Positions 1-64,000 of a stretch of 64,000 nt of DNA are shown one piece after another. The stretch comes from Paucisalibacillus globulus (GTDB taxonomy: Bacteria; Bacillota; Bacilli; Bacillales; Amphibacillaceae). Position numbers and translations under genes: made by a program. The stretch's first letter is position 1; each line of letters starts with the position of its first letter. The stretch is from positions 55,736-119,735 of the forward strand of contig NZ_LT855390.1 in assembly GCF_900184735.1 (NCBI RefSeq). The letters run 5' to 3'. A model generated the notes under the pieces. That model saw only the letters and a list, made by a program, of their open reading frames with translations. It did not search any database and was not told the DNA's origin.

Positions 1-123
1 TTCAGGCTTATACAAAGACTCTTCACCCAGATTGAAAGGATACTTGAAATTAATAATCTTGAAACCATTACAACAGAAGTTGTTGAAGCTGCACGAGACA
101 GTTTAGTTATCGGAATCAAGTAA
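1..123 (+). CDS. C-terminal fragment of an unknown protein, possibly a TniB/TnsC-like transposition ATPase
   Basis: An open frame enters from the left edge and stops with TAA at 121-123, giving the last 40 residues of a protein. The segment is helical, with spaced charged residues (FRLIQRLFTQIERILE...) and the end DSLVIGIK. It has no catalytic motif, so the family cannot be read directly. The helical tail resembles the C-terminal lid of AAA+ transposition regulators, and it ends about 100 bp inside a transposon-like terminus. That context is the main reason for the suggestion. A terminator follows at once. The identity is an inference; the open frame is seen. Confidence 0.35.
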   Translation, partial: FRLIQRLFTQIERILEINNLETITTEVVEAARDSLVIGIK

Positions 124-127
124 TTAT

Positions 128-160
128 AAAAATCTATCTTTTACATGAAGATAGATTTTT
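128..160. terminator. bidirectional Rho-independent terminator
   Basis: A 13-bp perfect stem, AAAAATCTATCTT with AAGATAGATTTTT, encloses a 7-nt loop and carries A and T tracts on its two sides. It ends the left-edge gene on the plus strand. Confidence 0.85.
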
Positions 161-715
161 ATATTTCATCTCGTGCAAAATAGTATTTAAAATATGCGCA
201 AAATACCGTTCAAAGTGACATAATTGCTCCAATATTTCTAATCCAATGGTACCTTGTCCTGCCATGACAAATGGATCATCATATGGGGGAATAAAGACAC
301 CGTCTTGTTCAGCTGCTAGCTCTTTTGCTCTTGGTAGTCTTTCTGCTGAAGTGGTACCACATTTTTCAATCCACCCACCATAAGCTTTTATCGCATTTAG
401 CTTGCTTTCATTGGCATCAACGGGAACAACGATAGTTGCTGGGATACCTAATTTATTTGCAATATAAGCAACAGCCTGTCCATGATTTCCACTGGATGCA
501 GCTGTGATAAAGGTCGCCTTCTCGATGGCGGCACGCTTCACTCGATTGGTTGCTCCACGAATTTTGAAGGAACCGGTCTTCTGTAAATGTTCTGCTTTAA
601 AGTACATCTGATTTCCGCAAATGTCACTAAGCTGGGAAGAGTATAGGATTGGCGTTTCATGGATGATATCGGAAATATTCTCTCTCGCTTGAATTACATC
701 ATGAATAATGATCAT
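134..715 (-). pseudogene. threonine/serine dehydratase, truncated by a transposon
   Basis: The first about 165 residues are a fold-type II PLP-dependent threonine/serine dehydratase. The lysine motif SFKIRGA and the phosphate-binding SSGNHGQ loop are both present. Family members run to about 320 residues, but here homology stops after the IGLEILEQ segment. The last about 28 residues (CHFERYFAH onward) are encoded by the transposon end that starts at 220. The missing half would include the glycine-rich GGGGL loop and the rest of the PLP domain, so the protein should be inactive. The missing 3' half may lie beyond the other end of the transposon. Confidence 0.85.
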
Positions 716-922
716 GGATAAAACACGCCCCTTATGATTTCATCTATATCTAATTATATCCTCTGATACTAGATGATAGAAGTAATGATGTAGTAGTTTA
801 TTGTGAAAATTATGCAGATTATATTCTCTTCCTGTCTAAAATTGCCATTATTTTCAATTGAAAAGAAGGATTTACCGATTTGTATCACGAAATGATTACA
901 TAGAACGAAAGGAGTGGAACTA

Positions 923-2974
923 ATGAAACCACCTATTGCAAAGCGCATTCCACATCCACATGAAATACATGGTGATGTGCGTAAGGATGACTATTATTGG
1001 CTAAGGGACCGTGAAAACCCGGAGGTCATTGAGTACTTAGAAGATGAAAATCGATATTACGAGGATGTCATGCGTCCACTAGAAGAGAAAACAGAAAACA
1101 TTTATCAAAGCATGGTTGACCGTGTTCCAGATTCGGAAATGCAAGTGCCAGTACAGCATGGATCATACTTCTACTATTCTCGTATGGAAAAAGACAAACA
1201 ATATCCGATTTATGCACGAAAGCAAGCAGAAAGTCGCGAACTCTTACCCGAAGTACAAGAAGAAGTAGTACTAGATCTGAATGAATTGGCCGTAGATGGT
1301 GATTACTTAAGTGTAACAGTAAGGCGTATGAGTACCGATCACAATCGTCTTGCCTATTTGGAAAATCGAGATGGCACAGACCGGTACACTGCTTATGTAA
1401 AAGACTTGACTACAGGAGAACTCTTACCCGACCAGATTCCCAATGTATATTTATATGGTAGCTTGGAATGGAGTCGTTGTGGCGAGTATATTTTTTATAT
1501 TACGATTGATGAGAGTCAGCGACCATATCAGTTATGGCGCCATCGTTTAGGGACTGACGTAAGTAGTGATGAACTTATTTTAGAAGAAAAAGATACAACC
1601 TTTACGTTATTCGTGACGAAATCACAAAGTGGAAAGTTTATTTTGGTACATTCAAGATCGACTACGACAAGTGAAGTTCACTTAATCGATGCGGATTCAC
1701 CATTAGCCCCTATACGGCTAGTAGATGAACGACGGGTGGGGATTGAATATGATGTGGAAGATTGGGGAGATGACCTTCTGATTTTAACCAATGAAGGGGC
1801 ATTGAACTTTCAACTTCTACGTTGCCCACTAGATGATTTACAATCACGTGTGAACGTCATTGAGTACAGGGAAGTGCGCTATCTTCAGGGTATATACCCA
1901 TTTCGTGATGCTCTTTTTATATTTGGTCGAGAAGAAGGATTGACGCAAATCTGGAAACTTCGTGATGGCGAGTTAGAGAAGATAAGTTGGAGTGAACCAC
2001 TATACACAGTTTCTATCGCAGCTAATCAAAGCTATGACACATCAGAAGTACTAATTCAATATGAATCCTTACTCACTCCAAAAACAACATATGGACTGAA
2101 TCTGGAGACTGGAGAAAAGCAAGTATTACAAGTTGCACCCGTCAGTGGAGAATATGAACGTTCTAATTATCGTCAAGAACATTTATGGGCGACAGCTGAG
2201 GATGGAACTAAGGTCCCAATGGCTGTTGTTTATCGAGCAGGGGCACTTGAAAAGGGACCAGCACCGTTAATTCTAACTGGCTATGGATCGTATGGAGCAA
2301 ACAGTGATCCACATTTTGATCCATATCGACTTCCACTCTTGGATAAAGGAATTATTTTTGTCACTGCACAAGTTCGTGGTGGCTCGGAAATGGGACGTCA
2401 TTGGTATGAAAAAGGTAAAATGCAGAATAAACGAAATACGTTTACAGATTTCATTGATGCTGCGAAGTATCTTATTGAACATGGTTATACAACACCAAGC
2501 CAAATGGCAGCACGTGGTGGAAGTGCAGGAGGCTTACTTGTGGGAGCAGTTGCCAATATGGCTGGAGAGCTTTTTAAGGTTATCGTTCCAGCAGTACCGT
2601 TTGTAGATGTAGTGACGACAATGTTGGATACCACGATTCCCCTCACCACCCTAGAATGGGATGAATGGGGTAATCCTCAAAAAAGCGAGGACTATTTTTA
2701 TATGAAGTCTTATAGTCCATATGACAATGTAGAAGAAAAAGAATATCCACATATGTATGTGACAACAGGCCTGAATGATCCACGAGTTGCATATTGGGAA
2801 CCAGCCAAGTGGGTCGCGCGCTTACGAGCAATGAAAACAGATCATAATATCCTAGTATTGAAAACGAATATGGGTGCAGGGCACTTCGGAGCATCGGGTC
2901 GCTTTAATCATTTGAAGGAAGCCGCTGCTTGCTATGCGTTTATCTTGGATAAGCTAGGTGTTACTACGGATTAA
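923..2974 (+). CDS. ptrB: oligopeptidase B (S9A family serine peptidase)
   Basis: This 683-residue protein has a seven-bladed propeller in roughly residues 1-400 and a C-terminal alpha/beta hydrolase domain. The nucleophile sits in ARGGSAGG, the catalytic Asp lies near GLNDPRVAYWEP and the His is in GAGHFGASGR. Oligopeptidase B cleaves short peptides after basic residues in the cytoplasm. The length fits the family. I chose ATG 923 because AAAGGAG (908-914) lies 8 nt upstream; the in-frame GTG at 914 overlaps that site. The gene stands alone, between the truncated dehydratase and its own terminator. Confidence 0.93.
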   Translation: MKPPIAKRIPHPHEIHGDVRKDDYYWLRDRENPEVIEYLEDENRYYEDVMRPLEEKTENIYQSMVDRVPDSEMQVPVQHGSYFYYSRMEKDKQYPIYARKQAESRELLPEVQEEVVLDLNELAVDGDYLSVTVRRMSTDHNRLAYLENRDGTDRYTAYVKDLTTGELLPDQIPNVYLYGSLEWSRCGEYIFYITIDESQRPYQLWRHRLGTDVSSDELILEEKDTTFTLFVTKSQSGKFILVHSRSTTTSEVHLIDADSPLAPIRLVDERRVGIEYDVEDWGDDLLILTNEGALNFQLLRCPLDDLQSRVNVIEYREVRYLQGIYPFRDALFIFGREEGLTQIWKLRDGELEKISWSEPLYTVSIAANQSYDTSEVLIQYESLLTPKTTYGLNLETGEKQVLQVAPVSGEYERSNYRQEHLWATAEDGTKVPMAVVYRAGALEKGPAPLILTGYGSYGANSDPHFDPYRLPLLDKGIIFVTAQVRGGSEMGRHWYEKGKMQNKRNTFTDFIDAAKYLIEHGYTTPSQMAARGGSAGGLLVGAVANMAGELFKVIVPAVPFVDVVTTMLDTTIPLTTLEWDEWGNPQKSEDYFYMKSYSPYDNVEEKEYPHMYVTTGLNDPRVAYWEPAKWVARLRAMKTDHNILVLKTNMGAGHFGASGRFNHLKEAAACYAFILDKLGVTTD

Positions 2975-2981
2975 ATGATGT

Positions 2982-3016
2982 AACCTCTAAAGGAGAATTC
3001 CTTTGGGGGTTTTTTA
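2982..3016 (+). terminator. Rho-independent terminator of ptrB
   Basis: AACCTCTAAAGG pairs with CCTTTGGGGGTT (with G-T pairs) around a short loop and is followed by TTTTTATTT, just 8 bp after the ptrB stop. Confidence 0.85.
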
Positions 3017-3088
3017 TTTCGAAGTACTTGTAGTATGGTGAAAGATAAATGTGATTTTTCATTTAGAGAGGGGGAGCGGAATTAAAAG

Positions 3089-3480
3089 GAAGAATGGGAG
3101 GTTCTCGTGTATCAATTGGTCTGTGAAATTGGGTTGAAATGAAGAATAGGAGGTTCTCGTGTATCAATTGGTCTGTGAAATTGGGTTGAAATGAAGAATA
3201 GGAGGTTCTTGTGTATCAATTGGTCTAGTAATTAGGGTTGAAATGAAGAATAAGGGTTTCTTGTGCATCATTAGGTCTGTGAAATTGGGTTGAAATGAAG
3301 AATGAGAGGTTCTCGTATATCATTAGGTCTGGTAATTAGGTTTGAAATGAAGAATAAGAGTTTCTCGTGCATCATTAGGTCTGTGAAATGGGTTTGAAAT
3401 GAAGAATAAGAGACCCCCATGCATCATTTGATTTATGAAATAGAATTGAAAAGAAGAATAAAAGTTCATCATTAACCTGT
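3089..3480. repeat. 52-bp tandem repeat array, about 7.5 units
   Basis: Units start at 3089, 3141, 3193, 3245, 3297, 3349, 3401 and 3453, an exact 52-bp period without indels. Each begins GAAGAAT and ends TTGAAAT; the first three units are the most alike and divergence grows to the right. All three plus-strand frames of a unit contain stops (TAG, TGA, TGA), and 52 is not a multiple of 3, so the array is not coding. It lies between convergent gene ends (ptrB and an MFS gene), where it cannot be a promoter for either. Confidence 0.9.
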
Positions 3481-3632
3481 CCCCCTGATTATTCCCACTA
3501 GATTTCTTCCGAATGGAAGAAATCCTTTCTCATTAATATAATCGAATCCAATTTGTGTTAGGTGGCAAGATTATAGTTGAATTTTTTTAGTAAGGGTAGA
3601 ACCAAGGAGAAGTTCTACCCATACATCAAAAA
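3481..3632. repeat. intergenic dispersed repeat with a hairpin
   Basis: TTTCTTCC (3504-3511) and GGAAGAAA (3516-3523) form a hairpin. It is followed by ATAATCGAA and GTTAGGTGGCAAGATTA. The same order of blocks (hairpin, TAATCGAA, GTAAGGTGGCAAAATTA) recurs near 45690-45770. A fragment ACCTGTCCCC of the REP-like family lies at 3476-3486. I see no gene here. Confidence 0.5.
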
Positions 3633-4808
3633 TTAAGAATAGTGATAAGGTGCCTTTGAAACTGTAGTTGTTCTATTTTGAAGTCTAGCATAGCCAATCA
3701 AGGTAAGTGTAAGCATCCCGATAAGAAAAGCAATAAAGTAAGGAGAAACAACATCTCGAACCACACCAGTAATAAATGAACTAGCAATCATACCAACTGA
3801 ATAAACAGCAGACATAACACCAAAAGCACGACCGTGCCCTTCACTTGAAATAGCATCAGTAATAGCAGTTGCCATTGCAGGCATCATAATTCCAAAGAAG
3901 AAACCTAAAAAGAATAATAGGAATGGTAAGGCTACTAGTCCACTAAATATGGCGAACAAACTGATACACATTCCAAATAAACCAAGAATAAGCCTTTTAA
4001 TCGGATTGAATCGGTTAATGAAAAATAACGATAAGGAGAAAAACGTCCCGATGCCAAAGAAACTGAATAATAGGCCGGTAGTAGCCGTGGATAGCCCCTG
4101 TTCTACAGCAAGATAAGGAACTTCATAAATAATAACACCATGAATATACATCAAGGCAAATCCAGTTAAAAATACAATCTTTAGATGAGGATTTTGAATA
4201 ACCTGCATAAAGTCCAGCGGTTTTGTGTGCTTCTGAACCACAATTGTATTCTCTTTTTCGTTCAAAAAGTATGTGGTATACATGCCAATCAATAGTAAAG
4301 AAGTTCCAATGACATAATATGTATTGGCATAACCGATGGCTGTTCCGAGGAGTCCCCCAACTATTGGTGCAACAATACTAGCAATCGTTCCGAGTATGCC
4401 ATTGATGGCCATGTTCTTACCCTGCTGATGACTATTTTTCGCATAACCAGAAAGTAACGCTAATGCAGCCGGAATGAGAAAAGCTAGGGAAAATCCATTT
4501 AGAGCACGTAGCACTAGTAAACTAGTCGAACTCGTAGCGAGCGCATGAGCGATAAACAGGATTCCTGAAACAAAGATTGGTAGTGTTATAAAAACTTTCT
4601 TTCCAAATCGATCAACCAATGGCCCAGCAATTAAATTCCCTGTCAAGTTTGTGAAGGATGCCAAGCTAAGCATGATACCAATTAAAACACTTGATGCTCC
4701 TAACTTTGCTGCATAGGGTGCAAAAATAGGTGCTTGAATACTCATTACCAGACTCATGAAGAACATCACAAGAAAAATATGCATTTTGTCTATCGTTGTT
4801 TGTCTCAT
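3633..4808 (-). CDS. MFS transporter (putative drug or metabolite efflux)
   Basis: A 391-residue, very hydrophobic protein with about 12 predicted membrane helices. The MFS loop 2-3 signature is visible (GNLIAGPLVDRFGKK). It belongs to the drug:H+ antiporter type; the substrate cannot be deduced. The start is ATG 4808 with GAGGTG 5 nt upstream. The gene is monocistronic and runs convergent to the tandem-repeat array. A 67-residue frame just upstream (4805-5008) has a TTG start, no ribosome binding site and unconvincing composition, so it was not called. Confidence 0.85.
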   Translation of the reverse strand: MRQTTIDKMHIFLVMFFMSLVMSIQAPIFAPYAAKLGASSVLIGIMLSLASFTNLTGNLIAGPLVDRFGKKVFITLPIFVSGILFIAHALATSSTSLLVLRALNGFSLAFLIPAALALLSGYAKNSHQQGKNMAINGILGTIASIVAPIVGGLLGTAIGYANTYYVIGTSLLLIGMYTTYFLNEKENTIVVQKHTKPLDFMQVIQNPHLKIVFLTGFALMYIHGVIIYEVPYLAVEQGLSTATTGLLFSFFGIGTFFSLSLFFINRFNPIKRLILGLFGMCISLFAIFSGLVALPFLLFFLGFFFGIMMPAMATAITDAISSEGHGRAFGVMSAVYSVGMIASSFITGVVRDVVSPYFIAFLIGMLTLTLIGYARLQNRTTTVSKAPYHYS

Positions 4809-5018
4809 TTTTTCACCTCAAGAAAAATGTATGCACGAGGTTGGAATTTAAGACAAGCTAGATTAAAAAAATTAGAAATCTGGAAGTAAAATACAACTAG
4901 CGCTGAGATTGAAAGAATGCTATACTTATCAAGCGATGAGCTAAAGTTGTGTAAGACGAAGGACAATGCAATACATGTGCATGTGAACCACATGGTCCTG
5001 CGCCACAATTATATACGC

Positions 5019-5047
5019 AAAAACGTCTATCTTGGATAGACGTTTTT
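5019..5047. terminator. bidirectional terminator after the CPBP gene
   Basis: AAAAACGTCTAT and ATAGACGTTTTT form a perfect 12-bp stem with a 5-nt loop. It lies downstream of the minus-strand CPBP gene and upstream of the MFS gene, separating the two transcripts. Confidence 0.88.
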
Positions 5048-5088
5048 CTATTTAGATAAACAATCTGCCTTAAGGGAGCTCCTATACA

Positions 5089-5793
5089 CTACCCTAAACT
5101 TGTTAACAGTACCATAACTCCATTAGTTAACCCGTGAATAATAACGGATGGCCAAATCGAATTAGTTCGTTCATATGCTAAAGCAAAGATGATTCCACTA
5201 AAGAAATTAACTGGCATGACATTGTACGTTGGGATATGAATAATAGTAAAGATGGAAGAGCTAAGTAATAAAGCTCCTATGAATCCTACGCGAGTGCGAA
5301 ACCAACGATATAAAAACCCACGATAAAAAATTTCTTCGTATATGGGGGAGATAACAGCTGCAGAAATGAAGGCAATAAAAACAGTTAAGAAAGTTACGTT
5401 TTTCTGCATCGCTTCTGTTTTACTATTCTCCCAAGAATTCCCTATAAAGCTAGTAAGCACCACAATGACCACTGCGCCAATCAGTAACCCAATAGAAAAT
5501 AAAATAATGGTCTTCCAATCCTTCATTGCAAATGTTCTTATTCCCACTTCAGACCAAGAAAGTTTTTTTGGACCGAGAGCAATAAAGTAAACACCTAGAA
5601 TTAGCACAATTGCTATTGTCAGTCCCATTAATGTCCCAGCATATAGTTCATTATCAAGCCATTGGGAATACAATGGTTGAATTATAAATTTTATACAGCC
5701 TATTACTATTCCAAATTCTAGTAACAGTAATAAGATGAATTCTTTGATCCCCCAATGATCTTGCTCTTTCCATTTCATTTGATTCATTTTCAT
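5089..5793 (-). CDS. CPBP family intramembrane metalloprotease (CAAX protease/Abi type)
   Basis: A 234-residue membrane protein with about 7 helices. The CPBP motifs are present in order: EEIFYRG (motif 1, EExxxR), FTIIH (motif 2) and, near the C-terminus, IIHGLTNG (motif 3). Family members are membrane-embedded glutamate proteases, with roles in prenyl-protein processing, bacteriocin self-immunity or unknown. AGAGGG lies 7 nt upstream of ATG 5793. The gene is divergent from a MerR regulator (5883) with 89 bp between them, so that regulator is the obvious candidate for its control. Confidence 0.88.
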   Translation of the reverse strand: MKMNQMKWKEQDHWGIKEFILLLLLEFGIVIGCIKFIIQPLYSQWLDNELYAGTLMGLTIAIVLILGVYFIALGPKKLSWSEVGIRTFAMKDWKTIILFSIGLLIGAVVIVVLTSFIGNSWENSKTEAMQKNVTFLTVFIAFISAAVISPIYEEIFYRGFLYRWFRTRVGFIGALLLSSSIFTIIHIPTYNVMPVNFFSGIIFALAYERTNSIWPSVIIHGLTNGVMVLLTSLG

Positions 5794-5882
5794 TCGTCAT
5801 CCCTCTTCCACAATATGGTATAATCCAACTATATTAGATAACGTTACGTCACCTGCAAGTACTTTTTTTAGGAGGTAATGAA
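5794..5882. promoter_or_regulatory. shared divergent promoter region of the CPBP and merR-like genes
   Basis: TATAAT is at 5819-5824 on the plus strand. The 8-bp palindrome TAACGTTA at 5839-5846 is a possible part of a MerR-family operator. No clear TTGACA is visible, as is common at MerR-controlled promoters. The operator assignment is an inference. Confidence 0.4.
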
Positions 5883-6611
5883 ATGAAACGGTGGACAACC
5901 GGGGAAGTAGCGAAACAGCGAGATATTTCCATTCGCACTCTTCGTTATTATGATCAAATCAACCTACTTACACCAAGCTATCGAGATGATAAAGGAAAGC
6001 GATATTATTCAGAAGAAGATTTATTTACATTAGAAAAAATAATAATTCTAAAATCCCTTTCACTTCCATTGGAGAATATTCGCATTATCCTAGATAAACT
6101 ATCCTATAAACAAATCCTAATTTCCCACTACAATTACCTACAAGAACAACACTCAAAACTAGAAACAAGTATCTTAAATACGGCTTCATTAATTAATATG
6201 ATAGATTTGGAGGATACCTTATCCTGGGAAAGTGTCTCTAAGCTAGCTAAGCGGCCAAAAGATGAATCTAAAAAATGGCTTGATTATTTTCAAGAGGAAG
6301 AAAAAAATATCTTACTAAGCACCATCCCTAACATCAGCAACAATGATGAAACAACCCAGCAGTATATATCATTGTTGCGTAAAATAGAGTGGTGTATAAA
6401 ACATAAAATTAGTCCTGAATCGGAAGAAGGCTCTCAAATTGGAACTAGTTTAATAGAAATAACTAATAGTCATTTTCAAGGAGATTCCGACTTAATGGAG
6501 AAATTCTGGGAAGTCAGGAAGTTACCAGCCGAGGAAACAGGACTATATCCGATTTCTGAAGAAGTTCTGGAGTTTGCAGAGCGGTGTATGGCATATGTAA
6601 CAACCGAATAG
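5883..6611 (+). CDS. MerR family transcriptional regulator
   Basis: This 242-residue protein has the N-terminal winged helix typical of MerR proteins (residues 4-70: TTGEVAKQRDISIRTLRYYD, then KGKRYYSEEDL). A dimerisation helix (about 75-115) follows. The rest is an acidic C-terminal domain of roughly 120 residues, like the effector-sensing part of TipA-type members; the ligand is unknown. A strong site, AGGAGG, lies 8 nt before the ATG. It is divergent from the CPBP protease gene. MerR proteins usually act on their own or the adjacent divergent promoter. Confidence 0.9.
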   Translation: MKRWTTGEVAKQRDISIRTLRYYDQINLLTPSYRDDKGKRYYSEEDLFTLEKIIILKSLSLPLENIRIILDKLSYKQILISHYNYLQEQHSKLETSILNTASLINMIDLEDTLSWESVSKLAKRPKDESKKWLDYFQEEEKNILLSTIPNISNNDETTQQYISLLRKIEWCIKHKISPESEEGSQIGTSLIEITNSHFQGDSDLMEKFWEVRKLPAEETGLYPISEEVLEFAERCMAYVTTE

Positions 6612-6666
6612 CTTAGAAAATATTAGCTACTTAGGTAGTAAATCCCCAGTTATAGGAGTGGATAAA

Positions 6667-7197
6667 ATGAGGATATTTCCAGATTGCCCTGTTGTTATTA
6701 GATACGTAGAATTGGGCGGGTTAACTAAAGGTGAGCTTATTCAAAAGCTTCAACAAAACTCTATCATGATGAATGAGTATGGAGAGAAGTTATTATCTGA
6801 TGATAGATTTACAACTTCAGAAACCATCTACACACTGAAAACCGTTGAACTGACCATTAGAGATCTTGGTTTTCCTGAAGGAGCGACATTGTCCCGTATC
6901 TTTAAACGGTCCAGTGAACTTGGGTTAGAATTGTGCCCGCTTGAACTTGCACCTTACCTAAGACTTGAGTATCTGGACCAACCTGAAGGAAATCTTGGAA
7001 AACAATCACGACAACATCAAGCTCCAACTGGGTCGATAACCATCGCATCAGAGATAGTCAGTAAAGACGATGAATTTCCAAAGGGCTTTTACCTGAGGAA
7101 TATTAATGGCGTGCTCTGGTTACGTGGATATATTGCGGATGACCAGCATGTTTGGAGTCCAAATGATCGCTTCATCTTTTGCCAAACCAAGGAATAG
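6667..7197 (+). CDS. conserved hypothetical protein, 176 aa
   Basis: I do not recognise a characterised family. The sequence is soluble and mixed alpha/beta. Notable segments are TTSETIYTLKTVELTIRDLG, ELGLELCPLELAPYLRLEYL and, at the end, FPKGFYLRNINGVLWLRGY. It looks well conserved because it lacks low-complexity stretches. I chose ATG 6667 because AGGAG (6654-6658) is 8 nt upstream; the in-frame GTG at 6658 overlaps that site. It follows the MerR gene by 55 bp on the same strand and could be cotranscribed, but nothing links their functions. Confidence 0.7.
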   Translation: MRIFPDCPVVIRYVELGGLTKGELIQKLQQNSIMMNEYGEKLLSDDRFTTSETIYTLKTVELTIRDLGFPEGATLSRIFKRSSELGLELCPLELAPYLRLEYLDQPEGNLGKQSRQHQAPTGSITIASEIVSKDDEFPKGFYLRNINGVLWLRGYIADDQHVWSPNDRFIFCQTKE

Positions 7198-7296
7198 CTC
7201 CTTGTATCAAATCTGTACTATTGAAAGAAAAGGAATGATTGGAAGTACGCTGAATAGGTTGGTAATAATACTCAATTAATTTTAGGGGGAATTAAT

Positions 7297-7722
7297 TTGA
7301 AGAGAATAATTACTCTGTTACTTTCAATCTTGCTCTTAGCAGCTTGTTCAGAAACGACGAATAATAATTACATTTTTACTGGAGAAAGTGAACATTGGGA
7401 AGCTGAATACGTATATGAAGGAATAGAAAAATGGGGAGAAAAAGATGGACAGAGAACGTATTCGAACAATGATAGCTATAAATTTGTATTAACATATAAA
7501 GGTTCATTAGAGGAGTTGTCTTCTATAAAAAAACTTGAGTACTCATTTGAAACTAGAAGCGGTAGTAGTGATAGCACTATGGAGTTTACCGAGCCACCGT
7601 CTACGGTAATGTTCTCGTCTTCAGGTGGTTCAACTGGTGCGAAGGTAAGTGAAAATGAAATTATAAAAGTTAATGTAAAATGGGATGACTTTGAAGAGAC
7701 ATTTGAACTTCAGACTAAGTAA
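7297..7722 (+). CDS. small lipoprotein, unknown function
   Basis: A 141-residue protein with a typical lipoprotein signal: MKR, a hydrophobic stretch and lipobox LAAC at residues 14-17. The mature part is probably beta-rich (YSNNDSYKFVLTYKGS, VNVKWDDFEETFEL), like a small Ig-like or DUF-type surface lipoprotein. It starts with TTG 7297, preceded by AGGGGGA at 7284-7290. It should be anchored on the outer face of the membrane. The function is unknown. Confidence 0.78.
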   Translation: MKRIITLLLSILLLAACSETTNNNYIFTGESEHWEAEYVYEGIEKWGEKDGQRTYSNNDSYKFVLTYKGSLEELSSIKKLEYSFETRSGSSDSTMEFTEPPSTVMFSSSGGSTGAKVSENEIIKVNVKWDDFEETFELQTK

Positions 7723-7755
7723 TAACAATTATAGAATATATACAGGGGGATCCAT

Positions 7756-8241
7756 ATGACTGCAAACATTCGTAAAGCGCGTTATGAAGATATTGAACAA
7801 ATCCAAGATGTTGCAAAAACATCTTGGAACGCTACATATGATGGAATTATTCCTTTGGTTGTACAAGAAAATTTCTTGAAATCGGCTTACAATGATGAAA
7901 GGATGAAGCAACGAATAGACCATTCTTTTATTTTTGTAGCTGAATACAACGATAGAGTTGTTGGGTTCGCTAATTTTTCACCAGTTAGAGAGGATGGACA
8001 AGTTGAATTAGGTGCCATTTACCTTTATCCAGAGTACCAAGGTAAAGGGATTGGTTCCGCCCTATTACAACAAGGAATTAAGGATTTAGACGGAATAAAA
8101 GAGATTTATATTAATGTTGAAAAGAATAATAGGATAGGCAAGACGTTTTATGATGCAAAAGGCTTTAAAATAGTGAAAGAGTTCGATGATGATTTCGATG
8201 GACATATCTTAAAAACAGTCCGAATGGTTTTGAAATTATAG
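7756..8241 (+). CDS. GNAT family N-acetyltransferase
   Basis: This 161-residue protein has the GNAT fold. The acetyl-CoA pyrophosphate loop, motif A, reads YQGKGIGSALLQ (about residues 95-106), after the beta-strand VELGAIYLYPEY. The C-terminal NRIGKTFYDAKGFKIVKEF is the usual motif B with its FYxxxGF. It resembles the PhnO/YqjY-type single-domain transferases that act on small amines; the substrate cannot be predicted. AGGGGGA lies 5 nt before the ATG. Confidence 0.88.
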   Translation: MTANIRKARYEDIEQIQDVAKTSWNATYDGIIPLVVQENFLKSAYNDERMKQRIDHSFIFVAEYNDRVVGFANFSPVREDGQVELGAIYLYPEYQGKGIGSALLQQGIKDLDGIKEIYINVEKNNRIGKTFYDAKGFKIVKEFDDDFDGHILKTVRMVLKL

Positions 8242-8290
8242 CTAAGCGGATGCTAAACTAAGCACATGGTTATTCTAGGAGGATAGTATC

Positions 8291-8728
8291 ATGGCAGAAA
8301 AATTAATAGTAAAAGATGAAGTACTAATAGAAGCAACCCCTTCAAAAGTATGGGAGGTTCTTACAAACCCGAAATATGTAGCTCAATGGGATGAGCTTCC
8401 AGAGAATTACCCAAGTGAGCATATGGGAAAGGGAAGTAAAGTAGTTTGGGAGCTCCCTAACGGTGGACAGACTGTTACAACCATCATTAAAGCTGAAGAA
8501 ATGAAGGAACTGAAGATTGCATTATACTCATCAAATTGGGATGAACAGGTTGATGAAGGAGATATTGCGTACCTGTATCAATTAGAAGAATCAAATGGAA
8601 ATACGATATTAGCGATTCAAATTGGTGATTTTTCACTTCTGAAAAATGGACAAGACTATTATGATGCCTCGGTCGAATTTGCATCTGAATCGAAGAAAGT
8701 AATGAAAGAATTAGCGGAAAGTCTATAA
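8291..8728 (+). CDS. SRPBCC (START-like/AHSA1) family protein
   Basis: 145 residues in the START/Bet v1-like helix-grip fold. The N-terminal VEATPSKVWEVLTNPKYVAQW-like segment (here IEATPSKVWEVLTNPK) is the typical opening of polyketide cyclase/AHSA1 proteins. The domain fills the whole protein and ends in the long C-terminal helix (YDASVEFASESKKVMKELAESL). Such proteins bind hydrophobic ligands; none is known here. TAGGAGG precedes the ATG. A terminator follows. Confidence 0.85.
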   Translation: MAEKLIVKDEVLIEATPSKVWEVLTNPKYVAQWDELPENYPSEHMGKGSKVVWELPNGGQTVTTIIKAEEMKELKIALYSSNWDEQVDEGDIAYLYQLEESNGNTILAIQIGDFSLLKNGQDYYDASVEFASESKKVMKELAESL

Positions 8729-8740
8729 GATATGAAATAG

Positions 8741-8770
8741 AAGGTGTTCTATGTTTGAACGCCTTTTTCT
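8741..8770 (+). terminator. Rho-independent terminator
   Basis: AAGGTGTTC pairs with GAACGCCTT (one G-T pair), 7-nt loop, then TTTTCT. It ends the SRPBCC gene. Confidence 0.82.
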
Positions 8771-8898
8771 GTGGGGTAATTCTGAATTGTATTTTACAAT
8801 CTTTATGCTAGTATCCGTAGGGAAAGTATCGTAACATCGAGGTAGCTAGGTTCACAATAGTGAGATACATTAGTTGGAAAAATTTAAGAGGTGTTAAG

Positions 8899-9297
8899 AT
8901 GTCATCATCTGAAAGAGATAACATGATCATAGAATTAAAGAATATGGTTGTTCCAGAACTTAGGAATAAACGATTTAAAGGGTCTTTTCCCCATTTCCGA
9001 AGAATTAGCGAGGATAAAATCGATTTAATAACTTTTCAATTTGACAGGTATGGCGGAGGATTTGTTGTGGAGGTTGGGGTATGTCCCCCTGAAGGATTCA
9101 CTCAGTCTTGGGGTGAGAAAGTACCACCATATAAAGTGACAGTACACGACATAGATGATAGGTTGAGATTGAAACAGAATGATGGGCAATGGTTTCGGTA
9201 CGATGTTGATGTTGAAAATATATATGAACATGTAGCAAAAGATGTATTGAACCATCTCTATGAGGCTGAAGAATATTGGGATAAGAAGGGTAAATGA
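8899..9297 (+). CDS. DUF4304-like domain protein
   Basis: A 132-residue cytosolic protein. The pattern of an N-terminal helix, LRNKRFKGSFPHFRR, then FQFDRYGGGFVVEVGV, fits DUF4304, a family of unknown role often found alone or near toxin-immunity genes. I chose ATG 8899 because AAGAGGTG lies 6 nt upstream; an upstream in-frame ATG (8860) has no site. It ends with a short acidic/basic helix (EAEEYWDKKGK). Confidence 0.7.
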   Translation: MSSSERDNMIIELKNMVVPELRNKRFKGSFPHFRRISEDKIDLITFQFDRYGGGFVVEVGVCPPEGFTQSWGEKVPPYKVTVHDIDDRLRLKQNDGQWFRYDVDVENIYEHVAKDVLNHLYEAEEYWDKKGK

Positions 9298-9386
9298 GAA
9301 TGTCTCTATTGAACGGAAGGGTCAACAATCCGTTAGCTTTCCATTACTACATACGCTTTTAAGTTTTGGTCGAGGGAGGACTAACT

Positions 9387-10109
9387 ATGCATACAGATAT
9401 TTCTATTTTACTAGCTTTTGGTGCAGGGGTATTATCCTTTGTTTCACCTTGTGTATTTCCGCTTTATCCAGCATTTTTGTCATATATTACGGGAATGAGT
9501 GTATCAGAAATACAAGAAGGTAAATGGAAAGGGCAACGAAAAGCCATTTTTCATACCATTTCATTTTTGGTAGGGTTTTCCATTATCTATCTAGTGCTGG
9601 GATTAGGAACAGCTGGTAGTGCAACATTAATTGAGACTTGGTATTTCCAATATGGTGATTTGATTCGACAAATAGGAGCTATTTTAATCGTGTTCTTTGG
9701 TTTAGTTACAATTGGAGTATTCCAGCCAAAGTTTCTAATGCAGGATCATAAACTTAACATTCGAAATAAATCTTCTGGTTATATAGGAACAGGGGTTATC
9801 GGTTTAGCCTTTGCAGTTGGTTGGACACCTTGTATGGGGCCAATTTTAGCAGCAACATTAGCTCTTGTTGGTGCAAACCCGTCACAAGGGTTATGGTATA
9901 TGTCTGCCTATATATTAGGATTCAGTATACCTTTCTTCTTATTAGCTATATTCATCACTAAATTCACGTGGTTAAAAAAATACAGTGGTAAGTTTATGAA
10001 AATTGGTGGCGGCATTATGATAGTAATGGGAGTTATTTTGTTCTTTGATAAATTCACACTCATCAATTCTTTATTAGCACCAATTTTTGGAGATTTTCAA
10101 GGGTTTTAG
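9387..10109 (+). CDS. ccdA: CcdA-type cytochrome c biogenesis / thiol-disulfide transporter
   Basis: 240 residues, six predicted helices, length typical of CcdA. Both redox cysteines are visible: SFVSPCVFPLYPAF in helix 1 and GWTPCMGP in helix 4. CcdA passes electrons from cytosolic thioredoxin to extracytoplasmic thiol-disulfide proteins for cytochrome c maturation and sporulation. The start is ATG 9387 with GGGAGGA 6 nt upstream; the in-frame TTG at 9366 lacks a site. No ResA or CcdC partner gene is adjacent. Confidence 0.9.
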   Translation: MHTDISILLAFGAGVLSFVSPCVFPLYPAFLSYITGMSVSEIQEGKWKGQRKAIFHTISFLVGFSIIYLVLGLGTAGSATLIETWYFQYGDLIRQIGAILIVFFGLVTIGVFQPKFLMQDHKLNIRNKSSGYIGTGVIGLAFAVGWTPCMGPILAATLALVGANPSQGLWYMSAYILGFSIPFFLLAIFITKFTWLKKYSGKFMKIGGGIMIVMGVILFFDKFTLINSLLAPIFGDFQGF

Positions 10110-10212
10110 TAGTATTCTTTTTTTGTATGAATGAAGCAGAAATGTATAGGAATTTATTATTTACTATTTCAGTAGTTTACTTTGTAATGTTGAAACTGAT
10201 AACTCTAAAAAT

Positions 10213-10228
10213 AAACGGTTCCGTTATG
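10213..10228. repeat. dispersed repeat, AACGGTTCCGTTATG type
   Basis: AAACGGTTCCGTTATG is followed about 27 bp later by CACATTTAGCAA. The inverted copy near 25295-25346 shows the same two blocks in the same relation, and a diverged copy lies at 27985-28003. Confidence 0.55.
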
Positions 10229-10359
10229 GAGTCCAAAAATGAAAATATCATCACATTTAGCAAGTAAATTAGCAACACAATTCGCATGCTATTTTTTACT
10301 GTAATATTAATGTTTTTACACTTTTGGCATTATGTAGTAATTAGCTAGGTTTTAGCAAG

Positions 10360-10464
10360 ATGACAACGGATATTGTCAATGCTACAAAACTCATACCAAT
10401 TGACGCTCGAATTGCAGTGTTAAATGATATGATAAATCTAGTGCTAAAACTCCAATCGACTTAA
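10360..10464 (+). CDS. possible 34-residue peptide or gene remnant
   Basis: A short frame from ATG 10360 to TAA 10464 encodes MTTDIVNATKLIPIDARIAV and 14 further residues. The composition looks protein-like and a good terminator follows 15 bp after its stop. The ribosome binding site is poor, so it may be the end of a decayed gene rather than a live one. No family is recognisable. Confidence 0.25.
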   Translation: MTTDIVNATKLIPIDARIAVLNDMINLVLKLQST

Positions 10465-10479
10465 TAACAGTATCCAATA

Positions 10480-10520
10480 AAAATTGCCTAAGGAAGAGAA
10501 TTTCCTTAAGCAATTTTGGT
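10480..10520 (+). terminator. strong Rho-independent terminator
   Basis: AAAATTGCCTAAGGAA and TTCCTTAAGCAATTTT form a near-perfect 16-bp stem. It ends whatever transcript crosses 10110-10480. Confidence 0.82.
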
Positions 10521-10545
10521 TATATATATTTTATTTTTCTTATAC

Positions 10546-10569
10546 TAATGTACCCGTTAGTGCAATAAG
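10546..10569. repeat. dispersed repeat copy (CCCGTTAG family), copy A
   Basis: TGTACCCGTTAGTGCAATAAG matches the family core TGCACCCGTTAG followed by a GCAATAAG block. Confidence 0.6.
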
Positions 10570-10631
10570 AACCGAGTTTCTAGCTAAAAATAAATCTATT
10601 TAATTGTTATTCTGTATGATGTGCGGGTTTA

Positions 10632-10934
10632 TTAAAAAAAAGCGTCGTATAGGAATGATATGCCTAGTTCCAGGTATAAGTAAGCAATGGCGACGAACAG
10701 GACAGTTCCAGCTATTGGTAGAAACCATTTTCTTTTCTTGACTTGGTGCCAGTAATTGACTGCCCACATTACTGTTAGGAAAACAACAGTAACGAATGCA
10801 ACCATGTTTGAGGTGGGGTTTTGGTTTGGGCTAATATTAAACACAGAGAAAAACGCGATTAAACCAATAGCTCCCAATAGAATTAAATTGACAGTATGCA
10901 CGACAATATAATAAATAGTACCCTTATTTTTCAT
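10632..10934 (-). CDS. small integral membrane protein, 100 aa
   Basis: Three predicted helices (residues about 9-29, 42-60 and 71-95) separated by short polar loops (SPNQNPTS and HQVKKRKW). There is no motif that gives a function. GGGGTGG lies about 10 nt upstream of the ATG. It stands alone between two copies of the CCCGTTAG repeat family, like several other single genes in this stretch, which fits a recently acquired accessory gene. Confidence 0.7.
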   Translation of the reverse strand: MKNKGTIYYIVVHTVNLILLGAIGLIAFFSVFNISPNQNPTSNMVAFVTVVFLTVMWAVNYWHQVKKRKWFLPIAGTVLFVAIAYLYLELGISFLYDAFF

Positions 10935-11428
10935 TAAATATCCACCCCGATCATTTATAGTTTACAATCACATTTTATTATTCTCTTTCCCGTCCCACTA
11001 ATCTTCGACTGCCATCCCTTAACAAAATAGTCATAGTTGAGTATAGCACCCGTTAATGCAATAGGAATTGAACTTCTATTAGCTAGTTTAGTTCAATATC
11101 TAATAGTTAAATATTAACACAACATTTCAATTATTTATCTCAAGTGCAAAGACCACCAGCATGATGAACTATCCCTCCCTATTGTTAATGGGTAAGTTTT
11201 TTTACTTATTTATTATCTAACTTCTGAATCCACGAGAAATCTTGGTCGTGAAAACTAGAAATCAATCCATAACAGTTTCATTTCAGTAGAAAAGATGCCA
11301 AACAGCTGGTATCAATTTTTGAATATTTCTATCGATTTTTTCCGACCAAAGAACCATATCCCGATTTTACCAATTACTGTAAAATTTAAAAAGTACAGGT
11401 ACAAAGGATTAAATAAGGGAGGAAAACA
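10935..11428. other. intergenic region without a gene
   Basis: This 494-bp stretch has stops in all frames and no recognisable RNA. It contains copy B of the CCCGTTAG repeat family (11046-11065). After copy B come ATTGAAC, CTATTAG, GTTCAAT and CTAATAG in an interlocked inverted order that could form alternative hairpins. The promoter of the C39-peptidase locus should lie near its right end. Confidence 0.5.
11046..11065. repeat. dispersed repeat copy (CCCGTTAG family), copy B
   Basis: GCACCCGTTAATGCAATAGG, matching the family core with GTTAA for GTTAG. Confidence 0.6.
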
Positions 11429-12288
11429 ATGAGGCTAGTAACATGTAGTTTTAAAGTCAGTCTATTAGTATTCACACTTTCTTTAATGGTATTTGCTATC
11501 CCCACTCTTTCAAGTGCGAATGAGGGAGAAAAAACAGGTGTAGAAGTAGATGCAGATGTTATGACACACACAGGAGCTTTGTTTAATGATCCAGGGCTTA
11601 CGGTAGAACAAAAAGTCATTGGGAAGAGCTAGCAAAAGAAAAAGATGAATGGCTGGAGAAAACATTAAAGGAAACAGATAATGCGATTAATGCTGAAATT
11701 GAGGGAGAGCATTATAGTATTACTGTCACAAACTATAAACAAGAAAGAGATTATTGGTGTGGTCCTGCTTCAGCCAAGCAATCATTGAGTTTCCATAAAA
11801 GAAAAAGTGGCTCTAGCACCAGTTTGCCAACACAAACTAAATTATCTAGTCTTATAGGTACGGAAACCAATGGAGCAAGTGCCACAACAGGAATTGTGAC
11901 GGCATTAAACAACTACAAAAACACATTTGGATTTAGTGCGAACCCTTATGTCGCAGCGGATCTTACCAATACGTCAAATCCTGAGTACGTTTTTAATACT
12001 AGGATTAAAGGAGTTTTGAAAAACAGAACGAATGCACCAATCGTTCTTGTTGAAACCAAATATTTACCTCGATATTCCGGTAAGGTTTTAAGACACTATT
12101 TCACAATTTCTGGATATTCGCATGAATATGCCACAGGGAAAAAGCTAATGAAAACAGTCGATCCAAACTATATGACCGCATACTTAGGAAGCTATTGGGA
12201 TCCAATTGGTTCTAAAACTACAAATGGGGTATTTAGAGCCGTTTATCAAGCAGACGTAAGTGCGGGTAATATGGCGATGGCTTATTAA
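11429..12288 (+). pseudogene. secreted C39-like cysteine peptidase, frameshifted
   Basis: The first frame (11429-11632) gives a signal peptide (hydrophobic 8-26, then SSANEG) and a short acidic region ending in VEQKVIGKS and a stop. The next frame continues without a start as SHWEELAKEKDEWLEK... and runs to 12288 with a papain-like C39 domain: catalytic Cys in RDYWCGPAS, His in RHYFTISGY, Asp in KTVDPNY. Adding one A to the AAAAA run at 11611-11615 would restore one protein of about 286 residues. It is therefore a frameshift mutation or a sequencing error; it does not match a standard slippery site. GGGAGGA precedes the first ATG. Confidence 0.8.
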
Positions 12289-12299
12289 AAAATTATCGA

Positions 12300-12321
12300 C
12301 TAGAGATGGAAACATCTCTAG
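12300..12321 (+). other. intercistronic RNA hairpin
   Basis: CTAGAGATG and CATCTCTAG pair perfectly around GAAA, a GNRA-type loop. It lies between the C39 gene and the following lipoprotein gene. There is no T-run, so it may be an mRNA processing or stability element rather than a terminator. Confidence 0.55.
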
Positions 12322-12349
12322 TTCCACTTTAAGGATACGAGGTATAAAC

Positions 12350-13378
12350 ATGCAAAAGAAATGGTATGTACTTATATTACTTTGGGTGTTGTTTTTAGTT
12401 GGTTGCAGCTCTCACGAAACCAAAGAAATCATGCTTGAAATCCCATATGAGAATTATTTGCACCCCTCAATGAATGATGAGGTATTATATGTTACAGTTG
12501 GTCAAAGAATGAGTAGCGATGCAGTAGACACCCTGATTCGTTTTGAACCAGATACCGGCAAAGCGGAAGAACTATACTCATCCGAATTTCCTGATTCGTA
12601 CATGCAAGATACTCAAGCGAACGATAGTTGGCTCATTTGGGTAGATCAAACGTCAGACGGAACAATATCGAAACTCTTAGGGATGAACTTGTCCAATCAG
12701 AGTGTCAAAGAGATAACAACAACAGATCCAAACTATCCAATCATTCTCTCCCCGAAGTTGTTTGAAGATTTTGTAGCATGGACGGAACTAGGAAATGAGC
12801 AACAATTCGAAGTTAAACTTCATAACCTAAAGAAAAACGAAACGGTCACAATTGCTACTTTACAAGAACCGTCTATCTATAATTCGTTCGTCTCTATTGG
12901 TGAAGATAAGCTACTTTGGGCTGACACCAAAGAGGGGAAAGGGTATTATATGCTGTACGACCTTAAAGAAAAAACAACAGAAACATATGAGGCACCAACC
13001 TCTCATCCAGGGTATCCGAAGTATACCAACGGTAAGATATTTGCTATAAACTTCGTGAATGACGGGAATTGGACCAATCAAGATTTTGGATATTTAGATA
13101 TAAAGGAAAACCAATATTATTCGATAAACAAGAAAGAATATTACATCAACTATTTCGACACATATGATGACCGTCTAGCTATTTTAGATAGCGAAAACAA
13201 CCTGACAGTCTACGATTACAAAAACGGGGAGTTAACCCCATTAGATATAACCATCACGGATGAACAGGAGTCCACTCCATTGTTTCTTTACTTTGTTCAT
13301 GAAGGACATTTAATGCTGCAATACGATTCACTCGAAAATATAGGGGACTCAAAAATTGGAATCATCTATTCAAACTAG
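12350..13378 (+). CDS. beta-propeller-like lipoprotein
   Basis: 342 residues with a lipoprotein signal (helix LILLWVLFLV, lipobox LVGC). The mature protein shows repeated blocks of the type 'W-x-D ... Y-D-L/x-N-L' (LIWVDQTSDG, VAWTELG, LLWADTKEG, LAILDSENN), spaced as in TolB/YncE-like propellers. It should sit on the outer membrane face and bind an unknown partner. The start is ATG 12350 with ACGAGGT 7 nt upstream. It directly follows the C39-like peptidase gene and may be cotranscribed with it. Confidence 0.75.
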   Translation: MQKKWYVLILLWVLFLVGCSSHETKEIMLEIPYENYLHPSMNDEVLYVTVGQRMSSDAVDTLIRFEPDTGKAEELYSSEFPDSYMQDTQANDSWLIWVDQTSDGTISKLLGMNLSNQSVKEITTTDPNYPIILSPKLFEDFVAWTELGNEQQFEVKLHNLKKNETVTIATLQEPSIYNSFVSIGEDKLLWADTKEGKGYYMLYDLKEKTTETYEAPTSHPGYPKYTNGKIFAINFVNDGNWTNQDFGYLDIKENQYYSINKKEYYINYFDTYDDRLAILDSENNLTVYDYKNGELTPLDITITDEQESTPLFLYFVHEGHLMLQYDSLENIGDSKIGIIYSN

Positions 13379-13387
13379 TGTACAAAT

Positions 13388-13415
13388 AAAAAATGCCATC
13401 TGGCATTTTTTTTTT
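13388..13415 (+). terminator. Rho-independent terminator
   Basis: AAAAATGCCA and TGGCATTTTT with a minimal loop, followed by a run of nine or more T, just after the propeller lipoprotein gene. Confidence 0.85.
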
Positions 13416-13482
13416 GTATTCTTCGCCTTAGATATAGATAGACCTTTATATGTAAAATGCTTTCCAACTAACCTGCCCGTAG

Positions 13483-13605
13483 CATAATAATTTCCATCTA
13501 AACACTAACGTAATATTCCAAAAATAAGATTAAGAATTTAACCACAAGAAAAAGGCGATACCAATCGGATCACCTTGTATCACTATTGCACCCGTTAGCT
13601 TAAGT
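13483..13605. repeat. two dispersed repeat copies (CCCGTTAG family), copies C1 and C2
   Basis: C1 at 13483-13500 reads CTGCCCGTAGCATAATAA. C2 at 13583-13605 reads CTATTGCACCCGTTAGCTTA and continues AAGTACATTAATTCACAATC. The same extended form (ACTTTAAGTACACTAATTCA) recurs in copy F at 17247-17285, so these two share more than the core. The rest of 13416-13737 holds no gene. Confidence 0.6.
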
Positions 13606-13737
13606 ACATTAATTCACAATCTTACTTGCTTATTTGAGTAATAGAATAATAATGCGGAAATGGAATAAAAAAAGGGACTCCAAATTTGCTGGATGCTCCC
13701 TTCTTGTACGTTTAATTTCCTTAATAACAATATGTAG

Positions 13738-14583
13738 TTATTTAGGAATTACAGGAACCCACAGTTCGTTTCTCGGTTTATGTTTAGGTGGATAATAACA
13801 TTCGATACAAGGGATATCAGCAAGTTCATATCTAGAAGTTGGAACCCACTCTGTGTATAATCGCTTCCATGCATTCGTTATTCCTGGAAAAACAGCCCAA
13901 GTTCGGTGAGTAATAATTAACGTTTCCATTTCACTCGGCACCTCTTTATCATATCGGACACCCATAAAGTATGTAAATTCTTCATCCATAATGGCTGCCT
14001 CTTTTCCACAAACGCCTAAAAGACTTTCAAGTGTGCATTTTGGTTCTTCCCAAGACATATCAATCAATTGTTTCATAAATCCATCTTTTTTGGCACTGCT
14101 CCATAGTGTAGGAATTGTTTTAAAGGCTCTACTTGTTTTAACTACATTACCTTTTCCTATAACTTTTAAATCAAAATCAAGATTCTCAATCCGATACTCC
14201 ATTTCGGTATCCCCTTTTATCGAAATTTGAAAAACGATTCTTGGAAAGGCTTTCAAATGCACCCCTTCATTACGAGCTTCCGATAGTTTGATTCCATGTA
14301 TCTTTTGAAAAGCACGGGAAAAAGAATCAGCAGACTCATAGCCATATTTATTGGCTACGTCTATAATTCGAATGTCACTTTTTTGAATATCAAATGCAGC
14401 AAGCGTTAAGCGTCTCCGTCTGATATATTCAGATAGAGATATTCCCGAAATAGATGAAAACATCCTTGGAAAGTGATACTCGGAACAATGAGCTATTTGT
14501 GCAATTTTTTTATTATTTATATCGTCCTCTAGATTGTTTTCAATATAATCCAAAGCACTATTCATTCTATCTATCCAATCCAT
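13738..14583 (-). CDS. AraC family regulator with GyrI-like effector domain
   Basis: 281 residues. The N-terminal AraC/XylS DNA-binding domain (about residues 8-105) has two helix-turn-helix units, IAQIAHCSEYHFPRMFSSI and VANKYGYESADSFSRAFQKI. Residues about 125-281 form a GyrI-like/effector-binding domain ending in the usual DIPCIECYYPP and ELWVPV strands. This layout is that of Rob/SoxS-type multidrug and stress regulators in Bacillus. The target and ligand are unknown. GGGGAG lies upstream of the ATG. No divergent partner gene is adjacent. Confidence 0.9.
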   Translation of the reverse strand: MDWIDRMNSALDYIENNLEDDINNKKIAQIAHCSEYHFPRMFSSISGISLSEYIRRRRLTLAAFDIQKSDIRIIDVANKYGYESADSFSRAFQKIHGIKLSEARNEGVHLKAFPRIVFQISIKGDTEMEYRIENLDFDLKVIGKGNVVKTSRAFKTIPTLWSSAKKDGFMKQLIDMSWEEPKCTLESLLGVCGKEAAIMDEEFTYFMGVRYDKEVPSEMETLIITHRTWAVFPGITNAWKRLYTEWVPTSRYELADIPCIECYYPPKHKPRNELWVPVIPK

Positions 14584-14720
14584 TTTTTCTCCCCTTCCTC
14601 TTATTTATTTTACAGGAAAAGGTATTTATTTGTCCGACATTTCATGCACAAATAAATCGGATTATTTCCGTACCATTGATTGGATTTTATTACTTTGGGA
14701 AATTTCCTTCTAATGCTAAT

Positions 14721-14783
14721 CTGCCCAGTTAGCACAATAAGCGTTTGATCATGTTAAACTAAAGCACCCGTTCGTATTATAAG
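14721..14783. repeat. paired dispersed repeat (CCCGTTAG family), copy D
   Basis: Two cores lie about 43 bp apart in the same orientation: CTGCCCAGTTAGCACAATAAG at 14721-14741 and AAGCACCCGTTCGTATTATAAG at 14762-14783. Copy E (15887-15952) has the same two-core layout, which suggests the two-core unit is the complete form. Confidence 0.6.
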
Positions 14784-14837
14784 GTTAACCAGAAATTACT
14801 GGTTGACCATTTTTTATATGGTCTTATCATTTACATT

Positions 14838-15018
14838 GTAGCCGGGGTAGAACGGAAGCACCCGTGGGACTTGATCCCGTCAGCTAAACTGTTCGCCCCC
14901 TACTTGTAGAAACATGATTGAGGCTGGTTGGGACAAGGATCCCGTATAACAAGCGAAGCTGTGATACTACAAGAAGGATTAGGGGTACCGGCAAATACTT
15001 CTTAGGAGGAGATAGTTC
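14838..15018 (+). ncRNA. IS110-type 5' noncoding region, candidate bridge RNA locus
   Basis: About 180 nt lie between the likely left end of the IS110 relic and its start codon. Several short hairpins are visible, including GGGACTTGATCCCG and a second GGGACAAGGATCCCG. IS110 recombinases are guided by a bridge RNA transcribed from this position, so the region may encode one. The boundaries are approximate and expression is not shown. Confidence 0.4.
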
Positions 15019-15327
15019 ATGAATCCAGTAGTAGGTCTAGATGTAGCGAAAGGAGAAAGTCAGATTCAAGGTTTCCTAGATAAGAAGAAGCCTTATAAAG
15101 CTAGTTTTAAAGTACCGCATACCTTGGAAGGTCTAGATAAATTGCGTCACTTTTTAATTGATATTGAGAATAATACTGGGGTACGACCTCCAGTCGTACT
15201 AGATTATGATAAAAAGCGAGATGAAGGAAAACCTTATAAAGTAGCCATAATTGCATGTGCAAACAAGTTATTACATTGGATTTACGCATTATTGAAAAGT
15301 AATACTACCTTCCAAGATATTGCTTAA
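15019..15327 (+). pseudogene. IS110-family transposase, in-frame internal deletion
   Basis: The 102-residue frame starts MNPVVGLDVAKGESQIQGF, the RuvC-like DEDD opening with the first Asp. It runs to about residue 60 and then jumps to DYDKKRDEGKPYKVAIIACA and LLKSNTTFQDIA, which is the normal IS110 C-terminus. Full-length relatives are about 400 residues, so about 300 are missing, with the junction near RPPVVL/DYDKKR (about 15198). The other acidic residues and the catalytic serine are gone, so it cannot be active. AGGAGG precedes the ATG. Confidence 0.8.
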
Positions 15328-15517
15328 ATAAACAAATTAACCAAATACCCCAAAACCTTCCAATTCGAGATTACAGGAGGGTTATTTGGCATGCGCAAAT
15401 TTAGTATATCATAAGCTATTTTAGATTTTTAGAGAAAAATATTGACAACTATTAGCTGGTTTACTTGAATAACCCAAGCGTTCTATACAATAAAACAGAG
15501 GAAGCATTTATAGAAAT

Positions 15518-15856
15518 TTAATATTTGTAAATATCGATTAACGGACTATATCCTGGATTGAATGTAAATGGAATGAAGGTTCCCAAAACCCCTATTCCCT
15601 CAATTAGTGTTCTATGCCCTTCTTCATCTTCAAGGATAATGCCCATCTTATTTATCAAAATATAATCGTCTATAGTTCTGTGTACAACTATTCCCTCCGA
15701 ATTTTCATATAAACAATTATCTCCAATACACTCTATATTATATTTATTCACTAACCACTTATTAAAAGTCTCGAGAGAAGGTCTTGATAATGATAAGGTT
15801 AGAAAAAGTAATATAATTAAAGCGAAGATGAAGATTTTAATTCGTTTTCTTTTCAT
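15518..15856 (-). CDS. hypothetical secreted or membrane-anchored protein, 112 aa
   Basis: It begins with KRKRIK and one hydrophobic helix (residues 7-24), then a 90-residue outside domain. That domain has two cysteines (IECIGDNCLYEN) that could form a disulfide and a final FIPFTFNPGYSP segment. No family is recognisable with confidence; the architecture resembles small DUF4359-like exported proteins. It stands alone, flanked by repeat-family copies and the IS110 relic. Confidence 0.6.
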   Translation of the reverse strand: MKRKRIKIFIFALIILLFLTLSLSRPSLETFNKWLVNKYNIECIGDNCLYENSEGIVVHRTIDDYILINKMGIILEDEEGHRTLIEGIGVLGTFIPFTFNPGYSPLIDIYKY

Positions 15857-15886
15857 AGATTACCTTTCCTCCTTCTTGACTTATTC

Positions 15887-15952
15887 CGCCCCATTAGCAT
15901 AATAGGTGTTAGATTTTGCATAAACACTTTTTTCGTTAAAGCACCCTTTAAT
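15887..15952. repeat. paired dispersed repeat (CCCGTTAG family), copy E
   Basis: CCGCCCCATTAGCATAATAG at 15887-15906 and AAAGCACCCTTTAATAAC at 15939-15956 are spaced like the two cores of copy D. Confidence 0.55.
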
Positions 15953-15977
15953 AACAAATCCCTTTTTGAAAAACCTT

Positions 15978-16175
15978 TTAATTCTCGTTATCTTGATCAT
16001 TGTCTTTCTTCCATTTATATGGTATTTTTGACCAATTATAAAATAGAATAAGCAAGAACATCACAAAACAAATCCCTATATTATCAAACCACTTAACTTC
16101 TTTATCTACAATTAACTGCCAAGTAATAGATGCTAGAAAATATAGTATAGGAAATTTGATACTTTCCCTAAACAT
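15978..16175 (-). CDS. small membrane protein, 65 aa
   Basis: Two predicted helices (residues about 6-22 and 31-48) and a charged C-terminus (KWKKDNDQDNEN). AAGGAG lies 9 nt before the ATG, which supports expression. Its function is unknown. It is another isolated small gene between repeat copies. Confidence 0.6.
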   Translation of the reverse strand: MFRESIKFPILYFLASITWQLIVDKEVKWFDNIGICFVMFLLILFYNWSKIPYKWKKDNDQDNEN

Positions 16176-16361
16176 AGTGGTACCACTCCTTCATACATAA
16201 CTACAAATAGTCCTTATTGCTTTAACCTTATCCTTTAGTTCATTAACATATTATTATTTTAACATTAACTTCCATTCGATTCACCCGAATATTTAAAAAA
16301 CTTATTTTATTCAACCATCTGGAAATGATGTTGATAATAATATTTTTGGGAGTGAGCAATT

Positions 16362-17201
16362 ATGTTATTATCGGATGCTGCAAAGACTTATGAGGCAGAT
16401 AAGAAAATTGAGGGTTTTTCCGCACAAACATTAAATGCCTATAAGCTTCAAGCAAAGCTACTTATTAATTACTTTGGAAATATCAATATTAGTAATATAA
16501 CAACCCTACAACTGAAGAATTATTTAGCTGAATCAAGTAATAATTTAAAGCCATCAAGTTTGTCACATCGTATTAGATTTATACGTTCCTTATTTCGATG
16601 GTCACACGAGGAAGGTATTATTGAGTTAAATCCTGCTAGTAAAATAAAGGAACCGAGAGTTGGTAAACGGATTCCAAAGTTCCTTACTGAAAGAGAAATA
16701 GAATATTTAAGGGATGCGTGCTTCTCTCCAATGGAAAAAGCCTTATTTGAATTTATGTTTTCAACTGGTTGTCGAATAGGAGAAATTGTTTCGTTGGATC
16801 GAAATAGTATTAATTGGGGAAATCAATCTGCTATTGTTCGCGGTAAAGGAGATAAGGAACGAGAAGTGTACTTTAATATACGTTGTGATATTTGGCTTAA
16901 GAAATATCTAGATAGCAGAGTTGATAACGATCCAGCAATATTTGTTACAGAACGCTCTCCACATAGAATGAGTATTGCTCAAATGAGGTATATAATTAAA
17001 CGTATTTCCAAACGAGCAGGGATAAATAAAACAATTCACCCTCACCAGTTAAGGCATAGTTACGCAACACACCTATTAAATAATGGCGCACCATTAGAAG
17101 TTATTCAAAGCCTTTTAGGTCACGAAAAAAGTGAAACTACAAGGATTTATGCAGAACTAAGTGGTAGACTAAGACAAGAGTTTTATAGGAAGTATTTCTA
17201 G
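16362..17201 (+). CDS. tyrosine recombinase (XerC/XerD-like integrase)
   Basis: 279 residues. A SAM-like N-terminal core-binding domain (1-95) precedes the catalytic domain. All active-site residues are visible: R138 (TGCRIGE), K162 (GKGDK), H228 and R231 (HPHQLRHSY), H254 (LLGHEKSETT) and the nucleophile Y263 (RIYAEL). It is shorter than XerC/XerD (about 295-300) and lacks the extra helix of integron integrases. It has no phage or ICE neighbours but sits in the middle of the repeat-rich accessory region, so it is a candidate for moving DNA there. GGGAGTGA precedes the ATG. Confidence 0.92.
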   Translation: MLLSDAAKTYEADKKIEGFSAQTLNAYKLQAKLLINYFGNINISNITTLQLKNYLAESSNNLKPSSLSHRIRFIRSLFRWSHEEGIIELNPASKIKEPRVGKRIPKFLTEREIEYLRDACFSPMEKALFEFMFSTGCRIGEIVSLDRNSINWGNQSAIVRGKGDKEREVYFNIRCDIWLKKYLDSRVDNDPAIFVTERSPHRMSIAQMRYIIKRISKRAGINKTIHPHQLRHSYATHLLNNGAPLEVIQSLLGHEKSETTRIYAELSGRLRQEFYRKYF

Positions 17202-17208
17202 AGTAATG

Positions 17209-17245
17209 AAGAGCAGCGCAGATTGTATCAGCGTTGCTCTTTTAA
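17209..17245 (+). terminator. terminator of the recombinase gene
   Basis: AAGAGCAGCGC and GCGTTGCTCTT (one G-T pair), then TTAAA. Confidence 0.8.
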
Positions 17246-17246
17246 A

Positions 17247-17285
17247 CTATTGCACCCTTTACTTTAAGTACACTAATTCACAATC
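17247..17285. repeat. dispersed repeat copy (CCCGTTAG family), copy F
   Basis: CTATTGCACCCTTTACTTTA, then AGTACACTAATTCACAATC: the closest relative of copy C2. It directly abuts the terminator of the recombinase gene. The degenerate core AACCCGTTAGATG (copy G) is at 17549-17561. The remainder of 17286-17470 has no gene; a TTGACA at 17381 is followed by no coding frame. Confidence 0.55.
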
Positions 17286-17471
17286 CAAATTATAATTTTA
17301 ACATAAATTTCCAATTCCTTAGCTATTTATCAGAGGAATTCGCTAAGTTATTAGGGAGTTGTTCTGCTAAATAATGAAGTTGACACAAAATTATGTTATC
17401 TTGGTAAAATAAGTGCCAAATAAGGAGCCATTTTTCTTTCTTTTTTGTAGATAGACATTGTTAAACCAACA

Positions 17472-17510
17472 AAAATTAGCAATCCATTTTATATGCTAAT
17501 TGGATTGCTA
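17472..17510 (-). terminator. terminator of the FNR-type regulator gene
   Basis: Read on the minus strand, TAGCAATCCA and TGGATTGCTA pair and are followed by ATTTTTG. It lies about 70 bp beyond the regulator's stop. Confidence 0.75.
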
Positions 17511-17582
17511 AAAGGTTTGTTATTTTATGTTTTGTACTATTAAACTTAACCCGTTAGATGATGGCACGCTACTCTCTTATAT

Positions 17583-18290
17583 TTATTCAGTATGAAGTAA
17601 CAATTGATCTAAATCCATTATTTTAATTTTCTTTTTCGGTAACTGTTTAATCAATCCAAGTTCTTCTAGAGTAGTAAATTTACGGCTGATTGTTTCTGGT
17701 GTGGTACCAAGATACGAGGCTAAATCCTTTTTGGACATTGGTAAGATAATCGTTGGACTATTGCCACTTCCCTTTTCAACATTCTCAGCTAAAAAGGATA
17801 TAATGCGGGTTTCTACATTTTCAATCGCTACTTGTGTGGTTTGTTTTTCAGAATCCTTCAAACGCATCGTTACTTCTGACAGTATTTTTAATGAGATCTG
17901 CGGATATTCCACCAAATACTCTTGTAAATCCTCTCGTTTAATTAAACAAATGGATGTATTTTGTAGTGCTTCCGCATAGTTCTCATGAATACTTCCAGGT
18001 TGGAAAATGGCGACTTCACCTGTAAAATCACCGGGATTTAAAATGCGAACAAGTTGTTCTTTTCCAGAATCCGATAAGCGGTAAATCCGAGCCTTACCTG
18101 AATTGATAATATATAAGGTATCATCTTTCTCACCTGCACGGAATAACATTTCCCCTTTTTGTAGATGAAGTGTCTTGGCAGATTCCGCAATCAAATCCAT
18201 TTGTGAGTCTTCCAGATGGTTGAAAATGGGAACAATACGAATACATTCTGCATGTCCATGTTGGTGATGACAACATTGGTTTTGTTCCAA
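17583..18290 (-). CDS. FNR-type (Crp/Fnr family) redox-sensing transcription regulator
   Basis: 235 residues: cyclic-nucleotide-binding-like sensor fold (about 20-135), dimer helix, then a C-terminal winged helix. The N-terminus is CCHHQHGHAEC, with Cys at 6, 7 and 16, and there is a further Cys115 in NTSICLIK. That last one lines up with Cys122 of E. coli FNR (TSMVCEIP), so a 4Fe-4S or other metal sensor is likely. The recognition helix has ETISR, the FNR combination that reads TTGAT. Matching boxes stand before the chaperone and ATPase genes nearby. The start is TTG 18290 with AGGAGAGG upstream. It lies just after a terminator and has no promoter of its own that I can see. Confidence 0.88.
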   Translation of the reverse strand: MEQNQCCHHQHGHAECIRIVPIFNHLEDSQMDLIAESAKTLHLQKGEMLFRAGEKDDTLYIINSGKARIYRLSDSGKEQLVRILNPGDFTGEVAIFQPGSIHENYAEALQNTSICLIKREDLQEYLVEYPQISLKILSEVTMRLKDSEKQTTQVAIENVETRIISFLAENVEKGSGNSPTIILPMSKKDLASYLGTTPETISRKFTTLEELGLIKQLPKKKIKIMDLDQLLLHTE

Positions 18291-18306
18291 AATAACCTCT
18301 CCTTTT

Positions 18307-18340
18307 TATAAAAAGCCTAAGAGGGCATCTTAGGCTTCCT
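18307..18340 (-). terminator. terminator between the chaperone operon and the regulator gene
   Basis: On the minus strand AAGCCTAAG pairs with CTTAGGCTT around a 7-nt loop and is followed by TTTATAAAA. The regulator's ribosome binding site begins only a few bases later, so the gene must be read by leakage through this stem or from a promoter inside the chaperone gene. Confidence 0.8.
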
Positions 18341-18354
18341 TTCTATTCACTCGA

Positions 18355-18588
18355 TTAAGCAGGTTTTACCTTTGATTTGACAACAGGATATCCTAAGTCT
18401 TCAATTGCCTCTTCGATATCGTTAATAACGACTGCTTCTGAATCAAAATCTACTTTTACTTTACTAGCATTGAACATTACCTTCAAGCTATCTTGATTCA
18501 CACCGTTTATTCCTTTCACCGCATTTTCAATCTTTTGGAGACAAGATGGGCAAGATAAGGTTTCTAATTGAATCGTTGCTTTTTGCAT
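18355..18588 (-). CDS. heavy-metal-associated (HMA/CopZ-like) metallochaperone 1
   Basis: 77 residues, one ferredoxin-like HMA domain with the metal-binding motif LSCPSCLQ (Cys13 and Cys16 in a CxxC). Its sequence is close to Atx1/CopZ proteins but the motif is CPSC and not the usual copper MxCxxC, so the metal is uncertain. About 86% identical to the second chaperone (19002-19235): a local duplication flanking the small helical protein. Third gene of the operon that starts at 19235. Confidence 0.88.
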   Translation of the reverse strand: MQKATIQLETLSCPSCLQKIENAVKGINGVNQDSLKVMFNASKVKVDFDSEAVVINDIEEAIEDLGYPVVKSKVKPA

Positions 18589-18654
18589 AAATCATTTCTC
18601 CCTTCATTTTTTAACGACCGTAAACCAATTTATTCTTTTGTTTTTGGGTTACTT

Positions 18655-18954
18655 TTAAGCCTGATATGCTTTGTCTACTTCTGATAACATTTCGTAGGTG
18701 CCTGCATATGTTTCACATACATCTCCAGGAATGGCGTAGTTGTCTGTGATTTTTCGTAACTGAGCAAATTCAACATCCAAGTCTGGTTTGTTTGCACCAG
18801 CATCTTTTACCTTTTTACTGAGTTTTTCAAATAGTTCACGTACTTCAAAGGCTTCTGGATGGTTCTTACCATGGGCCCGTGTAATCGCAGTAGTGTATAA
18901 ATCCAGTTTTTCAAAATGGTTTGTTATTACTTCGTTAAATGTTTGTTCAGACAT
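18655..18954 (-). CDS. small helical protein, Ric/ScdA-like (possible di-iron or Fe-S repair protein)
   Basis: 99 residues, almost all helix. The motifs ITRAHGKNHPEAFEVRELF, EFAQLRKITDNYAIPGDVC and YEMLSEVDKAY recall the short form of the Ric/ScdA iron-sulfur cluster repair family. Ric proteins repair Fe-S clusters after nitrosative or oxidative damage. The assignment is from memory of the family pattern. It sits between two nearly identical metallochaperone genes, under an FNR box, which fits a role in metal or redox stress. GAGGG lies upstream of the ATG. Confidence 0.6.
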   Translation of the reverse strand: MSEQTFNEVITNHFEKLDLYTTAITRAHGKNHPEAFEVRELFEKLSKKVKDAGANKPDLDVEFAQLRKITDNYAIPGDVCETYAGTYEMLSEVDKAYQA

Positions 18955-19001
18955 TATTATTTCCCTCTTTCTATATATAATTTTTGTTATGTGTGTTTGT
19001 C

Positions 19002-19235
19002 TTAGGCAGATTTTACTTTTGATTTAACAACGGGATATCCTAAGTCTTCAATTGCCTTTTTGATATCGTTAACGGTGATCGTTTCTGAATCAAAATCTAC
19101 TTTTACTTTACTGGCATTGAATAATACTTTTAAGCTATCTTGATTAACCCCATTTAATCCTTTCACCGCATTTTCAATCTTTTGCATACAAGATGGACAA
19201 GATAATGTTTCTAATTGAATAACTGCTTTTTGCAT
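19002..19235 (-). CDS. heavy-metal-associated (HMA/CopZ-like) metallochaperone 2
   Basis: 77 residues with the same HMA fold and CPSC motif (LSCPSCMQ) as its neighbour. It is the first gene of the operon: the FNR box at 19328-19341 and a TATACT -10 at 19300-19305 lie upstream. The two copies differ at about 11 of 77 positions, mostly in the third beta-strand/helix region (SETITVNDIKK versus SEAVVINDIEE). The motif is intact in both, so both are probably functional metal carriers for the ATPase upstream. Confidence 0.88.
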   Translation of the reverse strand: MQKAVIQLETLSCPSCMQKIENAVKGLNGVNQDSLKVLFNASKVKVDFDSETITVNDIKKAIEDLGYPVVKSKVKSA

Positions 19236-19299
19236 GAATTATTTCTCCTTTCATCTTATCTTTGACTTTTTTGTTTTCCCTCTTCTTCTTTACAATTTA

Positions 19300-19341
19300 A
19301 GTATAGCTGAGGTTCAACGAAATGAAATTGACGCAAATCAA
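19300..19341 (-). promoter_or_regulatory. FNR-activated promoter of the chaperone operon
   Basis: TTGACGCAAATCAA (19328-19341) matches the FNR consensus TTGATnnnnATCAA with one change. TATACT on the minus strand (19305 to 19300) is a good -10. The centre of the box is 34.5 bp from the edge of the -10, which puts it near -41.5, the class II activator position. Confidence 0.7.
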
Positions 19342-19349
19342 GTTTTAAG

Positions 19350-19397
19350 AAAAAAGTAGGGGAGTATTTTGTTCTTCCTACCTGAATACTTCCCCTT
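19350..19397 (-). terminator. terminator of the P-type ATPase gene
   Basis: On the minus strand GGGGAAGTATTC pairs with AATACTCCCC, followed by TACTTTTTTC. It separates the ATPase from the FNR-controlled chaperone operon just downstream. Confidence 0.78.
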
Positions 19398-19428
19398 TAT
19401 CATTCGTCAAGACCGCTTTCTATTAAAT

Positions 19429-21282
19429 TTATCCTCTCAAACGGTATCGAAGCAATCTCATACCATTCAAGATGACTACTAAGATACTTGCTTCGTGAAC
19501 CAACATCCCGATTGACATATTCATCCATTCACTAAATAGTAGGCTAGCAAGTAAGACTAATACCACACCAACTGCTATGGTGATGTTCTGTTTCATGTTT
19601 CTTGAAGTTAATTTTGTTAAGCCTAATGCGTGTGGTAAACGACTAAAGTCAGAATTCATTAAAACGACATCCGATGTTTCAATTGCAACATCTGTTCCAC
19701 TTCCCATTGCGATTCCGATATCTGCTAAGGCTAATGAAGGACTATCATTCACTCCGTCACCGACAAAGGCAATGAGTTGGCCTTTTGCTTGCATTTTTTC
19801 AATATATGCGGATTTTCCTTCTGGAAGCATATGACCGTGTGCTTCTGTTAATCCAAGTTCTCGAGCAACTAAATCTACGGTTCCTTGGTTGTCCCCTGAA
19901 AGAACGACTAGGTTTTTGACTCCAAGTTTTTTTAGGTTTTGAAGATCTTTTTTAACACCTGGACGGATTTGATCCCGAATACCCATCAGAACTTTTAATT
20001 CTCCGTCAACCGCAGTTAACACAAGAGAATTCCCATTTCTCTCAAAGCGTTCGACGTCTTTTTTAGCTTTTTCGCTTAATTTCACATTTTCTTTTTCCAT
20101 TAAAGCTACGTTACCAACGGCTATACGATGAACACCTATTTTTGCTACAATTCCGCCACCTTTAACGACTTCGGTTTCTTCAACAGTATAGAAAGTTGTC
20201 TCGCCAATATCCTGTAAGACAGCTTTTGCTAGTGGGTGGTCCGATTCGCGCTCCACACTTGCTAAGTATCCTAGAATTTCTTCAGTGTTGTTGCCGTAAA
20301 ATTCTTTTTCGGCAACTTCAGGGTTTCCTACTGTCAATGTTCCCGTTTTATCAAAAACGATAGTATCTACTCTGCTAAAGTCATTGATAACTTCACTACC
20401 TTTTAGGAGGACACCATTACGTGCACCGTTTCCGATACCGGCAACGTTGGATACAGGAACCCCGATAACTAATGCACCTGGACATCCTAAAACAAGAATC
20501 GTGATAGCTAGTTCAATATCTTTTGAGAATAGCCAAACAATAAAACCAAGGACTAAAACAGCTGGTGTATAATATTTAGAGAATCGATCAATAAACCGCT
20601 CTGCTTCTGATTTGGAATCCTGTGCTTCTTCCACTAATTCGATAATTCTACCAAATGTTGTATCTTCCCCTACACGGTCAGATCGAATTTGAATCGTTCC
20701 ATTTTCTAAGATTGTTCCCGCAAATACTTCAGAATCGACCCTTTTGCTTACTGGAACAGACTCTCCGGTAATACTTGCTTCATTGATGTGACCTTCACCT
20801 GTTAACACGGTTCCATCTACGGGGACTTTTGCACCCGTTTTGACTAATAAAATGTCACCTTCATCTACATCATCGACATCAACTTCTTCAAATTCTCCAT
20901 TTTCCATTTGCTTTAAAGCACTTTCTGGTGCCAGCTCTGTTAATTCTTTAATGGCAGAACGTGTTTTGTTCAAGGTACGTTGCTCCAAGTAAGAACCAAA
21001 TAAGAATAAGAAAGTAACGATGGCTGATTCCTCATAATTTTGAATCAATACTGCCCCAATTACTGCAATGGTAACTAAAACATCAATACTGACAACTTTT
21101 ACTTTTAATGCCTGAAAGGCTTGAATCGCAATTGGTGCTACACCAAGAATAGATGCAATGATGAGCGACCAATTGAAAATGGCCATGTTGTCTAAGGAAA
21201 ATCGTCCGAAGAATGCAAGTGCAATCAAAATTGCACTGATCAGTGTAATGGAATTCTTTTTACTTAATATATATCTTTGCAT
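19429..21282 (-). CDS. P1B-type heavy-metal-transporting ATPase with a CPG motif
   Basis: 617 residues. Actuator TGES (172-175), membrane metal motif C267-P268-G269 (LGCPGALVIG), phosphorylation DKTGT at D311, SDHPLAKAV and GDGVNDSPSL follow in the normal P-type order. The intramembrane motif is CPG, not the CPC/SPC of typical Cu, Zn or Co pumps, so the ion cannot be assigned. There is no N-terminal HMA domain; the separate CPSC chaperones may supply the ion instead. I chose ATG 21282 because GGAGG lies 8 nt upstream; the in-frame ATG at 21309 lacks a site. An FNR box controls it. Confidence 0.88.
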   Translation of the reverse strand: MQRYILSKKNSITLISAILIALAFFGRFSLDNMAIFNWSLIIASILGVAPIAIQAFQALKVKVVSIDVLVTIAVIGAVLIQNYEESAIVTFLFLFGSYLEQRTLNKTRSAIKELTELAPESALKQMENGEFEEVDVDDVDEGDILLVKTGAKVPVDGTVLTGEGHINEASITGESVPVSKRVDSEVFAGTILENGTIQIRSDRVGEDTTFGRIIELVEEAQDSKSEAERFIDRFSKYYTPAVLVLGFIVWLFSKDIELAITILVLGCPGALVIGVPVSNVAGIGNGARNGVLLKGSEVINDFSRVDTIVFDKTGTLTVGNPEVAEKEFYGNNTEEILGYLASVERESDHPLAKAVLQDIGETTFYTVEETEVVKGGGIVAKIGVHRIAVGNVALMEKENVKLSEKAKKDVERFERNGNSLVLTAVDGELKVLMGIRDQIRPGVKKDLQNLKKLGVKNLVVLSGDNQGTVDLVARELGLTEAHGHMLPEGKSAYIEKMQAKGQLIAFVGDGVNDSPSLALADIGIAMGSGTDVAIETSDVVLMNSDFSRLPHALGLTKLTSRNMKQNITIAVGVVLVLLASLLFSEWMNMSIGMLVHEASILVVILNGMRLLRYRLRG

Positions 21283-21332
21283 GTTGATTCCCTCCAATTT
21301 CATTTTCATTTGTATTCCTTGTTGATGACTCT

Positions 21333-21374
21333 AGTATAGGATGTTTCTATGAAATAAAAATTGATTAGGATCAA
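21333..21374 (-). promoter_or_regulatory. FNR-activated promoter of the metal ATPase gene
   Basis: TTGATTAGGATCAA (21361-21374) is a perfect FNR palindrome. TATACT on the minus strand (21338 to 21333) is the -10. The centre-to--10 distance is 34.5 bp, identical to the chaperone operon promoter. The predicted class II (-41.5) position supports activation under low oxygen. Confidence 0.8.
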
Positions 21375-21545
21375 GTTCTATTGTAAAAGTGAAAAATTAT
21401 AAAAGAACAGCAACACAAATCCAACTGTTTTACTGAATAACTGAATAACTCTTATATATTTTCGAACATACAATCAAAAAAAATCATTATATTGTACATT
21501 CTTTATTCAGCAGGCTTTAGAAAAGCATTATAAACTGCAAATCGA

Positions 21546-23422
21546 GTAGGAGGGGGTGACTAACCCCCGACCTCTCACACCACCGTACGTACGGTTCCGT
21601 ATACGGCGGTTTCATTTAGGTCCAACGCATGGTCTGATATCGCTTGGATAGACTCTTCAACCCTTGCTCTAACCAATATTGGTTGCCAAGGGCTCTAGAC
21701 AAGATGGGGCTCTTGGCTATACGCCAATATGCCTTCCTTGAATTTGCCCATTCCCACGCTTTTCCTTTCTTAATTCCAAGTTTCATGAGATTCTTGTATT
21801 TTGTTTTGACTTTCTTCCATTCCTTCCAGCGTATCATTCGAAGTCTTCTTCTTATCCAGCCATCTAGAGCTTCAAATATGGTAGGTGTTTCTGCTAGCTG
21901 ATAATAACCAAGCCAGCCTACTAAATATCGATTTAGCTTTTCGATTCTATCCCTCATATTCATAGATCTCTTTCTGGAGGTTAGTTCTCTGACACGGTGT
22001 TTAAACCGTTTGATACTCTCTTTAGAGACCCGAATCTTTGGGTTCACCTTATGGAAAGTGAAAGAAAATCCAAGGAATTTACGTTTCCATGGGCGGTCTA
22101 CTGCACTTTTCTGTTCATTTACTTTTAACTTTAGTTTTCCTTCGATAAATTCAGTAATACTTTTCATCACTCGTAAACCAGCTCTCCTGGAACGGACATA
22201 GATATTACAGTCATCCGCATAACGGACGAAGCGAAGTCCTCTTTTCTCTAATTCCTTGTCTAGTTCATCTAAAACAATATTAGAAAGTAGTGGACTTAAT
22301 GGTCCACCTTGAGGTGCTCCTTCCATGTTCGGCTGTACAATCCCACCGTCCATAATACCAGCTTGGAGATATCTGCGAATCAGTTTAAGCACTCTCGCGT
22401 CTTTGACTCGTTGGCTCAACGTTCGCATTAATCTGTCGTGATGTACTTTATCAAAGAATTTCTCTAAATCCATATCGATAACCCACCGATAGCCATCTTT
22501 GATATAGCTTCTTGCTTCTCTTACTGCGTCGTGGCCTCGTCTATTTGGACGAAAACCATAACTGTGCTCTGAGAAGGTTGGGTCATAAATGGTTGTAAGA
22601 ACCTGTGCGATTGCTTGTTGGATGAATCGGTCTAACACGGTAGGAATTCCTAGCTTCCTCATTCCGCCGTTTGGTTTCGGGATTTCGACACGACGAACGG
22701 GTTGAGGATAGTAGGTACCTTCTTCGAGTTGTCCTCGAATGGAAGTCCAGTGTTCCATGATATGCGCTCGTAGGTTTTGTACAGGCATCTCATCCACACC
22801 ATGACTTCCTTTATTTCGCTCAACACGTTTAAGTGCGAGTATTAGGTTTTCCCGTGATAGAATTCTTTCCAACATGATATCTTACTCCTACGTGAATTGT
22901 TCCTTCTTCTTGTGTGGCAATAACTTTCAGCCCTTCTAATGTCCCCCGCGGGATTCACCGTTTCCTCCACTAGGAAGGTTTACATGTTTCTGCTTCATCA
23001 AGTTTTGCGTACGCAAAGCGACAATTCTTCTTAAATGATTCAGCCCTTCCTAGATATCCTAGAAATATCTAGTACTACGGCTTCGGCTGACTTCTGATAG
23101 TTCAGCGAACACTTACATGTTCGGTTACGGCGTGTGCACCGCATTTCTATCAGACCTCCCAGGGTAAGCACACATTCTTCCTCTCCATGTCCCCACTTCA
23201 TTTACTTTGTATACCCTTTGGCAGTAAGGGTTTTAGTTTGTAATGCAACCTCACCCAAGTATACCTAGCCTGATGAAGTTCGTGTTCCTAAGGGCGGAGA
23301 TTTGCCGCCGACTTCCTTCAGATTCTGGGTCGCCCCAGACACCCTTGTCTTAAGCTAACCACTACTACTGCCTTCGTGGCTCGGGACTTCAACCCTAAAG
23401 AATGTGTGCATGCCTGGCACAC
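21546..23422 (-). mobile_element. group IIC intron, complete
   Basis: The 5' end GTGTGCCAGGC (from 23422) resembles the start of the Oceanobacillus iheyensis group IIC intron. Domain V is visible just before the 3' end as CGCCGTATACGG, GAAC-type loop and CCGTACGTACGGTGG, and domain VI follows (GTCGGGGGTTAGTCACCCCC). The 3' end is near ...CTCCTAC at 21546. The 5' exon is a terminator stem-loop (23427-23456) with a T-run, the usual target site of class C introns. The length is about 1,877 bp and the encoded reverse transcriptase is intact. The exact 3' base is my reading. Confidence 0.8.
21616..22875 (-). CDS. ltrA: group II intron reverse transcriptase/maturase (class C)
   Basis: 419 residues. 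RT motifs are in order: GIPTVLDRFIQQAI, GFRPNRRGHDAV, DMDLEKFFDKV, GAPQGGPLSPLLSN and the YADD active site (RFVRYADDCNIY). A thumb/maturase domain with the GIIM-type LNRYLVGWLGYY follows. There is no HNH endonuclease, as in all class C introns. It promotes splicing and target-primed mobility of the surrounding intron. The length fits the class. Confidence 0.95.
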   Translation of the reverse strand: MLERILSRENLILALKRVERNKGSHGVDEMPVQNLRAHIMEHWTSIRGQLEEGTYYPQPVRRVEIPKPNGGMRKLGIPTVLDRFIQQAIAQVLTTIYDPTFSEHSYGFRPNRRGHDAVREARSYIKDGYRWVIDMDLEKFFDKVHHDRLMRTLSQRVKDARVLKLIRRYLQAGIMDGGIVQPNMEGAPQGGPLSPLLSNIVLDELDKELEKRGLRFVRYADDCNIYVRSRRAGLRVMKSITEFIEGKLKLKVNEQKSAVDRPWKRKFLGFSFTFHKVNPKIRVSKESIKRFKHRVRELTSRKRSMNMRDRIEKLNRYLVGWLGYYQLAETPTIFEALDGWIRRRLRMIRWKEWKKVKTKYKNLMKLGIKKGKAWEWANSRKAYWRIAKSPILSRALGNQYWLEQGLKSLSKRYQTMRWT

Positions 23423-23426
23423 ACTA

Positions 23427-23456
23427 AAACGCTCAGAAAATATTCTGAGCGTTTTT
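23427..23456. terminator. terminator stem-loop used as intron insertion site
   Basis: AAAACGCTCAGAA and TTCTGAGCGTTTT form a 13-bp stem around AATA with T/A tracts on both sides. It lies 5 bp before the 5' end of the intron on the minus strand. No gene now feeds into it from the right, so it is an orphan terminator of a lost or displaced gene. Confidence 0.85.
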
Positions 23457-23489
23457 ATCTTAATATTTAATTTTTCTTCTTCAACTAAA

Positions 23490-23501
23490 CTGCCCCGTTA
23501 G
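23490..23501. repeat. dispersed repeat copy (CCCGTTAG family), copy H
   Basis: CTGCCCCGTTAG, cut off after the core; what follows (TCACTCATGTAGCGC) looks like IS110 sequence. The IS110 element may therefore have inserted in, or next to, this repeat. Confidence 0.5.
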
Positions 23502-23759
23502 TCACTCATGTAGCGCAAGACCAACGCCACACCACAGAGAATGAAAATGTATTTAGTCTGGCTATACTGATTCTACGGCTGGATGAGGAAGGTCGATCAA
23601 CTATGGTGCGTGAGAGCCCATCCGTTAGTCTGACTCCTTCGACCACGGTGCACCACTGACTGTCGCTCCCTTTCGGGAAGCACTCATGGTAGATTAATCC
23701 CTATTCTGGTTGTTGCACCAGCCTCCAATAATATATGCCGTAGAAAGGATGTTTTTTCA
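23502..23759 (+). ncRNA. IS110 leader, candidate bridge RNA
   Basis: A long noncoding leader with several hairpins (for example GCTCCCTTTCGGGAAGC; GGATGAGGAAGGTCGATC) precedes the IS110 recombinase gene. IS110 elements express a structured bridge RNA from such a region to pair donor and target DNA. No expression data are available and the exact ends are unknown. Confidence 0.4.
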
Positions 23760-24983
23760 GTGGATGTAATCATTGAAAGAGCGTGTGGTATGGATGTCCA
23801 TAAAGACAACATTACTGCATGTATCATTACCCCGGAAGGAAAGGAGATCAAAACATTCTCAACCAAAACAATCTACTTAATAGAATTGGTTGACTGGGTT
23901 AAGGAACATAGGTGTACACATGTTGCCATGGAAAGTACAAGTGTTTATTGGAAACCTATTGTCAACATACTTGAGGCAGAAGACATTGAGTTTCTAGTTG
24001 TAAATGCACAACACATCAAGTCTGTTCCCGGAAGAAAGACTGATGTTAAAGATGCAGAATGGATCGCAAAGCTTCTCCGCCATGGATTACTAAATGCAAG
24101 TTACATTCCGGACCGAGAGCAACGTGAGTTGCGTGAACTTGTTCGTTACCGTCGAAGCATAATCGAAGAGCGCGCCAGACAACATAATCGAATTCAGAAA
24201 GTGTTAGAAGGTGCCAACATCAAACTTGGTTCCGTTGTATCAGACATCATGGGTGTTTCAGCTCGGGATATGCTTAACGCTATCGCCAACGGCGAAGAAA
24301 ATCCTGAAATTCTAGCAAACTTCGCTCGACGAACTATGAAAAAGAAAAAAGATGAACTAAAACTAGCGCTAAAAGGATATATCAGTGAACATCAACGACT
24401 TATGTTAAGAACAATCTTAAAGCATATTGATTTCTTAACGGAGCAAGTAGAAATGTTAGATCAAGAAGTAGCTAGTAGAGTAAGTGATTACCAAGATGAT
24501 ATTGATAGATTAGATTCCATTCCAGGTATCGCAACGCGCATGGCTGAACAAATGCTAGCTGAACTTGGAACAGATATTAAGAATCAATTTCCTAGTGCAT
24601 CCCTAATGTGTTCCTGGGCTGGACTGGTTCCTGGAAACAACGAGAGTGCGGGAAAAAGAAAAAAGTCTAAGACTAAAAATGGAAACAAATATCTGAAATC
24701 AGCTTTAATTGAAGCAGCCCATTCAGTAAGAGGATCTAAAAACTATCTTGGTGAACTCTATCGACGAACAGCAGCACGAAAGGGTAAAAAACGTGCTGGC
24801 ATTGTAGTCGCACATTCCATTCTACGTACTGCATATTATCTGTTAACCCGTGAAGAAATGTATGTAGACCTTGGTGTGGATTATTTCGATAAACAGAAAA
24901 AGCAATCCATTCTTCGACACTCTTTACGTAGATTAGAAAGTTTAGGTTATACAGTTACGTTAATTGAACAAGAAGCTTCTTAA
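23760..24983 (+). CDS. IS110-family transposase (DEDD recombinase)
   Basis: 407 residues. The RuvC-like DEDD residues are D12 (GMDVHKD), E58 (VAMESTSVYW), D95 and D98 (KTDVKDAEW). The C-terminal Tnp domain has DSIPGIATRMAEQML and the serine-bearing GLVPGNNESAGKRKK segment. The length is normal and there are no breaks, so the protein may be active. The start is GTG 23760, since the nearby ATG at 23764 is out of frame and followed by TAA; AAAGGA lies about 17 nt upstream, a rather long spacing. Confidence 0.92.
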   Translation: MDVIIERACGMDVHKDNITACIITPEGKEIKTFSTKTIYLIELVDWVKEHRCTHVAMESTSVYWKPIVNILEAEDIEFLVVNAQHIKSVPGRKTDVKDAEWIAKLLRHGLLNASYIPDREQRELRELVRYRRSIIEERARQHNRIQKVLEGANIKLGSVVSDIMGVSARDMLNAIANGEENPEILANFARRTMKKKKDELKLALKGYISEHQRLMLRTILKHIDFLTEQVEMLDQEVASRVSDYQDDIDRLDSIPGIATRMAEQMLAELGTDIKNQFPSASLMCSWAGLVPGNNESAGKRKKSKTKNGNKYLKSALIEAAHSVRGSKNYLGELYRRTAARKGKKRAGIVVAHSILRTAYYLLTREEMYVDLGVDYFDKQKKQSILRHSLRRLESLGYTVTLIEQEAS

Positions 24984-25554
24984 TCCATTCATTTTCCACA
25001 AATGGATCCCTGAATTAAAGCGCACTCCTCTTTTTTTAAAAATGAATGAGCTGCGTCTACTTTAGTATTGCCTTTTTACCGATTCTACAGAAGTTAATTT
25101 TCATGGTAGTTTAAGAACATTTCTTCACAATCTATTTATATCTTAGCATAGGGAGAACTATATTTAGAGTATTTATTTGAAAGTTTAAAACAAATAGTAC
25201 AATAAAAGGTTCCGTCAAATACTATGACGAAACCAATGTTATTAATACGTCTATTTAGCTAAATTTTTACCCTTTAAGATGTGCTTTATTTAAAGTTATA
25301 TTTTCGTTGCTAAATGTGATTTTGTACCTCATAACGGAACCGTTTACTATAAAAAACAGTAAGTTAAATGCGGGAAAATCTTACTGCTCTAACGGGTGCA
25401 ATCCTTTAAGAAGGAGTAGCACCTTTTTTGTCGAATTTATATAAGTGGAATGGATGTTATTTCAGATAAAGATCCTAGAGTTACTGAAAATAGCAGGGGC
25501 TAATTGATGAGCTATGTCTAATTCAACATTTGGAACATGATAGGAGTGAACGAA
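24984..25554. other. intergenic region with repeats, no gene
   Basis: After the IS110 3' end this stretch has no convincing frame. It holds an imperfect hairpin AAGGTTCCGTCA/TGACGAAACC (25208-25238), the inverted copy of the AACGGTTCCGTTATG repeat (25330-25346) and copy I of the CCCGTTAG family (25388-25401). Copy I is followed by a terminator-like GGTGC...GCACCTTTTTT at 25393-25428. Confidence 0.5.
25330..25428. repeat. two repeat families side by side (AACGGTTCCGTTATG copy and copy I)
   Basis: CATAACGGAACCGTTTA (25330-25346) and CTAACGGGTGCAATCC (25388-25403, inverted core) lie 42 bp apart. In copy K (27985-28009) the two elements are fused. Confidence 0.5.
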
Positions 25555-26091
25555 ATGAACATTACAACAGAAAGATTAGTAATACGAAAATTCACATATA
25601 ACGATTGGCAACATGTCTATGAGTATACATCTGATTCCCGTGTTATGGAATATCTACCAGAGGATGTTTTCTCGGTTGAAGATGCAAAGAAATTTGTAAT
25701 GGAAAACAGTCATGATGATGCTAAATACTTCCCTGTGTTGATAAAAGAAGACCAGAGATTGATTGGTCACATTGTGTTCCATAAGTATTTTGGTGATCAT
25801 ACCTATGAGATAGGTTGGGTGTTAAATCCTAATTATTATAATAAAGGGTATGCATCGGAAGCGGCATTATCTATTTTAAAATATGGTTTCGAGACTATGG
25901 GATTACATAGAATTATAGCTACGTGTCAACCTGAGAATATTGGATCCTATCGAGTGATGGAGAAGGTTGGTATGAGAAGAGAAGGTTTTTTCAAGAAGTG
26001 TATACCTCAAGGAAATAAATGGTGGGATGAGTATTATTATGCAATCTTAGAAGAGGAATGGAGTGAAAAATACGAGGGGGTAAAAGAGTGA
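25555..26091 (+). CDS. GNAT family N-acetyltransferase (RimJ/RimL type)
   Basis: 178 residues. It starts with the family's typical TTERLVIRKFTYND and has the CoA-binding loop NPNYYNKGYASEAALSILKYG. The C-terminal signature NIGSYRVMEKVGMRREGFFKK is that of RimJ/RimL/SpeG-like enzymes, which acetylate N-termini or small amines. I chose ATG 25555 because AGGAGTG is 6 nt upstream; the in-frame ATG at 25537 has no site. It overlaps the following lipoprotein gene by 4 bp, so the two are cotranslated. Confidence 0.88.
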   Translation: MNITTERLVIRKFTYNDWQHVYEYTSDSRVMEYLPEDVFSVEDAKKFVMENSHDDAKYFPVLIKEDQRLIGHIVFHKYFGDHTYEIGWVLNPNYYNKGYASEAALSILKYGFETMGLHRIIATCQPENIGSYRVMEKVGMRREGFFKKCIPQGNKWWDEYYYAILEEEWSEKYEGVKE

Positions 26092-26507
26092 GAGTAATCG
26101 TACTGTTATTATCTTTACTAGTTGTTTTGTTCGTTACCTCGGGGTGTGTAAATGCATTGAATGGACAAAAAATAACGGTGCAAAAACGGACGGGTGAAGA
26201 AAATATCTTTGAAGACTATAAAGAAGTCACCCAAAAACAGCAGGTGAAAAAGGCAATAGATATTGTTAAACAAGCTGATTGGGATAATGTAAAAGTAGAA
26301 ATGGCAGGCTATGCAGACTACCAATTTCAATTTCCATTCAAGAATAGAAGTGGTAATGAAGACAAAATTGCGTCCTATTTACTATGGATTAGCCCACTTG
26401 GTGAAAATCTAGAGATCGTTAGGGATACCGGTAAATATGTAAAATTATCAAAGCAAGATTCAGCAGATTTGTTTGAGATTTTAACAGGGGAAGCGTTGGA
26501 GAAATGA
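26088..26507 (+). CDS. small lipoprotein, unknown function
   Basis: 139 residues with a long hydrophobic signal and lipobox TSGC (residues 17-20). The mature part has an N-terminal amphipathic region and a C-terminal segment with DSADLFEILTGE. The GTG start overlaps the stop of the acetyltransferase by 4 bp, with GAGGGGGT upstream. No family is recognised; Bacillus species carry many similar 'YLLWISP'-type lipoproteins. It is probably the second gene of a three-gene operon. Confidence 0.72.
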   Translation: MRVIVLLLSLLVVLFVTSGCVNALNGQKITVQKRTGEENIFEDYKEVTQKQQVKKAIDIVKQADWDNVKVEMAGYADYQFQFPFKNRSGNEDKIASYLLWISPLGENLEIVRDTGKYVKLSKQDSADLFEILTGEALEK

Positions 26508-26516
26508 GGAGGCCAA

Positions 26517-26675
26517 ATGATGGATGAACAATATTTTGTTGGTTGGGGTACTCTGGCATTAATTAATGCTGGACTTGCACAAGGGAAGAATAGGACAGGA
26601 TTAAACTGGTTTTTACTTTCACTTGTATTAGGGCCATTGGCAACACTAATTTTGTTATTTGTTGAGAAGCGATAA
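26517..26675 (+). CDS. small membrane protein, 52 aa
   Basis: A short gene with its own strong site GAGGAGG 4-5 nt before ATG 26517 (or the next ATG, 26520). It encodes MMDEQYFVGWGTLALINAGLA, a short polar turn (QGKNRTGLN) and a second hydrophobic helix ending in VEKR. The pattern 'helix, GKNRTGLNWF, helix' is that of small antiterminator-like/DUF-type membrane peptides often seen in Bacillales. It begins 9 bp after the lipoprotein stop. Confidence 0.68.
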   Translation: MMDEQYFVGWGTLALINAGLAQGKNRTGLNWFLLSLVLGPLATLILLFVEKR

Positions 26676-26736
26676 CAAGCCAATATTTTCATAAGTTAGA
26701 TAGAATACAAGCATTTAAGTATTGGAGGTATTTTAA

Positions 26737-27414
26737 TTGGAGTCGTCCCAGTGGATAAAAGGAGGGCCTTTCCTAGAAGTTAGTTTCTTGGTGGAACTGA
26801 AAGAAAATAAAAAGCAAACAATTCAAGGCATTATAGATAGGTTATCGACACTTACGAATAGAGTTGAGATTGTTGACGAAAATGTTGATGAAATGATTGA
26901 TAGTTTTGATCGAGGTTATCCTTTTGATATGGAAGCTCCTCAATCTATTATTCTACACTCCATAGAGTTAAGGGGATATGTCCATTTATCTAGGAAGCGT
27001 AAGGCTTTGTTATGTTTTGAAGTGGTTTCGCCGGATTCGCTATTGGTTGATATTTGTTTTTATGGAGCTAAGGATGATGTACCGGAATGGAATCAACTCG
27101 GTATAAAGAGTGAAGAATCTGCAGACTTTACTGATTTTTTAAAAGAGTTGTATCGTGTTTATAAATTTAAAGTTGGTACAATATCAATGCTGGGAAGTAT
27201 CCTTGAATTATTTGGGTGTGAGGAACTCTATCCAAACAATTGTTATCGGTATGAAAATCTGTCCCCAGATTTTTTTCTAAGTGAGAGAATTCCTTTAATA
27301 AGTATTATTTGGAATGAAAAATACAAGAGATTGAGAGATATTCCTTATAAGTATCATCGGTTTGAGGAGGATGGAATCCTTATTGAATTGGGAAGTTTTG
27401 TTGAGTGGTATTGA
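26737..27414 (+). CDS. hypothetical cytosolic protein, 225 aa
   Basis: No signal peptide or membrane helix. An N-terminal alpha/beta region (FLVELKENKKQTIQGIIDRL) is followed by FEVVSPDSLLVDICFYGAKD and a C-terminal part rich in aromatic residues. No family is recognised. TTG 26737 is the start, with TTGGAGG 9 nt before it. A hairpin (27424-27455) without a clear T-run follows the gene. Confidence 0.6.
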   Translation: MESSQWIKGGPFLEVSFLVELKENKKQTIQGIIDRLSTLTNRVEIVDENVDEMIDSFDRGYPFDMEAPQSIILHSIELRGYVHLSRKRKALLCFEVVSPDSLLVDICFYGAKDDVPEWNQLGIKSEESADFTDFLKELYRVYKFKVGTISMLGSILELFGCEELYPNNCYRYENLSPDFFLSERIPLISIIWNEKYKRLRDIPYKYHRFEEDGILIELGSFVEWY

Positions 27415-27548
27415 TTTGGAAAAAAGATAATTTGCTAAGACTAACAAATTATCTTCTTCAAGTATTACTGTATGAAACAAGCTTAGGGCCTATAGCTCCA
27501 CCTAATACCATGCCTATGAATTGTTTAAAAAAGAATAGAGCTAATTAA

Positions 27549-27556
27549 GGTATAAT
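27549..27556 (+). promoter_or_regulatory. promoter -10 for the small membrane protein gene at 27610
   Basis: GGTATAAT at 27549-27556 is a consensus -10 about 54 bp before the start codon. No good -35 is visible at the usual distance. Confidence 0.4.
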
Positions 27557-27609
27557 GTATATCAAGCTACTTATTTATCGAAGCTTACGTGAAAATGGAG
27601 GAACAGATT

Positions 27610-27825
27610 GTGATAGATAACATAAAGGCATTACCAAGTAAGACATTATTATTTATTGGCCTGGCCTTACAATTAATCGCAATTCTATTTGTTGTGGTAA
27701 TTGGATTTATTTTTAAGGTAACTATTACTAGTTGGATAGACTCTATTTTCTACCTTCTATATTTTATAGGACTTCTTTTTATCCTACTTGCTTATGATAA
27801 ACGGCGTAAAAATAAAAAAGGATAA
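27610..27825 (+). CDS. small membrane protein, 71 aa
   Basis: Two hydrophobic helices (residues about 12-33 and 40-61) and a basic C-terminus (YDKRRKNKKG). The GTG at 27610 is preferred because GGAGGA lies 7 nt upstream; the GTG at 27589 has no such site. Its function is unknown. Directly after the stop comes copy J of the CCCGTTAG repeat family. Confidence 0.6.
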   Translation: MIDNIKALPSKTLLFIGLALQLIAILFVVVIGFIFKVTITSWIDSIFYLLYFIGLLFILLAYDKRRKNKKG

Positions 27826-27830
27826 TGTCC

Positions 27831-27852
27831 TTAACGGGTGCTTTAGTTCAAT
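27831..27852. repeat. dispersed repeat copy (CCCGTTAG family), copy J
   Basis: TTAACGGGTGCTTTAGTTCA (inverted core), matching the GGTGCTTTAGTTTAAC seen in copy D. A hairpin with a T-run (AAAGGAACTTGA/TCAAGTTCCTTT, 27879-27902) follows. Confidence 0.55.
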
Positions 27853-27984
27853 AAAAAAATATTGTCCAATTAACAAAGGAACTTGATTTTTCAAGTTCCT
27901 TTTCTTGTGAATTATAATGTGATTTCCTTGTGATTTAGGCTGAGAATTCCTTTGCGAATTATCAACAGATTTAGCTCGGCGCAC

Positions 27985-28009
27985 CTCATAATGGAACCCG
28001 TTAATGTCC
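27985..28009. repeat. fused repeat: AACGGTTCC type plus CCCGTTAG core (copy K)
   Basis: CCTCATAATGGAACCCGTTA joins the end of the AACGGTTCCGTTATG repeat to the CCCGTTAA core. It lies immediately before the 3' end of the gene at 28014-28748. Confidence 0.5.
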
Positions 28010-28013
28010 TACA

Positions 28014-28748
28014 CTAGTTCTTTCTTTTCCTACCAGGGAAAAATAGAATGATCAAAATTAATCCAATTGCCAATGTTGAAAATGGAAAAAGAAAAGGGAA
28101 AACTAATGAAGGATAACCCTCCCAAGCATCAGTATAATATCCAATCCGATAAGGAACCACGAAACCAGCATTCAGTAGTTCCGTTTGTAACGCATCACGG
28201 TCTATAAAACTAAAGGATTGATTAGTTAGATTACCTTCTTCGTCTAAGATATATTGGGTATAGTTTAATTTCTCGTCAGGAGCCCAATCAACTATATCCC
28301 CGTTTGGCATCTCTTTTGGTAATTCTCTTGTTTTTTTCAAAAGTACAATGAACTGTTTTTCATCTTTTTTCCTATCTTCTAAGGTTAAGTAAGCAATCTC
28401 GCCATAGTAACGATTTAATCCTTTTTCCTCCACCCTAACTGGATAATCTTTCAAGGTATCTACTTTCTTACTATCTATTATGATTGATAAATCTGCGATA
28501 CTAATTTTATACTTCCATGGGTCTATGTAGTGCTCCTCATCTTTTAACGTTTCTTCTACCTCTATAACCCAGTCTTTATAACGATAGGTCGAATTCGTTG
28601 GAGGGAATCCGTCGTTTACATTTTTTATCTTATAGTTGGCGCTCATTCGTTGATCATGAATAAGTTCCATGAACATTTTTGAGCCTAGGGGTAGGGACGT
28701 TATAAGTAAAATTGCTCCGATTGAAAAGATTAGTATTCTGTTAATCAT
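28014..28748 (-). CDS. membrane-anchored protein of unknown function, 244 aa
   Basis: One N-terminal helix (about 4-27) and one C-terminal helix (about 215-238) bracket a 185-residue domain that should face outside. The domain carries TYRYKDWVIEVEETLK and a repeated acidic/basic pattern without cysteines. The C-terminus GRKRKN is basic and should stay inside. GAGGTG lies upstream of the ATG. It overlaps the reading direction of a kinase remnant just upstream, with 7 bp between them. Confidence 0.68.
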   Translation of the reverse strand: MINRILIFSIGAILLITSLPLGSKMFMELIHDQRMSANYKIKNVNDGFPPTNSTYRYKDWVIEVEETLKDEEHYIDPWKYKISIADLSIIIDSKKVDTLKDYPVRVEEKGLNRYYGEIAYLTLEDRKKDEKQFIVLLKKTRELPKEMPNGDIVDWAPDEKLNYTQYILDEEGNLTNQSFSFIDRDALQTELLNAGFVVPYRIGYYTDAWEGYPSLVFPFLFPFSTLAIGLILIILFFPGRKRKN

Positions 28749-28755
28749 GATTATT

Positions 28756-28890
28756 TCACCTCTCGTGTTTAGGGCGCTCGAATAAAAGATTTACTTCCGA
28801 AATAATATATGCATTCGTAATTCTAGCAATCGCATTACAAGTAGTTGTTTTTCCAACTGCACTTGCACCTTCTAAACAAATTACTGCCAT
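28756..28890 (-). pseudogene. N-terminal remnant of a P-loop kinase
   Basis: A 44-residue frame starts MAVICLEGASAVGKTTTC, a complete Walker A motif (GxxxxGKT) of the nucleoside/shikimate kinase-like family, and continues IARITNAYIISEVNLLFERP to a stop. Family members are 170-220 residues, so only the first strand, P-loop and helix remain. The stop is made by the leader of the next gene, which shows that a deletion joined the two. GGAGG precedes the ATG. Whether the short peptide is still translated is unknown. Confidence 0.72.
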
Positions 28891-28974
28891 AATTACCTCC
28901 TAAAACTACCAATATTACCTATATATTACCATGTTAAAGATGTTTAACAAATTTGGAATCTATCTGGTTCTAAT

Positions 28975-29000
28975 GTTTATCTCCTTCTATTTCAGGTTAT
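28975..29000 (+). promoter_or_regulatory. candidate sigma-B promoter
   Basis: GTTTAT, 14 bp, then GGTTAT matches the sigma-B consensus GTTTAA-N12-14-GGGTAT with one change in each box. It lies 44 bp before the aeRF1-like gene, which would fit a stress-induced translation factor. Confidence 0.45.
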
Positions 29001-29043
29001 AGACTAATAGATTGATAGATTACAAAAGGAGAGGATACCATAC

Positions 29044-29871
29044 ATGGACATGAAAAGATTAATCGCAAAGTTAAAAAGTGTATATAGGGAAAAGCCTCAC
29101 CGAGTGTTTAGTATGTATTTGAATACCGATCCATCTGGTCCAGAACAGCAGGTGGGTGATTGGAAGATTCATTTGAAAAATGGAATGAATAATTTTGAAA
29201 GTTACTTAAAAGCAGATGGAGATTCTGAAGAGAAAAAGAATTTTAAGATAGTTAAAGATAAAGTTGAACAATATGTTCAAGATAATGAGTTAAATTTATC
29301 CAAAAGTATTGTGATATTTGCTACTGCTGATGAAGAGGTTTGGTTTGCAGAACGTTTTCAGATGCCTGTGGAAACATACTTTTATTGGGAAGAAACAGCA
29401 AAAGTGGACCAACTCAGTCAAATGTATGAACAGTTTCCAAAAACGGGGATCATCTTAACCCAGAAAGAATCAATTAAAATAATTGATTCAGAACTAGGAA
29501 GTGTCTTAGATACTAAGCGGTTTATGTTAGACCTAATAACAGAAGATTGGAAGGAACTAACCAGTTCTCAGAATGAGCAGGAAGCAATCGAATTTAATGG
29601 TGAATTGAGACCAGATAAGCTAGAGCAACGCTTTGAGGCAAATCGTTCCCGTTTGTATAAGACCTTTGCATCCAAGCTAGATAAGTTAGCAAAGGACAAG
29701 CAGTGGGATTCTATTTATCTAGTTGGGGATAAAAAGGAAGCGCAGGATTTGATAGATAATATGAATAAACCTGTGACCGGTGTTGTTGATAAAAATATGT
29801 TGGATCATAATGAGAGGAGAGTTATTGAAATGGTCCAAGGGGACAGGTTTCTCGGTTCAATTAAGCAATAG
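29044..29871 (+). CDS. VLRF1/aeRF1-type release factor-like protein
   Basis: 275 residues. The start resembles the bacterial aeRF1-like families (KPHRVFSMYLNTDPSGPEQ). The middle domain holds TGIILTQKESIKIIDSELGS and the end EAQDLIDNMNKPVTGVVDKN, which fits an eRF1 domain 2/3-like fold. Such proteins are thought to act on stalled or colliding ribosomes, but few have been tested. ATG 29044 follows GGAGAGG at a normal distance. It stands alone, with a possible sigma-B promoter. Confidence 0.72.
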   Translation: MDMKRLIAKLKSVYREKPHRVFSMYLNTDPSGPEQQVGDWKIHLKNGMNNFESYLKADGDSEEKKNFKIVKDKVEQYVQDNELNLSKSIVIFATADEEVWFAERFQMPVETYFYWEETAKVDQLSQMYEQFPKTGIILTQKESIKIIDSELGSVLDTKRFMLDLITEDWKELTSSQNEQEAIEFNGELRPDKLEQRFEANRSRLYKTFASKLDKLAKDKQWDSIYLVGDKKEAQDLIDNMNKPVTGVVDKNMLDHNERRVIEMVQGDRFLGSIKQ

Positions 29872-30067
29872 GTATGGTAATTTATAGACAAATTCATCTA
29901 ATTTGCCTATCTAATAGATGGTTCATTTAATAATGATGGTTGGATTATAAAAATAAAGGGTCTACAATTTAATTGTAACCCTTTTCAATCAAAGGATAGA
30001 TAAACAAGACATACACCTAGATGCAATTAGCAGTGTAGTTGTTATGTAAACATAAGGAGGATTCATC

Positions 30068-31021
30068 ATGAAAGGTTGGCAATTTGTTGAAACAAATGAA
30101 CCATTACAATTAGTAGAAAAAGAAGATCCTAAGGTGGAAGCTGGAAAAGTTGTAATTGACACGAAGGTAGCAGGCCTTTGCCACTCTGATGTTGGTGTTT
30201 TAAAAGATCCAGGATGGAAAGCATTACTTGGAGAACTACCGGTAATTATGGGACATGAAGTTGCTGGTGTAATAAGTCAAGTTGGGGAAGGTGTAACAGA
30301 ATATCAAGTTGGTGATAAAGTAGCTGTTTGCCCTACTGGTCCAAGCAAAACGGCGCCAGGGTATGCATATGACGGGGGCTTTGGTACAAAAGTTCTTGCA
30401 CCTGCTGAAGACTTAGTTAAGATTCCTGATGGTGTTTCATTTGCTCAAGCAGCTGCAGGTACGGATGCTGGAATGACTTCTTATCATGCTGCTTTTACAA
30501 AAGGTGGAATTAAACCAGGGATGACAGTTGGTATGATCGGAATTGGCGGATTAGGTCAAATAGCTTTAGAAGCAGCTATTGCAATAGGGGCTACTGTTTA
30601 TGCTGTAGATTTAAACCCGAAAGCACGTGAACTAGCTGAAAAACTTGGTGCAGCTGGAGTCTATGAAAATGTAAAAGACATAGCTCAATTCGAACCAGAA
30701 GTTATCGTTGACTATGCTGGATTTGATGTAACAACAAGGGAAGCATTGGAATCTGTGGCATTCCAAGGTAAAGTAGTTCTTGTTGGAATGGGTAAACTAG
30801 AAACAACGCTTAATGTTACTTCATTAATCACAAAACAAGCAACACTTGTTGGAAGTAATGGAGGAACGAAAAAGGATATTGAAGAAATATATGCATTGTT
30901 TGCTAGCGGTAAAGTAAATCCTACCATAACGGAAATTTCATTCGATGAAATTCCAGAAGGTCTTCAAATGTTAGCAGATCATAAAGTAACTGGTAGATTA
31001 GTAGCGAATATGGAAAAATAA
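30068..31021 (+). CDS. zinc-dependent alcohol dehydrogenase (MDR family), lacking the structural-zinc loop
   Basis: 317 residues: an N-terminal GroES-like domain with the catalytic-zinc ligands CHSD and GHEV, then a Rossmann domain (GIGGLGQIALEAAIA). Typical family members carry a lobe with four cysteines for a structural zinc; here that segment is CPTGPSKTAPGYAYDGGFG with a single Cys. The protein is also shorter than the usual about 340. It probably reduces or oxidises an alcohol or aldehyde with NAD(P). AAGGAGG is 8 nt before the ATG. Confidence 0.88.
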   Translation: MKGWQFVETNEPLQLVEKEDPKVEAGKVVIDTKVAGLCHSDVGVLKDPGWKALLGELPVIMGHEVAGVISQVGEGVTEYQVGDKVAVCPTGPSKTAPGYAYDGGFGTKVLAPAEDLVKIPDGVSFAQAAAGTDAGMTSYHAAFTKGGIKPGMTVGMIGIGGLGQIALEAAIAIGATVYAVDLNPKARELAEKLGAAGVYENVKDIAQFEPEVIVDYAGFDVTTREALESVAFQGKVVLVGMGKLETTLNVTSLITKQATLVGSNGGTKKDIEEIYALFASGKVNPTITEISFDEIPEGLQMLADHKVTGRLVANMEK

Positions 31022-31033
31022 TAAATTAAGTTT

Positions 31034-31079
31034 AAAACCTAAGAATGGGATGTAACTTCCTGATCCTTAGGTTTTTTTA
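31034..31079 (+). terminator. terminator of the alcohol dehydrogenase gene
   Basis: AAAACCTAAG and CTTAGGTTTT pair across a long loop, then TTTTTAT. Confidence 0.78.
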
Positions 31080-31199
31080 TTTGAATTAAGTATTACAGAT
31101 TTTTTACTATAAGCTAACAAAACCTGACATGACCCAAGTTAAATCTATCAATTATGCTATAATAGGACATAAATTTTATAATAAATGAGGTAATTCAAA

Positions 31200-32036
31200 A
31201 TGAAAAAGTCAATAAGATTGGTAGCTGCTATTGCATCAGTAGCCGTTTTATCTTTTATCTTAATTTATACTTTTATTGGAAAAGACATGCTAGGTCAAGA
31301 TGAAATACTAGTTTCCCAGCATAGTCTAAAAGATGTTCAACGAGATGAAGTAAAAGAAGGTACAAAGGGGATTAAGGTATTTCAAGAGTTAGCTGAACAA
31401 AAACGCCAAGAAGAAGAGCAATTGCGTTTGGAACAAGAGAAACTGGAACAGGAAAGAATAGCGAAAGAAAAGCTTGAACAAGAAAAATTGAAGAAAGAAG
31501 AGGAGGAAAAAAGTCGTATAGCAGAATCAACTCTTGAAGAAGAAAAACAAGAAACCGTAGTACAGAAGAAACAAGAAAATACTAGTCAACCAAAGCCAAA
31601 GACGGAAGAAAAAAAGGAAGCACCAAAGTCAAAACAGCCTTCAACAGGTTATCCAGGAATTAGTACTTATGAAAATGAAGTAGTTCGGTTAACCAATATT
31701 GAGAGGGTAAATAACGGTTTACCAGAATTAACAATGGATACTAAATTAAGTGAAGTTGCTTGGTATAAGTCACGGGATATGGTTGATGTTGGTTATTTTG
31801 ACCACCAAAGCCCAACTTACGGTTCGCCATTTGATATGATGACACAATTTGGTGTAAGTTACACAGCAGCAGGCGAAAATATTGCCTATGGTTACCCTAC
31901 ACCAGAAGCGGTCGTAGAAGGTTGGATGAATAGTCCAGGGCACCGAGCCAATATATTAAATGAAATGTTTACCCATATTGGAGTTGGTCATGTTTCAGAA
32001 GGTCATTATGCAACACAGATGTTTATGCGGAAGTAA
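31200..32036 (+). CDS. CAP (SCP/PR1) domain protein, YkwD-like
   Basis: 278 residues: an N-terminal membrane helix (about 7-26), then a 100-residue stretch of Glu, Lys and Gln that should form a coiled coil (EEEQLRLEQEKLEQERIAKE), then a CAP domain. The CAP domain shows NIERVNNGLPELTMDTKLSE, YFDHQSPTYGSPFDMM and GENIAYGYPTPEAVVEGWMN. It is membrane-anchored, with the CAP domain outside; CAP proteins in Bacillus are often cell-surface or spore-coat proteins. GAGGTAATTC precedes the ATG. Confidence 0.9.
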   Translation: MKKSIRLVAAIASVAVLSFILIYTFIGKDMLGQDEILVSQHSLKDVQRDEVKEGTKGIKVFQELAEQKRQEEEQLRLEQEKLEQERIAKEKLEQEKLKKEEEEKSRIAESTLEEEKQETVVQKKQENTSQPKPKTEEKKEAPKSKQPSTGYPGISTYENEVVRLTNIERVNNGLPELTMDTKLSEVAWYKSRDMVDVGYFDHQSPTYGSPFDMMTQFGVSYTAAGENIAYGYPTPEAVVEGWMNSPGHRANILNEMFTHIGVGHVSEGHYATQMFMRK

Positions 32037-32065
32037 GAGGCCATGGGGTCAGGACCTCGGCCTAA
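32037..32065. repeat. degenerate REP-like hairpin
   Basis: AGGCCATGGGGTCAGGACCT, then CGGCCT: an imperfect palindrome resembling the CATGGGGACAGG elements, directly after the CAP gene's stop. Confidence 0.4.
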
Positions 32066-32179
32066 TTAAAACATTAGAATAACATATTAATTTTCTCATC
32101 AAATTCTAATCTTTTTCTCGGAGTTCTCTAATGATTAGAGGATATAGTAAAGATAACGAAATTGAGGGAGGAAATAAAA

Positions 32180-32758
32180 ATGAACAAGAAATTAATTACG
32201 GGTATTGCAACTATCGGCTTACTATTGGGTGGTACTACTATCGCAGCAGCGAGTTTAAATGATAATGTAAATACTACTAAGAAAGATGACGCAAGTGTAA
32301 AAACCGAGGTAGTGAACAAGAAAGAGGAGTTAATCTCCCCTGAAAAAGCAATCGAGATTGCGCTAACTGAGCAAGATGGATATGTTGAAAGTGTTGAATT
32401 AGAAAGAGAACATGGTTATGTGTATTATGAAGTAGATATTGAAAACCCTGATTTAGATGTCTATGTGGATGCAACTACAGGTGAAGTATTACGTGTAGAT
32501 TGGGATGATAAAGATGATCGTTATGACAATGATGACCGTTATGACAATATCAACAAGCAAAAAATTGAAAACATCATCTCGGTAGAAGTGGCGAAGGACA
32601 TTGCTGTATCTGAAATCGGCGGAGAAGTGATGGAAGTAGAACTAGATGAAGATGACGGACGATATGAGTACGAATTAGAAATTAGAACAGACCGTGGTGA
32701 AGCAGATATTACGATTGATGCGGAGTCTGGAGAAATTGTAGAAATTGATATAGATTAA
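32180..32758 (+). CDS. PepSY domain protein
   Basis: 192 residues with a signal peptide (ITGIATIGLLLGGTTIAAA) and two PepSY modules. The first is ISPEKAIEIALTEQDGYVES... with GYVYYEVDIENPD; the second is ISVEVAKDIAVSEIGGEVME... with GRYEYELEIRTDRG. A short repetitive linker DDRYDNDDRYDN lies between them. Such proteins are secreted or surface-bound and often affect peptidase or sensor function. I chose ATG 32180 because GGGAGGA lies 7 nt upstream. Confidence 0.88.
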   Translation: MNKKLITGIATIGLLLGGTTIAAASLNDNVNTTKKDDASVKTEVVNKKEELISPEKAIEIALTEQDGYVESVELEREHGYVYYEVDIENPDLDVYVDATTGEVLRVDWDDKDDRYDNDDRYDNINKQKIENIISVEVAKDIAVSEIGGEVMEVELDEDDGRYEYELEIRTDRGEADITIDAESGEIVEIDID

Positions 32759-32764
32759 TATAAA

Positions 32765-32811
32765 GCAAAAATATAGTGCTAATTCCATAGGAGTTGGCAC
32801 TATATTTTTGC
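32765..32811. terminator. bidirectional terminator between convergent genes
   Basis: GCAAAAATATAGTGC and GCACTATATTTTTGC form a perfect 15-bp stem between the PepSY gene (plus) and the flavin-binding gene (minus). Confidence 0.88.
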
Positions 32812-32813
32812 GG

Positions 32814-33302
32814 TTAATTATCCAATTCTAGCGTTTCATTTATATCAGTGGTTTTAGAGTTTTGCCCTGTCATGCGTTTATAATAGAAGACAATCTTTTT
32901 GATGAGATTCCCTTGTTCCCAATACTCGGCTGCTTCCACATTTACCTTTATCAAGATGATGTTTGGATCGTCATAAGAAGCTTGCATTATTTTTTCGTGA
33001 ACTTTACTCCAGAATTCCTTTTTCTTGTTCACATCTTCTACGATTTCTGCTTTTCCACGTACAGAAACATAGGATTTACCAACATAGGCTACATTTACAT
33101 CTTGATTATGTAATATTTCATCATATTTATTTGTCTCTTTTTTAGTGAAGAACCATAAGTCTCCATCAAATTCTACTTCTTGTGTTTTCATAGGGCGAGA
33201 AACGAGACCTTCTTCAGTAGCCGTAGTCAACATTGCAGTGTCTACATCTTTAATCAATTCTCTTAATGTTTCAATCTCTTCTTGTTTCATTTTATTTTCC
33301 AA
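32814..33302 (-). CDS. pyridoxamine 5'-phosphate oxidase-fold protein (general stress protein 26 type)
   Basis: 162 residues of the split-barrel FMN-binding fold: AMLTTATEEGLVSRPM, then FDGDLWFFTKKETNK, NVAYVGKSYVSVRGKAEIV. This matches the general stress protein 26-like pyridoxamine-phosphate-oxidase subfamily of Bacilli, members of which bind flavin but lack the PNP oxidase active site. The start is TTG 33302 with GAGAGGTG 7 nt upstream; the in-frame ATG at 33320 is part of that site. A normal -10 is not clear. Confidence 0.85.
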   Translation of the reverse strand: MENKMKQEEIETLRELIKDVDTAMLTTATEEGLVSRPMKTQEVEFDGDLWFFTKKETNKYDEILHNQDVNVAYVGKSYVSVRGKAEIVEDVNKKKEFWSKVHEKIMQASYDDPNIILIKVNVEAAEYWEQGNLIKKIVFYYKRMTGQNSKTTDINETLELDN

Positions 33303-33375
33303 TTTTATCACCTCTCTCATGGTTATATACTAACCGCTATAACAAGATTTATTCTGGTGATAAAATCAGTGCAAA

Positions 33376-34395
33376 TCATAAAATTTCCTGTACTGCGATT
33401 AATGCTTTATCAATATCTTCTCTAGAAACATCATAATGTGTAACAAATCGAATCGTATCTAATCCAAAGACACCTGCTAAAACACCTTTTGATTTTAGTG
33501 CCTCTACAAAGGTTTCCGGAGTATGTTTGGTTTCTTTTACGTTGACAATGATTATATTGGTTTCCACTTTGTTTTCTACTTTTAACCCATTCATATTCGC
33601 TAAACCATCAGCTAATAATTTGGCATGAGCATGATCCTCTGCTAAACGATTGATATTCTCTTCTAATGCTACTAAACCAGGTGCGGCAATCATTCCAACT
33701 TGTCTTAAACCTCCACCTAACATCTTACGCCATTTTCTCGCACGATTAATAAATTCTTCTGTTCCTGCAATGATAGAACCCACAGGTGCACCAAGTCCTT
33801 TTGATAGGCAAAATTGAACAGAATCAACATTTTTTGCATATTCTTTCACTGATATCCCAGAAGCTACTTGTGCATTAAATAATCTTGCGCCATCCAGATG
33901 GACTTGGAGATTATTTTCTTTAGCTAGCTGACTTATTTCTTGCATATGGCTTAAAGGTAGTACAGCTCCCCCTGCTAAGTTATGAGTGTTTTCTATGCAA
34001 ATTAATGAGGTAGTCGGATAATGGATATTCTCTGCGCGAATCGTATTTTTTACATCCACTGTATTCATTGCTCCGTTTATACCTGGAACTGGACGTATTT
34101 GGACATTAGCTAATGCGGAAAATCCACCAACCTCATAGATGTAAATATGGGAACTTGCTTCCATAATAACTTCATCACCAGGTCTACAATGGGTCAAGGC
34201 AGCAATTTGGTTTCCTTGCGTACCACTTGTCACAAAAAGTGCTTTTTCTTTTCCAAGTAGTTCTGCGGCCTTTTCTTCTAATCGATTAACGGTAGGATCC
34301 TCACCATACACATCGTCTCCTACTTCAGCTTCATACGCTGCTCTGCGCATGGACTCTGTTGGTTTTGTTACAGTGTCACTTCTTAAATCAATCAT
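33376..34395 (-). CDS. ltaE: low-specificity L-threonine aldolase
   Basis: 339 residues, fold-type I PLP enzyme. The PLP lysine is in [24 protein letters not shown] and [17 protein letters not shown] are family-typical. It splits L-threonine into glycine and acetaldehyde. AAAGGTGGT lies upstream of the ATG. The gene is monocistronic, divergent from a CPBP gene. Confidence 0.92.
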
Positions 34396-34584
34396 ACTGT
34401 TACCACCTTTCTAGTCGTTTCTTTATTATTACGAGAAATGGTATTTTCGTAGTTTAATAGTAGCATAATGTTACCTTCCTTCATCATTTTTTACTAAAAA
34501 ATCATGACCTTTTTCATTTACCTCTTGAACATCACGTGGCGTGTTGTTTTACACTAAATAAAAGATGAAGTAGGAGGAGTTGTG

Positions 34585-35451
34585 ATGATGAGGAGTAAAA
34601 AGCTTTATTTGTTTATTTTTATTATGATCGCACTTGGGGGAGGGTGGATTGGTGTTTGGCTCGATACGATTCTTACAGACCAGCCAGAAGGGGAGACGTT
34701 AGGAATGGGCTTGTGGCTCGTATCGCCATTTTTAACGATGCTTTTCATCCGATTGATTAGCCGCGATTGGAAGGACATGGGGATCAGGTTTCGTTTTAAG
34801 GGAAATTCAAGATGGTATCTATTTTCATTGATTATTTATCCTATTGTTACGATATTAACGGTTGGGCTAGCATTAATGATAGGAGAAGCAAGTCTATCTA
34901 GTGTTGAGATACATGCTATTTTATCTATTGTAGCAGTGTCTGTTGGGTGGAACTTAATTAAGAATATTTTCGAGGAATTCAGCTGGAGGGGATATTTAAC
35001 ACCGAAGCTAATCGAATTAAAATTCAATGATTGGTTTATTTATCTTATCTCTGGGCTTGTTTGGGCATTGTGGCATGCACCGTACTATTTTGTGTTTTTA
35101 CCTGACATCTACTTTGAAACGTTCTCAAGAGTAGGCTTCCTTTTGTTAGCTTGTGTTCTTTCCGTTTGTTGGACAGTTATGTTTGTAGAAGTATACAGGC
35201 TGACAAAGTCCGTCTGGCCAGTTGTGTTAATGCATGCTGTTGAGGACGGGGTACCAACTACTTTAGTAACAATCAGTGGCGTTATTGTCTTAACTAAGAC
35301 AGGGGATATTTGGTTGAATCCTACTACCGGGGTGGTTACAACCATTCTATTTACGGCAATTGGACTCTATTTAAGAACGATAAGGATTAAAAAAGAGCGT
35401 CTTACTAATGGGATGACTAATTATAAAGCAATAGAGCTTAAAGTGAAGTAA
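34585..35451 (+). CDS. CPBP family intramembrane metalloprotease
   Basis: 288 residues with about 8 membrane helices. Motif 1 is FEEFSWRGYL (EExxWRG), motif 2 LVWALWHAPYYF and motif 3 VVLMHAVEDG. It belongs to a different CPBP subtype from the one at 5089. AGGAGG at 34572-34577 is 7 nt before ATG 34585; the GTG at 34582 is too close. Its substrate is unknown. Confidence 0.85.
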   Translation: MMRSKKLYLFIFIMIALGGGWIGVWLDTILTDQPEGETLGMGLWLVSPFLTMLFIRLISRDWKDMGIRFRFKGNSRWYLFSLIIYPIVTILTVGLALMIGEASLSSVEIHAILSIVAVSVGWNLIKNIFEEFSWRGYLTPKLIELKFNDWFIYLISGLVWALWHAPYYFVFLPDIYFETFSRVGFLLLACVLSVCWTVMFVEVYRLTKSVWPVVLMHAVEDGVPTTLVTISGVIVLTKTGDIWLNPTTGVVTTILFTAIGLYLRTIRIKKERLTNGMTNYKAIELKVK

Positions 35452-35617
35452 TAAGGGGATAATTCTCCTTTAGTTTCTCGACCATAACAGCAAGAATGAG
35501 GACGAATCCATTATGTTATCTTGTTACAATGGATATAACAGATAAAAGGATTATCACTACCACAATAAATAAATTATAATAGCTTTAAGAAAAGCTTGAA
35601 GAAAGTGGGGACAGCCA

Positions 35618-36190
35618 ATGACTGCTATCAATCTTTCATTTGATGAAATGTGGGATATATTTGTCACTTGTGACCATACATACGATGGTCTATTCTTTAC
35701 GGCTGTCAAAACCACCAACATCTACTGTCGTCCTTCGTGCAAATCTAGAAAGCCAAAGAAGGTTAATGTGGAATTTTATTTTGACAGGAAGGAAGTTGAA
35801 CGTGCTGGCTATCGTGCTTGTAAAAGGTGTCAGCCTGAACTAGCTTATTCTCCACATATTATACTGATTAAAGATACCATTACTTTTTTAGTTAATCATT
35901 CTAAACAAACATTACTATTAAAAGATATTGCAAATCACGTTGGGGTAAGTCCTTTTTATCTTGAACGTGTTTTTAAACAAGAAACCGGTGAAACACCAAG
36001 GACCTATTTAGAAAAAATACGTGTAGATAAGGCTGCACAACTTCTTAAAAACACGAACCGGACCAATCTGGAAATTTGCTATGAGGTTGGATTCCAAAGT
36101 CCTTCCAATTTTTATAAAGTATTTCGTCGTAGGAAAAATTGTTCTCCCAGTGAATATCGAAATCAAATTAGTAAGGAGTTAGTGGAATGA
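35618..36190 (+). CDS. adaA: AdaA-like methylphosphotriester-DNA methyltransferase/regulator
   Basis: 190 residues. The N-terminal Ada zinc domain shows YDGLFFTAVKTTNIYCRPSC with the two further zinc cysteines in YRACKRCQPE (Cys37, 41, 68, 71). Two AraC-type helix-turn-helix units follow (DIANHVGVSPFYLERVF and EICYEVGFQSPSNFYKVF). As in B. subtilis AdaA, repair of methylphosphotriesters should turn it into an activator of the operon. The ATG follows AAAGTGGGG. It overlaps alkA by 4 bp. Confidence 0.93.
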   Translation: MTAINLSFDEMWDIFVTCDHTYDGLFFTAVKTTNIYCRPSCKSRKPKKVNVEFYFDRKEVERAGYRACKRCQPELAYSPHIILIKDTITFLVNHSKQTLLLKDIANHVGVSPFYLERVFKQETGETPRTYLEKIRVDKAAQLLKNTNRTNLEICYEVGFQSPSNFYKVFRRRKNCSPSEYRNQISKELVE

Positions 36191-37095
36191 GATGGCTAGA
36201 TGATGGAAGTACACTTGAGATTTTCCCGCCGAAGGAATTCGATTTTGGGGAATGCCTCGTTTTCTTAGGAAAATCGGAGGGGGAAGTATTACATTCGATA
36301 AAGGATGGCTATTTATATAAACTGATTAAAATAGATGACGAATTGATTTTACTCAAAATAGGGAGTAACAATTATTCCATTCAAGTAGAATTCCCAATTG
36401 GTACACCATCTGAAACGGCTCGAGAAGAGGTTGCAGATTATATTTGGGAGTGGTTTGATCTCGGTCAAAATTTGGAAGAATTTTATGAAGTGGCGCGTAA
36501 CGATGCAATTCTAGCGCCAATAGCCAATACCTACTATGGATTGCGGATTATTTGTATTCCAGATTTATTTGAAGCGTTAACTTGGGCAATACTAGGCCAG
36601 CAAATTAACTTAACTTTTGCCTATAAGTTAAAGAAACGATTCGTAGAACAATATGGAGAGTCAATAACCTATGATGGTCAAATCTTTTGGTTATTCCCAA
36701 CGCATGAGAAAATAGCTGAATTAGACATAGAAGATTTGAAGAAACTTCAGTTCAGTACTAGGAAGGCAGAATATATAATTGGAGTCGCAGGTGCAATCAG
36801 TGATGGTCGGTTATCTAAGGAGAAGTTGCTCCAACTGAAAGATTATAGACAAGTTCATCAATCATTAGTATCCATTAGAGGTGTGGGGGCATGGACGGCA
36901 GATTATGTCATGATGAAGTGTTTGCATTATCCATCTGCATTTCCAATCGCTGACGTTGGGCTACATAATGCCATTAAGCAGCAGCTGGGGCTTGAAAGTA
37001 AACCAACTATAGATGAAATCGAAACGATGGCAATAAACTGGAAAGGTTGGGAAGCCTATGCAACCTTTTATTTATGGAGGTCTTTGGATGAGTAA
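36187..37095 (+). CDS. alkA: DNA-3-methyladenine glycosylase II (AlkA-like)
   Basis: 302 residues. The C-terminal HhH-GPD domain has the hairpin LVSIRGVGAWTADYVMM with the catalytic Asp in FPIADVGLHNAI. It removes alkylated purines in base-excision repair. It overlaps adaA by 4 bp and adaB by 8 bp: a translationally coupled three-gene alkylation-damage operon like the B. subtilis ada/alkA set, with a changed gene order. Confidence 0.92.
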   Translation: MRWLDDGSTLEIFPPKEFDFGECLVFLGKSEGEVLHSIKDGYLYKLIKIDDELILLKIGSNNYSIQVEFPIGTPSETAREEVADYIWEWFDLGQNLEEFYEVARNDAILAPIANTYYGLRIICIPDLFEALTWAILGQQINLTFAYKLKKRFVEQYGESITYDGQIFWLFPTHEKIAELDIEDLKKLQFSTRKAEYIIGVAGAISDGRLSKEKLLQLKDYRQVHQSLVSIRGVGAWTADYVMMKCLHYPSAFPIADVGLHNAIKQQLGLESKPTIDEIETMAINWKGWEAYATFYLWRSLDE

Positions 37096-37582
37096 ATTAC
37101 ATAAGTTGGATTATCAATCACCTATAGGAATTCTAGAAATAATCGGGACAGAGGAAGCTGTAGTGTCTATTCTATTCTCTGAGAATGACGAAATAGAGAA
37201 TGTAAGGGGTGATGATACTCCAAAAGTGTTGGAACTTTGCTATCTTCAATTAGATGAATATTTTAAAGGAGAGCGGCGTGAATTTTCATTCCCATACCAA
37301 ATGGAGGGGACAGATTTCCAAAAGTCGGTGTGGAATGCATTAAAGGAAATGCCCTATGGCGAAACGGGATCCTATAAGGATATTGCGGTTTCTATTGGAA
37401 ATGAAAAAGCAATCCGAGCGGTAGGAAGTGCGAATGGGAAAAACAAGTTGAGTATCGTGATCCCGTGTCATCGGATTATTGGTACTAATGGGAAATTGAC
37501 TGGATATGCTGGTGGCGTGTGGAGGAAGGAATGGTTGCTTGAGCATGAAAAGAGGTCCATGGGGACAGGTTCCTTGGCTTAA
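37088..37582 (+). CDS. adaB: methylated-DNA-protein-cysteine methyltransferase
   Basis: 164 residues. The acceptor site IPCHRIIG is intact and the DNA-binding RAVGSANGKNKLS helix is present. It transfers methyl groups from O6-methylguanine to its own Cys. ATG 37088 has ATGGAGG just upstream. The last residues, MGTGSLA, are not part of the family: they are encoded by a REP-like hairpin (37555-37609) whose left arm runs through the stop codon. A second, broken copy of this gene's 3' end lies at 45803-45917. Confidence 0.92.
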   Translation: MSKLHKLDYQSPIGILEIIGTEEAVVSILFSENDEIENVRGDDTPKVLELCYLQLDEYFKGERREFSFPYQMEGTDFQKSVWNALKEMPYGETGSYKDIAVSIGNEKAIRAVGSANGKNKLSIVIPCHRIIGTNGKLTGYAGGVWRKEWLLEHEKRSMGTGSLA

Positions 37583-37609
37583 AAAGCCGAGGAACCTGTC
37601 CCCATGGAC
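37555..37609. repeat. REP-like hairpin at the end of adaB
   Basis: GTCCATGGGGACAGGTTCCT... and its complement form a 26-bp stem with a 3-nt loop. The left arm contains the last adaB codons and stop. Related hairpins lie at 46380-46429 and 46452-46474. Confidence 0.85.
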
Positions 37610-37810
37610 TTAATTCATAAATTGTCAATTTCTTCAGCAAGTAAAATAATCCAGCAATGATAACTTCGCGCTCCATTCAAATTCCCCTAACACTCAAGTA
37701 GTTCCTTCTTTAAAATCATTTCCAGAAAAGTAATAATAATCTACTGCGATTCCAACAATAATCTAGTACAATATACTTATAATTACTGTGAAAATTTAGG
37801 AGTGTAACGA

Positions 37811-38827
37811 TTGAAATCTATTAAAAGACAATTAGCTGGGTTTTCCAGGAAAACAATTCGTTTGGATGAACTTGAAGATATTATGAAAGAAGTTTTACAT
37901 ACATATGAGGACTTTGCTGAGGCGGTTCTAGAGTTGGAGACTGTAGGTATTTTAAATATGGTTAAATCTAAAGGTAGGACATCTAGAGTACCGTCATTAG
38001 CATTTCAATACCGCATTAATAAAAGTCACTTAGCCGAAAGCCACCATAAACAACTACAGCAATATCGATTGAGCTTACACCCTCTCCTTAATCTAGATTA
38101 TTACTATCATCACGATCCGTCTATTTGGGACAAGGATCGATACTATATAATGAAGTTAGATGACTATTTAAAAACAGAAGACCTTCCACCAGAGCCAGTG
38201 CCAGCACCTGAAAGAAGCTTTGAATTAGTAGGTGATGAGAAGTGGATTACGGAAAAAGGAGGAAAAGAACTATTAGAAAGAGTAGGTCTTTTTGATAGAT
38301 TGAACATTATTCCTGTTTCTGAACCGCTAATGTTTGCGATTAATCCCAATAAGGTAATGGCTCCCACACAATATCATCTCATCGTCGAAAACAAAACAAC
38401 GTATCAAGGGTTGCTTCCGACTCTTCCTGAAACTATATTTGCGACTCTTATATATGGGGCTGGTAAAGCTGTGATTAAATGTATTGAACAATTTCCTCTA
38501 CAGTATCCGGTAGAGGCTAATCACCAATTATATTACTTTGGTGACTTGGATAAAGAAGGGATTTCGATTTGGTATTCCTTATTTAAGAAGCAATCTATTA
38601 GACTAGCTTTGCCTTTTTATCTGGCTTGTTTAGAGAAAGAAGAGGCAAGGGGGAAGGAATATCAGAAGGAAAATAAGGAAGCCCAGGACAGATTCTTATC
38701 CTATTTTGCCATAGAGCAACAACATCAAATTCGTTCCCTACTAAAGAACGGATTCTACCATCCACAAGAAACATTAAAAACTAGAGAGCTACAAGAGATT
38801 TGGAGGGAGTCGAATTGGAACAGCTAG
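37811..38827 (+). CDS. jetD: Wadjet anti-plasmid system protein JetD (Toprim nuclease)
   Basis: 338 residues. An N-terminal winged-helix-like region is followed by a DUF2220/Toprim domain. The Toprim acid is E193 in LIVENKTTYQG, the DxD is in YYFGDLDKEGISIW (about 244). JetD is the topoisomerase VI-like nuclease that cleaves plasmid DNA extruded by the JetABC complex. The start is TTG 37811 with AGGAGTG 6-7 nt upstream. It overlaps jetA by 13 bp. Here jetD is the first gene, while the classical order is A-B-C-D. Confidence 0.85.
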   Translation: MKSIKRQLAGFSRKTIRLDELEDIMKEVLHTYEDFAEAVLELETVGILNMVKSKGRTSRVPSLAFQYRINKSHLAESHHKQLQQYRLSLHPLLNLDYYYHHDPSIWDKDRYYIMKLDDYLKTEDLPPEPVPAPERSFELVGDEKWITEKGGKELLERVGLFDRLNIIPVSEPLMFAINPNKVMAPTQYHLIVENKTTYQGLLPTLPETIFATLIYGAGKAVIKCIEQFPLQYPVEANHQLYYFGDLDKEGISIWYSLFKKQSIRLALPFYLACLEKEEARGKEYQKENKEAQDRFLSYFAIEQQHQIRSLLKNGFYHPQETLKTRELQEIWRESNWNS

Positions 38828-40332
38828 ATTTACAGGATATAACTAGTGGGTACCGGGAGAGAATGAGGAGACTTGCTCTATTTGATCCCTTATTTGATTT
38901 GGACCGTAAAAGGGAAATAGATCAAGGCAATGCTCCTATTGATATGAAGGGACTTGGCTTATTGACATTACTATTCTTTTTCGAGCAAAAATTAATGCGG
39001 CACTATAAGACGGGTGTCAATGAATTAGCCGCCTTTTTACAGCAACTAACAAATAGACAGTATAAGCTAGAGCCATCAGATTATGAACGGTTGGCGAGAG
39101 CCATTATTCAGACATTTCGGCCCACAACCGGAAGAAAGCGTAGCTACTCTTTCTATAACTGGGAATCCTCTTCAGATGAACATATTGACTACTCCATTTT
39201 AAAAGCGAACAACTTTGATATGAAAACTAATACACAATATTATACCCTCGATGAAGATGGGCTTGAGCTTGTGTTTGCTACCAAGGAATTTTATAGTGAA
39301 TTTCAATTATCTATTAATCAATTAATGCTCCGTAAGCAATTGGATAAAGGAGAATTTAAAGGAGCACTCAGACAAATTAATGAAATGCATATTGACGTGG
39401 AGAATTTACAGGAACGCATGGTTAAACTCAAGCATGAAATCCAGCGTAGTATCGTTTCAGAAGAGACTTTTGAGAGGTACAAGCAGCTACTAGAAGATAT
39501 CTATGGAAGATTGACACGAGAGGATGAAGAGTTTAAAGAGCTTCGTCTATTTGTCAAGGAGACAAGGGAAAGACTTTTTTCTAAGGATGTGCACAAGAAA
39601 GAAGTAAAAACCTATCAATTAGTTGTTCAGATTAATAGCGAGCTAGAATCGGTCCACTATGAGCACTCTCGATTACTAGAGCAGACATTAGCATTGAAAA
39701 ATACAACCCTGGTTACAGCACAGGAATCTCTTTACTATACAGGAATCCAGGCATTTAACTTCGACCAAGATCTTGTATCACCTGTTGTATCTAACCCGTT
39801 ACCACTGGTGTCCATGGCAGGGGTATTACATCCATTCCTGAAGGTAGAAGAAAATAAGGTGTGGTCGCCATTAACCCTATTTGCAGAACAGAATATAACA
39901 GAGGAACGCGAGACAAATAGACAGCAAGATTTTGTAGAAGTGGACCAAGGAGAGGAGGATGACCCATATCGGAAAGGGGTCATGCAACAATATAAGTTAA
40001 TCATGCAATACTATCTGGATGCAGTTGAAACAAGCGGGGTCAATACATTATCAGGTTTTATGAATTACTTGGAAGAGATAGGGAAATCCGTACTGTATGA
40101 ATACCGGTTGTTTTATGACTTTTGGATGATTCTGCATCAGCGTTCCCCTATAATTCGAGGTGAAATAGAGGGGGAAGAAGAAGGGAAAACCTTATTAAGT
40201 GAGGCATTTCGTTTACTTGGTGACCGGACCTTACTAATTAAAGAAGATAACGGAATAATTAATCGAATAAAGCGCTATTCCATACAAGAGATGAAGATTA
40301 GTTTGGAGGATGAAGATGATGCACTATCCTGA
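38815..40332 (+). CDS. jetA: Wadjet system protein JetA (kleisin/MukF-like)
   Basis: 505 residues. The start is TTG 38815 (GGAGGG 38802-38807 upstream; the in-frame TTG at 38800 precedes it). The N-terminal winged-helix half has LFFFEQKLMRHYKTGVNEL and the middle is a long helical region (INEMHIDVENLQERMVKLKH), as expected for the kleisin subunit that bridges the ATPase heads. It overlaps jetD by 13 bp and jetB by 17 bp, so the operon is tightly coupled. Confidence 0.85.
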   Translation: MEQLDLQDITSGYRERMRRLALFDPLFDLDRKREIDQGNAPIDMKGLGLLTLLFFFEQKLMRHYKTGVNELAAFLQQLTNRQYKLEPSDYERLARAIIQTFRPTTGRKRSYSFYNWESSSDEHIDYSILKANNFDMKTNTQYYTLDEDGLELVFATKEFYSEFQLSINQLMLRKQLDKGEFKGALRQINEMHIDVENLQERMVKLKHEIQRSIVSEETFERYKQLLEDIYGRLTREDEEFKELRLFVKETRERLFSKDVHKKEVKTYQLVVQINSELESVHYEHSRLLEQTLALKNTTLVTAQESLYYTGIQAFNFDQDLVSPVVSNPLPLVSMAGVLHPFLKVEENKVWSPLTLFAEQNITEERETNRQQDFVEVDQGEEDDPYRKGVMQQYKLIMQYYLDAVETSGVNTLSGFMNYLEEIGKSVLYEYRLFYDFWMILHQRSPIIRGEIEGEEEGKTLLSEAFRLLGDRTLLIKEDNGIINRIKRYSIQEMKISLEDEDDALS

Positions 40333-41059
40333 ATCAAAGGTAATGAAGGCTTTTCAACTATATACGCAGCTTGCTCGTGATGGCATGGCAGATCTCGAGG
40401 CAGTCCAACAATACCGTGCTGACGATGATATCCGGGGGCTATTAGAGGCCTTTGGGAGAGAGGTAGATTGTGTCATTGTTACAACGAGTGAGCAAATGTT
40501 TCTAATTCCTGAGACGAGATTGTCTCCTTTTCATGTTAGTAATGATTGGATTAAGCGGAATTACTTGCGATCCGGAGCTACCAATGGTGATATCTATTTA
40601 TTATATTTTGCTAGTATTATTTTATTTGGCACATTCTATGATTCCTACCACAGTCAAGCGCCGACGAGAAATTTTCTTCGTCTAGATGAATGGGTAACGT
40701 CTATTCAAGATCGGATAGAACAACTGAAATCTCACGACGTGGAAGAGTTGAAAGAACTTGAGAAAGAGTTTTCTTATAATTGGGGCTTAATTATTGAGAA
40801 GTGGGATGATATGGATGATGTGAAGGAAACGGCGAAGAAACAGGCTGGTAATACCATCAGTCGATTAAGCTTTATCGATACAGTGAAAAAATTCCTACTG
40901 GATCAGGACTTAATTCAAGAAATCGGTAATGATGAAATTACAATTACGGAAAAGGCAAAGACCATTGTTCAGCGCTTCTTTATGGAAATAGAGTATAACA
41001 AAGGAATATTTGAATTTATTTATGGTTTTGAAAGGGGGAAGGAGCATGCCATCGATTAG
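40316..41059 (+). CDS. jetB: Wadjet system protein JetB (MukE-like)
   Basis: About 247 residues. It has winged-helix-like segments (LLEAFGREVDCVIVTTSEQM; FLLDQDLIQEIGNDEITITE) and a long helix, as in the MukE-like KITE subunits. GGAGG is at 40305-40309, so ATG 40316 (6 nt away) is preferred over ATG 40310. It overlaps jetC by 14 bp. It should bind the JetA kleisin. Confidence 0.82.
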   Translation: MMHYPESKVMKAFQLYTQLARDGMADLEAVQQYRADDDIRGLLEAFGREVDCVIVTTSEQMFLIPETRLSPFHVSNDWIKRNYLRSGATNGDIYLLYFASIILFGTFYDSYHSQAPTRNFLRLDEWVTSIQDRIEQLKSHDVEELKELEKEFSYNWGLIIEKWDDMDDVKETAKKQAGNTISRLSFIDTVKKFLLDQDLIQEIGNDEITITEKAKTIVQRFFMEIEYNKGIFEFIYGFERGKEHAID

Positions 41060-44000
41060 CAAAATTAGGCTAACAAACATTGTCTATGAGGAAGGGAATA
41101 AACGCTATAACGATGAATTGTTTTTATTTGAAAGTCATAATGGAGGCATACTTTTAGAAAATGGTGGCGGGAAAACCGTCCTCATCCAAACAGCCTTACA
41201 AGCTGTTCTCCCCCATGTGGATTTAGCTGATCGAAAAATTAAAAATACCCTATTATTAGAAAATGCTCCAGCACATATTGCTATTGAATGGATTACCCAT
41301 GATAAACCAAGGCGCTATGTCGTGACAGCTGTCACGCTATTTCTGGCAAAGCACGGCTTAGATTCCATCCGTTATGTATATGAGTATGATGCAGGGGATC
41401 CGAATGGCATTGAAGGAATTCCATTTGTTAGAGAAGGCAAAGAGGGAAACCGTCCAGCAGAAAGAGGGGAAATGCAGGATTACTACAGTGGGATGAAAGA
41501 GAAGTCCTCCTTTTTTTCTCATACATTTGACACGATTAAGGAATACAAAGCATTCATCGAAAAGCAGTACCATATTATCTCCAGTGAATGGGAAAGTATT
41601 GTGAAAATTAATAGCACAGAGGGTGGCGTTGAAGCTTTCTTTGACGATTGCAAAAGTACGAATCAGCTATTTGACCGATTATTAATTCCTACTGTGGAGG
41701 ATTCGATTGTCGGCCATAACAAAGCGATGTTTGCAGATATGTTTGAAAAGCAGAACCAGAGCTTTAAGAATTATAAAAAATTAAAACAAACTATCGAAGA
41801 GAATAAGCGGATACAAGAAAAATTAGAGAACTACGTGATGACCTTTGAAAAGCTCCATCATAAGCAGCAAGCATACCAGAAGGCGAAACAACAAGCAAAA
41901 GGAGTTTGGAACGTAACCCTTTCTCAAAAGCAGCAAATGACAGCTGAATTAGCCGAAAGCTCACGGATGCTGAAGGAATGGGAAGCTGACCATAGAATGC
42001 ATAAGGTTAAAGCAGCTTCATATGAGATTGCTGTCGAAAAAGCTACATTAGAAGAAAAGGAAACAGCATACAATACCATGCTTGCTCATCAGTTAAATAA
42101 AGAAGAAGAACGAGATACCCATCAAAAGAATTACTATTCGCTAAAGCTTGCTAAGTATAAAGTAGAGATGAAGGAAGAACAAGATAAACTAGCATTTGCC
42201 GAGGAAAAACTTGCAGATTTAGAACAGGACGAAGAATTGTTCGACCTACAGGAGTCATTAGAGGAAGCAAATCAGTCCTTATTAGGAAGCTACCTAGAAG
42301 AAATTGAAAAAATAGATCGAGAAAAACAAGGGCTAACGTATCAGCTTAATCCTATCTTGAAACAAATCGAACAATATTCAATTAGTAAATCTGCATTAGA
42401 TGACCAAATAAACGAAATGAAACAACGGCTTTCTGCAATCAACGAACGGATACGGGCTCGGACAGAAGATATGGAAAAGCTCCAACAGCAGATCCTTGCT
42501 AATCCACAACAAGAGCAAGTCACTATCGAATTAAAGAAGTGGCAGGAGCGTAGTAATCATCTTGATCAGGAAGTAGTGCGTTTGAATCAGGAAGTGAAGC
42601 AGCTTAACTTGCAGATTGGGGAAGCGGAAGAACAATGGGATAAACTATTGGAAGAGCATACAGAAATAGAGAGGAACAAGAATGACGTATCATTTAAACT
42701 GAGCGAATTAGATGCTGCCCAAGGGAATGTTATTACTCGCTTAGCAGGCTTACGTCAGCAATGGGCCAGTTTTGAGGATATTTATACAGCACAGCAAACC
42801 ATTGAAACAAGAATACTTGAACAACTAGAAAAGCAGAAAAAAGAACGGAATACTCTCTTGTTCAAAGAACGCCTTGCTTATCGCTTTGTAGATGATTATG
42901 GTAATCAGGATGTGTTTTTTTCTGATACCTTTCTAGCAGAACAGCTAGCATCATGGAAAAATCAGTTTGGTTTTATTGTAACAGGTGTTGAATATCTGCA
43001 GAACCTAAATGATGAAGAACGAAAGAAGCGTAAGGATTTTCCCCTTTGGCCATTGACACTGGTCACAACGAATAAATCTAAGCAACAACTGCTGGAGAAA
43101 CTGAACCACATATCAGATCGTTTGCAGTTTCCGATAAGTGTTTTGACGACAGAAGAGGCGCTTCAAGTGGACGAAAGCCCGGGGCATGACTGGGTTGCAC
43201 CAAAGCATTGGAATCACAATCTAGAAACAGAGTACTTTACGAATTGGAAGGTCCAGTTAAGAAGTGATGCCCATGCCATAACAGGACTAAGGGAGCAGAA
43301 AGAAAAAGAGCTTACAGACTGGCAGGATGCATGGAAAGCATTTCAACAGTTCTTAAAAACGTATCCTTATGAATTTTATTCTAGTCTAAGCACCGAGCAA
43401 TCCGAGTGGAAGAATCGCTTAGAGGATGTCGATCTACGAATTAAATCGATAAAAGCAATAATAACTGAATCACGTTCTATAGTGGATTCTAATAGAACAA
43501 AAATAAAAAATCATTCAGACGAAATGCAAGGTTTGCAAAACAAGATAAAGGAAGGGCTAACCTATCTTTCCTATGAGAAAGAGGTAGAAGAAAATAGTAA
43601 GAGAGAAGAAAACTTGTCTGCAACTTTGCAACAGTTAGAAAAGGATAAGTCTAAGAAAGAGATAGAATTAAAAGGATTTAATGATGAGAAGGATGGTTTA
43701 CAGCAACGAATGTTGGATTTAAGCAACGAAATGAAAATCATCAAGCGTGAGGATGATTATCTAAGGGTAGCGTCACTTAATCCGATATATTCTGGAGATA
43801 GTAAACAAAGTATCAAGAATAAAATACATGATTTGAATCGAAAAATAGACAAAGTCACGGTTACTCAAGGGGAATGGATCGCAAAGCAGGAAGCTGCCAA
43901 GCAAGCACTGAAAAAGTTACAAACACAATTGGATGAGATTCGAAATCAACAAAGTGACTTAGATTATGAACAGGTATTTCCGAGTGATGGGGATCAATGG

Positions 44001-45458
44001 ATGGAAACTCTATTGACTAAAATGAAAGAGTTGAATGAAGAATTGACTGCCCTGAATCAAGAAGTGCAACAAGCACTTTCTGAAAAGGAAAAACAAAAAG
44101 GAAAATATGAATTAAAACTAGAACAGTTTAAGAAAGATTATCTAAGCCAAGAGCTTATATCATTTGAGCATTCCCTTGATGAAATCTATCAATCATTACA
44201 GAAGGAAAATACAAAGCTCTTAGAAAGAAAAGACTATATTAATAAGCAGATAGACCGAATTAATACTCAGCTCGAAAGTATCTCCAAGGCTGAACGGGAG
44301 CTAGAAAGATATATCGAGAGCCATCACTTTAATTCTCCAGACCTTTCCGAAATTGGACTGACGGAAGAACAGCAGCTAGATTTTAATTATCAACGCAAAA
44401 AGTATGTGAAAGCTGTTATAGAGGAAATGAGAAATAGGAAAGAAGAGATGAATGAGGAAGCGACCCAGGTACAAGCAGAAAAAGAGTATGTCCGGGATTT
44501 TTGTAGGAAAGAGATTTCAGATGTTAAGCTTCAACAAATGGCGATAAACGGGGTGGAGCATAAGCATACGTACGAAGATGTGATCTCATTTAAGAATAAT
44601 ATGTTAACCAGTATTGAACGAATCACGAAATATGCCAATGAGCATATAAGAAAAAGTGATGAAGACCTGCAGTTGTTTATTAATCAAATTCATTCCCATC
44701 TCTATACGATTGTAGAGGAATTGAAGCAGATCCCTAATAAAACGAAGGTCAAAGTAATCGATGATTGGAAACCAATCTTTTCGTTCTCCATACCAGAGTG
44801 GGACGAAGATGTGGCTAAGACTAGAATCAGAGATTATATCGAATGGATTCTGCAGCAGCTAGAGTCAGAACGATATCTTAATGACCAAGGAATGCAGGAT
44901 GAAGGAAAGGTTAGAAATGATGTAGAGATGTGGCTTCAGACGAAATCATTATTGCAAGTCGTCATGAATAATGAAGTCATGAAGGTTAATTGTAGAAAAG
45001 TGACCAATGATAATCATGTGACATCGAGATCCTACTCCTGGGAACAGAGTAATGTTTGGTCAGGAGGAGAAAAGTGGAGTAAGAATATGACACTTTTCTT
45101 AGGTATTCTAAATTATGTAGCGGAGAAGAAGCAGCATCTACAGGCAAATATGAAACGCCATCGAGCAGTTATATTAGATAACCCATTCGGGAAAGCATCT
45201 AGTGATCATGTATTAAATCCAGTATTTTTCGTTGCTGAGCAGCTTGGCTTCCAAATCATCGCTCTTACTGCACATGCAGAAGGGAAATTTTTACAGGATT
45301 ACTTCCCAGTCATCTATAGCTGCCGTCTAAGGTCATCACAAGACTCCGGGAAGAAAGTGATGACAAAAGAGAAATGGCTCCATCATGCATATTTCCAAGA
45401 CCATGAACCAGAAGGGCTTGAGAGGCTGGGTGAGGTGGAGCAGATGGAATTGTTCTGA
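41046..45458 (+). CDS. jetC: Wadjet system protein JetC (SMC/MukB-like ATPase)
   Basis: 1,470 residues, one of the longest genes here. Walker A is ENGGGKT (about 38-44). Long heptad-rich coiled coils fill the middle on both sides of a central non-coiled (hinge) region. At the C-terminus are an ABC-type signature WSGGEKWSKN (about 1337-1346) and Walker B AVILDNPFG (about 1373-1381), with Asn after the Asp where the canonical SMC motif has Glu. It is the loop-extruding motor that recognises circular plasmids. I chose ATG 41046 because AAGGAG lies directly upstream. Confidence 0.86.
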   Translation: MPSISKIRLTNIVYEEGNKRYNDELFLFESHNGGILLENGGGKTVLIQTALQAVLPHVDLADRKIKNTLLLENAPAHIAIEWITHDKPRRYVVTAVTLFLAKHGLDSIRYVYEYDAGDPNGIEGIPFVREGKEGNRPAERGEMQDYYSGMKEKSSFFSHTFDTIKEYKAFIEKQYHIISSEWESIVKINSTEGGVEAFFDDCKSTNQLFDRLLIPTVEDSIVGHNKAMFADMFEKQNQSFKNYKKLKQTIEENKRIQEKLENYVMTFEKLHHKQQAYQKAKQQAKGVWNVTLSQKQQMTAELAESSRMLKEWEADHRMHKVKAASYEIAVEKATLEEKETAYNTMLAHQLNKEEERDTHQKNYYSLKLAKYKVEMKEEQDKLAFAEEKLADLEQDEELFDLQESLEEANQSLLGSYLEEIEKIDREKQGLTYQLNPILKQIEQYSISKSALDDQINEMKQRLSAINERIRARTEDMEKLQQQILANPQQEQVTIELKKWQERSNHLDQEVVRLNQEVKQLNLQIGEAEEQWDKLLEEHTEIERNKNDVSFKLSELDAAQGNVITRLAGLRQQWASFEDIYTAQQTIETRILEQLEKQKKERNTLLFKERLAYRFVDDYGNQDVFFSDTFLAEQLASWKNQFGFIVTGVEYLQNLNDEERKKRKDFPLWPLTLVTTNKSKQQLLEKLNHISDRLQFPISVLTTEEALQVDESPGHDWVAPKHWNHNLETEYFTNWKVQLRSDAHAITGLREQKEKELTDWQDAWKAFQQFLKTYPYEFYSSLSTEQSEWKNRLEDVDLRIKSIKAIITESRSIVDSNRTKIKNHSDEMQGLQNKIKEGLTYLSYEKEVEENSKREENLSATLQQLEKDKSKKEIELKGFNDEKDGLQQRMLDLSNEMKIIKREDDYLRVASLNPIYSGDSKQSIKNKIHDLNRKIDKVTVTQGEWIAKQEAAKQALKKLQTQLDEIRNQQSDLDYEQVFPSDGDQWMETLLTKMKELNEELTALNQEVQQALSEKEKQKGKYELKLEQFKKDYLSQELISFEHSLDEIYQSLQKENTKLLERKDYINKQIDRINTQLESISKAERELERYIESHHFNSPDLSEIGLTEEQQLDFNYQRKKYVKAVIEEMRNRKEEMNEEATQVQAEKEYVRDFCRKEISDVKLQQMAINGVEHKHTYEDVISFKNNMLTSIERITKYANEHIRKSDEDLQLFINQIHSHLYTIVEELKQIPNKTKVKVIDDWKPIFSFSIPEWDEDVAKTRIRDYIEWILQQLESERYLNDQGMQDEGKVRNDVEMWLQTKSLLQVVMNNEVMKVNCRKVTNDNHVTSRSYSWEQSNVWSGGEKWSKNMTLFLGILNYVAEKKQHLQANMKRHRAVILDNPFGKASSDHVLNPVFFVAEQLGFQIIALTAHAEGKFLQDYFPVIYSCRLRSSQDSGKKVMTKEKWLHHAYFQDHEPEGLERLGEVEQMELF

Positions 45459-45802
45459 AACCAGGCATTTGCTAGTCAAACTTTGTGAGAGAAAAGTGAA
45501 GGTAATTGAGGTCTTGCCCCAATTACCAGTATTCTAGTAGTGAATCTCAAGAATTCAACCCAAAGAATTTAGAGTGCCATCTACTGTAGCAAGATGGAAT
45601 GTAGTTACATCCTACGCCTCATTGCTTTAGAGCGACTAAAGTCGTTAGAGGAACTCTTCCAATACTGCCCAATGGATTTCTAAGTGTATTTCTTCCTGTA
45701 AGGAAGAAATAGGCCGGTTTACCTTTTTAATCGAAATGGATTTGAGTAAGGTGGCAAAATTACTTATTAAATCTTTATTAAATTTTATGATATTGAGCTA
45801 GC
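45459..45802. other. intergenic region after the Wadjet operon
   Basis: No gene. A hairpin GGTAATTG/CAATTACC (45501-45527) follows jetC but lacks a T-run. TTTCTTCC...GGAAGAAA at about 45689-45708, with TAATCGAAATGG and GTAAGGTGGCAAAATTA after it, repeats the block order seen at 3503-3585. Confidence 0.5.
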
Positions 45803-45917
45803 AATAAAATTTCAGTCAATATTCCTGATTATTGGGACAAATGGGAAGTTGACTGGTTATGCTGGCGGGGTGTGGAGGAAGGAATGGTTGATTCGACATG
45901 AGAAGACATTTAAATAG
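45803..45917 (+). pseudogene. remnant of a second adaB/ogt methyltransferase gene (3' end)
   Basis: The nucleotides encode NKISVNIP, then [20 protein letters not shown] and LIRHEKTFK*, which match the adaB C-terminus ([20 protein letters not shown]...). Between P and I, 8 bases are missing, which removes the acceptor Cys-His and shifts the frame. Upstream of 45795 no homology to adaB is visible. About 80% of bases match adaB over the shared 80 bp, so it is not a recent duplicate. Confidence 0.82.
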
Positions 45918-45943
45918 GAAATGAATACATTTCCCAAGAGAGA

Positions 45944-45972
45944 TTGACAGTATAAACATATCAAATTATACT
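45944..45972 (+). promoter_or_regulatory. strong promoter of the antitoxin RNA
   Basis: TTGACA (45944-45949), 17 bp, TATACT (45967-45972): a near-perfect sigma-A promoter pointing at the toxin gene's 3' end. Confidence 0.8.
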
Positions 45973-45978
45973 AATAAT

Positions 45979-46112
45979 AAGAAAAAGGCACTTAGTAGCG
46001 GTAACTACTAAGTACCACAACCACTTACCGCATAAAGAGCGGTTGACCTTTTGATGTTAAGTTAAAAAGAAGTAATCGCTACTGGTCAAAGAGGGCGGTT
46101 ACTTCTTTTTAT
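45979..46112 (+). ncRNA. antitoxin RNA of a type I toxin-antitoxin locus (RatA-like)
   Basis: Transcription from the promoter at 45944 should start near 45979 and stop at the bidirectional terminator 46064-46112, giving an RNA of about 130 nt. Its 3' part is complementary to the 3' end of the toxin mRNA, as in txpA/ratA. The 5' part contains a hairpin CTTAGTAG/CTACTAAG. Confidence 0.6.
46064..46112. terminator. bidirectional terminator of the toxin and antitoxin RNAs
   Basis: AAAAAGAAGTAATCGC and GCGGTTACTTCTTTTT form a 16-bp stem (one G-T pair) with A and T tracts; the toxin's stop codon is inside the right arm. Confidence 0.85.
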
Positions 46113-46206
46113 TTAGAAGGACGACGATTGTTACAATTAGTGTTAATTCGGCTATTAAGAAATAGCTAAATTGTACGAGTAAACTTATTGCTTCGTAGGT
46201 CGTCAT
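46099..46206 (-). CDS. type I toxin, TxpA/BsrG-like small membrane peptide
   Basis: 35 residues: MTTYEAISLLVQFSYFLIAE, a continuing hydrophobic helix and NKKK. This is the 'holin-like toxin' pattern (short start, one membrane helix, basic end). The ATG at 46206 has GGGAGGTGG 7 nt upstream; longer in-frame starts exist but lie in the mRNA leader. The leader contains CCTTAAGAAGG next to the Shine-Dalgarno, so translation is probably held back by structure. The antitoxin RNA overlaps its 3' end. Confidence 0.82.
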   Translation of the reverse strand: MTTYEAISLLVQFSYFLIAELTLIVTIVVLLNKKK

Positions 46207-46266
46207 CCTTACCACCTCCCTTCTTAAGGAAGATGGCCAACCGCCCACTATACTATGTAGTTGTTG

Positions 46267-46294
46267 ATTATATAATATCACATGATGGGTTAAA
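46267..46294 (-). promoter_or_regulatory. probable toxin promoter
   Basis: TTTAAC, 16 bp, TATAAT (minus strand, 46294-46289 and 46272-46267). A weak-looking -35 and a consensus -10 place the start near 46260. Confidence 0.45.
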
Positions 46295-46308
46295 TTACAT
46301 TAAAATTA

Positions 46309-46321
46309 GAATGTTTGTTCG
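46309..46321 (-). promoter_or_regulatory. LexA/SOS-box-like sequence upstream of the toxin
   Basis: CGAACAAACATTC on the minus strand resembles the Bacillus LexA box (CGAACRNRYGTTYC, two changes). An identical 13-mer lies at the same distance upstream of the second toxin copy (53773-53785). Confidence 0.3.
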
Positions 46322-46379
46322 TGAGTTGCTTTTCGTACACAAAATAAGAGATGAAACGGTCAAAAATCAAAAATGAGGT

Positions 46380-46429
46380 CAACGGGGACAGGTTCCTTGG
46401 CATTTGTGCCAAGGAACCTGTCCCCGTTG
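46380..46429. repeat. REP-like hairpin
   Basis: CAACGGGGACAGGTTCCTTG... with its exact complement: a 23-bp perfect stem and 4-nt loop, between the toxin locus and pbuE. Confidence 0.88.
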
Positions 46430-46444
46430 TACTCTCTTCTTTTA

Positions 46445-47632
46445 TTATATAGCCGAGGTACCTGTCCCCACGGCACTTTCTGCTCTTTCTTTCGGTTTTC
46501 TAGTCAAAGAAAAGACCGCACAAATCAAGGAAAGGATCACAATAGCTCCTCCAAACCAAGACATATGAGATACAGTCCCAGTCTCATTTAACACGATTCC
46601 ACCAAATGCAGAACCTAGAGAGATACCTATTTGTAATGATGAATTATTAAAGCTTTGTTGAATGTCAGATGTAGCAGGATCGGTTTCAATCAGGTAGCTT
46701 TGTTGTGGTGGAGAGAGTGCCCAGCTTAGCGCTCCCCAAACCATCATAACTGGTAGGAAAACAATAAGTGAAAAAGTAGTGAATGGTAATAAGAATAGCA
46801 CTACTGCAAACGAACCGATTACAACGATGATGCTCTTTTTAGCTCCAATCGAATCGGATAAAATTCCCCCGAATGCTCCACCACTTACTGCTGCAATCCC
46901 AAATAATAGATAACAAATACTAATCCAGGTGGAATTCAGATGAAGTTCGGTTTCTAAAAAAGGCGTAAAGTATGCATAAATCGTATAATGTCCTGCTAGT
47001 AAAAACATCGTTGCTAGATGTGCACTACCTAATTTAAAACTAGCCACTGCCTTTAATTGTTGTGAAAGTGGGGTCGTGTTTTCTCCCGGAATTCGCTCGA
47101 AAAAGATGGAAATTAATACAAAGGAACCGATTGATAAAATAGCAATTCCAAGAAAAATAACGCGCCAGCCAAATGTATCGGAAATCATGATTCCAAGCGG
47201 AACTCCCATGACTAGTGACGAACTAATTCCCATATAAATTAGACCCACAGCCTTTGCTCGATGTGTTGGAGCAACAATTTTGGCAGCCAGGGTTAGCGAT
47301 AATACAACGATAAGTGCTGTACTCATGGCACTCAATACCCTTGCAAACATCATAAAAGTAAAATTGGGACTGAAATAGGTCATGATATTACTGATGAAAA
47401 AGACAAACAAGGAGATGAGGTATAATTTTTTGCGTTCTATCTTGCTAGTTAGTACTAGTAAAACTGGACCAGCAACGGCATATATAAGTGCAAAAACAGT
47501 GATGAGTTGTCCAGCTGAGCTTAATGTTATATCTAAATCATTTGCGATTGTTGGAAGTATTCCACCAACAATTAATTCAACAAGTCCTGCTGCAATAGTG
47601 GCTAATGCGAGTATAAAAACTTTTAAATTCAT
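46445..47632 (-). CDS. pbuE: purine efflux MFS transporter PbuE
   Basis: 395 residues with 12 helices. [20 protein letters not shown] at the start, the MFS motif and overall length fit the B. subtilis PbuE family (hypoxanthine/adenine exporter). The decisive evidence is the adenine riboswitch directly upstream (47688-47793), which controls pbuE in B. subtilis. Its C-terminal [10 protein letters not shown] is encoded by a REP-like element (46452-46474), so the natural end has been replaced. Confidence 0.87.
46452..46474. repeat. REP-like element forming the 3' end of pbuE
   Basis: GCCGAGGTACCTGTCCCCAC, then GGC: the inverted REP core with GCCG/CGGC ends, reading AVGTGTSA in the pbuE frame. 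Confidence 0.8.
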
Positions 47633-47687
47633 ATTCTATCTCGTCCTTTCTCGTGATGTTAGTAATAAAAGATGATTTTTTGTATAC

Positions 47688-47793
47688 AAAAAAATCCTGA
47701 TTACAAAAAATGAATCATCTTCATTTTCTGTAATCAGGATTTTACGGTTCCTGGTAGAGACCCTCAAGCCATATTCTTGAGGTTATACAGGTA
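47688..47793 (-). ncRNA. adenine riboswitch with overlapping terminator (pbuE leader)
   Basis: On the minus strand: CCTGTATAACCTCAAGAATA, TGGCTTGAGGG, TCTCTACCAGGAACCG and AATCCTGATTACAG. These are the P1 5' strand with J1/2, P2, L3 and P3/J3-1 of a purine aptamer. The key J3/1 base is U (GATTA), which in this family selects adenine over guanine. AAATCCTGATTACA pairs alternatively with TGTAATCAGGATTT plus seven T (a terminator, 47688-47743). Ligand binding should block the terminator and turn the gene on. Confidence 0.93.
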
Positions 47794-48016
47794 TATTTAT
47801 TTATGGTACTAGAACAGTGTACTAGCCTTCAGCTATTTTTTCAAGTACTAATTTCTGAATGTGATATTACCATGGAGGAAAGGTCTCGCCCCAACATGAA
47901 GTTTCCCCTTATGTCTTAGACAGGGCATGCGAAAATGGAGTAAGATATAAGATAGCGTATAAACAAAGTAACTATCAGCACCAATAAATGTAATTAAACA
48001 AGGAGATAACAAAACC
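47794..48016. other. intergenic region upstream of truA
   Basis: Promoter space for the divergent pbuE and truA transcripts. A strong site, AAGGAGA, precedes truA. No gene is visible. Confidence 0.5.
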
Positions 48017-48754
48017 ATGAACAACTATAAATTAACCATTCAATACGATGGTGGCCGTTACAAGGGTTGGCAGCGACTTGGTAATAGTGACAATACCATT
48101 CAAGGGAAGATTGAAAATGTTTTAACAGAGTTGGCAGGAGAAAAGATTGAAATCATTGGATCTGGAAGAACGGATGCAGGTGTCCATGCTCTTGCTCAGA
48201 TCGCTAATTTTAAAATGCGCAAACAAGCAACAGAAGATGAAGTGATGCAGTACTTAAATAGATATCTTCCTCACGATATTAGTGTTGTGGATGTCGAGAG
48301 TGTGAATGATCGTTTCCATGCTCGCTATAATGCGAAAGATAAAACCTATTTGTATAAGATTTGGAACATGCCATATACACATCCCTTCATGCGAAAATAC
48401 AGTATGCATGTAGAAGAAAAGCTTGATATTGAAAAGATGCGAAAAGCAACTACCTATTTTCTAGGTAAGCATGACTTTACTTCTTATTCCAATGCAAAGT
48501 CGAAGAAAAAGTCCATGGTACGCGAGATATATTCTATTAAGATAAAGGAAAATAACGGCTTTATTGAGATTAAACTGCAAGGCGATGGCTTCCTTTATAA
48601 CATGGTAAGAAAAATTGTTGGAACATTAATTGAAGTTGGATTAGGGGAAAAGGATCCTACTACTATACCGAGTATTCTTGAATCGAAAGAAAGAATTCAG
48701 ACAGGTCGTATGGCGGATGCTGAGGGGTTGTATTTGGAGAAGGTTGGGTTTTAA
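48017..48754 (+). CDS. truA: tRNA pseudouridine(38-40) synthase TruA
   Basis: 245 residues. The catalytic Asp lies in GSGRTDAGVHALAQ; KTYLYKIWNMPYTHPF, HDFTSYSNAKSKKKSMVREI and FLYNMVRKIVGTLIEVG are TruA-typical. It isomerises uridines 38-40 of tRNAs. It stands alone and not in the usual ribosomal-protein/ecf cluster, so this may be a second TruA paralogue. Confidence 0.94.
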   Translation: MNNYKLTIQYDGGRYKGWQRLGNSDNTIQGKIENVLTELAGEKIEIIGSGRTDAGVHALAQIANFKMRKQATEDEVMQYLNRYLPHDISVVDVESVNDRFHARYNAKDKTYLYKIWNMPYTHPFMRKYSMHVEEKLDIEKMRKATTYFLGKHDFTSYSNAKSKKKSMVREIYSIKIKENNGFIEIKLQGDGFLYNMVRKIVGTLIEVGLGEKDPTTIPSILESKERIQTGRMADAEGLYLEKVGF

Positions 48755-48776
48755 TTGACCGGTTATGTTGTTATAT

Positions 48777-48826
48777 AAAAAGAAGTAACCGCACAACCTT
48801 GTCACAGGGGAGGGTACTTCTTTTTA
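48777..48826. terminator. terminator, relic of a third toxin locus
   Basis: AAAAAGAAGTAACC and GGGTACTTCTTTTT pair. The whole segment resembles the terminator of the toxin loci (46064 and 53520) up to TTTTTATTTA. The toxin itself is absent. Confidence 0.65.
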
Positions 48827-48834
48827 TTTATGTA

Positions 48835-49395
48835 TCACTTCATTTGTTGATTTGTCTCACAATATTGGCACCTAACAAATTGCCCCTCAAACCCTGATAT
48901 AGGAGCTCCACATGATTTGCACTCTTGGGAGACCTTAACTGGTTGTTTTCCAAATACACCTTTAACCGTGTTCAAGGTATCCTTTATAGAACTTGCAATA
49001 AATTCTGTACCAGGTATTGTTCTATCGTCAAATCCACCTATTACGGCATCTTGTCCTGACACAAGTTGATTAATAGCCTTTATCCAATCTTTTACTACTT
49101 TCTTTGATTCAAACCCAAAGAATTCTTGACCATTAGTGAAGTATACTTCAAGCTGTGGCGTTCCGTTAGCTCGTTTTCCTAAAATGGTTTGTGCTTTGCC
49201 ATTAAATACTTTAATTTCATCAACTGGAAATCTAGATGTATTCTTTACTTTTCCAAATATACTTTTACTAATCAAAATTAAGTGTAAATTGGTTAAGATA
49301 AGTTCATCCGAATAACTAGCCATGATACCACCGCGAGCAATTCTATTATGTTTTATAATCACTACCTCATCTGAGCGTAAGTTATATTGGTTCAT
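48835..49395 (-). CDS. PH-like domain protein with C-terminal zinc ribbon
   Basis: 186 residues. The N-terminal half is a bacterial PH/GRAM-like beta-sandwich (ASYSDELILTNLHLILISK, TPQLEVYFTNGQEFFGF). The end has two CxxC pairs (CKSCGAP and CQYCET), a zinc ribbon. It may bind lipid or protein; function unknown. ATG 49395 with AGGAGG upstream; an in-frame GTG (49401) overlaps that site. Confidence 0.75.
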   Translation of the reverse strand: MNQYNLRSDEVVIIKHNRIARGGIMASYSDELILTNLHLILISKSIFGKVKNTSRFPVDEIKVFNGKAQTILGKRANGTPQLEVYFTNGQEFFGFESKKVVKDWIKAINQLVSGQDAVIGGFDDRTIPGTEFIASSIKDTLNTVKGVFGKQPVKVSQECKSCGAPISGFEGQFVRCQYCETNQQMK

Positions 49396-49539
49396 CCACA
49401 CACCTCCTATTAATTTAAATATTTAAAATATTATAGCATGAATGGTAAAGCCTTAGCTAGCTGCTGGAACATCTGTACCACTTGAAACCTAATCCCTATA
49501 TCAATCGTATAAGTTATTACATAACAAGGGGGCCATAAA

Positions 49540-51240
49540 ATGAAAAAGTTATCTATAGCTATAGTTGCCGTGCTGGCATTTATGTTATTTCCAGTCAGTG
49601 CCCTAGCTGTTGAATTTGATATTGAAAAAACGGATATTCATGCATACCTACAGATGGACGGTAATGTTCAGGTAGAGGAGATACACACGTATGCCTTTGA
49701 CGGTGAATTCAATGGGCTTACCCGCACATTGATTGCCAAAAAAGGTACACAGATTCAGGATGTGAAAGCCTCGGAAAATGGTACTGCATTAGATGTGGAA
49801 CAGGAAGACAATTTATATAAAATTTATCGCGGTGGTGCTGATGAAACAGTGACCATTCATTTGACGTATACCATTAAAGACGGGGTAGAAGTATATTCGG
49901 ATATGGGACAATTTTACTGGCCGTTTTTTGACCAAAATAATGAATCAGCTTATCATAACCTCGATATCTACATTCATCCCCCCAAACCAACCGGGGATGT
50001 TGAATTCATTGGCTATGATAGTGCCTGGGATACGGGAAAGGCTGACAAAGATGGTGTTGTCCATTTTGCGATGGGGCATGTATCCTCCGGTCAAAAAGGT
50101 GATGTCCGAGTAGCTTATGATGCATCGCTATTCTCCGCAGCTCCATCTGCAGGGGATACGTCCATTCGGGATGATATAGTACGGGATAAGGAAAAGAAAG
50201 AAGCAGAAATTGCGGCGTTTAAAAAGGATCAAGATATGTTTAATCGTATTGCGCCTTATATTGTCTTTGGATTTGCGCTTTATTTGCTTTTCCTAGTGAT
50301 GAGTCGTATTCAATATAAACGCAAAATTAAAGCGGAGATTGAGCGTCGGTTTGTCGATGCCTTTTTCGTGCCAAAAACAGGCTTAAGTATGCCTGCTACG
50401 ATTCACTACATGAATAATGGGGTGCTTGACACACATGCATTGACGGCGGCCTTACTTGACTTGGTTCGCAAAGACTATGTAATGAAAAAAGAGGATGAGA
50501 CATTTGTCGTCGTTAACAGGCAGACAGACCATATGCACGAACAAATGCTGATTGCCTGGTTATTCGACATGGTTGGCAAAAATGGAACATTCCGTCTGTC
50601 AGATCTTGCAACGTACACGAAAAATAAAAACAACCATGAGAGCTATTGGAATAATTTCATGCAGTGGCAACAAAGTGTCAAACAGGAAGTAGATGCGAAA
50701 GAGCTCTATGAAAAACGGAATAATAAACGAATGGCAATTGGCCTTTCCAGTCTTATTATCCTTCCTTTCACCATTCTGTTTGGCGTGTATGAATTATATG
50801 GCTGGATGATTGCAGCCATTGTACTAGTGTTCTGCGTGATTGTATTAGCAATCGGTGGCAAACGAAGAACTGCCGAAGGTGCTTATATCAAAGAACAATG
50901 GGATAGATTTGAGATTAAGTTTGCCGATTTAACACCAACGGAATGGAATGAATGGCTTGACGATGATCAGAAACACGCATTTATATATGGACTGGGCCGA
51001 AACAATCAAGCCATACAAAAGAAGAACAAAATCCTTTTGGAGCATGCGCCACAATATGATCAGTTGAATCATGACTCGGGGATGAATATGTTTTTGTTCC
51101 TAGTGATTGCATCATCAGCACATACGTATTTTGGTCAGGCTGAAGCTTCGGCTGCACCCAACATCTCAACCGGAAGCGGTGGGACACCTGGGGTGGGTGG
51201 CGGCATTGGTGGAGGTGGTGGCGGTTCTGGTGCGTTTTAA
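49540..51240 (+). CDS. DUF2207 family membrane protein
   Basis: 566 residues: a signal peptide, an extracytoplasmic domain (DUF2207, about 25-225, with FNGLTRTLI and DMGQFYWPFFDQ), one helix (about 238-258), a cytosolic domain (ATIHYMNNGVLDTHALTAAL), two helices (402-448) and a glycine-rich end GGGIGGGGGGSGAF. Functions are unknown in the family, though membrane or lipid roles are suspected. The ATG follows AAGGGGG. Confidence 0.88.
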   Translation: MKKLSIAIVAVLAFMLFPVSALAVEFDIEKTDIHAYLQMDGNVQVEEIHTYAFDGEFNGLTRTLIAKKGTQIQDVKASENGTALDVEQEDNLYKIYRGGADETVTIHLTYTIKDGVEVYSDMGQFYWPFFDQNNESAYHNLDIYIHPPKPTGDVEFIGYDSAWDTGKADKDGVVHFAMGHVSSGQKGDVRVAYDASLFSAAPSAGDTSIRDDIVRDKEKKEAEIAAFKKDQDMFNRIAPYIVFGFALYLLFLVMSRIQYKRKIKAEIERRFVDAFFVPKTGLSMPATIHYMNNGVLDTHALTAALLDLVRKDYVMKKEDETFVVVNRQTDHMHEQMLIAWLFDMVGKNGTFRLSDLATYTKNKNNHESYWNNFMQWQQSVKQEVDAKELYEKRNNKRMAIGLSSLIILPFTILFGVYELYGWMIAAIVLVFCVIVLAIGGKRRTAEGAYIKEQWDRFEIKFADLTPTEWNEWLDDDQKHAFIYGLGRNNQAIQKKNKILLEHAPQYDQLNHDSGMNMFLFLVIASSAHTYFGQAEASAAPNISTGSGGTPGVGGGIGGGGGGSGAF

Positions 51241-51342
51241 TCATCAGGCCATAGATCGAATTCTCCAAAGTTATAGGGTTGGATATAAATCCATAAAACA
51301 AAAAAGACTCGCTGATTAGCGTGTCCCTAATAATGGAGCTTT

Positions 51343-51388
51343 AATAAGTACAAGGGAATTGGTACCTCCCCTTGTACTTATTTTTTTG
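51343..51388 (+). terminator. Rho-independent terminator
   Basis: AATAAGTACAAGGG and CCCTTGTACTTATT form a 14-bp stem, then TTTTT. It ends the DUF2207 transcript and isolates the queC leader. Confidence 0.88.
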
Positions 51389-51464
51389 CACAATCTAGTT
51401 TAGTGTATTTCTAACTGAACTTACTTCCCTATCCCTAAGTCAAAAAGTATTATATACTGTAACC

Positions 51465-51505
51465 CAGAGGGTTCGAAACCATCCCCTCTTTAAACAAAAC
51501 TAGGG
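51465..51505 (+). ncRNA. preQ1-I riboswitch
   Basis: AGAGGG (51466-51471) pairs with CCCTCT (51484-51489) around a loop TTCGAAACCATC. The A-rich tail TTTAAACAAAACTAGGG follows, the hallmark of the compact preQ1-I aptamer; the tail joins a pseudoknot with the loop. The tail runs into the GGGAGGA ribosome binding site of queC, so control is likely at translation. TATACT at 51453-51458 is the likely -10. Confidence 0.9.
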
Positions 51506-51516
51506 AGGAATTTTAT

Positions 51517-52167
51517 ATGGAAAAAGCAGTAGTTGTATTTAGTGGCGGGCAAGATTCGACGACATGTCTCCTATGGGCATTGGAGAGATTTGATAACGTT
51601 GAAACCGTCACTTTTTCGTATGGTCAAAGGAATGTGTCAGAACTTAAATCAGCGAAGAAAATCGCTGAGGATTTGGGAGTAAAACATACCGTTCTCGATA
51701 TGAATTTACTTAACCAGTTGACTGATAATGCGATGACCAGAAAGGATATGGAAATTGATGGGGCAGGTGTTGTGCCCAATACATTTGTACCGGGAAGAAA
51801 TCATATTTTCCTTTCCTTTGCAGCTATTTTCGCAAAAGGTATCGGTGCAAGACATATCATCACCGGGGTAAGTGAAACGGATTTTAGTGGCTATCCGGAT
51901 TGCCGGGATAATTTTATCAAATCACTAAATCTGACGTTAAACCTTGCCATGGATCATAGTTTCGAAATACATACGCCATTAATGTGGAAAAATAAAGCCC
52001 AGACATGGGAAATGGCAGAGAAACTAGGAAAACTAGAATATATCAGAAAGCATACAACGACCTGTTATAACGGAATTATTGGGGACGGGTGTGGGGAATG
52101 TCCTTCTTGTAAATTAAGAAAGCAAGGGCTTGACGCTTACTTGGCAGGAGGTCGTGCACATGTATAG
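51517..52167 (+). CDS. queC: 7-cyano-7-deazaguanine synthase QueC
   Basis: 216 residues. The PP-loop SGGQDSTTC and a zinc site [10 protein letters not shown] near the end are intact. It makes preQ0 from 7-carboxy-7-deazaguanine using ATP and ammonia. It is first in an operon with a transporter and queF, under a preQ1 riboswitch. The next gene overlaps it by 8 bp. Confidence 0.95.
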
Positions 52168-52735
52168 GATTCTCATATATTTATTATCTATTGTTCTAGC
52201 AAATGTGATTACAGCTAAATTTGCTCCACTAAATCTTGGGTTATTTATTATTCCGTATGGGACATTGCTTATTGGATTGACACTCGTTATGCGCGATATG
52301 GTGCAGAATAAGTATGGTCGAGCCAAAACATATATGTGGATTGCTGCAGCACTTGCATTGTCTGCGGTTACGAGTCATCTCCTGGGAGATGCATTATGGG
52401 TGGTATGCGCCTCGACCCTAAGCTTCATCATATCGGAGACCACAGACACAGAAATATATACACGTTTCAAGCTTCCTTTTGTTAGGCGTGTTATGGTTTC
52501 TGGTATTGTCTCTGGATTCCTGGATTCTGCTGTATTTGTCATTATTGGAATAGGGCCATTAGGTCTCGGATACGTTCCATGGGATTTGGTTCCTTACGCA
52601 ATAGCCGGGCAGTGGGTGGCAAAAGTGCTGATGCAATTAATTGTTGCTGGAGGAATAAGACATTTCGTTATGAAATTGGGAATCTATGAACCGAATATAT
52701 CGGATTTTAAACCTACAAAGACACAAGCCGTATAG
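52160..52735 (+). CDS. yhhQ: queuosine precursor transporter (VUT/YhhQ family)
   Basis: 191 residues with about 6 helices. [37 protein letters not shown] and a later [12 protein letters not shown] are YhhQ/DUF165-like. The E. coli member takes up preQ0/preQ1. ATG 52160 follows AGGAGGT. Here it takes the place that queD and queE have in the B. subtilis queCDEF operon. Confidence 0.88.
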
Positions 52736-52773
52736 GTAGTACGATAAATAAGAAGAGTTGGAGGAGAATAAAA

Positions 52774-53262
52774 ATGAAAGCAAGCGATACAAAAGACCTT
52801 ACCTTATTGGGAAATCAGAATACGAAATATGAGTATGATTACGATCCGAGTGTGTTAGAGACATTCGAGAATCAACACCAGGAAAATAATTACTTCGTGA
52901 AATTCAATATTCCGGAGTTTACGAGTCTCTGTCCAATGACCGGGCAACCAGACTTTGCAACCATCTATATCTCTTACATTCCTGATAAGAGAATGGTAGA
53001 AAGTAAGTCACTTAAGTTATATATGTTTAGCTTTAGAAATCATGGGGCATATCATGAGGATTGCGTCAACATCATCATGAAAGATTTAATCAAATTGATG
53101 GATCCAAGGTATATCGAAGTGTGGGCAAAATTCACACCACGCGGAGGTATATCGATTGATCCTTACTGTAATTATGGAAAGCCGGGGACTAGTTTTGAGG
53201 AGATGGCTAATACAAGGTTGATGCAGCATGATCTTTATCCGGAGAAGGTGGATAATAGGTAA
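52774..53262 (+). CDS. queF: NADPH-dependent 7-cyano-7-deazaguanine reductase QueF
   Basis: 162 residues, the short unimodular QueF type of B. subtilis. The nucleophilic Cys lies in [12 protein letters not shown] and the QueF motif in [20 protein letters not shown]. It reduces preQ0 to preQ1. GGAGGA lies 8-9 nt before the ATG. Confidence 0.95.
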
Positions 53263-53312
53263 TTGTATCAAAGGAACGGTTCTTGTGCTTTACAATAAGC
53301 ATGAGAGCCGTC

Positions 53313-53351
53313 CCGATGCTTCTTCTTTCAGAAAAAGCATCCCTTTTTTCT
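53313..53351 (+). terminator. terminator of the que operon
   Basis: GATGCTT and AAGCATC pair, then CCCTTTTTTC. Confidence 0.7.
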
Positions 53352-53436
53352 TACATACTCTTTGTCGGACTTGAAGTATATCCATTTTGTAGTTTGTATG
53401 TTTGACGGTATATTCATATTAATTTATACTAATAAT

Positions 53437-53570
53437 TAGAAAAGGCATTCAGATAGCGCCAACTATCGAATGCCACAACCACTCACCGCTAAGAGCGGTT
53501 GACCAGTTAGTTGTAATTCAAAAAGAAGTAATCGCCAAACCTAGTCGCAGGGGGCGGTTACTTCTTTTTA
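53437..53570 (+). ncRNA. antitoxin RNA of the second (inactive) toxin locus
   Basis: TTGACG (53402-53407), 17 bp, TATACT (53425-53430) stand where the first locus has its antitoxin promoter. The RNA would run to the terminator 53520-53570 (AAAAGAAGTAATCGCC with GGCGGTTACTTCTTTT). Confidence 0.55.
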
Positions 53571-53671
53571 TTTAGAAGGATAGCGATGATTGTTATTATA
53601 AGTGTTAATCCTGCTATAAAAGAATAGCTGAATTAAACAAGTAAGTTTATTGCCTCGTAAGTCGTCATCAT
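53558..53671 (-). pseudogene. type I toxin, second copy, nonsense mutation
   Basis: MMTTYEAINLLV, then TAA (codon 13, 53633-53635), then FSYSFIAGLTLIITIIAILL and NKKK. The intact copy has CAA (Gln) at that codon. The leader, the ribosome binding site and the surrounding hairpins are as conserved as in the first copy. The peptide cannot be made in full. Confidence 0.85.
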
Positions 53672-53699
53672 TACCACCTCCCTTCATAAGGAAGATGGC

Positions 53700-54037
53700 C
53701 AACCGCCCACTATACTATGTAGTTGATGGTTATATTTTAGCCATACATTTCTTTTTATTCATACAAAAATAGGAATGTTTGTTCGTTTTTGTCATTGAAA
53801 GGTCCATTAGGACAGATTCCTAGGACCAAACCGAGGGAATTTATCCCTATTTACCCTTCGGTGAATAAAAGTGACGGTTCTTGGACTTCAAAATTTGCTT
53901 AGAATTAAGCATGGAAACCATTCCAATACTTCATTAATAATCCAATTCACTCTGTAAATACTAACCAATATGCTATAGTATACAAGCCTTTAATAAAACA
54001 AACTGGCATTAATATACGAAAAGAGACGTGATTAGCC
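53700..54037. other. intergenic region upstream of the DEAD-box gene
   Basis: It contains the toxin leader, a near-perfect copy of the SOS-like 13-mer (53773-53785) and a hairpin GGTCC...TAGGA/TCCTA...GGACC (53801-53827). CTATAGTAT at about 53973-53981 may be the -10 of the helicase gene. No other gene. Confidence 0.45.
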
Positions 54038-55261
54038 TTGCCAAATTTTTTACAACTTGGAATTCGAAAAGAGATTAACCATACATTAAAGTCATTAGGA
54101 ATAGTAGCTCCTACTCCCATCCAAAAACGGACAATTCCCTCCGTACTTGAAGGGAAGGATGTTATTGCAAAAGCACAAACGGGAACAGGAAAGACGTTGG
54201 CTTTTGTTCTTCCAATTTTGGAAAAGATTGATGTGCATAAGTCAGATGTTCAAGCACTTATATTAACCCCGACAAGAGAATTAGCACAGCAAATTTCAAA
54301 AGAAATAAAGAGAATGGTTGAAAATGTAGAAGGCATCAATACGTTAGCTGTATACGGTGGCCAGGATGTGGCGCATCAGTTAAAAAAGTTAAAAGGTGCC
54401 ACACATATAGTCGTTGCAACACCAGGTCGGTTATTAGATCATATTCGTCGTGGATCAATCGATCTTTCTACGGTCCAGATGCTAGTGTTAGATGAAGCTG
54501 ACGAAATGTTACATATGGGTTTTCTTCCAGAGGTAGACGACATCATTTATGAAACACTTTCTTCTAGACAAACCATGCTGTTCTCAGCAACAATGCCTAA
54601 CGAAATTCGCTCTTTAGCAAAGAAATATATGGTAGAGCCAGAATTCATTGAAGTGAAAGCAAAACGTGTTACGGTTGATGAGATTAAACAAGTAGTCATT
54701 GAAACAACGGATAGAAGAAAGCAAGCAACTTTACTACATTTAATCGGGGAACATCGTCCTTTTTTAGCAATTATATTTTGTCGTACAAAAGTTCGTGCTA
54801 AAAAACTACATGATGCACTGATTGCGAATGGGTATGAATCAGATGAATTGCATGGTGATTTAACACAGTCCAAACGTGAGAAAGCAATGAAACGATTTCG
54901 TGATGCGAAGACTCAATTTTTAGTTGCTACTGACGTTGCTGCACGGGGCCTTGATGTAGAAGGGGTAACACATGTCTATAATTATGATATTCCACAGGAT
55001 GTTGATAGCTATGTTCACCGGATTGGACGAACAGGGCGTGCAGGTGGAGACGGGGTTGCTATTACTTTAGTAGCTCCTAAGGATATGGAGTTCCTGCGAA
55101 TGATTGAAAAGGGGATCCAACAAAAATTTGAAATACAAGTGATTGAAGGGGTAAGCATCCCTGATCGGGAGGATTATGAAAGAGTAAGCCGAAAACAATC
55201 AAAAGAAGGAAAGTTCTCTGAAGGTCGTAGAAAAACAGGTGGGAATACGGCAACCCACTAA
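54038..55261 (+). CDS. DEAD-box RNA helicase, C-terminal tail frameshifted
   Basis: 407 residues with all motifs: Q motif [29 protein letters not shown], then [10 protein letters not shown]. It is CshA/B-like and probably acts in RNA unwinding, cold adaptation or ribosome assembly. The frame ends at TAA 55261 with NTATH. The next frame (55255-55319) reads [20 protein letters not shown] and stops, which is the basic tail expected for the family. One extra C in ACCCAC would explain it. The start is TTG 54038 with a weak site. Confidence 0.87.
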
Positions 55262-55375
55262 TCATCGACCGAAAGGCAATTCAGGTACTACATCCAGAGG
55301 TAGAAAACGTACTCGCTAGCGAGTGAATAACATGAAATGGCGTGTTTGACCCAAAGTGCACGAAAGCAGTACGGG

Positions 55376-55392
55376 CACCGGGGACAGGCACC
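55376..55392. repeat. REP-like core fragment
   Basis: ACCGGGGACAGGCACC, a single arm of the REP-like family without its partner, ahead of the 55413 gene. Confidence 0.5.
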
Positions 55393-55412
55393 ATATTCAG
55401 GAGGACACACCA

Positions 55413-56024
55413 ATGTTACATAAACGAATGAAACAATACATTTCATCAGAATCAATGAGTGAAAAGCACAAGGTTGAAATATATCAAGAGGAAAAAGAGT
55501 TGATCACGAAATATGAATTAATCTCAAATGACATTACATTAATAGAAAAAGATCCTAAGACACGTTTCCTAGATGCTTACATAGAAAGATGCGATAAAGA
55601 AACTGAGGAAACGCTAGCTGAAGAATCATTCGTTTTCTTAGAACAACCCATTGATTACCTTCAAAAACACAAAAATGAATTTCTATACTTAGAATCGAAT
55701 TGGTTGGAACTAATCGGCGTCGATGCGATTTCGTTAGAAGTGAGTGATGTATTTGGTACATATGACGTTATGGTAGGATTGCAGATGCAGAAAAAGTTTG
55801 AGAGATCTCTTAGAGAAAACTTAAGTAAAGAATTAGTTGGAGAAGAAGCAAGATTTGAATTGATTTTTAATCCAAAGGATGGCATGTGGGACTTAAATTT
55901 TGCCTTGAATTATGTGGAAGGGTTTAGTGAGGAGATGTCATTAGAGGAAGCTTATCGGTTAATTTATCGATTTATATTTAAACTAGTGGAGAGAATAGAA
56001 GTAGGAAGCAAGGACGTGAATTAA
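55413..56024 (+). CDS. conserved hypothetical protein, 203 aa
   Basis: A soluble acidic protein. FLDAYIERCDKETEE, YLESNWLELIGVDAISLEVSD and DGMWDLNFALNYVEGF look conserved. Relatives are sometimes labelled 'branched-chain amino acid aminotransferase' in databases, but I see no PLP motif and do not accept that. ATG 55413 with CAGGAGGAC 9 nt upstream. The GIY-YIG gene follows 12 bp later and is probably in the same operon. Confidence 0.7.
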   Translation: MLHKRMKQYISSESMSEKHKVEIYQEEKELITKYELISNDITLIEKDPKTRFLDAYIERCDKETEETLAEESFVFLEQPIDYLQKHKNEFLYLESNWLELIGVDAISLEVSDVFGTYDVMVGLQMQKKFERSLRENLSKELVGEEARFELIFNPKDGMWDLNFALNYVEGFSEEMSLEEAYRLIYRFIFKLVERIEVGSKDVN

Positions 56025-56036
56025 CGTTTTATCGCA

Positions 56037-56396
56037 TTGCCTACTCCAGATATTACGATTACAGAACGGAAGCAAAATCTGAAGGAAAATGAACCAGAAA
56101 TCAAACCTATTTATGGTTTTATTGATTTCCATCTAATACCAAGAGATAAAGGTGGCATTTTCTTATTTTACAATATAAATGATGAGCTTCTTTTTGTTGG
56201 AAAAGCACGGAAACTACGCCAAAGAATTAAAAAACATTTTGAGGGTACTGTTTCACCTATTAAAATGCATAGAGACGAGGTATATAGAATTGATATATGT
56301 TTAGTTGAAGATCCGATGGAACGGGAGATTTATGAAACATATATCATTAATCAGCTCAAGTCGAATTACAATGTTGACAAAGTGTTTTATAAATAA
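56037..56396 (+). CDS. GIY-YIG domain protein (nucleotide-excision-repair endonuclease-like)
   Basis: 119 residues. GIFLFYNINDELLFVGKARKLRQRIKKHF is the GIY-YIG-like N-terminal core of UvrC-type nucleases (here GIF...FVG) with the conserved Arg, and the Glu lies in EREIYETYIINQ. UvrC itself is about 590 residues, so this is a stand-alone nuclease domain. TTG 56037 is the best start although its site is weak, which suggests coupling to the gene upstream. Confidence 0.75.
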   Translation: MPTPDITITERKQNLKENEPEIKPIYGFIDFHLIPRDKGGIFLFYNINDELLFVGKARKLRQRIKKHFEGTVSPIKMHRDEVYRIDICLVEDPMEREIYETYIINQLKSNYNVDKVFYK

Positions 56397-56878
56397 GTCT
56401 GTTTTCGTAAATATCCTTTTTTTAGAACTGTAGATTTCAGATTTAACAGATGATTTATAGGGACAGTCCAGGTGCTACATTGTGAAGGAGCAGACAGGTT
56501 TTTAGTAATTACAGGTAAATGGGCAGTAGAACTTAATAGTTCTACTGCCTTTCTTTATATAAAAGTCTAACTCTTCAGATGGGTACAGTAATCATGAATG
56601 AACTGAGCATGTTCGTGTAGAACCCTTAGCCAAAATCTGTATTCATAAGAAACACTGCTTATATAATCCTTCTAATGGACCTCAACTCTTTTTTGTCGTC
56701 ATATTAATGTATTCGTTTTGACGAACTAATAGTATTGGAAATTACTCCTTTGGCAAGGGGATATGTAACCTAATTAGCCTCTAGTTTCTCACACATTTTC
56801 CGTAAACTAACTATAATCCCCCAAGCATGTCCTTTTCCTTTGCATATTGTAGTGATATAAGGGAAAGGAGGCGAGGAC
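56397..56878. other. intergenic region with a terminator, no gene
   Basis: GGGCAGTAGAAC (56521) and GTTCTACTGCC form a terminator (56521-56556, followed by TTTCTT). A degenerate REP-like GGACAGTCCAGGTGCTAC is at 56461-56478. The rest has stops in all frames. Confidence 0.6.
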
Positions 56879-57481
56879 TTGTTAGAAGCAGCGATTATCT
56901 CACTTTCTATTTGTCTATGTATTTATCACATGGAAGCATTAAGAGGGTTGCTAGAAAAAATCGTCGCTAGTATTTCCCATAGTAAATCTGCTGTTTCTAT
57001 CATCATCATCGGGCTAGTTGCAGGGAAAGCTCCAACGGTTAGTGAATCCTTTGGGGACCTATTGGATATCACCATTACAACAAGTATTAACATGGAATTC
57101 CTCACATTAGATGTTGAAATTCTAAGTATACAAATGGCATCCATTGGAGCCATTCTATTTGGGACAAAAAAGGAAACCATCAGCCAAACGGGGATGGCGA
57201 TGTTTGGTTTAGCTATAGGAATAGGCGCCGTATTTGGGCACTTAACATTAGCATCTTTAATAGGAGATATGGAATGGATGGCTATGGCTAGCGAATTTAT
57301 AGGTGCGCATCCAGTATACGCGGTATTCCTTGGAGTATTATTACGATCTTGGAAAATTGCAATTGGAGTTGCTGCCATATTATTGATCCTTTGGCATATC
57401 GAGTTGGATACCGCTTTCGTGTTTTTCCTAGGTGCTTATATTCGAATGCTTATCGAGTCTTGGTATGTAGAGCGAAAATAA
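56879..57481 (+). CDS. integral membrane protein of unknown function, 200 aa
   Basis: About 6 predicted helices with an unusually low content of charged residues. It starts with TTG 56879 (AAAGGAGG 8 nt upstream). SWKIAIGVAAILLILWHIEL near the end is the last helix pair. No family is recognised. It stands alone. Confidence 0.68.
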   Translation: MLEAAIISLSICLCIYHMEALRGLLEKIVASISHSKSAVSIIIIGLVAGKAPTVSESFGDLLDITITTSINMEFLTLDVEILSIQMASIGAILFGTKKETISQTGMAMFGLAIGIGAVFGHLTLASLIGDMEWMAMASEFIGAHPVYAVFLGVLLRSWKIAIGVAAILLILWHIELDTAFVFFLGAYIRMLIESWYVERK

Positions 57482-57727
57482 GATACCTGTAGAATGGTAT
57501 TGGTAAGGATCTCTAGAGCCATCTTCTATATGGTGAGGATGGTTCACGGGAGTTAGGAGATTCTTTATACTATATTAATAGCTGAAAGGGTCTGTGTGTG
57601 CTAAATAACTAGATATTAAAAAATGTACTTCTACTTATTACTACAGTTAAGAGTTGAATTGATTTAATGTTAAAACCCACTTAGTTTGATAAACTAATAC
57701 CAGAAGATGAAAAAGGACGGTAAGCAT

Positions 57728-57921
57728 ATGATAATTACAATTATCAGTAAGAAAAACTGAAAGTTAAATTTTTAAAACAAGGGTTTGTGGAGTATTTAAG
57801 CGGCTGTCGGCTTTTGCAAAAGTAGATATTGTGGAAGTAGCCGATGAGAAGTTACTGGAAAATATGAGTGAAGCGGAAGGAAGGTGAACGGATTCTTTCG
57901 CATATTAGCCATGATACGTAA
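57728..57921 (+). pseudogene. rlmH relic (23S rRNA m3-psi1915 methyltransferase), N-terminal part
   Basis: With several frameshifts the DNA reads MIITIIS, KKLKVKFLKQGFVEYLKRL, SAFAKVDIVEVADEKLLENM, SEAEG, RILSHISHDT. This is the N-terminal third of RlmH (KLKEKYLKQGIEEYTKRL... in B. subtilis). The SAM-binding C-terminal half is missing and at least three frameshifts break the rest. An intact rlmH must exist elsewhere if the cell uses the modification. Confidence 0.72.
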
Positions 57922-57963
57922 GTAATTACTATGTTTTTTTATGGGTCTTTAGAGGGGGGTTTT

Positions 57964-58365
57964 ATGAAAATCCCTAAAACATTCTCCATCATGAATAACG
58001 GAAGCAATGAAGTAGCACGGATTACGAAAAAGATGCTAACTTTTTTACCGAAGTTTCATGTTGAGGTGAATGGTCAAGAAGTGTTAACCATTAAGAAAGA
58101 GTTTACTTTATTTAAAGCTCGCTATTCTATTGATGCAGTAGGGTTAGAAGTTAGAGGCAATTGGTGGGATATGGATTTTCAAGTGTTACAACATGGAGAA
58201 GTAATTGGTATGGTGAGCAAGAAGTGGTTCAGTTGGGGTGATAGCTATGAGGTTCAAATATGGAATGAAGAGATGGAAACGATTATAGTTGCGATAGTTG
58301 TCGCAATTGATTGTGTGAAGGATGATGAATCATCTTCTGCAGCCTCCTCAGGAGCAACATTTTAA
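57964..58365 (+). pseudogene. LURP-one-related/YxjI-like protein, N-terminally truncated
   Basis: The 133-residue frame runs from FMKIPKTFSIMN to the end of the family (NWWDMDFQVLQHGEVIGMVS, KKWFSWGDSYEVQI). Family members are about 160-165 residues: the first about 30, with the strand pair before VEGSF, are missing, while EGGF-MKIPK just before the ATG shows the old gene continues upstream. The rlmH relic ends at 57921, so a deletion joined the two. ATG 57964 has GAGGGGGG before it, so the short form might still be made. Confidence 0.68.
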
Positions 58366-58395
58366 CGAAGGAAAATTTGCTAGATTTTACGAGAT

Positions 58396-58569
58396 TTGAA
58401 TAGTAATACCTTGGCGAAGGAATATGGAATTGTCAACGTAATGGTAGAAAGAACAGCTAAAGAGAAATATCCCCCATTAAACCTTAGCTTTAATAGCCAT
58501 TATTTTAGAGCATTTCAAGAAGATAATGTGTCATTAAATAATAGATATATCAGGGGAGACAGTAAATGA
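58396..58569 (+). other. open frame of 57 codons, possible gene remnant
   Basis: TTG 58396 to TGA 58569 is open and reads LNSNTLAKEYGIVNVMVERT, then AKEKYPPLNLSFNSHYFRAF. It ends with ATGA at the start of the lipoprotein gene. There is no ribosome binding site and no family, so I list it as a possible remnant only. Confidence 0.3.
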
Positions 58570-59324
58570 ATAAAAAATCGTTATTAGTTAGTGTATTGTT
58601 TGTATTTGGATTAATTTTAGTTGGTTGTGGGGATAAGAATGATGATATTAATTCATCTGAAAAGGAAGAATCAAATATAGGAGAAAAGGCCGAACAAGAA
58701 GTTGAAGAAGTTTTTGAAGAAAAAACTGTAGAGGAGACATTGGATTCTCCTGTAGTACATGATTATTTTACTTTTAGTGATGTAAAATTAGTAAGAGATA
58801 TTAAAGAGTATGGGGATAATTTAACTATATCATTCAAATTAAAAAATAATCTTCCTAAAATTGATTTAGAATTTAGTTATGCATTATTATATGAGCTTTA
58901 CAATGTAGATGGAGATAGATTCCCACATACTACTAATGAGGTTAAGGTTATTGAAAGTGGGGATGAAGAAGAGTTTACTGTAACTTTTGAATATGTTACT
59001 GGAGATATAGACAAATTTGTACTCATTGGAGGAAAGATGACAAATGAATATGGAGAAGAAATGAGTTTTGAAGATTTTATGGGTATAACGCTAGATTTAA
59101 CGAATAAAGAAATTATTACTAGTTTAAATGAAGACATTACAGAAGAAAAAGCTTGGGAAATGGCAAAGAATATAGAAAACGAAAACGAACGGTATGAATT
59201 AGTTGAAGTAGTTGATGGTGAGAATGGGTATTGGATAGTAAGATATAATCATGCTGTAAATAGTGATTTAAACATTAAAATGTTTATAAATAAGTTTAAT
59301 GGAAAAATTCATACTGAAGAATAA
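58566..59324 (+). CDS. lipoprotein, unknown function
   Basis: 252 residues with lipobox LVGC (residues 18-21) and an acidic linker (EKAEQEVEEVFEEK). One Ig-like middle domain (FTFSDVKLVRDIKEYGDNLT, ESGDEEEFTVTFEYVTGD) and a C-terminal PepSY-like module (ITEEKAWEMAKNIENENERY, IVRYNHAVNSDLNI) follow. It should be anchored on the outer face of the membrane. GGGGAG precedes the ATG. Confidence 0.78.
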   Translation: MNKKSLLVSVLFVFGLILVGCGDKNDDINSSEKEESNIGEKAEQEVEEVFEEKTVEETLDSPVVHDYFTFSDVKLVRDIKEYGDNLTISFKLKNNLPKIDLEFSYALLYELYNVDGDRFPHTTNEVKVIESGDEEEFTVTFEYVTGDIDKFVLIGGKMTNEYGEEMSFEDFMGITLDLTNKEIITSLNEDITEEKAWEMAKNIENENERYELVEVVDGENGYWIVRYNHAVNSDLNIKMFINKFNGKIHTEE

Positions 59325-59361
59325 TAAGTAATAAAAAGAAGAACATTTCTATAACAGAAAA

Positions 59362-59403
59362 GTGGCCACAAAACCTTATAGAAGGTCTGTGGCCATTTTT
59401 ATT
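59362..59403 (+). terminator. Rho-independent terminator
   Basis: TGGCCACAAAACCTT and AAGGTCTGTGGCCA form a long stem (with mismatch), then TTTTTATTTT. Confidence 0.85.
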
Positions 59404-59448
59404 TTCAAGTTCCTTTTTTTAAAGGGAAGTATATTTGAAATTACCAAA

Positions 59449-60255
59449 CTATTGCACAGAATTAAGCACACAACGTCCTTTTCCAAATGGAATGCACATT
59501 GGGGTACCAAATAATGGATCACAAGCTACACTACATCTCATTTGGAATACTTCATGAACTAGTTCACTGGTGATGATCTCCTCGGGCTTTCCTTGTGCAA
59601 AAATCTTTTTATCTTTGACTGCGATAATATGGTCTGCATAGCGACTTGCAAGGTTTAAATCATGTAACACCATTACAATTGTCCGACCATCTTTTTCGTT
59701 TAAGTCAAATAATAAATCAAGGACATCAATCTGGTGTGTCATATCTAAATACGTAGTTGGTTCATCTAGTAGAATTATTTCTGTTTCTTGAGCCAAAGTT
59801 AAGGCAATCCATGCTCGTTGCCTTTGTCCTCCGGATAATGAATCTACTAGTCTATCCTTTAGAGAGAGCATGTTCGTTACTTCAAGTGCTCGCTCAACTG
59901 CATCATCATCTTTTTTGGACCACTTTTTTGTAATACCTCTGTATGGGTGTCTTCCTAACTTTACAAGTTCTTGAACAGTCAATCCCTCTGGAGTGATTGG
60001 AGTTTGAGGGAGGATAGCCAGTTTTTTAGCGACTTCCTTTGTCTTCATTTTGGCAATATTATCTCCGTCTAGAACAACAGTGCCATCCATTGGTTTTAAT
60101 AAACGGGCTAATGAACGTAATATGGTAGACTTCCCACAACCGTTTGCACCGATTAATACAGATACTTTCCCCTTTGGTATCTCGAGATTAATGTCATCGA
60201 TAATAACATTTCCTCCGAATCCTAACGTCAAATCTTTAGCAGTTAAAGTCTCCAT
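59449..60255 (-). CDS. iron-siderophore ABC transporter ATP-binding protein
   Basis: 268 residues, FecE/FhuC-like. Walker A GANGCGKST, signature LSGGQRQRAW, Walker B IILLDEPTTYLD. I chose ATG 60255 because TAGGAGGTG lies 6 nt upstream; the GTG at 60264 overlaps that site. It has its own Fur box (60341-60355). It supplies energy for ferric-siderophore uptake with the permeases at 61462-63488. Confidence 0.93.
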   Translation of the reverse strand: METLTAKDLTLGFGGNVIIDDINLEIPKGKVSVLIGANGCGKSTILRSLARLLKPMDGTVVLDGDNIAKMKTKEVAKKLAILPQTPITPEGLTVQELVKLGRHPYRGITKKWSKKDDDAVERALEVTNMLSLKDRLVDSLSGGQRQRAWIALTLAQETEIILLDEPTTYLDMTHQIDVLDLLFDLNEKDGRTIVMVLHDLNLASRYADHIIAVKDKKIFAQGKPEEIITSELVHEVFQMRCSVACDPLFGTPMCIPFGKGRCVLNSVQ

Positions 60256-60340
60256 ATGATTCACCTCCTAAACTCCTAATTAAGTCAAACCGATTCTAAT
60301 TCATTACTTTTATTCTATTTGTTTTTTGCTTGTAAGTCAA

Positions 60341-60355
60341 TGATAATCGTTTTCA
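60341..60355. promoter_or_regulatory. Fur box upstream of the ATP-binding gene
   Basis: TGATAATCGTTTTCA fits the Fur 7-1-7 pattern with two changes; it lies in the promoter region of the ATP-binding gene. Confidence 0.75.
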
Positions 60356-60368
60356 ATTAGGACAAGCT

Positions 60369-60402
60369 AAAAAGCCATCTCATTAATCTGAGACGGCTTT
60401 AG
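60369..60402 (-). terminator. terminator of the substrate-binding protein gene
   Basis: On the minus strand AAAGCCGTCTCA and TGAGATGGCTTT pair, then TTAGC. Confidence 0.8.
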
Positions 60403-60405
60403 TCA

Positions 60406-61359
60406 TTATTTAACCAGTGTGTCTAATAAGTCTTTAATTGTTTTCTCTGAAGAAATTAACCCTTTATTCGTCCAATTACTTGCATCATTCAGGATATATA
60501 CATTCCCATTTTGTGCTGCGGGAGTACTATTCCATACGTCACTGTTCTCTAATGTTTGCAGTCCTTGTTCTCCTTCTTCAGCTAGTAAAATGACATGGTC
60601 TGCATCTAATTCCGAAAGTTTTTCGATTGAGATAGGGCTCCACTGTAACGCTGCTTCTCCCAATTCTTCTATAAGTGTTGGAATTTGTACCCCAAGTTCA
60701 GAATATAGAACCTCAGCACTGTGACGGTCTTTCTCAAATACGAAGAACTGATCCCCTGTGGTCCAAATAATGGCTACCGTTTCATCACCAATCGCTTCCT
60801 CTAATTGAGCTTTTGCATCGGCAACGGTATCATCATATTCTTTAATAGCCTGTGTAGCTTCATCTTCTTTACCTAGTATTTGGCCAAACACTTCAAGTTG
60901 TTTACGCCAATCGCTTGTTGTTTCTTCTGTCATCACATAAGTTGGTGCAATTTTGTTATAATCATCATAGCTACCTTCATAGCTGTCTAAATTGCTTTCC
61001 AGAATAATTAAATCTGGCTCATGACTTAGTACTTGTTCTAATGGTAAATTCCATTCAATAGTTGGAAGTTCTTTCATTTCTGGCTCTAAATAATCTTGGA
61101 CGGACTGCCCAATTGCCCATTTTGCCACTGGCTTCACACCAAGTGCCAATAAGGTATCTTCATGGTAAGGAGCAAGAATCTGTTTAGTATCTTGAGGGAT
61201 AGTAAACTCCCCCTTAGAAGAGTCTATAACAACATCTGATGATTTCGTATCATCTTGAGGAGCAGTGGAATCATCGTTATTTCCACACGCTGCTAGGAAC
61301 GTAATCAAACCGATGGTAACGATTAATAAAAATAGGCGATTATGTAAAAATTTATTCAT
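60406..61359 (-). CDS. iron-siderophore ABC transporter substrate-binding lipoprotein
   Basis: 317 residues. Signal with lipobox LAAC (residues 22-25), then two lobes with the long linking helix (QLEVFGQILGKEDEATQAIK). It is a class III (FepB/BtuF-like) binding protein anchored outside. AAGGAGTG lies upstream of the ATG. It is divergent from the permease operon, with a Fur box between them. Confidence 0.92.
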   Translation of the reverse strand: MNKFLHNRLFLLIVTIGLITFLAACGNNDDSTAPQDDTKSSDVVIDSSKGEFTIPQDTKQILAPYHEDTLLALGVKPVAKWAIGQSVQDYLEPEMKELPTIEWNLPLEQVLSHEPDLIILESNLDSYEGSYDDYNKIAPTYVMTEETTSDWRKQLEVFGQILGKEDEATQAIKEYDDTVADAKAQLEEAIGDETVAIIWTTGDQFFVFEKDRHSAEVLYSELGVQIPTLIEELGEAALQWSPISIEKLSELDADHVILLAEEGEQGLQTLENSDVWNSTPAAQNGNVYILNDASNWTNKGLISSEKTIKDLLDTLVK

Positions 61360-61386
61360 TTTAACACTCCTTTATGGTAAAATTCA

Positions 61387-61407
61387 TGATAATGATAATC
61401 ATTTTCA
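61387..61407. promoter_or_regulatory. Fur box between divergent siderophore genes
   Basis: TGATAATGATAATCATTTTCA contains two overlapping 7-1-7 Fur units (TGATAATGATAATCA and AATGATAATCATTTT-type). It can control both the binding-protein gene (minus) and the permease operon (plus). Confidence 0.85.
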
Positions 61408-61461
61408 ATTATTCTGTCAATACATATTTGTAAAAATCTTTAAATTAAAAGAGGAAAATTT

Positions 61462-62478
61462 ATGCTTAACACGATTAAACATTCAAGCATGTTAAAAACA
61501 ATCATTAATTGTATTGCGTTATTAATGCTGATTTTATCAGTTGTAATTTCTATTTCGTATGGTTCGACTTCGATACCATTCGAAACGGTATGGAGTGCCA
61601 TTTTCTCCTTTGATACGGATGTCACTTCCCATCAAGTTATTCAAGAAATACGCATACCACGGGCAATATCTGCGGTATTAGTGGGGGCGTTTTTAGCGGT
61701 ATCTGGTTCTATCATGCAAGGAATGACCCGAAATCCGCTTGCATCTCCTTCTATACTCGGAGTGACGGATGGGGCAGCTCTTTCGTTAGTTATTATGCTA
61801 GCAGCTTTTCCAATGATATCCAGCATGGGATTAACGGTTGCTTCCTTTGTAGGAGCTGGATTGGCAGTTGCGCTTATTCTTTTCATTGGCTCTTTTTCAA
61901 AAGGGGGAATAACCCCAGTTAAGTTGGCATTAGCAGGTGTCGCTATTGGTACAACGCTTAGGTCTATTTCTACCATTCTATCCTTGCATTTTAATCTGGA
62001 AAAGGAAGTTGGCTTTTGGCTTGCAGGTGAGTTGTCAGGTACCAGTTGGTCATCTGTAAACATACTATTCTTTTCAGGAATTATTGGATTGCCAATCGCA
62101 TTCTTTCTTGCCAAATCTATCACCGTTCTTAGTTTAGGAGAGGATATGGCAACGAATTTAGGTCAAAATAGCTTGTTAATAAAAGCCCTTGGTATCATAT
62201 CTATTCTTATTCTCACTGGAGCAGCAGTTTCTGTTGCTGGAGTAGTCGGTTTTGTTGGGCTTATTGTGCCACATATTACTCGATTTATCATGGGAACAGA
62301 TTATAAGTGGATTATCCCTTCATCTGCTATATTTGGTGCTTTATTACTTGTGTTATCTGATTTGGTTTCTCGTTACATTAACGCACCATTTGAAACGCCT
62401 GTCGGTGCTATCACCTCGTTAATTGGTGTTCCATTCTTCTTATATTTAGCTCGTAAAAGTGGAGGTGGGGACAAATGA
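61462..62478 (+). CDS. FecCD-type iron ABC transporter permease 1
   Basis: 338 residues, 9-10 helices. IRIPRAISAVLVGAFLAVSGSIMQGMTRNPLASPSILGVTDGA is replaced here by its short recognisable pieces IRIPRAISAVLVGA and RNPLASPSILG; GFVGLIVPHITR is the coupling-helix motif. GAGGA lies upstream of the ATG. It overlaps the second permease by 4 bp. Confidence 0.92.
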   Translation: MLNTIKHSSMLKTIINCIALLMLILSVVISISYGSTSIPFETVWSAIFSFDTDVTSHQVIQEIRIPRAISAVLVGAFLAVSGSIMQGMTRNPLASPSILGVTDGAALSLVIMLAAFPMISSMGLTVASFVGAGLAVALILFIGSFSKGGITPVKLALAGVAIGTTLRSISTILSLHFNLEKEVGFWLAGELSGTSWSSVNILFFSGIIGLPIAFFLAKSITVLSLGEDMATNLGQNSLLIKALGIISILILTGAAVSVAGVVGFVGLIVPHITRFIMGTDYKWIIPSSAIFGALLLVLSDLVSRYINAPFETPVGAITSLIGVPFFLYLARKSGGGDK

Positions 62479-63488
62479 GTGGGAATAGCAATTCGAAAAA
62501 AAGAAAGTTCTTTGGGATTAGTTTCATTTTAATCGCACTTATTATCATTATGATTTTTATTAGCTTACGCACTGGTGTTATCTCTATTTCTTTCCAGGAA
62601 GTAATAGAGACGATTTTCCAACAAGGATCGGATCGAAATAAACTGGTGTTATTTGAGTTTCGTTTACCAGCCATAATTCTAGCTATACTAATCGGGATTG
62701 GATTAGCTGTTTCCGGTGCCATTTTACAAGGAATAACTCAAAATGAGCTCGCGGACCCTGGTATCATGGGAATTAATACTGGAGCAGGCCTTGCTGTGGT
62801 GCTATATCTTTTTCTATCGAGGGAAGGGTTTGTTGTAAGCTCGATATGGATGATGCCTGTTGCAGCTATGATTGGTGCCTTATTTGCCGCATTTTTGATT
62901 TATATATTGGCATGGAAAAAAGGGGTTAGCCCAATTCGTCTTATTCTCGTCGGAATTGGAATAAACGCAGGTTTCGCTGCATTCATTACTATTTTTCAAT
63001 TAAAAATGGATCCTCAAGATTTTCGCCAAGTGGCTGTTTGGCTTTCTGGTGACATATGGAATGCCAACTGGAATACGGTCTTGGCATTTCTACCATGGAT
63101 TGTGATTTTGATTCCACTTGTTTTACGAAAGGTAAATGCGTTAAACGTGTTAACCTTGGGGGATGATTTAGCTTCTGGATTAGGAGTAAATGTTGAGAGG
63201 GATAGACAGATATTACTCCTACTTGCTGTAGCATTAGCTGGAGCATCTGTATCAGCAGGCGGTGCAATTGCCTTTTTAGGGCTAATTGTGCCGCATATAG
63301 CTAGAAAGTTAATTGGCCCCTTGCATCAATATATTATTCCCTTATCCATGTTTATTGGTGCATTACTGATTATCACTGCCGATACAGTGGGGAAGGTTAT
63401 TTTAGCACCGACAGAGATACCAGTTGGAATTGTGGTTTCTATCATTAGTGCACCGTATTTTATTTATTTATTATTAAAGGCTACGTAA
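62475..63488 (+). CDS. FecCD-type iron ABC transporter permease 2
   Basis: 337 residues with the same layout as its neighbour (FRLPAIILAILIGIGLAVSG, LADPGIMGINTGA, AFLGLIVPHIARKLIG). The two should form the heterodimeric channel. It is followed 19 bp later by the reductase gene, probably the same operon. Confidence 0.92.
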   Translation: MSGNSNSKKRKFFGISFILIALIIIMIFISLRTGVISISFQEVIETIFQQGSDRNKLVLFEFRLPAIILAILIGIGLAVSGAILQGITQNELADPGIMGINTGAGLAVVLYLFLSREGFVVSSIWMMPVAAMIGALFAAFLIYILAWKKGVSPIRLILVGIGINAGFAAFITIFQLKMDPQDFRQVAVWLSGDIWNANWNTVLAFLPWIVILIPLVLRKVNALNVLTLGDDLASGLGVNVERDRQILLLLAVALAGASVSAGGAIAFLGLIVPHIARKLIGPLHQYIIPLSMFIGALLIITADTVGKVILAPTEIPVGIVVSIISAPYFIYLLLKAT

Positions 63489-63495
63489 CTTCTAG

Positions 63496-64000
<505 letters not shown>

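Follow-up and report, generated by a model that had tools for sequence, protein, structure and literature searches.

The window analysed here, that is, the whole stretch of 64,000 nucleotides, comes from a genome of 3.92 Mb in 23 contigs, which falls into one genus with Paucisalibacillus globulus DSM 18846 (contig NZ_AXVK01000021.1) by genome search. The locus reads, from left to right, ltaE (minus strand), a CPBP protease-like gene, an adaA-alkA-adaB operon, a palindromic repeat, jetD-jetA-jetB-jetC, a spacer of ~340 bases, the tail of a second adaB, a BsrG-like repeat, more palindromic repeat, an MFS gene (minus strand) and truA. From their translations, ltaE and truA are what we take these two genes to be; the other names rest on Pfam, PADLOC and Rfam. 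The main features are as follows.

35618 to 37582, plus strand: intact adaA-alkA-adaB operon (Pfam PF02805, HTH_18, HhH-GPD and PF01035; tree; sequence)
37555 to 37611, no strand: GGGGACAGGTTCC palindrome, a long hairpin that overwrites the adaB 3' end and bounds the Wadjet segment on the left
37811 to 45458, plus strand: Wadjet type III operon jetD-jetA-jetB-jetC (PADLOC JetD3, JetA3, JetB3 and JetC3)
45484 to 45826, no strand: spacer of ~340 bases between jetC and the tail, without a convincing match
45827 to 45926, plus strand: what is left of a second adaB, comprising the final 29 codons, the stop and ~9 bases after it
45937 to 46327, minus strand: BsrG-like type I toxin-antitoxin repeat with a small hydrophobic frame (46099-46281, minus strand)
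46365 to 46480, no strand: second palindrome (GGGGACAGGT) and a half copy, at the right edge of the segment

The adaA-alkA-adaB operon belongs to the adaptive response to alkylation. Both this intact operon and the four Wadjet genes lie where an earlier sequence-only reading had put them. All four Wadjet genes gave their best scores to PADLOC type III models (E 4.9e-233 for jetA, 9.3e-126 for jetB, 0 for jetC and 1.4e-117 for jetD), which points to a Wadjet type III system (JetABCD). The genes themselves look ordinary, and the only difference from this known system is their place relative to ada between two species. Among frames of at least 90 amino acids between 37582 and 45803, the four jet genes were found alone, with no recombinase or integrase.

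The 3' end of a second adaB behind jetC, as proposed in the sequence-only reading, was borne out by alignment, shuffles, blast and tree. Bases 45827-45906 could be aligned without gaps to window adaB 37474-37553 with 86% identity and a score of 116, the highest score of 200 single-base shuffles being 56, and the tail is likewise 86% identical to the adaB of P. globulus over these 80 bases. Blast matches extended ~9 bases beyond the stop both in P. globulus (86% over 100 bases, reaching 45926) and in a second relative, G010 (82% over 99 bases, reaching 45925). The two tails in the window had been described as matching at about 80%; over the 80 bases that can be aligned, their identity is 86%. 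The relic frame encodes 29 residues and then reaches a stop at the same place as P. globulus adaB, whereas upstream of the relic the frame is broken by stops. The active-site Pro-Cys-His-Arg and the N-terminal domain of a working AdaB/Ogt are both missing, and what is retained is the C-terminal homology and the stop position of the family.

With regard to the left end of the relic, the fragment begins directly after the Pro-Cys-His-Arg codons, and for this reason it lacks the active-site cysteine. A deletion of eight bases removing Cys-His had been suggested; this is unsupported, since shuffles attained the same alignment score. Similarly, the tail had been thought to start at 45803, but the 56 bases before 45827 aligned to adaB no better than shuffles, whose scores reached the observed value in 214, 469 and 147 of 500 cases for the window's own, the P. 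globulus and the G010 gene, respectively. The relic is a real evolutionary scar, ordinary in kind and with no evident function. It should be noted that the last codons of the intact adaB after His-Glu-Lys (Met-Gly-Thr-Gly-Ser-Leu-Ala) are derived from the palindrome. Because the natural last residues of this gene were lost in this way, the relic may hold more of the original adaB end than the intact gene does.

To characterize the locus in relatives, 11 genomes of the genus were compared. The ltaE, ada and MFS genes were common to three of them (the window's own, P. globulus and G010; ltaE in the stretches read), and a jetC relative was present in two of the 11 (the window's own and P. globulus) and absent from G010. 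In the Wadjet-free G010, one intact adaA-alkA-adaB operon lies between ltaE and the MFS gene, its adaB in the same orientation relative to MFS as in the window. The expectation that Wadjet-free relatives have an ogt-type gene at this position is therefore partly confirmed: G010 does have an adaB there, but as part of a whole ada operon and not as a lone ogt. No genome among the mapped loci carried both tails without Wadjet. A match of the right flank from 45918 onward had also been predicted; the agreement ends ~9 bases past the stop, beyond which the window has the BsrG-like repeat from 45937 and G010 has other genes before MFS. These are a methyltransferase gene and a class I tRNA synthetase gene, presumably of the isoleucyl type (L100 2466-5564).

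In P. globulus, jetDABC is located left of adaA-alkA-adaB, and the intact adaB thus lies downstream of Wadjet; on this side of Wadjet, where the P. globulus adaB is intact, the window has the tail alone. Window block 37725-45483 was colinear with P. globulus over 7,759 bases by blastn (89% identity). The full order in P. globulus is jet, ada, an iron-type alcohol dehydrogenase gene, a second Wadjet and MFS, so that two different type III Wadjet operons (L042 8560-16316; L085), the second one distant, flank ada in this species. Thus, the same Wadjet operon is found on opposite sides of ada in two species, and both sides of ada are variable. The CPBP gene left of ada occurred only in the window's own genome (1 of 11). 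As for the other genomes, G001 and G004 have ada operons, and this MFS gene was absent from the 18 kb fetched; the G007 contig ends 546 bases past the MFS gene, making that side unreadable; in G009, MFS and truA are otherwise arranged, with no ada in the 31.9 kb read; and G002, G003, G006 and G008, which had distant MFS and adaB matches alone, were left out of locus mapping. Neither jet nor MFS nor ltaE was found in the stretches fetched from five ada-bearing genomes of the family (G074, G101, G143, G147 and G148). Among 10 named loci with a jetC relative (stretches of 9 to 24 kb), ada genes were present nearby in one, that of P. globulus.

Which part of the locus came later was analyzed by comparing differences at fourfold sites, the counts being worked back from proportions and the left and right flanks being pooled after the values had been seen. 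Between the window and P. globulus, ada differed at 92 of 186 sites (0.495) and the left flank (ltaE and 32162-32758) at 89 of 192 (0.464), as against 216 of 749 (0.288) for jet and 83 of 242 for MFS and truA. Accordingly, the difference between ada and the left flank was not significant (p 0.61), whereas that between ada and jet was (p 2e-7), as was that between ada and the right flank (p 0.002). For jet, comparison with the left flank gave a significant difference (p 6e-6) and comparison with the right flank did not (p 0.13). A similar picture was obtained with G010, where ada resembled the left flank (p 0.76) but not the right one (0.479 vs 0.246, p 4e-7). Since the right-flank genes are also less diverged, and from G010 too, the low divergence of jet is partly a regional trend of the right side. 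Constraint on jet is another possible cause, and third-position G+C ranges overlap (0.32-0.39 for jet and 0.26-0.36 for ada). The MFS gene was no nearer to P. globulus than to G010, and no donor right flank is visible. In a tree of nine ada operons (that of G074 incomplete), the window grouped with P. globulus and G010 with support of 100/100, outside the pair formed by these two (87/90). With the cautions above, the ada rate, which is like that of the left neighbours, together with the tree grouping, suggests that the upstream operon is resident-like and that Wadjet would be the later arrival; to judge from these comparisons, the operon looks vertically inherited. That the upstream ada operon might be foreign was tested as well and is unsupported by rate and tree.

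These results bear on two other orders of events. According to the sequence-only reading, the ada operon and Wadjet entered a resident ogt or ada locus as one block, the resident tail staying behind on its right side. The tail does lie on the MFS side, as would be expected of resident DNA, G010 does have an adaB at the locus, and the CPBP gene, restricted to the window's own genome, sits left of ada. However, the divergence of the upstream ada matches that of its left neighbours and not that of jet, the operon groups with P. globulus and G010 at full support (a donor inside that clade being possible), and the gene order in P. globulus is the opposite one. Entry as one block is disfavoured by this divergence, tree and order, and we consider it unlikely. 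Alternatively, the jet-ada order might be ancestral and Wadjet resident, with a second ada operon and the CPBP gene arriving upstream and G010 having lost Wadjet. Such a history would fit P. globulus, in which the ltaE-MFS locus also carries this Wadjet block, with ada downstream, but between the two species ltaE and ada have each diverged more than jet, and a Wadjet loss is required in G010, where no trace of it was found; this history appears improbable as well.

The relationship between the tail and the intact adaB copies was further investigated. The tail fell in a clade of the window's own, P. globulus and G010 adaB (97/99), and the best tree placed it with P. globulus and G010 (79/92), a placement that was not significant: the AU test kept both a tree joining the tail with the own copy (p 0.22) and a tree joining the own, P. 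globulus and G010 copies without the tail (p 0.19). At shared sites, the tail sides with the own adaB three times and with P. globulus once. Of the 11 differences between the tail and the own adaB, eight fell at third codon positions (binomial p 0.009 vs one third), compared with 5 of 11 between the tail and P. globulus and 5 of 10 between the own copy and P. globulus. The 8/11 suggests that, for most of the time since they separated, both copies were functional genes, although the 5/10 obtained for two intact genes makes this codon test a weak one. The same clustering makes a recent duplication followed by decay unlikely, on the basis of 11 differences; the earlier statement that the tails are too diverged for a duplication agrees with it, and the former presence of two adaB copies at the locus is supported.

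The two tails could also have been produced by insertion, if a Wadjet element carrying its own adaB end had integrated at the adaB 3' end and displaced the original end to the far side, restoring its target. The relic is a gene end alone, starting from the codon after Pro-Cys-His-Arg, and the two tails are identical over at most ~20 consecutive bases, both of which agree with this scheme. On the other hand, the frames in the segment include no recombinase, the repeat is 14% diverged, and neither the 340-base spacer nor the P. globulus order is predicted; we regard target-restoring insertion as very unlikely. A duplication of the att kind made by an integrase does not describe the locus either, as no recombinase occurs among the segment frames of at least 90 amino acids and the tails are 86% identical rather than sharing an identical core.

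The origin of the spacer was searched for in the 11 genus genomes (limit E 1), in which the top match outside its own place had E 0.008. When a longer query including the spacer was used against 159 family genomes, with the best four candidates per genome scored, 14 of them matched at E <=0.001, nearly all to the adaB part; G059 and G021 matched ~30 A+T-rich spacer bases (E 1e-4 and 1e-3, respectively). The spacer also matched window 3502-3586 (70%, E 2e-5 under relaxed scoring), which looks like a shared hairpin. No match to plasmid records could be found for 45459-46400. On the right of the relic, Rfam RF01412 (BsrG) matched 45991-46266 with 54.5 bits against a gathering cut-off of 55 (E 9.3e-12), and a small hydrophobic frame is present. 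The BsrG-like repeat occurs in the window at 45937-46327 and at 53402-53786, with 10 matches in the genome (self and partial ones counted). A G010 copy (G010:C16:20429-20824) is situated at the place of the window 53402 copy and is nearer to the 45937 copy (89% vs 81%), and this discrepancy between position and likeness suggests that exchange may have occurred between copies.

Finally, the palindromic repeats were examined as candidate seams. The exact GGGGACAGGTWCC pattern occurred 26 times in the window's genome, 89 times in P. globulus and once in G010, and the reversed control pattern was not found in any of the three. Nine of the 26 sites lie on the window's contig, and the five exact sites of the window all flank the Wadjet segment, at its left or right edge. 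P. globulus has three repeat sites in the 37.4 kb that were read; of these, one immediately precedes the Wadjet block on its left and another is found at the MFS end. The left one truncates a gene; the window relative of this gene (31200-32036, left of ltaE) is 40 residues longer. In the window, adaB and the MFS gene each take their final codons from palindromes of this kind (37555-37611 and 46445-46480; the half copy in 46365-46480 encodes the MFS C-terminus), as does the 31200-32036 relative in P. globulus (L070 ~14781-14863). Their placement suggests that recombination may have taken place at the palindromic repeats, and the repeats could also have been inserted after the rearrangement. A broader proposal, that repeats written over the 3' ends of genes provide portable seams for crossing over, at which closely related Bacillaceae swap defence operons around ada, leaving relics such as this tail, is in our opinion quite doubtful.

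REP-like palindromes with Y1 (RAYT) transposases are a known family. The present repeats resemble it in being long palindromes at gene 3' ends, and Y1_Tnp genes were found in all three genomes searched. Unlike in that family, the two Y1_Tnp matches in the window's genome are on contigs without an exact repeat (C5 and C22). In P. globulus, a repeat pair of the GGGGACAGGT type (C14:25682-25734) lies ~400 bases past a Y1_Tnp match (C14:24951-25283), a gene that is a possible RAYT for these palindromes; the single repeat in G010 shares a contig with one Y1_Tnp match, ~5 kb away.

Taken together, the locus is a site of chromosome rearrangement marked by a leftover adaB tail. The relic, the two gene orders and the Wadjet-free relative with one ada operon are demonstrated, and the following history is built on them. 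Bases 45827-45926 would be all that remains of another ada operon, formerly situated behind the Wadjet type III operon in the arrangement that P. globulus still has, with jetDABC ahead of adaA-alkA-adaB. A close relative may have been the source of DNA with Wadjet and then an ada copy, which would have entered the resident locus between its adaB and the MFS gene, possibly through crossover at palindromic repeats. The redundant downstream ada copy would later have been deleted to its last 29 codons, and the type I toxin-antitoxin repeat now adjoins what is left. For this reading as a whole, in which Wadjet and a second, downstream ada operon joined the resident one and the copy was later reduced to a tail, we see about an even chance. 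We thus favour the reverse of the direction given in the sequence-only reading, although the direction is not proven.

Gene relics are known at the edges of defence islands and hotspots between conserved flanks. The present locus is similar in that ltaE, ada and MFS-truA are conserved while the cargo between them varies (a tRNA synthetase gene, Wadjet, a second Wadjet), and in that a gene end is left over at the seam. It differs in that no integrase was found in the segment (frames of at least 90 amino acids) and in that the DNA-repair operon from which the relic derives is also intact next door. In the literature searched, no paper combined Wadjet with an ada operon or with Paucisalibacillus. 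Among the matches listed, those for the repeat letters were unrelated by title, palindromes with RAYT and Firmicutes gave an unrelated match only, and by title none for Wadjet with hotspot or type III terms dealt with this locus.

The locus is of help in ordering events, since the same Wadjet operon lies on opposite sides of ada in two species and the relic indicates that two ada copies once met here. If the repeats prove to be seams, defence operons could be moved by way of them without an integrase; if not, the locus would reflect ordinary gene turnover.
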